Source: Bacteroidales bacterium (lineage in GTDB: Bacteria; Bacteroidota; Bacteroidia; Bacteroidales; UBA932). Taken from it: a stretch of DNA of 33,784 nt. Below, piece by piece: positions 1 through 33,784 of this stretch. The notes under the pieces were generated by a model that ran no database searches, had not been told where the DNA came from, and saw only the letters and a program-made list of their open reading frames with translations. Position 1 is the first letter of the stretch. Every line of letters begins with the position of its first letter. Both the position numbers and the translations under genes were made by a program. The stretch spans positions 1-33,784 of the forward strand of contig JAGAKH010000026.1 in assembly GCA_017625725.1 (NCBI GenBank), given 5' to 3'.

Positions 1-575
1 AGGTACGTAAGGAGCCTCTCCGCGTTATCCTTAACGGTCTCGGTAAGGATGCAGCTCAGATCATCGCTCGTATCAATGGTTTCACATATGTACAGACTGA
101 GTTCGACTACTTTACTGGTGAGCTTAAGGAAGTACGCCGCATCGCTTACAGCGACGGTCCACGTGCAAAGGTTAACTGCTACGGTGCAGACGATGTTCGC
201 GAGGGTGTAGCAATCATGTGGCATGAGGGTGTTGACGTATCGATCACAGGTAACTCAACCAACCCTACACGTTTCCAGCATCCTACAGCAGGTACATACA
301 AGAAGGAGCGCGTGCTTGCAGGCAAGCCATACTTCTCAGTAGCATCAGGTGGTGGTACAGGCCGTACTCTTCATCCAGATAACATGGCAGCTGGTCCAGC
401 TTCATACGGTATGACCGACACTATGGGCCGTATGCACTCTGACGCACAGTTCGCAGGATCATCATCAGTTCCAGCACACGTTGAGATGATGGGATTCCTC
501 GGCATCGGTAACAACCCTATGGTAGGTTGTACAGTAGCTTGCGCTGTTGACGTTGCTACTGCGCTCAACAAGTAA
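1..575 (+). CDS. GGGtGRT-family protein, 3' part (5' end outside window)
   Basis: An open frame runs from base 3 to a TAA at 573-575 with no stop, so the gene begins upstream of the window. The translated product contains the segment SVASGGGTGRTLHPDNMA, the signature that names the Pfam GGGtGRT family, a conserved bacterial family without an assigned function. The visible 190 residues are soluble in character, with no signal peptide or membrane segment in this part. Other recognisable stretches are VILNGLGKDAAQ near the left edge and NPMVGCTVACAVDVATALNK at the C terminus. The gene is followed by a dispersed-repeat-like sequence and a strong terminator, so it is the last gene of its transcript. 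The family assignment rests on the motif and is fairly secure; the biochemical role is unknown. Confidence 0.82.
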   Translation, partial: VRKEPLRVILNGLGKDAAQIIARINGFTYVQTEFDYFTGELKEVRRIAYSDGPRAKVNCYGADDVREGVAIMWHEGVDVSITGNSTNPTRFQHPTAGTYKKERVLAGKPYFSVASGGGTGRTLHPDNMAAGPASYGMTDTMGRMHSDAQFAGSSSVPAHVEMMGFLGIGNNPMVGCTVACAVDVATALNK

Positions 576-584
576 TCTGGTAAA

Positions 585-614
585 TGTCATTCCGAGCGTA
601 GCCGAGGAATCTCA
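585..614. repeat. Dispersed intergenic repeat-like sequence
   Basis: The stretch starts TGTCATTCCGAGCGTAGCCG and continues to GGAATCTCA. From memory this closely matches a short intergenic repeat family seen in many bacterial genomes, including Bacteroidota. It has terminal ATTCC/GGAAT arms that can pair. It sits between the stop codon of the GGGtGRT gene and that gene's terminator. Only one copy is visible in the window, so its repeat status is from recollection and not shown here. Confidence 0.45.
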
Positions 615-630
615 TTGCCAAATATTTACG

Positions 631-661
631 GAGACATCCTTTCAAGGGTGTCTCTTTTTTG
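631..661 (+). terminator. Rho-independent terminator after the GGGtGRT gene
   Basis: GAGACATCC pairs with GGGTGTCTC (one G-U pair) around a short loop, followed directly by a run of T residues. It lies 55 bases after the stop codon. A nearly identical copy lies downstream at 1284-1313. Confidence 0.85.
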
Positions 662-721
662 TTTACCTTTCCAGCTTGCGCAGTTGGTCTGCATCTTATA
701 GGAAAATTAAAAAAAAGAATT

Positions 722-729
722 TACCTTTG
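722..729 (+). promoter_or_regulatory. Bacteroidota -7 element for the 753 gene
   Basis: TACCTTTG fits the TAnnTTTG consensus of the Bacteroidota primary sigma factor. It is 23 bases before the ATG at 753. A convincing -33 TTG box at the usual spacing is not visible. Confidence 0.55.
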
Positions 730-752
730 CTTGAACTCTAAAATGTTTAACT

Positions 753-1274
753 ATGAAAAGAATTTTACTTATTGCAGCTATGTTGTTTGCATCGGCTCTT
801 TATGCTTCTGCTGAATATAGCAGATATTATGTCACCGAAACTGTCACAGGTCGTGATGGTATGTATTGCATTCGTATAGACTGGGATGAAAAACTTTACG
901 AATTGGAGGGTGATGGTAATGAAGGCGAAATCAGGAATTTGAAAGAGGATGGTAATAAGCGTGCTTTTGATGTTTATTTCGATGAGGGATATGGTACCAA
1001 GAAGAAGGTGTTGTCAGTCGTCTTTATAACAGAGGACAAGGATACATTCACGATTACAACGATAACTCCTTCAAATGAAAAATCTGTGTATAAATGCTCC
1101 TCGAAAGATCCTTATGGACAGGACGATTCGGGATCATCTTCTATAGAGGGAAAGATTGCTGAAAAAGCAAATGCACTTAAGAATGCTATCGGAAAAGGTA
1201 TCAACAAGGGTATCGATGCAATGAAGCAGAAAAAGGAAGCAAAGAAAGAAGCTAAGGAAAACAGTAACAAGTAA
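753..1274 (+). CDS. Small secreted protein of unknown function
   Basis: This 173-residue protein begins with a typical cleavable signal peptide (MKRILLIAAMLFASALYASA, cleavage probably after ASA), so it should be exported to the periplasm or beyond; there is no lipobox. The middle part, about residues 25-120, alternates charged and aromatic residues in a pattern compatible with a small beta-sheet domain. The C-terminal 50 residues are a Lys/Glu/Ala-rich, probably helical tail (IAEKANALKNAIGKGINKGI and a following KKEAKKEAKE stretch). I do not recognise the family. It is a single-gene transcript: a -7 promoter element lies just upstream and a strong hairpin terminator just downstream. The start at 753 is supported by the signal peptide. 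Confidence 0.72.
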   Translation: MKRILLIAAMLFASALYASAEYSRYYVTETVTGRDGMYCIRIDWDEKLYELEGDGNEGEIRNLKEDGNKRAFDVYFDEGYGTKKKVLSVVFITEDKDTFTITTITPSNEKSVYKCSSKDPYGQDDSGSSSIEGKIAEKANALKNAIGKGINKGIDAMKQKKEAKKEAKENSNK

Positions 1275-1283
1275 TAGATTATG

Positions 1284-1313
1284 GAGACATCCTTTCGAGG
1301 ATGTCTCTTTTTT
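1284..1313 (+). terminator. Rho-independent terminator after the 753 gene
   Basis: GAGACATCC pairs perfectly with GGATGTCTC, followed by an uninterrupted T-run. It begins 9 bases after the stop codon. The surrounding ~30 bases repeat those of the terminator at 631-661. Confidence 0.88.
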
Positions 1314-1322
1314 GTTGGTATC

Positions 1323-1526
1323 TTCCCGTCCAGAAAAACAGCCTTTTTTTTGGATGCTGACATTAAAAACAGCTTCTCATCCAGAAAAACACCCCTTATC
1401 TTGGACGTCGACCTTGAAAATACTTTCCCGTCCATAAAAACAGCCATTTTTATGGACGGCAGCATCAAAAACTGCTTGCCATCCACGAAATTGCCCATTT
1501 TTATGGACAGAATGTCATTGACGATG
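1323..1526. repeat. Four-unit 51-nt tandem repeat with internal palindromes
   Basis: Four diverged units begin at about 1327, 1378, 1429 and 1480, an exact 51-base period. Each opens with a variant of CRTCCAnnAAA and holds a matching inverted arm ending TGGACGG or similar about 20 bases later. The third unit is the cleanest: CCGTCCATAAAAA pairs with TTTTTATGGACGG. The 51-base period is a multiple of three, and long frames stay open through it on both strands, but neither has a convincing start or family. The 1275-1636 interval between the small secreted gene and the tmRNA holds only the terminator, this repeat and the tmRNA 3' hairpin. Confidence 0.75.
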
Positions 1527-1590
1527 GATAGCAAGTGGTCACATAAAATTGTCCACCCAGTCAATAGATCTGTTCCGCTTGTTGCATGCG

Positions 1591-1633
1591 AACAGGCTGT
1601 ATTCCTTGGAAAAGTCCTGGAATACAGCCTGTT
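1591..1633 (-). terminator. Long hairpin just downstream of tmRNA
   Basis: AACAGGCTGTATTCC and GGAATACAGCCTGTT are perfect 15-base inverted arms around a 13-base loop. The hairpin starts only four bases after the mature tmRNA 3' end. On the minus strand no T-run follows, so it may act as a terminator with weak tail or as a 3' processing or protection structure. Confidence 0.65.
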
Positions 1634-1636
1634 TTG

Positions 1637-2032
1637 TGGAGATGGGCGGACTCGAACCGCCGTCCAAACACCGCACCAGGCGGCTTTCTACACGCTTAGT
1701 CTTTCTTTGATTTTCGACTGCAGGCTGCCGGAAGACGGGCTACCTGAAGCTTATCCTTAAAGTCTTGGCGGAGTTTAAAGGAATCGCTCCGAGCATCCTG
1801 TTTGAATGATACCCCGTGAGTCAGACAGAACAGGAATAAAGCCTGACGGGATACTCGTCGGTGCCGCAGCCTTGGCGGCACGGATTAAGGTAGTGTGCTT
1901 AGCAGACTACGCAGCGAGTGCATAAGAGTTGTTGCCAACTAATTGTTCGAAAGCTGAGATTTACGGGCAAACTTCCCACGCCCGACGTGCTTACCGTCCA
2001 ATGTCTGATGCTGTCAAAACCAAAACATCCCC
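1637..2032 (-). ncRNA. ssrA: Transfer-messenger RNA (tmRNA)
   Basis: The minus strand begins GGGGATGTTTTGGTTTTGAC and ends with a T-arm GGACGGCGGTTCGAGTCCGC followed by CATCTCC and a discriminator A. GGGGATG and CATCTCC form the seven-pair acceptor stem, with one G-U pair. The tag frame ends at TAG (1907-1909) and reads GNNSYALAA (1910-1936), matching the Bacteroidota tag pattern, so the added tag is probably (A)GNNSYALAA. The bases after the discriminator are CAA, not CCA, so CCA must be added after transcription. With SmpB it rescues stalled ribosomes and marks the truncated protein for proteolysis. The length of about 396 bases is normal for the phylum. Confidence 0.95.
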
Positions 2033-2047
2033 ATTGATTCGATGCTG

Positions 2048-2078
2048 CAAATATAGTGAATTTCAAATTATAGGCAAA
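2048..2078 (-). promoter_or_regulatory. tmRNA promoter
   Basis: On the minus strand, TTTG (complement of 2075-2078) is followed after exactly 19 bases by TATATTTG (complement of 2048-2055), an excellent match to the Bacteroidota -33/-7 consensus. It lies 15 bases before the mature tmRNA 5' end. Confidence 0.85.
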
Positions 2079-2133
2079 TCCCATGCGTTGTTAACTTAAT
2101 GAATCGTATTGTCGAGGTAATTGTAATAAAAAG

Positions 2134-2164
2134 TTGCTCTTATTGAAAAACTTTGTTACTTTTA
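2134..2164 (+). promoter_or_regulatory. Probable arcA-ndk promoter
   Basis: TTG at 2134-2136 is followed after 20 bases by TACTTTTA (2157-2164), which matches TAnnTTTG at all but the last base. It is 27 bases before the preferred ATG at 2192, which also argues against the upstream in-frame start at 2153 lying inside this element. Confidence 0.5.
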
Positions 2165-2191
2165 CCCGAATTATACTTTAAATGTGTAATC

Positions 2192-3460
2192 ATGCAGAAA
2201 GTCAGAATTGATGTCCAGTCTGAAATAGGGACGCTTGACGCCGTCCTTTTGCATCGTCCGGGTGCCGAGGTGGAGAATATGACTCCGAATAATGTCCAGA
2301 GAGCCTTATATAGCGATATATTGAATCTCTCTATTGCACAAGAGGAGTATTCTCAGTTATCTGGCGTACTGTCTTCCGTGTCTAAAGTGTTTGAGGTAAC
2401 TGACCTTCTTTCGAAGGTCTTGGATCAATGGAAGCCAAGGGCAGATCTGATACAGAGAATCTGTCTTGCCGAAGATGCTGAATCATACGTAGACATGCTC
2501 ATGGCAATGAACTCTTCTGATTTGGCAAGAGTACTTGTTGAGGGCCTTCCAGCCAGAGTCGACACCTTGACATCCTTCCTTAGAAATGAATATTACGCCC
2601 TTTATCCCTTATATAACTTCTATTTCACCAGAGATGCGGCCGTTACCTTAGGTAACAGTGCTTTGATCTGCAAGATGGCAAACAAGGTGCGTATGCGTGA
2701 GTCGCTGATCATGAATGCGATTTATCGCTATAGCGGTGAGTTCGAGTGCGATGTCATTGATGTAAATGCATTACAGCTGCAATCTTCTCCTGTGATAATG
2801 GAAGGGGGAGACATAATCATAGCCAGGGAAGATATTCTTATAATAGGTAATGGTGTAAGGACGACTTCGCAGGGTATTGATTTCATAATTGACCGTCTGC
2901 GTGGAAATTTTCCGAAAGGCCATTATACTGTTCTGGTGCAGCAGTTGCCTTCCGAACCGGAATCCTTTATTCATCTCGATATGGTCTTCACCTTGCTGGA
3001 CCGTGACAAGTGCATGATTTTCGAACCTCTGATCTCTCAATCCAATCAATATCAGACCGTGCAGATAACCTTTGATGACGGTCAGGTAACAGGCATAAGG
3101 GCAGTTTCAGGCCTCCTTCCAGCGTTGAAAAGTCTCGGTATGGATCTGAAGCCGGTAGTCTGCGGAGGAAAAGACGATTGGGATCAGGAGAGGGAACAGT
3201 GGCATAGCGGTGCAAACAGTTTTGCTTTTGCTCCGGGCAAGATTCTGACTTATGCTAGGAATATACATACTCTAGAGGATCTGGACAGGAACGGTTTTGA
3301 AATAGTGACAGCCTCTGATGTAATCTCCGGCAAGGCCATGTCTGCAATCACCGGCAATAATCCTTGTGCCGTTACCATCGCCGGATCGGAACTTCCAAGA
3401 GGAGGCGGAGGACCAAGGTGCATGACTATGCCGCTTTCAAGAAGAAAAGTTGAATGGTAA
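2192..3460 (+). CDS. arcA: Arginine deiminase
   Basis: Hydrolyses L-arginine to L-citrulline and ammonia in the cytoplasm. From the ATG at 2192 the protein is 422 residues, the normal length of the family. The guanidino-group-modifying fold signatures are all present: FTRD with Asp148, MEGGD with Glu204, HLDMVF with His261 and Asp263, and the catalytic cysteine Cys410 in RGGGGPRCMTMP. The in-frame start at 2153 would add 13 residues not typical of the family and lies within the likely promoter, so 2192 is preferred. Ornithine carbamoyltransferase, carbamate kinase and an arginine/ornithine antiporter are not in the window, so a full arginine deiminase pathway is not encoded locally. It is followed after 15 bases by ndk and is probably cotranscribed with it. 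Confidence 0.93.
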   Translation: MQKVRIDVQSEIGTLDAVLLHRPGAEVENMTPNNVQRALYSDILNLSIAQEEYSQLSGVLSSVSKVFEVTDLLSKVLDQWKPRADLIQRICLAEDAESYVDMLMAMNSSDLARVLVEGLPARVDTLTSFLRNEYYALYPLYNFYFTRDAAVTLGNSALICKMANKVRMRESLIMNAIYRYSGEFECDVIDVNALQLQSSPVIMEGGDIIIAREDILIIGNGVRTTSQGIDFIIDRLRGNFPKGHYTVLVQQLPSEPESFIHLDMVFTLLDRDKCMIFEPLISQSNQYQTVQITFDDGQVTGIRAVSGLLPALKSLGMDLKPVVCGGKDDWDQEREQWHSGANSFAFAPGKILTYARNIHTLEDLDRNGFEIVTASDVISGKAMSAITGNNPCAVTIAGSELPRGGGGPRCMTMPLSRRKVEW

Positions 3461-3475
3461 AACAATTTATATAAT

Positions 3476-3937
3476 ATGGAAAGAACATTAGTTATTCTTA
3501 AACCCGGCTGTCTTCAGCGAGGATTGGTCGGAGAGGTGATTTCAAGATTTGAAAAAAGGGGACTCAAACTTGTTGCAATGAAGATGGTTCAGCTTGATGA
3601 TGAGATTCTTAATGTGCATTATGCTCATCTCAAGGAGAAACCTTTCTTCCCATGGCTTAAGGATGGTATGAAGGCGGCTCCTGTTATCCTTTGCTGCTGG
3701 GAAGGATACGCCGCAGTTCAGGTTGTAAGGGATATGGCCGGAGCAACCAGAGCAAGCAAGGCTGTTCCTGGAACAATCCGTGGCGACTACAGTGTGAGTG
3801 CACAGGAAAATATCGTCCATACATCCGATTCTCTTGAGAATGCCAAGATCGAGCTTGACCGCTTCTTTGTAGAGTCGGATTACTGCGATTATCCTTCTCC
3901 TCTGAATCAGTACAAATATGCTCCTGACGAGATGTAA
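3476..3937 (+). CDS. ndk: Nucleoside diphosphate kinase
   Basis: Transfers the gamma-phosphate from ATP to nucleoside diphosphates through a phosphohistidine intermediate. The 153-residue protein has the family's N terminus (MERTLVILKPGCLQRG), the RASKAVPGTIRGDY segment and the active-site motif NIVHTSDS with catalytic His115. The common NxxHGSD motif appears here as HTSD, which from memory is also seen in other Bacteroidota. It is a soluble housekeeping enzyme. The start codon is 15 bases after arcA, implying one transcript, and a long hairpin follows at 3959. Confidence 0.96.
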   Translation: MERTLVILKPGCLQRGLVGEVISRFEKRGLKLVAMKMVQLDDEILNVHYAHLKEKPFFPWLKDGMKAAPVILCCWEGYAAVQVVRDMAGATRASKAVPGTIRGDYSVSAQENIVHTSDSLENAKIELDRFFVESDYCDYPSPLNQYKYAPDEM

Positions 3938-3958
3938 ATGTTTCTTAATATCTTTTAT

Positions 3959-3991
3959 GAAGGCTGCTGGACCATGGTTCCGGCAGCCTTC
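3959..3991 (+). terminator. Terminator of arcA-ndk
   Basis: GAAGGCTGCTGG pairs with CCGGCAGCCTTC (one G-U pair) around a 9-base loop. The tail GTAATTTTGTG is only moderately T-rich. Confidence 0.72.
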
Positions 3992-4025
3992 GTAATTTTG
4001 TGTTGTTAAAATTTTTCAAAAACTA

Positions 4026-4055
4026 TTGGTTTAAAGAAAAAAGAATTTAACTTTG
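4026..4055 (+). promoter_or_regulatory. Promoter of the first susCD operon
   Basis: TTG at 4026-4028 is followed after 19 bases by TAACTTTG at 4048-4055, a full match to the Bacteroidota -33/-7 pattern. The leader to the ATG at 4122 is about 60 bases, A/T-rich and without a strong Shine-Dalgarno sequence. Confidence 0.75.
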
Positions 4056-4121
4056 CTAAATATATGCATTTGTAAATATTACTAACCAAAATCATATTTA
4101 TTAACACTAACCCCATCTGAT

Positions 4122-7100
4122 ATGAGGAAATCACATTTAATCTCTATGTGCCTGACCTCTTTGTTCGGACTTGGTATTCTATTTAATGGGGGGGGGTATT
4201 TATGTAAATGCCTCTGAAGTTATTTCCAGCCAGAATGAGAAGGTTATTACGGGTGTGGTCAAGGATGCAAACGGAGAACCGGTAATCGGTGCCTCAGTCA
4301 TCCAGGACAAGACATCAAACGGTGTAATCACTGACGTTGATGGATCTTTCTCTTTAACTGTACCGGAAGGTGCGGAGCTTGTTGTTGCATGCCTGGGCTA
4401 TCAGGATGTAGTCATCAAGGTAGGAAAGCAGACTCACTATCCTATCGTTATGGAGGATTCTGCTGAATTTCTTGAAGAAGTAGTGGTTGTCGGTATGAAC
4501 AACCGTCAGACAAGAAGGTCCATTACCGGTGCCGTTTCAACAATTCAGACAAAGGAACTTGTTCAGAGTCCGGTTGCAAACATCTCCAATGCCCTTGCCG
4601 GCAAGCTTCCGGGACTTATCACAGTCCAGTCTTCTGGTGAGCCAGGAGCCGATGCTTCTGCACTTTACATCCGTGGTCTCGGTACATACGGATCCAGTGC
4701 ACCGCTCGTCGTAATCGACGGTCTTCCACGTAACAAGGCTGACTTTGATATGCTCGATCCTAATGAAATCGAGTCAATCACAATCCTGAAGGATGCTTCT
4801 TCATCATCTCTTTACGGTATCCAGGGTGCCAATGGTGTCGTTGTCGTAAGTACAAGACGAGGTGGCGGAAATGCGAAACCGAAGATTTCCTTCACAGTCC
4901 AGCAGGCAATGCAGCAGCCTATCCGTCTTCCTGAGACAATGAGCTCTTATCAGCAGGCATTGTATCAGAGAGCTACCGACTACAATGACGGTCAGCCTCT
5001 CCGTTATACAGAAGAAGTCCTCGAAATCATCAGGAGCGGTTCAGACCCTTACCAGTATCCTAATACAAACTGGTTCGACGTTGTCCTTAAGGATCATTCA
5101 TGGCAGCAGCAGTATAACATCAATATTTCCGGAACTGCAGGTAAGGACCATAGGGTGAATTACTTCATCTCCGGCAGTTATATCAATCAGGGAACACTCC
5201 TTAACCATGAGGATGTATTCTCGAAGAATTACGGTGTAAATTCAAAATACGACCGTTACAACTTCCGTTCGAACCTGGACGTCCAGGCAACCAAGAGACT
5301 CAACATCAGAATCGACCTTGCCGGCCGTCTTGAGACAAGAGTCGGACCAAGCGAAAGCTTCCCTTATGTCTTCCAGGTCATCACAAGCCGTAAGCCAGGT
5401 TCTCAGGCAATCTACAACCCTGACGGAACCCTTGCAGCAGGTAGTGCCCTTGAAATCCCTTATCAGAACAACCCTTACGGTGTCATCACGCAGAGCGGTT
5501 ATTACAAGAACGAGTCTCAGGTGATGTATGGTACTATTTCTGCAAAATATGACCTTGACTTCATCACTGAAGGACTTACAGTCCAGGGCTACTTCAGCTT
5601 CGAGAATACAAGTAACCTGAACCGTATATGGAGACAGTCATTCGAACAGTTCTGGTATCGTGGTCCGGATACTGATGGCAATCCAATATATCAGGACTAT
5701 ACTACCAAAGGACGTCTTGCTGCATCAACAGGATCATATGTAGAGCGTTATACCTATTTTGACGTACGTCTCAACTATGACAAGACTTTCGGCAAGCATC
5801 AGGTGAATGCACAGCTTCTCGGAAACAGAACCCTGAAGAACCTCCAGTATTCGGAGTATATGTATGCATATCAGGGAATCAGTGCCAGAGCAGCATATAA
5901 CTATGCTCAGAGGTACTTCCTTGAACTCAACCTCGGTTATAACGGTTCTGAGAACTTCCCTCCTGGCAGACGTTATGGATTATTCCCATCATTCTCAGCA
6001 GGTTGGGTACTCAGTGACGAGCCTTGGCTCAACTCACCTGACTGGCTCAAGATTCTTAAGATCCGTGGTTCATACGGTACGGTAGGTAATGACCAGATCG
6101 GTGGTGACCGCTTCCTCTTTATCACTGAGTTCGGCCCAGGTGGAACTCATGCCCATCCAGGAGCGGCAACTATCTATCCGAGCGGATATTATTTCGGTAC
6201 GACAAACGGCGGAACCCTTCCTGCAGGTGGACATAACGAAATCCGTGTAGGTAATGAGTACGTGACATGGGAAAAGGCCAAGAAGGCAAATATAGGTTTC
6301 GACCTTTCGCTCTTCCATAATAATGCAGTCAACCTTACATTTGACTACTTCTATGAAAGACGTGACAATATTCTTACAGCAGCTGGTAGTGTTCCTGATT
6401 ATGTGGGTATAGACAATGTTGCTCCACGTAACTCCGGTAAGGTCTTGAACCAAGGTCTTGAGGCCGAGCTCAGAATCCACAAGCAGATCAGCCGTGACTT
6501 CTCATTCTTCACAAACCTTCAGGTGACTTATGCAAAGAACAAGGTTCTCGAGAACGACCAGCCTACTCCTAAGTTCGCATATCAGGACCTCAGAGGTTAT
6601 GAAATCGGTTACTCTCTCGGCTACAAGTCCCTCGGTTATTTCCGTGATCAGGAGGAAATCGATAACAGCCCTAAGCAGAACCTCGGTCTTGCTCCTATCC
6701 CTGGTGACGTCAAGTATCAGGATACGAATGAAGACGGTATAGTAGACTCTGATGACCGTGTTCCTATCAAGTGCTTCTCTGTACCTACATTCACCGGTGG
6801 CCTTTCACTCGGTATCAACTGGAAGGGATTCGACTTCAGCATGATGTTCAGCGGTGCTACAGGCGGTAGTGCACGTCTCTGGGCATACGACAGCAGTATC
6901 ATCAACCTACAGAGGTGGACAGAAACCAACAAGGATGCCCTTCTTCCGATCGCACATACTTCAGCGAACAATGACGTGATAAGTGACTGGAACCTGATGT
7001 CCACTGATTATCTGAAGCTCAGAAATGTCGAGATCGGTTATACCATCCCTTCTCATCTTCTCCAGAGGATCAAGATCAGCAGTGCACGCGTCTATATTAA

Positions 7101-7227
7101 CGGACAGAACCTTGCTGTCTGGGATAAGATGTGGCTCAAGGACCGTGACCCTGAATCAGCAGGATCAGGTACTCTCCCATATCCGCTTCAGAGGATATTC
7201 AACATCGGACTTCGTTTTGATCTGTAA
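4122..7227 (+). CDS. SusC-like TonB-dependent transporter, frame interrupted at a G9 tract
   Basis: Outer-membrane TonB-dependent channel that imports oligosaccharides together with the SusD partner encoded next. After the leader come a carboxypeptidase-regulatory-like beta-sandwich (VITGVVKDANGEPVIGASV), the TonB-box region (LEEVVVVG), a plug with VVIDGLPR and ILKDASSSSLYGIQGANGVV, and a barrel ending in NIGLRFDL. There is no STN domain, so sigma/anti-sigma signalling is not expected. The natural start is the ATG at 4122, giving a signal peptide MRKSHLISMCLTSLFGLGIL. It runs into nine G residues at 4188-4196. With nine Gs this frame stops at 4215-4217 after 31 residues; with eight it continues as FNGGGIYVNASEV into the full transporter. 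Starts in the long frame (TTG 4171, ATG 4186) would lack an export signal. I read it as a phase-variable gene in the OFF register, or a homopolymer miscount. Confidence 0.88.
4188..4196 (+). repeat. Poly-G tract (G9) in the susC signal-peptide region
   Basis: Nine consecutive G residues follow AAT and precede TATTTATG. Eight Gs join the ATG at 4122 to the SusC frame; seven or nine lead to a stop within about ten codons. This is the longest G-run I found in the window. Confidence 0.9.
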
Positions 7228-7247
7228 TCATTAATTTTCAAGAAGAT

Positions 7248-8936
7248 ATGAAACGTAATCTATATATTTTAATTACTTCCGTAGTTCTTGCCGGTGCTGT
7301 TTCCTGTGAAGACTTCCTTGACAGGGCTCCCGGTGACAACATGACAAAGGAAGAACTTTTCTCGAACATCGAGACTGCAGAGCAGTATCTTGATAATGCA
7401 TACTGTTTCCTTCCGGATTTCCAGACCAATACAGAAGATCTGACCGGAAGATACAAGCTTGGTGATGCTACTGATGAAGGTGGTTTCCAGCAGGCGTCCG
7501 GATATGCATTCAGCCCATTTGATATCAACATCGGTAGCTGGAACCCAACCCAGATGCCTATGCTCCGTAACTGGAAAGATTATTATGGATGTATCAGACG
7601 TTGCAATAATTTCATTGAGAACTATAACCTTATCCCTGAAGACCTCAGTACCGGTGGTGCCAGCAACAGAAGAGAAAGGCTCCTTGGTGAGGCTTATGGT
7701 CTGAGAGGTTATTTCTACTTCCTTCTCTTCAAACAGTGGGGTGGCGTTCCTATCATCACATCTGTCCTTGATCCAGGTAATGTCGAGTCACTCAAAGGTA
7801 TCAAACGAGCTACTGCTGAGGAAACTCTTCAGCAGGTTCTCAATGATATGGATGAGGCAATGAAGTATCTTCCTGTAAAACATGACGATGCTAACTATGG
7901 CCGCTTTACTTCTTTGGTCGCTACAGTTGTCAAGTCTCAGGTAAAGCTCTACTGGGCAAGTAAATACTGGAACAGAGACAATGATCAGACCAGGTGGGAG
8001 GATGCCAAGGAAGCTTGCCGCGAGGCCCTCAATATGGCAGAGAAGAACGGTCATCTCCTTGCACTGAAATATTCTGATCTTTTCAATAAGGCAGGTATTC
8101 AGGCAGAGAACATCTGGACCAAGAATTCAGAGCATATGGAGTGCTATTGGTGGGATTTCTACGCAATGCCTCTCGGATACGGTGCGTTCAATGTAGATGG
8201 CCCTATTCAAGAACTTATTGATGATTTTGAAATGAAGGCGACAGGTAAGGTCCCTGTACTTGGATATACAACAGATAACAAGCAGATCATTGACGAGACT
8301 TCCGGATATGATCCGAAGAATCCATGGGACGGACGTGACGACCGTTTCTACTGCTGTATCCTTTATCATGGTGCCCAGCTTCAGGGCAGGGCCATCGATA
8401 TTTCCGAAAATGGAACGGACAACATCAACATCGGTTCAATCATCAGAACAAATTACTTTACTAATAAGTATCTTGACCAGAATCATAACCTTGTCACAAA
8501 TGCAAGCTGGACATACAGAAGGTTTGCAATCATGCGTACTGCTGAGCTTTATCTCAACTATGCAGAGGCAGCAAACGAGGTAGACGGTCCATCAAGCGTT
8601 GTTTATGAACTTGTGAACACAATCCGTCGTCGTGCCGGTCAGCCTGAACTACCTTCAGGTCTCAGTCAGGACCAAATGCGCGACAAGATACGTCAGGAGA
8701 GAAGAATCGAGCTCTGCTTCGAGAACCATCGTTTCTGGGATGTACGTCGCTGGATGATCGCAGAAGAGGTTGATAACGGACCAGTACACAGAGTTACTGT
8801 GGATGCTGCCGGAAATATTACATATCCTGTATTCCAGAACCGTGTATTCAATCCTGACAGACATTATCTCTTCCCTATACCTCAGCTTGAAATCGACAAG
8901 AACAATGCTCTTGAGCAGAATCCAGGCTGGAACTAG
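7248..8936 (+). CDS. SusD/RagB-like glycan-binding lipoprotein
   Basis: Surface lipoprotein that forms the lid of the SusC channel and binds glycan. The 562-residue protein has a lipoprotein signal with lipobox AGAVSC and Cys20, followed by EDFLD, an acidic surface-export-type tail. The N-terminal SusD-like domain shows the TPR-type helices (RRERLLGEAYGLRGYFYFLL, then WGGVPI) and the C-terminal RagB/SusD domain shows RTAELYLNYAEA, IRQERRIELCFENHRFWDVR and the ending LFPIPQLEIDKN...LEQNPGW typical of the family. It starts 20 bases after the susC stop, in the same operon. Ligand specificity cannot be read from sequence. Confidence 0.95.
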   Translation: MKRNLYILITSVVLAGAVSCEDFLDRAPGDNMTKEELFSNIETAEQYLDNAYCFLPDFQTNTEDLTGRYKLGDATDEGGFQQASGYAFSPFDINIGSWNPTQMPMLRNWKDYYGCIRRCNNFIENYNLIPEDLSTGGASNRRERLLGEAYGLRGYFYFLLFKQWGGVPIITSVLDPGNVESLKGIKRATAEETLQQVLNDMDEAMKYLPVKHDDANYGRFTSLVATVVKSQVKLYWASKYWNRDNDQTRWEDAKEACREALNMAEKNGHLLALKYSDLFNKAGIQAENIWTKNSEHMECYWWDFYAMPLGYGAFNVDGPIQELIDDFEMKATGKVPVLGYTTDNKQIIDETSGYDPKNPWDGRDDRFYCCILYHGAQLQGRAIDISENGTDNINIGSIIRTNYFTNKYLDQNHNLVTNASWTYRRFAIMRTAELYLNYAEAANEVDGPSSVVYELVNTIRRRAGQPELPSGLSQDQMRDKIRQERRIELCFENHRFWDVRRWMIAEEVDNGPVHRVTVDAAGNITYPVFQNRVFNPDRHYLFPIPQLEIDKNNALEQNPGWN

Positions 8937-8977
8937 AATCTTAATACATTAATTATAACCTATTAAAACCAATTTTT

Positions 8978-10408
8978 ATGAAAAAGGTACTTTTTACCCT
9001 TACATCACTTATGATTGCTTTTGCATCATGTGAAAAAGCTCCTGAGGATAATCCACAGAATCCTGCAGGTGGTGCTGAACCTACAGTGTCTATTTCTGCT
9101 GACCAGACTTTTGCAGAAGATAACACAGCAAAGCTTACATTGACTCTTTCTGCTGCAGCTGAGGCTGATGTAAAGGTTACTCTTGCAAAGGGTGACGTTG
9201 AGTCAGGCAAGACTGCTCTTACAGCTGACTTTGACAAGAACATCACCATCAAGGCCGGTGAGACCAAGGTGGTTGTGGATGTAGAGGCCGATACTTTCGG
9301 ACTTGAGGCAGGTGAATATCAGGCAGCAATCAAGATCGCTTCCGCTGAAGGAGCAAAGGTTGCTGACAATGCTGTTGCTTACATCAACTACAGCTATGAA
9401 TTCAAGCCAGATGTGAATCTCTATGCTGACGAGCAGGTAAGTGGTGATAGGACTGCAAAGATCAGAGTAGCTCTTGTAAAGGCGACTACAAAGGATGTTA
9501 AGGTTACTTTGGCTGATGTCGAGCTTTCAGGACTCACTGTATCTTATGAAAAGAGTGTAACTATTCCTGCAGGCCAGACTGAAGCTGAAATCACAATGAC
9601 AGTTGATGTTCCTGCTTCTCTCGCTCCAGGCATTTATCCTATCAAGGTTAAGATTGATGCTGTTGAGAACGCTGTTAAGGGTAATGTCAGTGAGGCTACA
9701 ATCAACCTTTCATATCCATTCGGTGTAAACATCTCAATTGATGGAGTATTTGATGATTGGAATGATAAGAACGTAGTTACTTGGACACTTCCTGACGGTC
9801 AGGTTCTTTATGATGACATCAAGGAACTCAAACTTGCTGCAAATGAAAAGTATGTTTATATGTACGCTAAGTTCTTCGATGCAGGTTATTCGTTCAATAT
9901 GCCAGTAAATATTTACATCGATGCTGACGGAAATCCAGCTACCGGCGGTATGACTCCTGCAACAGACAATAACACGGCATACCCTCCTTATGCAGCGGAT
10001 AATCAGGGTCTTGAGTGGTATCTTGAGATGTCTTTCCATGATGGTGACAAGTATAATGACATGTATTCATGGGGAACTATCTATCAGTATAATCCTGATT
10101 CAGCTCCTGGTCTGTCTGTATTTGGTAATCTGATAGCTTTGTCAGTAGGCACATATGATGGTTCACAGATTTCATGCGTGGGATCTATCGGTGATGACAA
10201 CATTGCACAGGTTGAGATCCAGTTCAACAGATCATTCTTCAACATCAAGGGTCAGAAGGCCAGATTCTCACTCAAGATCATGGATGGTATGAATAACTGG
10301 AATTGTATCGGTATTCTTCCACAGGGTACTGCTTCAAATCTTGAGGATCCAACCACTCGTGAGCAGGTTGATATGGCTACAATCAATCTTCCTACTTTTG
10401 TTGAATAA
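8978..10408 (+). CDS. SusE/F-position surface lipoprotein with Calx-beta-like and CBM9-like domains
   Basis: Probable outer-surface glycan-binding lipoprotein of the first SusCD system. The 476-residue protein has a lipobox FASC with Cys18. Two similar beta-sandwich repeats follow at about residues 33-135 and 145-245; each has a conserved core of the kind found in Calx-beta or DUF1735-type domains (KNITIKAGETKVVVDVEAD and KSVTIPAGQTEAEITMTVDV). The C-terminal part from about residue 248 opens with ISIDGVFDDWNDKN and contains NIYIDADGNPATGG, resembling CBM9/DOMON-like carbohydrate-binding folds. It begins 41 bases after susD, and its TAA overlaps the next ATG by one base (TAATG), suggesting translational coupling. 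Domain names are from pattern recognition; the substrate is unknown. Confidence 0.8.
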   Translation: MKKVLFTLTSLMIAFASCEKAPEDNPQNPAGGAEPTVSISADQTFAEDNTAKLTLTLSAAAEADVKVTLAKGDVESGKTALTADFDKNITIKAGETKVVVDVEADTFGLEAGEYQAAIKIASAEGAKVADNAVAYINYSYEFKPDVNLYADEQVSGDRTAKIRVALVKATTKDVKVTLADVELSGLTVSYEKSVTIPAGQTEAEITMTVDVPASLAPGIYPIKVKIDAVENAVKGNVSEATINLSYPFGVNISIDGVFDDWNDKNVVTWTLPDGQVLYDDIKELKLAANEKYVYMYAKFFDAGYSFNMPVNIYIDADGNPATGGMTPATDNNTAYPPYAADNQGLEWYLEMSFHDGDKYNDMYSWGTIYQYNPDSAPGLSVFGNLIALSVGTYDGSQISCVGSIGDDNIAQVEIQFNRSFFNIKGQKARFSLKIMDGMNNWNCIGILPQGTASNLEDPTTREQVDMATINLPTFVE

Positions 10409-11454
10409 TGCCTATGAAATTCAGGATACTTGGAATTTTATCGCTCATCGCAGCCTTATCAGTCTCATGCAAGACTGATAAGGCCGATGAGCCTTTCTTT
10501 GAAACCCGTGGTGTCGTTCTAGCTTGGCTCGACCTTCAGAATCCTGAAGTAATCGACTGGGTACAGAAGATGCATGATAACGGTATAAACACCGTGAGCG
10601 TATTCGGACATGACTATGGCAGTACGGAGTACGCTGAACTCAGACAGAACCTTATCGATGAGGGGTTTGCTTTTGAATACGAGGAACATGCAATGTCATG
10701 GCTGCTCCCACGTTCACTTTTCAATGAACATCCTGAATATTTCCGCATGGATGCGAACGGTAACCGTGTACCTGACGGAAACGGATGTCCATCATGTGAG
10801 GAAGGTCTTCAGGTGATCATGAGCAATGTCCCAGCTTTTGCCGAGAAGCACAAACCAAGCAATCATAAGTACTATACATGGTTGTGGGATGGCGGTGACA
10901 TCTGCCATTGTGAGAAGTGTAAGGATTATAATGTCGCAGATCAGGGACTTATCTTCGAGAACCATATCATCAAGGCTCTCAAGGCAATCGATCCTGAGGC
11001 TCAGCTTGCCCACCTTGCATACCACAACTCGACACCTGCTCCATCGAAGGTAAAGCCAGAAGAAGGTATATTCCTTGAGTTTGCTCCTTTCTTCCGTCGT
11101 TGGGACAAGCCTCTTTCTGATAAGGAAGCAATCCGTGACGGTCAGTTCTGGAACCATGGCGACTATCTTCAGATGCTTGAGGATAATCTTAAAGTCTTTC
11201 CTGTAGAGACAGCTCAGATTCTTGAGTATTGGCTTGACCTCTCTCTCCAGAGCGGCTGGAAGATGCCTCAGAAGAAGATGAGATTCTATGAAGATGTTTA
11301 TCTTGATGACCTCAAGACATATGCCAGCTATGGAATCAAGCATATCACAACATACGCTTGCTGGGCTGATGCCAATTATGTGAAGATGTATGGTGATGTG
11401 TCATTCATTGACAAGTATGGTCAGGGTCTCTTGAATTACAGACACAACGAGTAA
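10408..11454 (+). CDS. DUF4838-like lipoprotein, possible glycosidase (copy 1)
   Basis: Predicted lipoprotein (lipobox ALSVSC) of 348 residues. The body resembles the DUF4838 family, a TIM-barrel-like group linked to glycan loci and distantly related to glycoside hydrolases. Recognisable parts are LPRSLFNEHPEYFRMDANGN, the acidic/cysteine motif DGGDICHCEKCKDYN, LIFENHIIKALKAIDPEAQL and FLEFAPFFRRWD. The CxCxxC cluster after Asp-Gly-Gly-Asp is a known feature of such proteins and may bind metal. The ATG overlaps the previous stop (TAATG); an ATG two codons further at 10414 is an alternative start. It is about half identical to the next gene, so the two are tandem paralogues. No catalytic activity can be assigned from sequence. 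Confidence 0.75.
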   Translation: MPMKFRILGILSLIAALSVSCKTDKADEPFFETRGVVLAWLDLQNPEVIDWVQKMHDNGINTVSVFGHDYGSTEYAELRQNLIDEGFAFEYEEHAMSWLLPRSLFNEHPEYFRMDANGNRVPDGNGCPSCEEGLQVIMSNVPAFAEKHKPSNHKYYTWLWDGGDICHCEKCKDYNVADQGLIFENHIIKALKAIDPEAQLAHLAYHNSTPAPSKVKPEEGIFLEFAPFFRRWDKPLSDKEAIRDGQFWNHGDYLQMLEDNLKVFPVETAQILEYWLDLSLQSGWKMPQKKMRFYEDVYLDDLKTYASYGIKHITTYACWADANYVKMYGDVSFIDKYGQGLLNYRHNE

Positions 11455-11456
11455 AG

Positions 11457-12632
11457 ATGAATAGAAATTGCCTAATGATTCTTCCATTCATATCTGTTTT
11501 ACTTTTTTCCCTTGTCTCTTGTACTCAGCCGGATATGACTACTGATGCGACCGAGGGTTGGGAGGATATGTTCAAACCGGAAGAACCAGAAGAACCGGAA
11601 GAACCAGATACTCCGGGTACTCCGGATGACCCGGTAGATGACACGAAGGATGTATATGCAGATGAAGAGAGTTTCTTCAAGATGCGTGGCCTGGTGATGG
11701 GGTGGTCTGATGTAAATGATCCTAAAGTGTTGGACTACATCAAGATTGCCAAGGAAAACGGGCTTAATACATTCAGTATCTATGGAGCAGACAGATCCCA
11801 TGTCGTCTGGAAGGCATTTGCAAGAGATTGTGCCGATGCTGGAATTTTTCTCGAGTATGAAGAGCACATGATGTCTTTCCTTCTTCCTCGAGCATTGTTC
11901 GATACACATCCTGAGTATTTCCGTATGAACCAGCAAGGCGTCAGGGTAAAGGATGCAAACGGTTGTCCTTCATCCGAGGGTGCATTGGCGGAAGTATATA
12001 AGAATGCCATCGATATTGGAAAGAGGTATAATCCGACCAACAACAGGTATTATTTCTGGCTTGATGATGGTGGTGACGTATGCTATTGCGATAAATGTAA
12101 GGAACTCAATGATGCCGATCAGGCTTTGATCTTCGAAAATGAGGTAATCAAGGCACTCAAGACCATCAATCCTGACGCAATGCTGGCCCATCTCTGCTAT
12201 GCCAACACAACGGATCCTCCAAAGAAGGTGAAACCACATGAGGATATCTTCCTTGAGTTTGCCCCTTTCTACCGCAGTTGGGATTATCCTTTGGCTGATA
12301 CATGGGTTACAGGTAATCAGGGAATGACTCATGGAAAGTACCTCAGATCGCTTGAGGACCATCTTAAGGTATTCCCGGCAGAGACTGCTCAGGTGCTTGA
12401 ATACTGGATGGATGACTCTCTTTTCAGCGGATGGAATCCGAACAAGCTCAAACCTGTTCCTTGGAAATATGAAAGTGTCTTCCTGAAGGATCTGGATACG
12501 TATGCCAAGTATGGAATCCGTCATATCACATGTTATTGTGCATATGTCGGTCCGAGCTATGTCAATCTTTTCGGTTTTCCTGATTTCCTTGTGGAATATG
12601 CTCAGGCATTAAGAGATTATGAGAAAAAATAG
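11457..12632 (+). CDS. DUF4838-like lipoprotein, possible glycosidase (copy 2)
   Basis: Paralogue of the preceding gene, 391 residues, with a lipoprotein signal (SLVSC, Cys22). It differs by a Pro/Glu/Asp-rich tether of about 35 residues (EEPEEPEEPDTPGTPDDP) between the lipid anchor and the domain, built from 9-base DNA repeats. The conserved parts match copy 1: LPRALFDTHPEYFRMNQQG, DDGGDVCYCDKCKELN, LIFENEVIKALKTINPDAML, FLEFAPFYRSWDYP and the C-terminal DLDTYAKYGIRHIT. The longer tether suggests it reaches further from the outer membrane. It starts two bases after copy 1, and its end overlaps the next gene by 14 bases. The function is as uncertain as for copy 1. Confidence 0.75.
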   Translation: MNRNCLMILPFISVLLFSLVSCTQPDMTTDATEGWEDMFKPEEPEEPEEPDTPGTPDDPVDDTKDVYADEESFFKMRGLVMGWSDVNDPKVLDYIKIAKENGLNTFSIYGADRSHVVWKAFARDCADAGIFLEYEEHMMSFLLPRALFDTHPEYFRMNQQGVRVKDANGCPSSEGALAEVYKNAIDIGKRYNPTNNRYYFWLDDGGDVCYCDKCKELNDADQALIFENEVIKALKTINPDAMLAHLCYANTTDPPKKVKPHEDIFLEFAPFYRSWDYPLADTWVTGNQGMTHGKYLRSLEDHLKVFPAETAQVLEYWMDDSLFSGWNPNKLKPVPWKYESVFLKDLDTYAKYGIRHITCYCAYVGPSYVNLFGFPDFLVEYAQALRDYEKK

Positions 12633-13260
12633 TTTTTCAATACTAGCTGCTGCAGTGTTGATGATAGTGTCAGCTACTGCATGCCGAAACCTAAGCCATG
12701 ACAACGCCTTCGTAATCGGAGGCGTTTCTGGAATAGATATGCTTCATGCTCCGTGGGACGGACTTGAAGATGATACGAGATTCAGATGCTTTGCTGATGA
12801 TGAACGTTTCTACTTCTATTATGAGGTTGCTGACAGCACCCTTACTCTGATGGATCCGTATGAAGGAGAACGCACTGTCGACTTTGAGGACAGGGTGGAG
12901 ATATTCTTCAGCAAGGATTCAGTGATGACCAATTACTATTGTGCAGAGATAGACCCTCTGGGAAGACGTATGGACTATGCAAGTTCATATAAGCATCCGC
13001 TTGATTATGAGTGGGACTTCGCGACAATGAGACAGGCCGGACAGCTTACGGATGAAGGTTATGTTGTGGCTGGCAGTGTTTCTATCAGTGAATTGAAGAA
13101 TTATGGAGTGGATCTTCTTGAAGGATTCTACCTTGGAGTGTTCAGGGCTGATTTCCATGCGGATGGAAGCGTCAATTGGTATTCTGCCGTGAAGACTGAT
13201 GATGAGACTCCTTATTTCCATAAACCTAATGTGCTTTTCCCTGCACGGATTGGCAAATAA
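12619..13260 (+). CDS. CBM9-like carbohydrate-binding lipoprotein
   Basis: A 213-residue lipoprotein (lipobox SATAC, Cys22) made of a single beta-sandwich domain resembling carbohydrate-binding module family 9. Typical features are the opening HAPWDGLEDDTRFRCFADDE, the strand FYFYYEVADS, and DFEDRVEIFFSKD, followed by YYCAEIDPLGRRMDY and WDFATMRQAG. The ATG overlaps the 3' end of the upstream gene (ATGAGAAAAAATAG), implying translational coupling. It probably helps dock glycan at the cell surface or in the periplasm. CBM9 assignment is by pattern; residues that stack on sugars cannot be singled out without alignment. Confidence 0.75.
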   Translation: MRKNSFSILAAAVLMIVSATACRNLSHDNAFVIGGVSGIDMLHAPWDGLEDDTRFRCFADDERFYFYYEVADSTLTLMDPYEGERTVDFEDRVEIFFSKDSVMTNYYCAEIDPLGRRMDYASSYKHPLDYEWDFATMRQAGQLTDEGYVVAGSVSISELKNYGVDLLEGFYLGVFRADFHADGSVNWYSAVKTDDETPYFHKPNVLFPARIGK

Positions 13261-13278
13261 TTGTTTATATTTGACATT

Positions 13279-16188
13279 ATGAAAAGAATATTGTTTTTTA
13301 CGTTAGCAGCGGTTTTATGCATTCCGCTCAACGCTCAGACTGCGATTGTGAAGGATACGGTCTGCACCACTTATGAGTTCTCAGATCCTAATCCGGTGCC
13401 GCAGCCTGATAATGTCTATCCTTACCATAAGTTCGAAACCTTTGCTTTTGAGCCTGTCCAGAAGACCTACAAGATGGTCGTGCTTGAAAATGACTGGCTC
13501 AGAGTAAAGATTTTCCCTGAAATCGGAGGAAAGATCTGGTCTATCTTCGACAAGACCCAGGGTAAGGAAATGTTTTATGACAATGATGTTGTCAAATTCC
13601 GTGAGATTGCACTTCGCGGACCATGGACCAGCGGTGGAATCGAGTTCAATTATGGAGTCATCGGACATGCCCCTTCATGTGCACATCCTGTAGATTACAA
13701 GATCGAGACCAAGGAAGACGGTAGTGTCAGCTGCTACATCGGAGTCATGGAACTGCTCAGCCGTACACGCTGGATGGTTGAAATCAATCTTCCAAAGGAT
13801 GCGGTCTGGGTTCGTACAAGGTCTTTCTGGCATAACTATTCAGGTGATTTCCAGCCTTACTACACATGGGCTAATTCCGGTGTGAAGGTTACAGATGACA
13901 TGGAACTCATCTATCCGGGTACATATACCATCGGTCATGACGGAATCACCACGCCATATCCTGTAGATGAGCAGGGCAGGGACCTTTCGATCTATGCTCA
14001 GCAGAGATTCGGTCTTGACAAGTCCTTCCATCCTGGAGGTACTCACAAAGGCTATTTCGGTGCATATTGGGCAGGAGAGGATTTCGGCGTTCTCCACTAT
14101 GCTCTTCGCGATGAGAAGGTTGGAAGAAAGTATTTCAGCTGGGCTCAGTCCGAGCAGGGTAACATCTGGGTTGATCTTCTTACAGACAAGAGTCCTCAGT
14201 ATGTTGAGCTTCAGAGCGGTCGTCTCTTCAATCAGAACCTTCTTGAGAGTATCTATACTCCTTACAAGCAGTTCCTTTTTACACCTTATGGAACGGATGA
14301 ATGGAACGAGTATTGGATGCCTTTCTCTCAGATCGGAGGAGTTGATGACATGACCCTTCGTGCAGCTGTGAATGTGGACAGAAAGGACGGTATCTTTGAG
14401 TTCGGAATCTATCCATATCGTGACCTGAAAGGTACTCTCATAGCTGTTGATGCTTCCGGCAATCCTGTATATAAGAAGGAAGTCGATATGAAGGCTTCTG
14501 TCGCGTTTACGGATAAGGTATCGGCTGATGTTCAGAACATCCTTCTTGATGGCTTCAGACTATGGTCTGCGGATCAGCAGAATGTTGACCGTCCTCATAA
14601 GATCAATGAAGGTTTCAGCCTCCAGTCAGCTCAGGGTGAGATGATTCATGCCCGTTATCTTGCAGGTATGCGTAAGTATGGTCTTGCTGAGCAGAGGGTC
14701 AACAGGGCTCTTGAGCTTGATCCTGTACTTCTTCCGGCTCTGACCATGAAGTCTATGCTCTGCCTCAGGAAGATGGAGTATGAGAATGCATACGAGTATG
14801 CGAACAGGGCACTTGCCATTGACGAATATGATCCTGAGGCAAACTATCTCAGCGGTCAGGCAGCAGTGGCTTTAGGCAAGAATTATGATGCCATGGACCG
14901 TTTCGAAATTGCGGCCCTCACAAATGAACTCAGAAGTGCAGCCTATACTCAGCTATCACAGCTTCATTTCCGTCTGGGTGACAAGGAACTTGCCAAGGAT
15001 TATGCTGCTAAGAGCCTTGTTGGCAACAGTTATAATGTCACAGCTTATCAGATTCTCCAGCAGCTTTGCCCTTCAGATGAGAACCTTGCCAAGATTGACC
15101 AGCTCGACCCACTCTGCCATTTTGCAGATGCCGAGCGTATGCTTTCAGGCAAGATGACAGCTGAGGAACTTGCTGCTTCCATCAAGGAAGAGATGGTTTG
15201 GCAGAATTATCTTGAATTTGCAGCCTTCTATCATAATCTCGGACTTGACTGCAAGGCAGTGAAGATTCTTGATGCTTGCCCTGAGGATAATGCTCTTATA
15301 GCACTTTGGAAGGCATATTTCAAGGGTGATAAGGATGCAATCGCATCTGCTGAGGCGAAGTCTATAGAGTTCGTGTTCCCATTCCGTGAGGAGTCTGCAG
15401 ATGTTCTTTCATGGGCCCTCGAAAATGGAGGCGGATGGAAGACCAGGTATCTTCTTGCAATGCTTTCTGACTTTATCGGCAATAAGGACAAGGCAAGACA
15501 GCTTCTTGCAGAGGATGATTCTGATTATGCTCCTTATTATGCTTATAGAGGAATTCTTTCCGCATCGAAAGAGTCTCTCCAGAAGGCATTCGATATGGAT
15601 CCCCAGCAGTGGCGTTATTGCCAGCAGCTTGCCCTCATGTATTACAGGGAAGGAGATTATGCGAAAGCAGCCGAGCTGTCAGGCAATTTCTATGCGAAGA
15701 ATAAGGATAATTTCCATATAGGTGACACATATATCAAGTCACTTATCGCTTTGAAGCAGTATAAAAAGGCAGATCAGGTCATTACAAATATCCGTATTCT
15801 CCCATTCGAAGGCCAGAGCGGAAGCCACGTCATGTACAGAGACATCAAGCTTCATCTTGCTGCAGATGCGATCGACCGCGGAAATTACAAGGAGGCTGCC
15901 AGAAGAGTATCAGAGTCGCGTGAGTGGCCTAAGAATCTCGGCGTCGGCAAGCCTTACGATGATCTCATTGACAACACTCTCGAGGACTGGCTTGATGCAG
16001 TCATCTGTCAGCGTCAGGGTAAGGCCGAAAAGGCAGCTGAATATATGCAGAAGGTCGCTCAGAAGGATAAGGACGTCCGTTGGCAGAAGAATTTTGAAGA
16101 GGTGATCCGGAAGGTCGGCAAGAAGTACCCTCAGGTATCTTCTTCGATCAGCAATATGGATGCCTCATTCGATAAGAAACTCTTCTAG
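13279..16188 (+). CDS. Secreted DUF5107 protein with C-terminal TPR repeats
   Basis: The 969-residue product begins with a signal peptide (MKRILFFTLAAVLCIPLNAQ) and has no lipobox, so it is probably periplasmic. Residues of about 30-440 match the DUF5107 type, a domain resembling galactose-mutarotase/beta-sandwich folds (VLENDWLRVKIFPEIGGKIW, GPWTSGGIEFNYG, FHPGGTHKGYFGAYWAGEDF). From about residue 450 to the end there are tandem tetratricopeptide-like helical pairs (AEQRVNRALELDPVLLPAL, ENAYEYANRALAIDEYDPEA). A TTG at 13261 is in frame but weak; the ATG at 13279 gives the clean signal peptide. It is the last gene of the first susCD operon, 18 bases after the CBM9-like gene, and is followed by a strong hairpin. 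A role in handling the imported glycan is inferred from position only. Confidence 0.82.
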   Translation: MKRILFFTLAAVLCIPLNAQTAIVKDTVCTTYEFSDPNPVPQPDNVYPYHKFETFAFEPVQKTYKMVVLENDWLRVKIFPEIGGKIWSIFDKTQGKEMFYDNDVVKFREIALRGPWTSGGIEFNYGVIGHAPSCAHPVDYKIETKEDGSVSCYIGVMELLSRTRWMVEINLPKDAVWVRTRSFWHNYSGDFQPYYTWANSGVKVTDDMELIYPGTYTIGHDGITTPYPVDEQGRDLSIYAQQRFGLDKSFHPGGTHKGYFGAYWAGEDFGVLHYALRDEKVGRKYFSWAQSEQGNIWVDLLTDKSPQYVELQSGRLFNQNLLESIYTPYKQFLFTPYGTDEWNEYWMPFSQIGGVDDMTLRAAVNVDRKDGIFEFGIYPYRDLKGTLIAVDASGNPVYKKEVDMKASVAFTDKVSADVQNILLDGFRLWSADQQNVDRPHKINEGFSLQSAQGEMIHARYLAGMRKYGLAEQRVNRALELDPVLLPALTMKSMLCLRKMEYENAYEYANRALAIDEYDPEANYLSGQAAVALGKNYDAMDRFEIAALTNELRSAAYTQLSQLHFRLGDKELAKDYAAKSLVGNSYNVTAYQILQQLCPSDENLAKIDQLDPLCHFADAERMLSGKMTAEELAASIKEEMVWQNYLEFAAFYHNLGLDCKAVKILDACPEDNALIALWKAYFKGDKDAIASAEAKSIEFVFPFREESADVLSWALENGGGWKTRYLLAMLSDFIGNKDKARQLLAEDDSDYAPYYAYRGILSASKESLQKAFDMDPQQWRYCQQLALMYYREGDYAKAAELSGNFYAKNKDNFHIGDTYIKSLIALKQYKKADQVITNIRILPFEGQSGSHVMYRDIKLHLAADAIDRGNYKEAARRVSESREWPKNLGVGKPYDDLIDNTLEDWLDAVICQRQGKAEKAAEYMQKVAQKDKDVRWQKNFEEVIRKVGKKYPQVSSSISNMDASFDKKLF

Positions 16189-16212
16189 GGTTAAATGATA
16201 AAATCACAAAAG

Positions 16213-16245
16213 CAAAGGCGTGGCTGGGTTCCAGTCACGCCTTTG
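16213..16245. terminator. Bidirectional terminator between convergent operons
   Basis: CAAAGGCGTGGCTGG pairs with CCAGTCACGCCTTTG (one G-U pair) with a three-base loop. It lies between the convergent DUF5107 and phosphoesterase genes. T-rich sequence follows on the minus strand, less so on the plus strand. Confidence 0.85.
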
Positions 16246-16264
16246 TAATTCATGCATATTGCCC

Positions 16265-17683
16265 TTATCTGTCTATGCTCTGAGTGAAAGTTCTTCCGAA
16301 ACGGTCGGTCACTCTTACTTCAAGTGATCTTGCAGATTCTGATATCCTTGCCTTGAACATGTTCTCTGTCATTGCCGGATGAACCCAGAGATGTTTCAGT
16401 TTTGATGCATCTTTATAACATTCAAGGGCTACAGGGTCATATCCCTTGAATCTTTCCATGTCACAGATCTTCTTACCGTCCTCATAGTACTCGACCTTCC
16501 ATTCAGGATCATAGTCCCAGACGTTTGCCACAATGAATCCTTTGTTCTGAGGATCATCCGTATATACCTTGAACTGATGGTCAAGTGGCTTTCCGCTTGA
16601 TTTGTACTGCCATTTCATCTCTGTTCCGTCAAATTCGAACACCTTATATCCTACAGGTGCTCCGTCAATGCATACAGGTCCGCACCACCATGCTCCGCAA
16701 AGACCGGTGATATTCTGCTCCATGAGATTCTTGTCGATTATCTGGTTGTTTCCAGTGTGCATGTGTCCGGACAGAATGAGACTCTTGTATGGTTTCAGCA
16801 TTTCATACAACGCCTTTTTATTGCACAGAACGTCGCTTATCTCACCATATCTGAAGGCATCCCTGTCTTCTTTGCTGAGGGTAGTAGGGATGTGCATCGA
16901 CACAACGACTGCATGGTCCTTTGGAACATATGACAGGTCTTTGGCCAGCCATTCGAGCTGTCTACCGTCGATGTATCCTATATAGAACCAGTCTCTTCCG
17001 ACGAAGAAATTATCGTTCAGAACAACATAATGTACCTTGCCGACATTGAAAGAATACCATGCCGGACCGAAGAAATCCTCGTAGTCTTTCATGGATGTCT
17101 CATGCGACGCCCCATAATTGGTCATATCATGATTGCCCATTACATTTCTGAAAACGATTCCTGTGTGTGACATGACTTCCCTATACTGTGGGTAAAGGGC
17201 GTGATTCCAGCCTACGATGTCTCCGAGGCATATACCGAAGGTGTAATCTCCATCCATACTCCTGACATGCTGTCCGATGTCCTTGGAATGGACGGTAAGT
17301 TCAGGAAATTCTTCTGCATCACTTATCTGCGGGTCAGCAATGACTATGATGTTGTGGTTCCTGTCGTTCTTAGGATTCTTCACAACCTTGAAATCGTATG
17401 ATCTGGTCTTGCTGTCAATCTTCTTGTAATATGAGGTCCCGTCATTTTCTGAAGATGAAATATAGCCTGAAGGAGTGGAGATGAAAACGAATCTGCTGTC
17501 GACATCCGTATCCATGCAGAACCTTCCCTTTGAGTCAGTCTTTGTAGTCATAAGGCCATCTGATACTACTACTCCCGCTATAGCCTTGCCTTCTGTATCA
17601 GTTACTGTTCCCTTGATCTTTTCAGCCCTGGCTTCTGTGAATGCGAGGACCATTACAAGTGTTACTGTCAATATTCTTTTCAT
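16265..17683 (-). CDS. Exported calcineurin-like metallophosphoesterase
   Basis: Predicted periplasmic phosphatase or phosphodiesterase of 472 residues from the ATG at 17683. A signal peptide (MKRILTVTLVMVLAFTEARA) is followed by a beta-sandwich domain of the regulatory type (IKGTVTDTEGKAIAGVVVSD). The metallophosphoesterase core then shows the ordered metal-binding motifs IADPQISD, LGDIVGWN, MGNHDMTN, MHIPTT and SGHMHTGN. A C-terminal domain of about 150 residues follows, as in the known three-part architecture of this family in Bacteroidota. The longer in-frame start at 17761 lies inside the upstream gene and would bury the signal peptide, so it is rejected. It is the last gene of the minus-strand operon, five bases after the CE2-like gene. 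Substrate unknown; neighbours suggest a phosphorylated glycan product. Confidence 0.88.
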   Translation of the reverse strand: MKRILTVTLVMVLAFTEARAEKIKGTVTDTEGKAIAGVVVSDGLMTTKTDSKGRFCMDTDVDSRFVFISTPSGYISSSENDGTSYYKKIDSKTRSYDFKVVKNPKNDRNHNIIVIADPQISDAEEFPELTVHSKDIGQHVRSMDGDYTFGICLGDIVGWNHALYPQYREVMSHTGIVFRNVMGNHDMTNYGASHETSMKDYEDFFGPAWYSFNVGKVHYVVLNDNFFVGRDWFYIGYIDGRQLEWLAKDLSYVPKDHAVVVSMHIPTTLSKEDRDAFRYGEISDVLCNKKALYEMLKPYKSLILSGHMHTGNNQIIDKNLMEQNITGLCGAWWCGPVCIDGAPVGYKVFEFDGTEMKWQYKSSGKPLDHQFKVYTDDPQNKGFIVANVWDYDPEWKVEYYEDGKKICDMERFKGYDPVALECYKDASKLKHLWVHPAMTENMFKARISESARSLEVRVTDRFGRTFTQSIDR

Positions 17684-17688
17684 GATTC

Positions 17689-18795
17689 TTATCTTATCGG
17701 TTTCTCTTCCATCTCCCATCCTGTAGCGGTTGAAATGTATGGTATAAGGCAGCTTGCCCATTTTTTCTGTCCCTTGTAGTTGGGATGCCAGCTTGCTCCA
17801 AGGTCATTGTCATAGCTGTAGAGCCCTTCGGTAAATCCGATGTACCTTATGTTCTTGAGGCCGCATGTCGTGCATACTGTCCTGAGATAGTCGTAACACA
17901 TCTGATCTGCAGCAGAGGCAATGCAAAGAATTGGAATATCCTCTCCATAGTTTTTCTTTACCTTATTCAGCAACTCATGATATCTGCTGGTAAACTCTCC
18001 GATCGAAGGCTGTCTTGAGCATGAGAAGTCATTGGTCATCAGGTAGATGACAACGACGTCCGGACGATAAGAAACCATTTCTGGAGTCCATTCTATGTTT
18101 TCGTCTTCGTCGTATGCATGAGAATAACGGTCTGGCATATTGTATCCTCTTCTATAATCATCGTAATTTCGGGCTATTCCTTGTCCTGAGTGGCTTACAA
18201 GAGTGTAGTCTGCATTGAAATAGCGTGAAACGATTGCAGCATAGGTAAGGTTGCAGTTTTCTGTCTCAGCCTTGAAAGGATCGTTCCTGTCATTGCTTTC
18301 CGTGCCGTATCCGCAGGTGTAGGAATCACCGATGAACTCGATATGTCTTTCTCTTCTGGCATTTGCCTGAAGCAACTCGCCTTCTGTAATGAATGAATGC
18401 AAGGTGACGCGTCCCTGTTCACCTTCAGTTCTCTTCTGTATGATGACCTCATGTTCTCCCTTGCCGAGTCCTTCTGCCAGAACGATTACGGTATCTTTTC
18501 TGTTGATGAGGAATCTGCTGTCTTCCTTAGGTTCCATTTCCTTGTCGACCCACACATTGAACCAGCTGTTTCCGCTGTCTGAACATCTTACTGCCAATGA
18601 AGGACCGTTGAAACGGATTCTGCAGTATACACCGCTCCAGTCATAGCTTACATCTTCTCCATTCACTACTGTTCTTCCTGTATATTCTATACGGGAATCG
18701 GATGCAGGTGTATGCACCGGATTTTTAGCCTTTCTTGCTTGCGTCGTTGCAGAAAGACTGATAAGCATCAAGCCAATTAAAGCAATTCTTTTCAT
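17689..18795 (-). CDS. CE2-like SGNH acetyl esterase
   Basis: Predicted exported carbohydrate esterase of 368 residues. After a signal peptide (MKRIALIGLMLISLSATTQA) comes an N-terminal jelly-roll domain (about 30-145; IEYTGRTV, FNGPSLAVR, VWVDKE) and a C-terminal SGNH hydrolase domain with the nucleophile Ser158 in FIGDSYTCGYGTE, the YLMTNDFS segment, and His337 in SWHPNYKGQ. This two-domain layout and the GDSYTCGYG signature are those of carbohydrate esterase family 2, which removes O-acetyl groups from polysaccharides. Two positions before the His there is Ser rather than Asp, so the third member of the triad may be missing, as described for some CE2 enzymes. It is 11 bases after the acyltransferase gene and five before the phosphoesterase. 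Confidence 0.85.
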   Translation of the reverse strand: MKRIALIGLMLISLSATTQARKAKNPVHTPASDSRIEYTGRTVVNGEDVSYDWSGVYCRIRFNGPSLAVRCSDSGNSWFNVWVDKEMEPKEDSRFLINRKDTVIVLAEGLGKGEHEVIIQKRTEGEQGRVTLHSFITEGELLQANARRERHIEFIGDSYTCGYGTESNDRNDPFKAETENCNLTYAAIVSRYFNADYTLVSHSGQGIARNYDDYRRGYNMPDRYSHAYDEDENIEWTPEMVSYRPDVVVIYLMTNDFSCSRQPSIGEFTSRYHELLNKVKKNYGEDIPILCIASAADQMCYDYLRTVCTTCGLKNIRYIGFTEGLYSYDNDLGASWHPNYKGQKKWASCLIPYISTATGWEMEEKPIR

Positions 18796-18806
18796 TATAT
18801 TGTGAT

Positions 18807-20201
18807 TTAACTTTTCCAGAATATTCTAAGTCTTGTGAACAGATATGTTCCTGCCATCATAAGGCCTGTGATGATGATTCCTCGGCCGATTCCCCAGAAT
18901 TGTGAACCGACGCTGGCAGCATCCAGTTTAGGCAGCAGACCGCATAGTGCCAGAACCGGTCCTATCAGAAATGATGTGATCGTGTATGCAATCATAGGGT
19001 TTTGACCGACTCCGGCCAGGAATTTTCCTTTCATTCCGAATCCAAGTTCAAGCATCAGGAGGAATGAGGTAGTCAAAGCGGCCATACCACCGGTTGTGAA
19101 CAGGTAGGACAGATTGCAGTGGTCCTTTGTTATACCTCCATCTATCGGGTCAAAAGCAATACCCACAAGAAGCAGAATCCATCCGATGTAAGCTATCATG
19201 CAGGAAAGATTCTTCTCTTTCCAAGTCAGGAACAGATATGCAGCGGCAGCTGTAGCCGTAATGATGAAGTCTGCCGCGACTTCCCTGGCAAAGAGACCCC
19301 ATAGCTGAAGGACTACAGCCGAAACCGCAATAATTCCAGCAGCGACACCTTTCGCTGAAAATGCTGTTCTTTCCTGACAGTCTTTCATGATCATATCTCC
19401 GATCACTGAACCGGGAAGAGCAATCAGCAGATACTGAAGATAGTCCGACCTGAAGAACCAGCCTATCCTTTCGAAGGAAGGTACAAACGAAAGAACTGCC
19501 GGAGAATATGAATCCAGAGCCTTGATCGCTGCAATGAACAATATCACAAGCCATCTCAACCTAAGATTGTCTTTCGTCAGTATCCACAGCAGTCCTCCGA
19601 AGAGGGCGATGTTAGCCAGAATCATGATTATCACGTCACACGCCCATTTGTCAAGTGCTACGTTGAAGCATCTGACACGTATAAAAGCCAGGGCTGCAAT
19701 CATACCTGCTCCTGCAAGGTTTATTGCTGTGCCAAGGTGACGTCTCCATCCATCTGCCGCACTCCTGATTCGGACAAGGGCCATGAACATGGCAAGCCAG
19801 ACGGTGATCATGAACATATATGTCTGAGTCGCAGGCAGAGTGGTTGCCCATGTACCGTATGCATTACCCAAGACCAGAGCGAAGGCTGACAGAATCACCC
19901 ATCTTTTGATCAGGCTTCCAGCCAGTTTCATGAAACTTTCGCCTTTTTCCATGCGTTTTCTCATCGCAAGCGGGAATGCTGCTCCCATGGCGAAGAGGAA
20001 GAACGGGAAGACCAGATCTACCCATGTGATTCCCGGTACGTCAGGATTGAATGCATAGGTAGGTGGGGGAGTCTGTGCATGGAACATCCATGCAGGAAGT
20101 CCGGAATTGAATCCTATGTTGGCACAGAGGATCATACCTGTAATGGCTATTCCCCTCAGAAGATCAATGGAGGTGTAACGTACTTTTTGATTATTTGCCA
20201 T
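18807..20201 (-). CDS. NagX-like membrane acyltransferase (HGSNAT_cat/DUF5009 type)
   Basis: Integral inner-membrane protein of 464 residues with roughly ten to twelve hydrophobic segments. The N terminus RYTSIDLLRGIAITGMIL and the later WVDLVFPFFLFAMGAAFPLA are signatures of the COG4299/NagX group related to the catalytic part of heparan-alpha-glucosaminide N-acetyltransferase. Such proteins are thought to move acyl groups from cytoplasmic acyl-CoA to periplasmic sugars, although bacterial members are poorly characterised. The C-terminal VGQNPMIAYT is also typical. It sits between the LamG-GDPD gene (12 bases) and the CE2-like esterase (11 bases), putting an acyl-transfer and an acyl-removal protein next to each other. 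Activity and substrate are inferred from the family only. Confidence 0.85.
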   Translation of the reverse strand: MANNQKVRYTSIDLLRGIAITGMILCANIGFNSGLPAWMFHAQTPPPTYAFNPDVPGITWVDLVFPFFLFAMGAAFPLAMRKRMEKGESFMKLAGSLIKRWVILSAFALVLGNAYGTWATTLPATQTYMFMITVWLAMFMALVRIRSAADGWRRHLGTAINLAGAGMIAALAFIRVRCFNVALDKWACDVIIMILANIALFGGLLWILTKDNLRLRWLVILFIAAIKALDSYSPAVLSFVPSFERIGWFFRSDYLQYLLIALPGSVIGDMIMKDCQERTAFSAKGVAAGIIAVSAVVLQLWGLFAREVAADFIITATAAAAYLFLTWKEKNLSCMIAYIGWILLLVGIAFDPIDGGITKDHCNLSYLFTTGGMAALTTSFLLMLELGFGMKGKFLAGVGQNPMIAYTITSFLIGPVLALCGLLPKLDAASVGSQFWGIGRGIIITGLMMAGTYLFTRLRIFWKS

Positions 20202-20213
20202 GTCGCCATTTTA

Positions 20214-22136
20214 TTACTTGCAGAAAGCCTTTATGATAGCCTGAAGATTGTCCGGGTTGTCGGTGGTGATATAGTCCACACCTTCTCCGAGCCATTTCAT
20301 AAGTTCATTATCGGAGTTGACAGTCCATACATTGACTATCATACCCAGGTCCTGGGCCTCCTTTATCCATTCAGGATGAGAGGCCAATGTGCCGGAACTG
20401 TAGTCAATGCTTCTGATGCCGTCAGCCAGCAGGTCAGCCGGTTTCCTGTCACCGTTGAGATAGCCGACCATCGCTTCCGGTCTTGCTGCAGCGATTCTCT
20501 TGCAGTTTTCGTAGTCGAAGGCTATGTATTCCACCATGTCGTTCAAGCCTGCATCATCAATCATCTTCAGTGCTGTATCTATGACGAGATTATTCTTCTC
20601 ACGGGTATTGTGTGTCTTGAATTCAAGTATCAGCTTTGTGACCTTGCTCTTCTTCAATTCTGTGAGAACGTCTGTAAATAACGGCAGTTTTTCCCCGTTG
20701 CCCAGTTTGAGGTCCTTCACTTCGTCATAATTGCAGTTCTGAATTGTCTTGCCGGACATCACTCCGTCGTGGTTACATACGATCACTCCATCCAATGTAA
20801 TCCAAACGTCCAGCTCTGAGCCATATACACACAGTTCCTGTGCTTTTTTGAAACCTTCAATGGAATTTTCCGGAATGCCGTCCTTGTGATATCCTCTGTG
20901 TGCGATGACCTTGGCTTCCTTGAGTTCAATTGCGGACTCGGAAATCGTAAATTTAACCTTTCCCAAAGGATACAGATCCTGATTCCTTTTCATAATCAGC
21001 TTGTATCTTCCGTCTGTAATGTCTTCAGGGAGAGTGGCCGTGATATTGATTTCATTAGCCTGACAACTGCATTCAGCTCTGTAGCTTCCGTTGTCTGATT
21101 CGATTATAAGGATGTCGGAAGACTGGAAACCCCATCCGGAAATGACGAAACTTCCTCCTTTCGCGATGTTGCATGTGGTAAGATACATTACGTTCTCAGG
21201 AAGGAAATCTGATTTTGGAATATTGATCCCAAGAGTCGGGTAGTAGTTCTTTATATATTCTTCGGTAAGAGGTTCATCATATATTCTTGCCATTGCTATA
21301 TCGCCTTTCCATGCAGCCTGGGCCGATGTCGCTCCAGGGTCGCCTCCGATGCAGAACCAGTGACATGCAGGAGTGCTTGGGAAAACGAATTCTCCATATG
21401 TCTTGACCGTGTTCTTGAGTTCTCCGTCAACATATACCTTCGCTTCGCCCTTTTCCTTGTCCCATACTCCGATTATATGATAGTATCTTCCTCTTTCCGG
21501 AACAATACCGCTGGTTCCCCAGACCCAGTTGCTCTTGCCTGTGGTGCTTACATTTGTGAGGAAGGTAAGAACCTTGCCTTTACTGTTGTTGGAAATCATG
21601 ATTCCGGTTCCACCGCTTTCCATTGAACTGAATGCCTTGATCTCCAGGCTACCGTCGTTCTCGTCATCGAACATGCAGATTGCCTCGAGGCTGTATCCGT
21701 CGGAAAGCCTGTTCTTGAAATCCTTCTCCATAGAGTAATTGAACTTATGGTAGCTGTCAGAGAATGTCTCTCCATAACTGTGACTGAACCTGACAAGATT
21801 TCCTCCATATGACGGATGCTTCCATGTAGTCATATACAAGCCATCGAAAGTGTTAACATGGTATCTTGAATCTGAAATGTCCGTCATTGTGCCGTCGTCG
21901 TTGAACTGAGCATCGAAGATAGGCCTTATTATCTGGAACTCCGGTTGCTGTGGATCTTCCGGTTCCTGTGGATCTTCCGGCCCGACCGGCTCATCAGGAT
22001 TCTCGTCAGGTGCATCCGGATTCACAGGAGTTTCATTGATATCTTTGTCGTTATCAGGTGTCAGTTCGTCATTGGAACATGAATTGACGGATGTAACTGC
22101 CAGAATACAGCAGAGGATCAAAAGTAAACGTTTCAT
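20214..22136 (-). CDS. LamG - GDPD lipoprotein (glycerophosphodiester phosphodiesterase-like)
   Basis: Lipoprotein of 640 residues with lipobox SVNSC (Cys20). A Pro/Glu/Asp-rich tether (about 35-67) is partly encoded by two 18-base repeats at 21941-21976. Next comes a LamG-type concanavalin-like domain (about 68-300; YYHIIGVWDKEKGEAKVYVD, AMARIYDEPLTEEYIK), then an IPT-like beta-sandwich (about 310-400), then a GDPD TIM barrel (about 408-640). The GDPD catalytic set is intact: His413-Arg414 in VIAHRGYH, Glu423-Asn424 in IPENS, Glu441 and Asp443 in SELDVW, and His456 in CNHDG. GDPD enzymes hydrolyse glycerophosphodiesters. The LamG domain suggests carbohydrate binding on a surface-tethered enzyme. 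It is second in the operon, 31 bases after the GH97 gene. Confidence 0.9.
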   Translation of the reverse strand: MKRLLLILCCILAVTSVNSCSNDELTPDNDKDINETPVNPDAPDENPDEPVGPEDPQEPEDPQQPEFQIIRPIFDAQFNDDGTMTDISDSRYHVNTFDGLYMTTWKHPSYGGNLVRFSHSYGETFSDSYHKFNYSMEKDFKNRLSDGYSLEAICMFDDENDGSLEIKAFSSMESGGTGIMISNNSKGKVLTFLTNVSTTGKSNWVWGTSGIVPERGRYYHIIGVWDKEKGEAKVYVDGELKNTVKTYGEFVFPSTPACHWFCIGGDPGATSAQAAWKGDIAMARIYDEPLTEEYIKNYYPTLGINIPKSDFLPENVMYLTTCNIAKGGSFVISGWGFQSSDILIIESDNGSYRAECSCQANEINITATLPEDITDGRYKLIMKRNQDLYPLGKVKFTISESAIELKEAKVIAHRGYHKDGIPENSIEGFKKAQELCVYGSELDVWITLDGVIVCNHDGVMSGKTIQNCNYDEVKDLKLGNGEKLPLFTDVLTELKKSKVTKLILEFKTHNTREKNNLVIDTALKMIDDAGLNDMVEYIAFDYENCKRIAAARPEAMVGYLNGDRKPADLLADGIRSIDYSSGTLASHPEWIKEAQDLGMIVNVWTVNSDNELMKWLGEGVDYITTDNPDNLQAIIKAFCK

Positions 22137-22167
22137 GGCTTATGATATGTCTTTGATTTTCAGAGTC

Positions 22168-24159
22168 TTACTTTTTTACGAATCTTACTGCACATCCGCC
22201 GCTGGTGGCCAGCTTCATGTGTAGTGTGTCGTTCTGATCTACTGTCATTTCGCTATATGAATATGACTCTGGATTGCTCTCATAGTCTGCATCGGGACCG
22301 TCGGAGTAGATCTGGGCAATATATTCGGTTCCAGGCTCAAGGAATGAAAGTGCCACATTGAGTTCACGTGCGTTCTCGTCAGTTATAGCTCCGAGATACC
22401 AGTCTTCTGAATTCCTGTCTCGTCTTGCTGTAATTGTGTAATCTCCGATTACGGCATCAATCACGCGGCTTTCATGCCAGTCGCAAGGTACATCCTTTAT
22501 GAAATCGAATGCCTTTACGCCTTCATAGGCCTTAGGATCGTCAGATGCCATCTGAAGAGGGCTGTAAATGACTACATATTGTGCGAGCTGTTTAGCCAGT
22601 GTAGTGCGTACGCGGCAGAACGGATAGTTAGGATTACTGAAATCAAATGTACCGAATGTGTAGTCCATAGGACCGGCAAGGCCTCTTATGAACGGACAAA
22701 CTGTCATATGGTCCGGTCTGTTTCCGCCATCAGGTTCCCATGCGTCATGTTCCTGGCCCCTCACTCCTTCGTATGTCATGAGATTTGGCCAAGTCCTGTG
22801 GATACCGGTAGGCATTGCCGGTTCATGCTCGTCAATGCATATCCTGTATTTGGCAGCAGTCTCTACGATCTTTCTTCTTCTGTTCACACCATACTGTCCG
22901 TCGTGTGCCTCTTTGCCGTCCATAAGCACGTTGACATTTCCTGTCTTTACATAATGCATGTCGTAACTGCTGTAGAGCTTGTATGCCTCATCGATCTGTG
23001 ACAGATAATGGTCGGTGTTTGCTGCATATTCATTATGAATCACCATCTGTACACCCTTTGAGGCAGCATATTTCATCACTTTGTCGAAGTCATAGTCAGG
23101 GTATGCCTTCGTGAAGTCGAAACCTGTACTGTTCTTCATCCAGTTGCCGTCCCATCCGATGTTCCATCCTTCTACAAGGACAGCACTCATTCCATTCTCA
23201 GCAGCGAAGTCTATGTAACGCATTGTATGCTCAGTTGTCGCACCGTGACGCGGACCATAATACCATGTGTAATAATCCTTGTGGAGCGTCCACCATATTC
23301 CTATATATTTGCCGGGGCGTATCCATGAGGTGTCTTCTATCCTGTTAGGCTCGTTGAGGTTGAGCATTATCCGTGACATGGCAAGCTCATTGATGTCGTC
23401 TGCAATGATCATTGTCCTCCAAGGAGTCTGGAAAGGCGTTGAAGCATAGACCTTTGTCCCGTCTGACCAAGGTGTAAGCCATGCCCTGAGGCAATAGTCT
23501 TCAGTATTAACAAGGTTCATCTTGGCATAATCGGTCAGATTGGCTTCATGAATCGCAAAATATCTGCCTTCTCCTGCTTCTATGGTGAACGGTGTGTGTG
23601 CTGTATCAATCTGGCTGATCGGAGTGTTATGACCGTAGTCTTCGTAATATGGGACACTTTGGTCAAGCCACCATGACATGTAATCCTTACTGAATCTGAA
23701 TTCGGTAAGTTCTTCTGCAATGGCAAACTCCTTTAAAGCCTCCTGATCCGGGAAGGAATATCTGAAACCGAAGCCATCGTCAAATACCCTGACGGTCAGA
23801 TCGATTATCCTGCCAGGCTCCGCAGTTTCCTTCATCCTGACTGTCATTTCATTGTAATTGTTCCTGACAAATCTTTCCTCTCCCCAGACCTGCTCCCATG
23901 TCTCGTCCTTTGAATCTGTTGATATTCTGCAGATTTCTACTGCTCCCAATTCAGCTTCCTCGCCCTTGAATATGAATCCAAGAGCTGAATTGCTTATGAT
24001 GGTCTGATTACCGTCCTTTACAGTATAGACAGCTTTCCCTTCCTGAGTCTTGACAGTGAAATTGATATTGCCGTCTGGTGATGATACAGAAGTGTTGCAG
24101 CATCCCGTCGCTAATATGCAGGAAATGGCTGCTACACTGAAAATGAATTTGAATTTCAT
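22168..24159 (-). CDS. GH97 family alpha-glucosidase-like lipoprotein
   Basis: Glycoside hydrolase family 97 enzyme of 663 residues, with a lipoprotein-type signal (LATGC, Cys20). It has the N-terminal GH97 beta-sandwich (about 25-280), a TIM barrel (about 285-560; EGWNIGWDGNW, FDFTKAYPDYDFDK) and a C-terminal beta domain. By comparison with SusB from memory, the catalytic and calcium-binding glutamates of the inverting subgroup are conserved: Glu205 (IHEANLTDY), Glu377 (IHNEY), Glu446 (DEHEPAMPTG), Glu464 (YEGVRG) and Glu470 (QEHDAW). The sequence YVKTGNVN occupies the place where retaining members carry a nucleophilic Asp. An inverting alpha-glucosidase acting on non-reducing alpha-glucosyl ends is therefore likely. 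It heads the tight five-gene operon and has its own -7 element upstream. Confidence 0.93.
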   Translation of the reverse strand: MKFKFIFSVAAISCILATGCCNTSVSSPDGNINFTVKTQEGKAVYTVKDGNQTIISNSALGFIFKGEEAELGAVEICRISTDSKDETWEQVWGEERFVRNNYNEMTVRMKETAEPGRIIDLTVRVFDDGFGFRYSFPDQEALKEFAIAEELTEFRFSKDYMSWWLDQSVPYYEDYGHNTPISQIDTAHTPFTIEAGEGRYFAIHEANLTDYAKMNLVNTEDYCLRAWLTPWSDGTKVYASTPFQTPWRTMIIADDINELAMSRIMLNLNEPNRIEDTSWIRPGKYIGIWWTLHKDYYTWYYGPRHGATTEHTMRYIDFAAENGMSAVLVEGWNIGWDGNWMKNSTGFDFTKAYPDYDFDKVMKYAASKGVQMVIHNEYAANTDHYLSQIDEAYKLYSSYDMHYVKTGNVNVLMDGKEAHDGQYGVNRRRKIVETAAKYRICIDEHEPAMPTGIHRTWPNLMTYEGVRGQEHDAWEPDGGNRPDHMTVCPFIRGLAGPMDYTFGTFDFSNPNYPFCRVRTTLAKQLAQYVVIYSPLQMASDDPKAYEGVKAFDFIKDVPCDWHESRVIDAVIGDYTITARRDRNSEDWYLGAITDENARELNVALSFLEPGTEYIAQIYSDGPDADYESNPESYSYSEMTVDQNDTLHMKLATSGGCAVRFVKK

Positions 24160-24212
24160 ATTGATGGACTTATAATGTTTATACTATATTATATCATAGC
24201 TTGATTAACAAA

Positions 24213-24220
24213 CAAAGATA
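24213..24220 (-). promoter_or_regulatory. -7 element upstream of the GH97 operon
   Basis: The minus strand reads TATCTTTG, an exact TAnnTTTG match, 53 bases before the GH97 ATG. Nineteen bases upstream is TTTA, one base from the TTTG -33 box. An A/T-rich inverted repeat at 24234-24257 overlaps the -33 region. Confidence 0.65.
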
Positions 24221-24233
24221 ATAATATTAGCTA

Positions 24234-24257
24234 TAATAATAAATTTTTTTATTATTA
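24234..24257. repeat. A/T-rich inverted repeat at the GH97 promoter
   Basis: TAATAATAAA and TTTATTATTA are perfect 10-base arms with a four-base loop. They cover the -33 position of the GH97 promoter and could be an operator. A related A/T repeat flanks the promoter at 25499-25542. Low complexity makes chance occurrence possible. Confidence 0.45.
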
Positions 24258-24354
24258 AGATTGATTTCCTGTTCACGGAAATACCGGTTTCGGCTGACAT
24301 CATGTCGTTGTTTATCTTTTTGAACGAGCGGGGCCAGATGTGACAATACCAATA

Positions 24355-24390
24355 GTCACCCGGCATGACAATGGTAAAATGTCGGGTGAC
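24355..24390. terminator. Hairpin after the phosphodiester glycosidase gene
   Basis: GTCACCCGGCAT pairs with ATGTCGGGTGAC (one G-U pair) around a 12-base loop. It begins 34 bases after the stop codon of the minus-strand NAGPA-domain gene. No T-run follows, so termination may be partial. The rest of the 24160-24424 interval holds only the GH97 promoter region. Confidence 0.6.
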
Positions 24391-24424
24391 GTGTAAAGAA
24401 AACAATCTGTAATTCCAGGGTGTA

Positions 24425-25492
24425 TCAGATTCCGAATGAAATGCAGCTGGCGACTGCTCTTTCGATTGCGGTCTCTGAGGTTCCGGAGTCACTTGGCCAG
24501 TTTAGAAGCTTGCCTTCCAGTCCGATGATTGCGGATGATCCGCCTCCATCCAGATTCATGGCTTTGACGGCACCGTGCTCTATTAGTACACCTGCAAGTT
24601 CGCTTAATTTCAGTCCAGCTGAACCAAGCATACCTCTTCCGTCACACACTATCAGTATGACGCATCCGTCTTCGGTAAGGCCGAGTGCTGTGCGCGGAAC
24701 CCGGCTGAAGGCAGCTGTTCCTCCGCTGTCGAAACATTCCCTCCAATAGCTTTCAGTAGAAACGTCCTTTCCGTCAACTACCAGCATAGGGCCACCACCG
24801 ATGGCATTCTTCGGTTTCCATACTTTTGCTCCAGGAGTATCTGTTGTCGGTTCATCCGTCATGAATGTCTCTGTCTGTTCATTATTCTCGAGAGGAGAAG
24901 GAAAACTGTAGTGTACTCTTGAAGTCGGCTCACAGCAGAATACCCAGTCTATGGTGAAACTGCCGTCGTCCATCTGTCCGAATGCCGCTCTTACCGGATG
25001 AATCGAATGCTTGTAGTTTTCATCATTAGGCCAGTTCATGCTTCTTGGAGCGATTACATCGCAGAATCCGTTGGATATGATAAGGCTGACTGATGTGGAA
25101 CCGGCAAAATAGCCGGCGTTGCTTATTATATAAGGTGTGCCAAGATTCGTGTTGAAATTCTCGTATACGTACGATGGTTTACGTTTCGGTGTGTTCTTTA
25201 TGACATTGAAACGAAGCTCCGGATGGTTTTTGAAATCCATCCTTGCAAGGAAATACCTTGTAGTCTTTCCGTCCGAATGGTTGAAAGTATGCTCATTTAC
25301 AGTGATGCCTGCAGGATAAGACGGCACTTCCGGTTCCGGTTCTGGCTCTGGCTCTGGTTCCGGCTCCGGCTTTTCATCAGGAGTTTCAATAGTCGTGTTA
25401 TTGTCTTGATTATCTGATTGTTGTTTTTTCTCACAAGAGACAGCACCCATTATTAACGACAAGATGCAGATGTAAATCAGTTTTCTGTTCAT
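24425..25492 (-). CDS. Phosphodiester glycosidase (NAGPA-domain) lipoprotein
   Basis: Predicted lipoprotein of 355 residues from the ATG at 25492, lipobox MGAVSC with Cys20. A Glu-Pro repeat tether follows (KPEPEPEPEPEPEPEVP), encoded by six-base repeats at about 25330-25372. The remainder matches the phosphodiester glycosidase family (PF09992), whose eukaryotic member removes GlcNAc from GlcNAc-1-phosphate diesters. Typical landmarks are the early NAGYFAG, the middle AIGGGPMLVVDGK, SRVPRTALGLTEDG, and MNLDGGGSSAII. A TTG start nine codons upstream (25519) overlaps the promoter element and is rejected. The gene is divergent from the second susC and on the same strand as the GH97 operon. Cleavage of a sugar-1-phosphodiester in the target glycan is the natural inference. 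Confidence 0.88.
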   Translation of the reverse strand: MNRKLIYICILSLIMGAVSCEKKQQSDNQDNNTTIETPDEKPEPEPEPEPEPEPEVPSYPAGITVNEHTFNHSDGKTTRYFLARMDFKNHPELRFNVIKNTPKRKPSYVYENFNTNLGTPYIISNAGYFAGSTSVSLIISNGFCDVIAPRSMNWPNDENYKHSIHPVRAAFGQMDDGSFTIDWVFCCEPTSRVHYSFPSPLENNEQTETFMTDEPTTDTPGAKVWKPKNAIGGGPMLVVDGKDVSTESYWRECFDSGGTAAFSRVPRTALGLTEDGCVILIVCDGRGMLGSAGLKLSELAGVLIEHGAVKAMNLDGGGSSAIIGLEGKLLNWPSDSGTSETAIERAVASCISFGI

Positions 25493-25498
25493 GCTAAA

Positions 25499-25542
25499 TT
25501 TTTTAATAATCGTTAGCAAAATTATATATTATTATTAAAAAA
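25499..25542. repeat. 12-base inverted repeat in the divergent promoter region
   Basis: TTTTTTAATAAT (25499-25510) and ATTATTAAAAAA (25531-25542) are perfect inverted arms separated by 20 bases that contain the minus-strand -7 element. This may be an operator for the divergent genes. The arms are low-complexity A/T sequence. Confidence 0.5.
25517..25524 (-). promoter_or_regulatory. -7 element for the phosphodiester glycosidase gene
   Basis: The minus strand reads TAATTTTG, an exact TAnnTTTG match, 24 bases before the ATG at 25492. No clear -33 box is seen. Confidence 0.6.
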
Positions 25543-25547
25543 AGTTT

Positions 25548-25555
25548 TAATTTTG
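25548..25555 (+). promoter_or_regulatory. -7 element for the second susCD operon
   Basis: TAATTTTG matches TAnnTTTG, 29 bases before the ATG at 25585. A clear -33 box is absent, so an activator may be needed. The divergent -7 element lies only 23 bases away. Confidence 0.6.
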
Positions 25556-25584
25556 TGTTAATAATATCATTTAACTAAACCATT

Positions 25585-28500
25585 ATGAAGAGAGTCAAAT
25601 CATGGCATCTTGCTTCAGAGAAAAGTTTCAATAGAATCTTGATGGTTCTAGCTCTTTTCTTTTTAAGCATTTCATATGCTGGGGCTCAGTCCTTCAAAGT
25701 TACAGGAACTGTAACAAACAATCAGGGGGGGGCAGAGCCTGGCGTAGTAGTCTTTCTTGAAACCGACAATACGGTCGGTGCGATGACTGACACCGATGGC
25801 CGATATTCAATCGACCTCAAGGACAAGAATTCCACTCTGGTCTTTTCACTTCTGGGATATAAGACAGCAATAGTTCCGGTTAACGGACGTGCTGTTCTTA
25901 ATGTAGTCATGGAGCCGGACGCAACAGCTCTTGAAGAGGTTGTGGTTGTCGGTTATGGTGCCCAGAGAAAGCAGTTCGTTGTGGGATCTGTGAGTCAGGC
26001 AACCAGTAAAGATCTTCTCAAGGCACCGACTTCTGATGTTCAGAGCATGCTCACCGGACGTCTTGCCGGTATGACCAACATCCAGAAGACAGGTACTCCT
26101 GGAGAAGGTAACAACACAATGCTTGTACGTGGTCTTTCCACATTCAACAATTCAGGTCCTCTTGTAATCGTAGATGGTGTTCCGCGTACGATGAACAACA
26201 TCAATCCTAATGACATCGCGACCGTATCTATCCTGAAGGATGCAGCAACTGCAGCCATTTATGGTGTACAGGCTGCCAATGGTGTGGTCCTGATCACTAC
26301 CAAGTCAGGTCAGCAGGGAAAGGCTAACATTTCTTATGACGGTTCAGTAACATTCTCAACAAACACAGCTGTTCCCGATCTCATGAATGCCGAGCAGTAT
26401 ATCTACTGGCATAACAAGGCCAAGGAGATGGACGGGCAGGAACCATATTGGACTCCGGAGAAGATCCAGAAGATGAAGGATATGGGTGTCTATGGTGAAA
26501 CTGACTGGTTCGGACAGATCTTCGATGACTACGGAATGACTCATCAGCATACTGTCTCTGCATCCGGCGGAACAGACAAGGTGAAATATTATGCCAGCAT
26601 AGGTATGATGGATGAGGACGGTATCCTCCGTAATACTAATTACAGCAGATACAATGTCAGGGCATCCCTCGATGCTGAACTTGCCCGCAATCTGAAGTTC
26701 TATATCAATGTGGCTGGAAACTACAGCAACAGAATGTGGCCAGGTCTTAACTTCAAGACCCAGTCCGAGTTCTCTCCGATTACTCAGGCATATTATGCGG
26801 TGCCATGTGTGGCCTCTGAGTATCAGGGACTTCCGCTTGGATTTACGAATGGAACATATACCTATAACTCAGGTGCGGCACTTGATACAGGATATTCAAA
26901 CCAGGTGTCTTACAGAGGAGAGCTTTCATCAAGGCTCGAGTATGATTTCAAGGCCATTCCTTTCCTTAAGGGTCTGAAGGCTTCCGTATTCTTCGGCTAC
27001 AACTACCTTCACACTACGGACAGAAATTTCCTCGAAGCATATCAGATATATAAGTATGATCCGAAATCGATGACTGTCCTTCAGCAGACATCCCTCGGTA
27101 TTTCCGATACGAACTTCAATCGTTCTTCTTCTCTTGGCTGGAACAACATGCTCCGTCCACAGTTGAACTATGAAAGGGAGTTCGGAAAGCATAATGTTTC
27201 CGGTCTCTTCCTTTTCGAGAGGTATTATTCTTATGGCGAGACGATGACCGGATTCAAGAAAGGATTCTTCTCTGATTATCCGGTAGACATCTCGACCGGT
27301 ATGACAGACCAGCCGCCTTATGTGTCCGGATCCTTCAATCATGAAGGAATGAACAGTTTCGCAGGTCGTCTCAGCTATGCATATGCTAAGAAGTATCTTG
27401 CCGAGGTTACATTCCGTGCTGATGCAACATACAAATTCGCACCTGGTAAGAGATGGGGCTATTTCCCATCAGTCGCTTTGGGTTGGGTGCTTTCAGAGGA
27501 AAGTTTCCTTAAGGATGTAGATGCCATAGATTTCCTCAAGTTGAGGGCATCTGCCGGTATCCTTGGAAGTGACGATACTAATGCATTCCTTTATATGCAG
27601 ACATATCAGACTACCGGATCCACTTATTCCTATGTCCTTGACGGTGTGGCAAGTCCTGCATTCTATACATCAGGTTATGTGCATGACAATCTTACGTGGT
27701 CTACAACCAATACATATAATGTCGGTGTCGAACTCCGTGCATTCGATAACAGGTTGAGCTTTGAGTTCGACTGGTTCTATAAGTATACAAAGAACATACT
27801 TGAGTATGCCGGAACCGGCTCCTTCGCACCATCACTCGGTGGAAACAACCCATCATGGGAAAACTCAGGAGAGGTAGATAACAGAGGATTCGATATGACA
27901 ATCAATTGGGGTGATGCATTCGCAAACGGTTGGTCATACAATATCACGGGAATCGTAGGATGGTCAAGAAACAGGGTTCTCAAGAAGAGGATTTCCGACA
28001 ATCATCCTTCTTACAGAGCAGTTCTCGGAGAACCTATGGGCAGCATCTACGGATTCCATGCCCTCGGTCTCTTCCAGACTCAGGAGGAGGTAGACAACTA
28101 TCCTACTGCACCTTCAGGCTGGCTCGAACTCGGTGCCATCAAGTATGAAGACATAAACGGTGACGGTAAGATCGACTCCAATCATGACTATGTCAAGATC
28201 GGACGTTCTTCAATACCTGAGATGACCTTCTCCCTCAATGCTGAAGTTGCATGGAAGAACCTCAGTCTCAGCGTCCTTCTCCAGGGTGCGACACTTTGTA
28301 ACTATGCTCTTAACGGAGTATATAACAATGGTAACACAGACGGTACAATGTTTACACGTCAGTTCTATGGCGGCGGTAACTCGCTTCTTCACCTTGTAGA
28401 GAACTCATGGAGGCCGGACAATACTGATGCACGTTACCCACGTCTTGCAGCATCTACAAATGCAAACAATGCATGGGCATCATCATGGTGGATCATTGAC

Positions 28501-28725
28501 GGTTCGTATCTCCGTGTGAAGAATGTGCAGCTCAGTTATTCGCTTCCTGAAAAGCTCCTTAACGGAAAGACAGGCGGCATTGACGGAATCCGACTCTATC
28601 TTGCCGGTACCAACCTGTTCACATTCAGTGCTTACGAGTATCTTGACCCGGAGAACCCTGGTATCAACAACGGTTATTATCCTCAGCAGAGGACTTTCAG
28701 TTTAGGACTTAACCTTACCTTCTAA
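25585..28725 (+). CDS. SusC-like TonB-dependent transporter (second system)
   Basis: Outer-membrane TonB-dependent glycan importer of 1046 residues. It has a signal peptide ending ISYAGAQ, a regulatory-like beta-sandwich (VTGTVTNNQGGAEPGVVVFL), the TonB-box region LEEVVVVGYGAQRK, a plug with LVIVDGVPR and ILKDAATAAIYGVQAANGVV, and a beta barrel ending in TFSLGLNLTF. There is no STN domain. Residues Gln47-Gly48-Gly49-Ala50 are encoded across eight consecutive G bases. Loss of one G gives a TAG, and gain of one a TGA, within 13 codons, so this copy is ON but capable of slipping. It is followed after 12 bases by its susD partner and is divergent from the phosphodiester glycosidase gene. Confidence 0.96.
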   Translation: MKRVKSWHLASEKSFNRILMVLALFFLSISYAGAQSFKVTGTVTNNQGGAEPGVVVFLETDNTVGAMTDTDGRYSIDLKDKNSTLVFSLLGYKTAIVPVNGRAVLNVVMEPDATALEEVVVVGYGAQRKQFVVGSVSQATSKDLLKAPTSDVQSMLTGRLAGMTNIQKTGTPGEGNNTMLVRGLSTFNNSGPLVIVDGVPRTMNNINPNDIATVSILKDAATAAIYGVQAANGVVLITTKSGQQGKANISYDGSVTFSTNTAVPDLMNAEQYIYWHNKAKEMDGQEPYWTPEKIQKMKDMGVYGETDWFGQIFDDYGMTHQHTVSASGGTDKVKYYASIGMMDEDGILRNTNYSRYNVRASLDAELARNLKFYINVAGNYSNRMWPGLNFKTQSEFSPITQAYYAVPCVASEYQGLPLGFTNGTYTYNSGAALDTGYSNQVSYRGELSSRLEYDFKAIPFLKGLKASVFFGYNYLHTTDRNFLEAYQIYKYDPKSMTVLQQTSLGISDTNFNRSSSLGWNNMLRPQLNYEREFGKHNVSGLFLFERYYSYGETMTGFKKGFFSDYPVDISTGMTDQPPYVSGSFNHEGMNSFAGRLSYAYAKKYLAEVTFRADATYKFAPGKRWGYFPSVALGWVLSEESFLKDVDAIDFLKLRASAGILGSDDTNAFLYMQTYQTTGSTYSYVLDGVASPAFYTSGYVHDNLTWSTTNTYNVGVELRAFDNRLSFEFDWFYKYTKNILEYAGTGSFAPSLGGNNPSWENSGEVDNRGFDMTINWGDAFANGWSYNITGIVGWSRNRVLKKRISDNHPSYRAVLGEPMGSIYGFHALGLFQTQEEVDNYPTAPSGWLELGAIKYEDINGDGKIDSNHDYVKIGRSSIPEMTFSLNAEVAWKNLSLSVLLQGATLCNYALNGVYNNGNTDGTMFTRQFYGGGNSLLHLVENSWRPDNTDARYPRLAASTNANNAWASSWWIIDGSYLRVKNVQLSYSLPEKLLNGKTGGIDGIRLYLAGTNLFTFSAYEYLDPENPGINNGYYPQQRTFSLGLNLTF
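25725..25732 (+). repeat. Poly-G tract (G8) within the second susC
   Basis: Eight consecutive G bases span codons 47-50, in frame. GGG is otherwise an uncommon glycine codon in these genes, where GGT, GGA and GGC dominate. Any one-base change truncates the protein soon after the signal peptide. Confidence 0.9.
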
Positions 28726-28737
28726 CAGACAGCGGAT

Positions 28738-30423
28738 ATGAAAAGAATTATAATCTATATATCATTGATTATCGGTCTTGCCGCTACATTCAATTCATGT
28801 GATGTACTTGACCTTCAGCCGACCGACAGATATTCTGAAGGTGTGGTATGGGGATCAGAGGATGCGGTAGACAGCTATGTGATTGGTTTCTATGCATTCA
28901 TGAAGGATGCGACCGAAATCTTCAATTACAATATGGGTGCCTTTACTGATGCGTACACCGACATCATGAAGAGCAGCTCTTGGGACCAGTACAATCACCC
29001 GTACAACAAGGTTCTCCTTCAGGAGACAGCCTTCAGCGATGTGAATGCAGGAGCATTCGAATGCTGGGGTGACTGCTACAGTGAAATCAGACAGGATAAC
29101 GAATTCCTTCGTGACGCTCCAAAATACATTGAGAAGTTCGGTGAGGATTTCATCAACACCAGAATCGCAGAAATCAAGGTTGTAAGGGCATTCGCGTACT
29201 TCAAACTTATGAGGGTCTATGGCTATAATGACACCAAATACTCTCAGATAAAGAATGGTGGAGTTGTTCTCAGAACGGAACTTGACGGTCCGGAGCAGAA
29301 TGACAAACCACGTTCAAACTGGAATGATTCATGGGATTTCATCATCAATGAACTCAAGTCGGCGGCCGATGTACTTCCTGAAACATGGGGTGGTACCAAG
29401 AGATTTACAAAGGCTGCAGTCTACGGACTTCTTTCACGTGTAGGTCTCTATGCTGAAAGATGGGACGTAGTGATCGAAGCAGCAGAGAAATGCCAGGAAC
29501 TTGGTTGTGCCCTGTCTCCAGATTATGCATCACTTTTCACAGACAGCAGCAATCCTGAACACCTCTTCGCCGTTGACTTCATGGCAAATAAACTCACTCA
29601 TAGAGCAGATGTATTCTTCCGCCCTATAGGTGACAGCAAGTTCCACAGCAACAATGCAGTTTATGGAGCGATATGCCCTACCAGCGAACTTGTTGACAGC
29701 TATGAAATGGCTGACGGAACCGACTTTGACTGGACCAAGCATTCGGCAGCTCCTTATAAGGACCGTGAGCCTCGTTTCTATGCATCAATCCTTTATAATG
29801 GTGCAAGATGGGAAGGCCGTCTTCTCGAGACATATGCCGGCGGAGCTGACGGAATCGCCAAGTTCACTACATCCGGAACTGCCGGAACCACAACAACCGG
29901 TTATTATTTCAGAAAATTCATTACCGAATCCGACTTTACATGGGAAAGTGGCGGAAGTTCGCACTTTGCAACCTTCATCAGATATGCTGAGGTACTTCTC
30001 AATTATGCAGAGGCACTTGCAGAGCAGAATTGGGGCAAGAATAAGGAGACTGCTCTTGCAGCATTGAATCAGGTCCGTGACAGAGTAGGTCTTCCTAAAA
30101 AGGATGCATCGACCCTTGACGATTTCCGCAAGATCCTCAGAAAGGAAAGAATGGTCGAACTTGCCGGTGAAGGCTTCCGTTATTGGGACATCAGAAGATG
30201 GCGCATCGGAGAGGAAGTCCTCTTCGGAAAGCAGGCTCACGGATGCTGGATTACACCATTGGTTACAGCTGACGCACCTGAAGCGGGATCGTATGATTAC
30301 AAACAGGTAAGCGTTGATGCCGACATCAACAGATGTTTCTTTGAAAGATATTATTCATTCTCCATCCCTATCGAAGAGCGTTCCAACAACAATCTTCTCG
30401 GAGACAACAATCCAGGATGGTAA
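28738..30423 (+). CDS. SusD/RagB-like glycan-binding lipoprotein (second system)
   Basis: Surface lipoprotein partner of the second SusC, 561 residues. The lipobox is ATFNSC with Cys21, followed by DVLDLQPTDRYSE, the usual SusD N terminus. The helical SusD domain includes IAEIKVVRAFAYFKLMRVYG; the C-terminal part includes RYAEVLLNYAEALAEQ, ILRKERMVELAGEGFRYWDI and the family-typical ending SFSIPIEERSNNNLLGDNNPGW (shown here only as a landmark split around PIEERSNN). It is only distantly related to the first SusD, so the two systems are not a recent duplication. It starts 12 bases after susC. Confidence 0.95.
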   Translation: MKRIIIYISLIIGLAATFNSCDVLDLQPTDRYSEGVVWGSEDAVDSYVIGFYAFMKDATEIFNYNMGAFTDAYTDIMKSSSWDQYNHPYNKVLLQETAFSDVNAGAFECWGDCYSEIRQDNEFLRDAPKYIEKFGEDFINTRIAEIKVVRAFAYFKLMRVYGYNDTKYSQIKNGGVVLRTELDGPEQNDKPRSNWNDSWDFIINELKSAADVLPETWGGTKRFTKAAVYGLLSRVGLYAERWDVVIEAAEKCQELGCALSPDYASLFTDSSNPEHLFAVDFMANKLTHRADVFFRPIGDSKFHSNNAVYGAICPTSELVDSYEMADGTDFDWTKHSAAPYKDREPRFYASILYNGARWEGRLLETYAGGADGIAKFTTSGTAGTTTTGYYFRKFITESDFTWESGGSSHFATFIRYAEVLLNYAEALAEQNWGKNKETALAALNQVRDRVGLPKKDASTLDDFRKILRKERMVELAGEGFRYWDIRRWRIGEEVLFGKQAHGCWITPLVTADAPEAGSYDYKQVSVDADINRCFFERYYSFSIPIEERSNNNLLGDNNPGW

Positions 30424-30436
30424 AATATGATTTAGT

Positions 30437-30823
30437 ATGAAACGTATATTATTTATATTCAGTGTGATTGCGGCAAGCCTGCTCACATTCTCATGCCAGA
30501 AACCGGATTCGGAATTCCTGCATGATGACAATACCATCAGGTCAATCCTTCTCCTTCCGGCTATGAGTACCGTTTCAACAACCATTACCGGTGAGATCAA
30601 TCAGGAGACAGGCGAGATTCTCTTTGCCATTCCGAAGAATCTTCGTTCGTCAATTGACATTACTCAGGTTAAGGTCAGGGCAACTGTTGGTTATGACGTA
30701 GTCGTTACTCCTTCTCTTTCAGGAATCAAGAATCTTGAGGAAGAGTATCCTATCACTGTGACTGCAACCCAGACGGGCGAGTCAAAGAATTATACCCTTA
30801 GGGCTTACTATTCAAGAAATTAA
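30437..30823 (+). CDS. Small DUF5018-like lipoprotein
   Basis: A 128-residue lipoprotein (lipobox LTFSC, Cys20). The body is one small beta-sandwich resembling DUF5018 and similar PUL-associated domains: a first strand IRSILLLP, a central block with LRSSIDITQVKVRATV, and the closing YPITVTATQTGESKNYTLRA. It follows susD by 13 bases and precedes a larger lipoprotein with a related N-terminal domain, so the two occupy the SusE/SusF positions. Probable surface glycan-binding or spacer protein; no enzymatic motif is seen. Confidence 0.72.
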   Translation: MKRILFIFSVIAASLLTFSCQKPDSEFLHDDNTIRSILLLPAMSTVSTTITGEINQETGEILFAIPKNLRSSIDITQVKVRATVGYDVVVTPSLSGIKNLEEEYPITVTATQTGESKNYTLRAYYSRN

Positions 30824-30853
30824 TCATTTAACCCATTTAACTATAATTTAATT

Positions 30854-32302
30854 ATGAAATTCAACAAATTTTTCTCATTTATTGCAGCTGCAGCTCTTGT
30901 TGCTTTTGCTGCTTCATGTACCAAGGAAGAGACTCCTGGCACAGATGATCCAAATCAGAATGAACAGCCTGACACTCCTGACACTCCTGTCGAAAAGAGC
31001 AAGGCTTGCAAGCTTACTGATTTCTCTCTCAAGGCCGGTGACCTTACAGTAGCTGGTTTTGTGTATGAGGAAGACAAGGTGGTCGAGGTGGCTTATATGC
31101 CAGACCAGTTTGCTGCTCTTGCCAATGCTACTGCAGAGGTTAAGATCTCTGAAAAGGCTACAATCTCTCCTGATCCTGCAGCAGCAGCTGACTATACAGT
31201 TGAAGGTGGCGTGAAGTTCACTGTAACTGCTGAGGATGGCGAGACAAAGGCTGAGTATACTGTTGTCCTCAAGGCAGCTGAGTTCAATGTAAAGACTCAG
31301 CTCGTATGGCAGAAGACATTCGGTGACCTTGGTGTGAACACTGCTTCTTTCGGACAGTCAAACATCGGTTTTGCTGGTACTAACATCGTTACACGTCACC
31401 TTGATGTACTCGACCTTACAGGTGCGAAGGTGGGTACTCTTAATGTTGAGGGTGTCGCTACTGCAAATCTTCCAGGTTTTGCTTTCGCATGTGTTACAAA
31501 CGACCATGCAGGTCATCTTGTAGCTTCAGTTGCTGTTACAGCTGACGATCAGATCGCTCCTAACTCAGACAGCGTTGCAAAGAGCTACATCTATGTTTGG
31601 GAAAACGGTTGGGACAAGGCTCCTGTCCTCTTCTATTCTAATATGGAAGGAAATGTGACTCTTTATATGTCTGCAGGTGGTGACCTTACAGGAGAGGGTG
31701 TCCTCAATGTGATTACTCCTGGTCGTGGTGCTACTACTATGTTCCACACATTCAGTACTCCAAGAAAAGCTGATGGAGAACTCAATTGGGCACCATTCAA
31801 CACAAGCTACGTTTCGAATGACGGAAACTGGGGTCAGATGGTTTCTCCAGCTTCTGGATCTCTCAACGGTGACTTCGTAATCTGCGACAGCCAGGGAAAC
31901 AACAACGGTATGATGTTCTATGTTCGTAAGGGTATCACGGATGAAGGTGCTGACATCGCTCTTACCGGTACAGTGCTTGACGATGCTCTTGCAGAGGGCG
32001 GCGGATCAAATCAGTATGGTAACTACTCAACCGGTCATGCTCGTGCATTCACTCTCAACGGTACATCATATGTAGTCGCTTGTTCATCAGGATGGCCATG
32101 CACATATGTGACAATCCAGTCACTCAACCCAGAGGATGAGAACCACTACCTCCTCCGTACTCAGGTTCTTGCTACTCCAGCTCCTGTTCCTTGCTCAGCT
32201 TACTGCTTCGATGCAGCTACAGGTAAGGCATATGTCCTTGTATCAGCTCAGTCAGAGAGCTCAATGATGGCACTTTACGAAATCATCACTGAGGTTCTCT
32301 AA
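30854..32302 (+). CDS. DUF5018-like surface lipoprotein with C-terminal propeller-like region
   Basis: A 482-residue lipoprotein (lipobox FAASC, Cys22) with an acidic tether (TKEETPGTDDPNQNEQPDTP). The N-terminal domain of about residues 50-145 resembles the preceding small protein (CKLTDFSLKAG ... FTVTAEDGETKAEYTVVLKA). The rest, about 330 residues, is rich in short beta strands and small residues with repeated Gly-Asn and aromatic turns, compatible with a beta-propeller like those in DUF5018 proteins. It is the SusE/F-position glycan-binding candidate of the second system. Its coding sequence favours GCT and GCA alanine codons more than the neighbours, as often seen in highly expressed surface proteins. 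A strong terminator follows. Confidence 0.75.
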   Translation: MKFNKFFSFIAAAALVAFAASCTKEETPGTDDPNQNEQPDTPDTPVEKSKACKLTDFSLKAGDLTVAGFVYEEDKVVEVAYMPDQFAALANATAEVKISEKATISPDPAAAADYTVEGGVKFTVTAEDGETKAEYTVVLKAAEFNVKTQLVWQKTFGDLGVNTASFGQSNIGFAGTNIVTRHLDVLDLTGAKVGTLNVEGVATANLPGFAFACVTNDHAGHLVASVAVTADDQIAPNSDSVAKSYIYVWENGWDKAPVLFYSNMEGNVTLYMSAGGDLTGEGVLNVITPGRGATTMFHTFSTPRKADGELNWAPFNTSYVSNDGNWGQMVSPASGSLNGDFVICDSQGNNNGMMFYVRKGITDEGADIALTGTVLDDALAEGGGSNQYGNYSTGHARAFTLNGTSYVVACSSGWPCTYVTIQSLNPEDENHYLLRTQVLATPAPVPCSAYCFDAATGKAYVLVSAQSESSMMALYEIITEVL

Positions 32303-32318
32303 TCCGTTAATCCGATAT

Positions 32319-32363
32319 AGTCTTCCGGATTTCCGCCGGCTGGTGGAGCCGGAAGACTTTTTT
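32319..32363 (+). terminator. Terminator (possibly attenuating) before the GHL10 gene
   Basis: AGTCTTCCGG pairs perfectly with CCGGAAGACT, followed by six T residues; an inner CCGCC/GGTGG pairing may extend it. The next gene starts 12 bases later with no visible promoter, so partial read-through is implied. Confidence 0.85.
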
Positions 32364-32374
32364 AGTATGAATAT

Positions 32375-33631
32375 ATGATGAAGAAGACAGCAGGTGTATT
32401 TTCTATAATCCTTTCACTTCTATTCTGCCTTACCTCCTGCAAGAGTGAATTTATTGAAAAGCCGAAGTACATATGGATGTGCATAGACGGTAATTTTCAA
32501 CGTTTTTCGCAGAAGGATTCAATTTGCTTCTATCTTGACAAGGCCAAGGAAACAGGTTTCAATCATGTGGTCGTAGATGTAAGAGGCATTGACGGTCATG
32601 TGCTTTATGAAAGCGATTTTCTGCCTCAGCTTGTCGAGGTGGAAGGCTTTACATGTGAAAGGGATTGGGACTATCTTCAGTTCTTTCTGGATGAGGCGAA
32701 GAAACGTGGTCTCGGAGTCACAGTTTCTGCTACTGCATTTCCTGCGGGAAGCCAGTATCATCATTGTGGACTTGTCTATGAAGATCCTGAGATTGCCGAG
32801 CTCACATGTCTGGAATATACCCCTGAGGGTATGATGAAGATAGAGGATGATTATACAAAGGTTGCCGCATTCATGAATCCTGTTCTACCTGAAGCCAGGG
32901 AGAGAGCTCTTATGGTGATCAGGGAACTCCTGGATAAATATGAGTTCGACGGTTATTGTCTTGACTACTGTCGTTTTCCTGATGCTCACAGCGATTTCTC
33001 CGAAGCTTCAAAGAAGGCTTTTGAAGAGTATATAGGTGAGAGGGTTGAGAATTTCCCCCAGGACATCTTCACTTATGCGGAGGATGGTTCACGTGTACCT
33101 GGAAAATTCTATAAGAAGTGGTGGGAATTCCGTTCCAAGGTCATCCGTGACTTCATAGCGGAAGTGCGTAATACAATTGACACCTTGCAGCCTGGAGTAA
33201 AGCTTGAGTATTGGGCTGCATCGTGGTTACATGCTCTTTATCAGAGCGGACAGAATTGGGCCAGTCCGGAGTCTCGTTTCTATGAAGACTATCTTGACGA
33301 CTGGGCTACTCCTGATTATAATAAGACAGCGTTCGGTGATCTTCTGGATGTGTTCATCACAGGAACCTATCTCGAAAGGGTTTGGGGAATGGATGATCTT
33401 GAATCTATTGAATATGGCTTGTACAGATCGAACAGAGATGTACAGGGGGCTTGTTCTGTGTACGGTTCCCTTTATGCACAGAATCATATTGACCAATTCG
33501 CGGATGCTGTGTATCTTTGCTTGAGAGATACCGAGGGACTTATGGTCTTTGATCTTGTTCAGGTAGTTAGATTCAATCTTTGGGATGAGATCAAGGAAGG
33601 TATCGACCGTGCCGAAAATGAAAATAATTAA
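32375..33631 (+). CDS. GHL10-type (family 10-like) glycosidase lipoprotein
   Basis: A 418-residue lipoprotein (lipobox CLTSC, Cys22). The single domain resembles the GHL10/DUF187 TIM-barrel group (COG1649): an early strand FNHVVVDVRGIDGHVLYESD, a second WDYLQFFLDEAKKRGLGVTV, then PEARERALMVIRELLDKYEF followed by DGYCLDYCRFPD, the segment that carries the conserved acidic residues near the active site in this group. LEYWAASW and LLDVFITGTYLE mark later strands. Members are poorly characterised; some act on glycans or peptidoglycan-type substrates. It sits directly after the terminator of the second susCD operon and is probably expressed at a lower level by read-through. Confidence 0.82.
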   Translation: MMKKTAGVFSIILSLLFCLTSCKSEFIEKPKYIWMCIDGNFQRFSQKDSICFYLDKAKETGFNHVVVDVRGIDGHVLYESDFLPQLVEVEGFTCERDWDYLQFFLDEAKKRGLGVTVSATAFPAGSQYHHCGLVYEDPEIAELTCLEYTPEGMMKIEDDYTKVAAFMNPVLPEARERALMVIRELLDKYEFDGYCLDYCRFPDAHSDFSEASKKAFEEYIGERVENFPQDIFTYAEDGSRVPGKFYKKWWEFRSKVIRDFIAEVRNTIDTLQPGVKLEYWAASWLHALYQSGQNWASPESRFYEDYLDDWATPDYNKTAFGDLLDVFITGTYLERVWGMDDLESIEYGLYRSNRDVQGACSVYGSLYAQNHIDQFADAVYLCLRDTEGLMVFDLVQVVRFNLWDEIKEGIDRAENENN

Positions 33632-33784
33632 ATGAAATATATGACAATACTTCGTTAAAAATTTAACAATTATATAGTTTTCAATTACTTACGCATACAA
33701 CAGCCCGTTTTTGGGTAGCTTTACAGCACCTCGCAGACGGCATAGAACAAAGCCGAAAAAAGTGTTAAAAATTGATGAAAATAC
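33632..33784. other. Intergenic tail with no gene recognised
   Basis: A short A/T-rich stretch contains the palindrome GTTAAAAATTTAAC at 33654-33667. After it comes a more G/C-balanced block (33691-33755) with a possible small stem, AGCCC with GGGTAGCT, and an A/T-rich end. No open frame, RNA gene or complete promoter is recognised before the window ends. Confidence 0.4.

What the first reader, a model, noticed from the sequence alone, without database searches (positions are those of the whole stretch)
4122..4217. G9 tract puts a SusC transporter out of frame at its signal peptide: candidate phase-variable OFF allele
From the ATG at 4122, with a good promoter and signal peptide, translation runs into nine Gs (4188-4196) and stops at 4215. 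Removing one G fuses it perfectly to the intact 1000-residue SusC frame; seven Gs also give an early stop. The rest of the gene is undamaged, which argues against decay. SusC phase variation in Bacteroidales is best known from DNA inversion; a simple homopolymer switch in the leader of susC would be a different mechanism.
Basis: partly seen in the sequence, partly recalled or inferred. Interest (0 to 1): 0.82.

Follow-up and report, generated by a model that had tools for sequence, protein, structure and literature searches.

The report
G-run switch in nutrient transporter genes
A run of nine Gs near the start of an otherwise healthy outer-membrane transporter gene looks like a slippery on/off switch caught in the off position, and similar G-runs sit near the start of many transporter genes in this group of uncultured gut bacteria.

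Summary
Confirmed: a G9 at 4188-4196 puts the leader that starts at 4122 out of frame with an intact SusC gene, in a Candidatus Cryptobacteroides-type MAG. The phase-variation reading is well supported by comparison; length variation inside a population could not be tested. Five orthologues from other species keep a G8/G9 run at the same place although flanks and frame register drifted; of the six alleles three are in frame and three out. Against its 90.6%-identical orthologue dN/dS is about 0.06, so the gene is not decaying. GGG is a rare glycine codon here (12 of 476 in 13 other window genes). The window's second SusC carries G8 in frame; a third in the genome carries G9 out of frame. In four genomes (three chosen as tract-rich) 19 of 107 G8+ tracts lie at a SusC start, all sense, against 0.15 expected. 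Among 53 SusC genes taken without regard to tracts, 3 of 6 with a tract and 0 of 47 without have lost the in-frame leader. A second mode places G-runs between the -33 and -7 promoter elements: 15 genus matches, 0 reversed controls. The mechanism class is known from Neisseria; SusC switching in Bacteroides is known by DNA inversion. This looks like a new variant.

The parts
4048..4055 (+). Putative -7 promoter element TAACTTTG (ATTG 19 nt upstream)
   Evidence: consensus TTTG / TAnnTTTG from passages of PMC7366714
4122..4187 (+). Leader (signal peptide by hydrophobicity) MRKSHLISMCLTSLFGLGILFN
   Evidence: out of frame with SusC as assembled
4188..4196 (+). G9 tract, the putative switch
4215..4217 (+). 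TGA stop reached from ATG 4122 with nine Gs
4186..7227 (+). SusC (TonB-dependent transporter) frame, intact; in the assembled allele the nearest in-frame ATG overlaps the tract and gives no signal peptide
7248..8936 (+). SusD partner lipoprotein, intact
   Evidence: SusD_RagB, SusD-like_3
25585..28725 (+). Second SusC of the window, in frame through its own G8 tract
25725..25732 (+). G8 tract, codons 47-50 of the second SusC, near the start of the CarbopepD_reg domain (residues 39-121)
28738..30423 (+). SusD partner of the second SusC

Best explanation
The G9 run is a contingency (slipped-strand) switch placed in the leader of a SusC transporter gene. During replication the run gains or loses a G. 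With eight Gs the signal peptide reads into SusC (ON); with nine or seven it hits a stop within a few codons (OFF). The assembled allele is OFF. It is one of a set of such switches in this genus, placed in SusC leaders (translational switching) and between the -33 and -7 elements of promoters, mostly of surface-protein genes (transcriptional tuning). Each cell would thus express a random subset of outer-membrane transporters, a bet-hedge over glycan supply, phage and immune attack. Shown: the tract, its frame effect, its conservation across species in both ON and OFF states, purifying selection on the gene, and the strong sense-strand placement at SusC starts. Inferred: that lengths vary within a population at a high rate, that OFF means no transporter, that the promoter runs change transcription, and what the benefit is.
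For: (1) Five orthologues keep G8/G9 at the same place although the in-frame length differs (G8 in the window gene, L057 and L062; G7 or G10 in L058; G9 in L059 and L060). States: 3 in frame, 3 out. (2) dN 0.063, dS 1.10 and 41% third-position divergence against L057, so purifying selection acts on this gene. (3) GGG is 12 of 476 glycine codons in 13 other window genes and 0 of 93 in this gene after the tract. (4) In G000, 3 of 15 G8+ tracts lie at SusC starts, expected 0.019; in four genomes 19 of 107, expected 0.15, 19 sense and 0 antisense. (5) Control: of 53 SusC genes with a 5' end taken without regard to tracts (24 own, 29 genus), 3 of 6 with a G8+ tract and 0 of 47 without one lack an in-frame hydrophobic leader, Fisher P 0.0009 (the window gene is one of the three). 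(6) Of 49 SusC tracts at or near the 5' end that I met, in 22 genomes, 8 are out of frame, in 6 genomes (47; L197; L031). (7) Promoter-spacer form: 15 matches in 10 of 151 genus genomes, 0 reversed controls, 13 of 15 with -33 to -7 spacing of 19-22.
Against: No reads and no second strain of the same species were available, so no length change has been seen. The tracts are short (G8-G10 in the four genomes counted), near the low end of what switches fast in Neisseria (recalled), and mutS is present (own genome; 58 of 61 over cut-off), so the rate may be modest. In-frame alleles dominate (38 of 47). The three other genomes in the enrichment test were chosen because one search showed many hits in them, and one of them (G052) gave only 1 tract at a SusC start (P 0.03). 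Nine of ten more distant homologues lack the run. The window genome is a 79.7% complete, 129-contig MAG, so a homopolymer miscall cannot be excluded for this one allele. The dinucleotide shuffle does not make the runs rare.
Confidence: 0.84

Rival explanations
1. The ninth G is an assembly or consensus error; the real allele is always in frame.
For: The source is a fragmented MAG and homopolymers are error-prone; one G fewer is in frame; in-frame alleles dominate in the genus (38 of 47).
Against: Out-of-frame tracts occur in other assemblies: L058, L060, L183, L197, L198 and L031, and in a second SusC of the same genome, L110. Among 53 SusC genes only tract-bearing ones lose the leader. Even if this allele were miscalled, error does not explain the conserved, sense-strand placement of the tracts.
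Confidence: 0.12
2. The gene is a pseudogene in early decay, frameshifted by chance at a mutable run.
For: It is out of frame as assembled.
Against: 1009 codons without a stop, dN/dS about 0.06 against L057, intact SusD downstream. The run is kept in five orthologues although the codon is rare.
Confidence: 0.03
3. The run is selected for something other than slippage, for example a glycine-rich end of the signal peptide, an mRNA element or an sRNA site, and the occasional out-of-frame alleles are unavoidable damage.
For: Many leaders end in Gly-Gly-Ala-like motifs. A variable homopolymeric G-repeat read by an sRNA is known in Helicobacter pylori (title in the reference list of PMC7366714).
Against: Glycine alone does not need GGG (12 of 476). 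Tracts also lie in promoter spacers and in linkers after the signal peptide or after an STN-like stretch. Frame register is not conserved.
Confidence: 0.08
4. The OFF allele is read anyway by transcriptional or ribosomal slippage on the G-run, so the tract sets a level and is not an on/off switch.
For: Slippage on long homopolymers is established in general (recalled); the gene shows purifying selection with an OFF allele at hand.
Against: Nothing in the data calls for it; in-frame alleles are the majority.
Confidence: 0.08

Closest known systems
Neisseria hmbR and hpuA (haemoglobin receptors with poly-G tracts in the reading frame)
   Same: Outer-membrane uptake system, poly-G in the reading frame, on/off by frame; state follows an 'effective tract length' because of changes in and around the tract; ON in 59.2% and 64.7% of tracts (PMC3786947, passages)
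   Different: Different phylum and transporter class (SusC with SusD), tract in or just after the signal peptide, several paralogous loci in one genome; length variation not yet seen here
Neisseria fetA and porA (homopolymer between -35 and -10)
   Same: Homopolymer in the promoter spacer changes element spacing and expression (PMC5320596, passages); here G-runs lie between TTTG and TAnnTTTG
   Different: Bacteroidetes sigma-ABfr-type promoter, spacing 19-22 in 13 of 15; effect on transcription untested
Bacteroides fragilis SusC/SusD phase variation by site-specific DNA inversion (Nakayama-Imaohji 2009; title seen in reference lists only; paper not held)
   Same: Stochastic switching of SusC/SusD outer-membrane systems in Bacteroidales
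   Different: Here a homopolymer; no inverted repeats flanking a promoter segment were seen
Akkermansia capsule switch
   Same: Gut commensal surface switching; long mononucleotide repeats mentioned as a possible extra mechanism (PMC13343947, passages)
   Different: Main mechanism is an inverton; different phylum and gene

Membership tests
SSR/homopolymer contingency locus (translational) | Repeat within the 5' part of a reading frame | tested here: met
   G9 at codons 23-25 of the leader frame
SSR/homopolymer contingency locus (translational) | Change of one unit moves the gene between intact and truncated | tested here: met
   By reading frame only
SSR/homopolymer contingency locus (translational) | Gene otherwise intact and under selection | tested here: met
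   dN/dS about 0.06, no stops
SSR/homopolymer contingency locus (translational) | Repeat kept in relatives, with differing frame states | tested here: met
   6 of 6 alleles with this leader carry G8/G9, 3 in frame and 3 out. Of 10 homologues with other leaders 9 lack it and 1 has G9, out of frame
SSR/homopolymer contingency locus (translational) | Length variation within a strain at high rate, reversible | not testable with these tools
   no reads; one genome per species held
Homopolymer promoter-spacer switch (fetA type) | Run between the two promoter elements | tested here: met
   15 matches against 0 reversed controls; spacing 19-22 in 13 of 15. Met by other genes of the genome and genus, not by the window SusC
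Homopolymer promoter-spacer switch (fetA type) | Transcription changes with length | not testable with these tools
   needs expression data
Bacteroidales invertible-promoter switch | Inverted repeats flanking an invertible promoter segment | tested here: not met
   In 3700-4400 the only inverted repeat is 3955-3995 with a 7-nt loop, a terminator-like hairpin; in 25300-25900 only AT-rich pairs 5-20 nt apart
SusC/RagA outer-membrane protein family | Match over the curated TIGR04056 cut-off, plug and CarbopepD_reg domains, SusD next door | tested here: met

The most novel reading that the evidence does not exclude
Cryptobacteroides runs a genus-wide phasome of poly-G switches aimed at SusC transporters, other surface proteins and at least one hybrid two-component regulator, working by two modes (leader frameshift and promoter spacer). 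It would be a Neisseria-like contingency strategy applied to glycan uptake by uncultured gut Bacteroidales, parallel to the inverton strategy of Bacteroides. Several homologues that lack the tract have an STN domain instead, so random switching may replace signal-dependent control.
Probability: 0.7. Interest if true: 0.82.

Novelty: new variant of a known kind. Interest (0 to 1): 0.74.

Why it matters
SusC/SusD systems decide which glycans a gut Bacteroidales cell can take up and are surface-exposed. If poly-G slippage sets their on/off state, each strain is a mixture with different diets and perhaps different phage receptors, and gene presence in a MAG does not tell expression. It also gives a simple test on existing metagenome reads: tract length across many samples. 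Annotation pipelines may call the OFF alleles pseudogenes or leaderless genes.

Tried and rejected
Decay: disfavoured by dN/dS. Invertible promoter: no suitable inverted repeats. Loss of mismatch repair as a cause of long runs: mutS is present in the own genome and over cut-off in 58 of 61. Leaderless SusC from the ATG at 4186: possible but would lack a signal peptide, so not taken as functional. Strict genus limit: not quite, since 1 of 30 order-level loci is a SusC with G11, out of frame, in another genus (L237). The promoter pattern outside the genus gave 2 matches and 2 controls in 117 genomes, so no enrichment there. The count of ATGA...G8 hits alone is weak evidence: 284 positions against 117 reversed controls in 151 genomes, overlapping positions counted. 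A first version of the leader control and of the homologue table took the longest frame as SusC, which was the wrong frame for L031, L225 and L226; repeat them with the SusC profile, and L031 turned out to carry an out-of-frame G9. Literature: 10 full-text searches listed no paper whose title or abstract start reports homopolymer switching of SusC; the search for Cryptobacteroides with phase variation held no paper at all. Only the top 0-20 rows of lists of up to 3,256 papers were seen, and the library is open-licence papers only.

Full report
What is there. The window is contig C6 of a 2.32 Mb, 129-contig, 79.7% complete genome whose relatives include Candidatus Cryptobacteroides avicola and other uncultured Bacteroidales. 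At 4188-4196 are nine Gs. The leader that starts at 4122 reads 22 codons, three GGG codons, and then stops at 4215-4217. The SusC frame continues from the tract for 1009 codons without a stop and matches TIGR04056 at 885.5 bits. With eight Gs the leader and SusC are one frame. A -7 element TAACTTTG lies at 4048-4055.

Chance. In the window, runs of G or C fall from 335 of length 3 to 33 of length 4 and 4 of length 5, none of 6 or 7, and then one 8 and one 9. Both long runs lie on the sense strand in the 5' part of a SusC gene: the G9, and a G8 at 25725-25732 in the second SusC. The dinucleotide shuffle is less impressed (11 of 100 shuffles), because it keeps GG pairs but not codon use. GGG is 12 of 476 glycine codons in 13 other genes of the window and 0 of 93 in the SusC gene after the tract.

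Orthologues. A search of named genomes found 14 loci, and a search of 400 genus genomes found 14 genomes with strong matches, the own one included. Six alleles, the window's included, share the leader type, and all six carry the run at the same place: window G9, L057 G8, L058 G8, L059 G9, L060 G8, L062 G8. The run is kept but the register is not: in-frame lengths are 8, 8, 7 or 10, 9, 9 and 8. As assembled, L057, L059 and L062 are in frame, while the window, L058 and L060 are out. Ten more homologues have other leaders. Nine of them have no run of seven or more Gs in the gene, and the tenth, L031 (G055, 65% identical), has a G9 just after its signal peptide and is out of frame, where its nearest homologue L030 has ordinary glycine and valine codons. 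Of four tract-free homologues scanned with Pfam all four show an STN domain (L029, L061, L065 over the curated cut-off, L063 below it), while L030 and L067 show a short plain leader (by eye). Against L057 (90.6% amino-acid identity) dN is 0.063 and dS 1.10: the gene is under strong purifying selection.

The rest of the genome. The own genome has 15 tracts of eight or more Gs, 7 of G8 and 8 of G9. Three lie at SusC starts on the sense strand: the two in the window and one on C119, which is also G9 and out of frame. Expected by chance: 0.019.

Control on SusC genes taken without regard to tracts. The 58 loci are 29 from the own genome and 29 from the genus. With the SusC profile fixing frame and strand, sense runs of seven or more Gs lie in the first 220 bases of the frame in 6 and elsewhere in the gene in 1; no C-run lies inside the genes (one search had counted 5 because it took the wrong strand for L031). 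Leaving out the five own loci that are cut at the 5' end, 53 remain: 6 have a G8+ tract near the start, and 3 of these (the window gene, C119, L031) have no in-frame hydrophobic leader; all 47 without a tract have one (Fisher P 0.0009). The window gene was the reason for looking, so the figure without it is 2 of 5.

The genus. In G029, G052 and G139 (chosen because one search showed many hits there, so not a random sample) plus G000, 107 tracts and 109 SusC genes gave 19 tracts within 120 bases of the SusC model start, all sense, none antisense, against 0.15 expected (9 in G029, 6 in G139, 3 in G000, 1 in G052); one lay in a gene body, and four further sense tracts lay 241-293 bases upstream. 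For this count I used only SusC rows over the cut-off with a profile start at or before position 23: 24 of 30 such rows in G000 and 85 rows; truncated, split and sub-threshold rows were dropped. Of the 30 loci that one search returned, 7 were SusC, 6 with the tract near the SusC start; of the 30 returned for other genera of the order, 1. Of 48 SusC tracts listed from these sources, evaluated 47: 38 in frame with a leader, 6 out of frame, 3 in frame without a clear leader (L184, L196, L199). L197, which the script missed, is out of frame by reading, and L031 was added later: 8 of 49 out of frame, in 6 of 22 genomes. One further tract lies mid-gene and splits a SusC of G029. The 40 regions fetched were mostly picked by eye from the match lists for leader-like or promoter-like sequence, so the in-frame share is not a population estimate.

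A second mode. Several other tracts in the own genome lie between a TTTG and a TATATTTG, the two elements of the Bacteroidetes sigma-ABfr promoter (PMC7366714, passages). The pattern TTTG-N(4-14)-G8-N(0-12)-TAnnTTTG matches 15 times in 10 of 151 genus genomes and its reversed control never; 4 of the 15 are from G000, which suggested the pattern. Spacing is 19-22 in 13 of 15, and 28 and 34 in the others. A frame of 90 or more codons begins 12-192 bases downstream in 12 of 15; by eye 10 of these 12 start with a signal or lipoprotein leader, and one is a SusC. What looks like the same gene carries the tract in its promoter in two species, G000 and G138 (L116 and L113). In 117 order-level genomes outside the genus there were 2 matches and 2 controls.

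Mechanism. The simplest reading is slipped-strand switching: eight Gs ON, nine or seven OFF here, at many SusC loci, with a parallel promoter form. Mismatch repair is present, as in some other bacteria with mononucleotide switches (recalled). What is not shown is the switching itself. No reads and no second strain were available, so within-population variation, the rate, and protein loss are inferred.

Known systems. Neisseria hmbR and hpuA are haemoglobin receptors with poly-G in the frame, about 60% ON, and with state following an effective tract length (PMC3786947, passages). fetA and porA show the promoter-spacer form (PMC5320596, passages). SusC/SusD phase variation in B. fragilis is by DNA inversion (title in reference lists), and no invertible segment is visible here. 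The mechanism class is therefore known, while its use on SusC leaders and promoters in Bacteroidales was not found in the listings seen.

Setting. The window holds two SusC/SusD pairs with two DUF4838 proteins, CBM9-like, DUF5107, metallophosphoesterase, CE2/GDSL esterase, DUF5009, GDPD, GH97, NAGPA and GHL10 proteins, so both switches would act on glycan or phosphodiester-glycan uptake; the substrate is unknown.

Noticed in passing
L110 (G000 C119:31101-31109): A third SusC of this genome with G9, out of frame; five genes with closely similar leaders in other genomes (L166, L169, L171, L173, L180; likeness by eye) are in frame with G8.
   Followed up: partly
   Followed up: partly
L105 (G000 C25:1356, 7713, 17742): A cluster of large surface lipoprotein genes (one scanned: DUF6562) with three tracts; a G9 and a G8 lie in near-identical sequence 38-39 bases before two of the genes, and a G8 lies inside another.
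   Followed up: partly
L109:397-404 (G000 C115): In-frame G8 inside a LacI-family regulator gene that sits upstream of a SusC/SusD pair; a possible switched regulator.
   Followed up: no
L163 (G053 C65): Hybrid two-component regulator (Reg_prop, HisKA, HATPase_c, Response_reg) whose leader ends in a G8 tract, in frame.
   Followed up: partly
L104 (G000 C13:5209 and 6126): Two promoter-spacer G9 tracts on a 6.4 kb contig whose other genes look phage-like (a tape-measure-like frame, by eye).
   Followed up: no
L215 (G029 C4:30003-30011): G9 in the middle of a SusC gene that splits it into two frames.
   Followed up: partly
L237 (G209, another genus of the order): SusC with a G11 run in its leader, out of frame; the phenomenon is not strictly limited to the genus.
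   Followed up: partly
L029, L061, L063, L065: Homologues of the window SusC without the tract carry an STN domain at the N-terminus, as if signal-dependent control and random switching were alternatives.
   Followed up: partly
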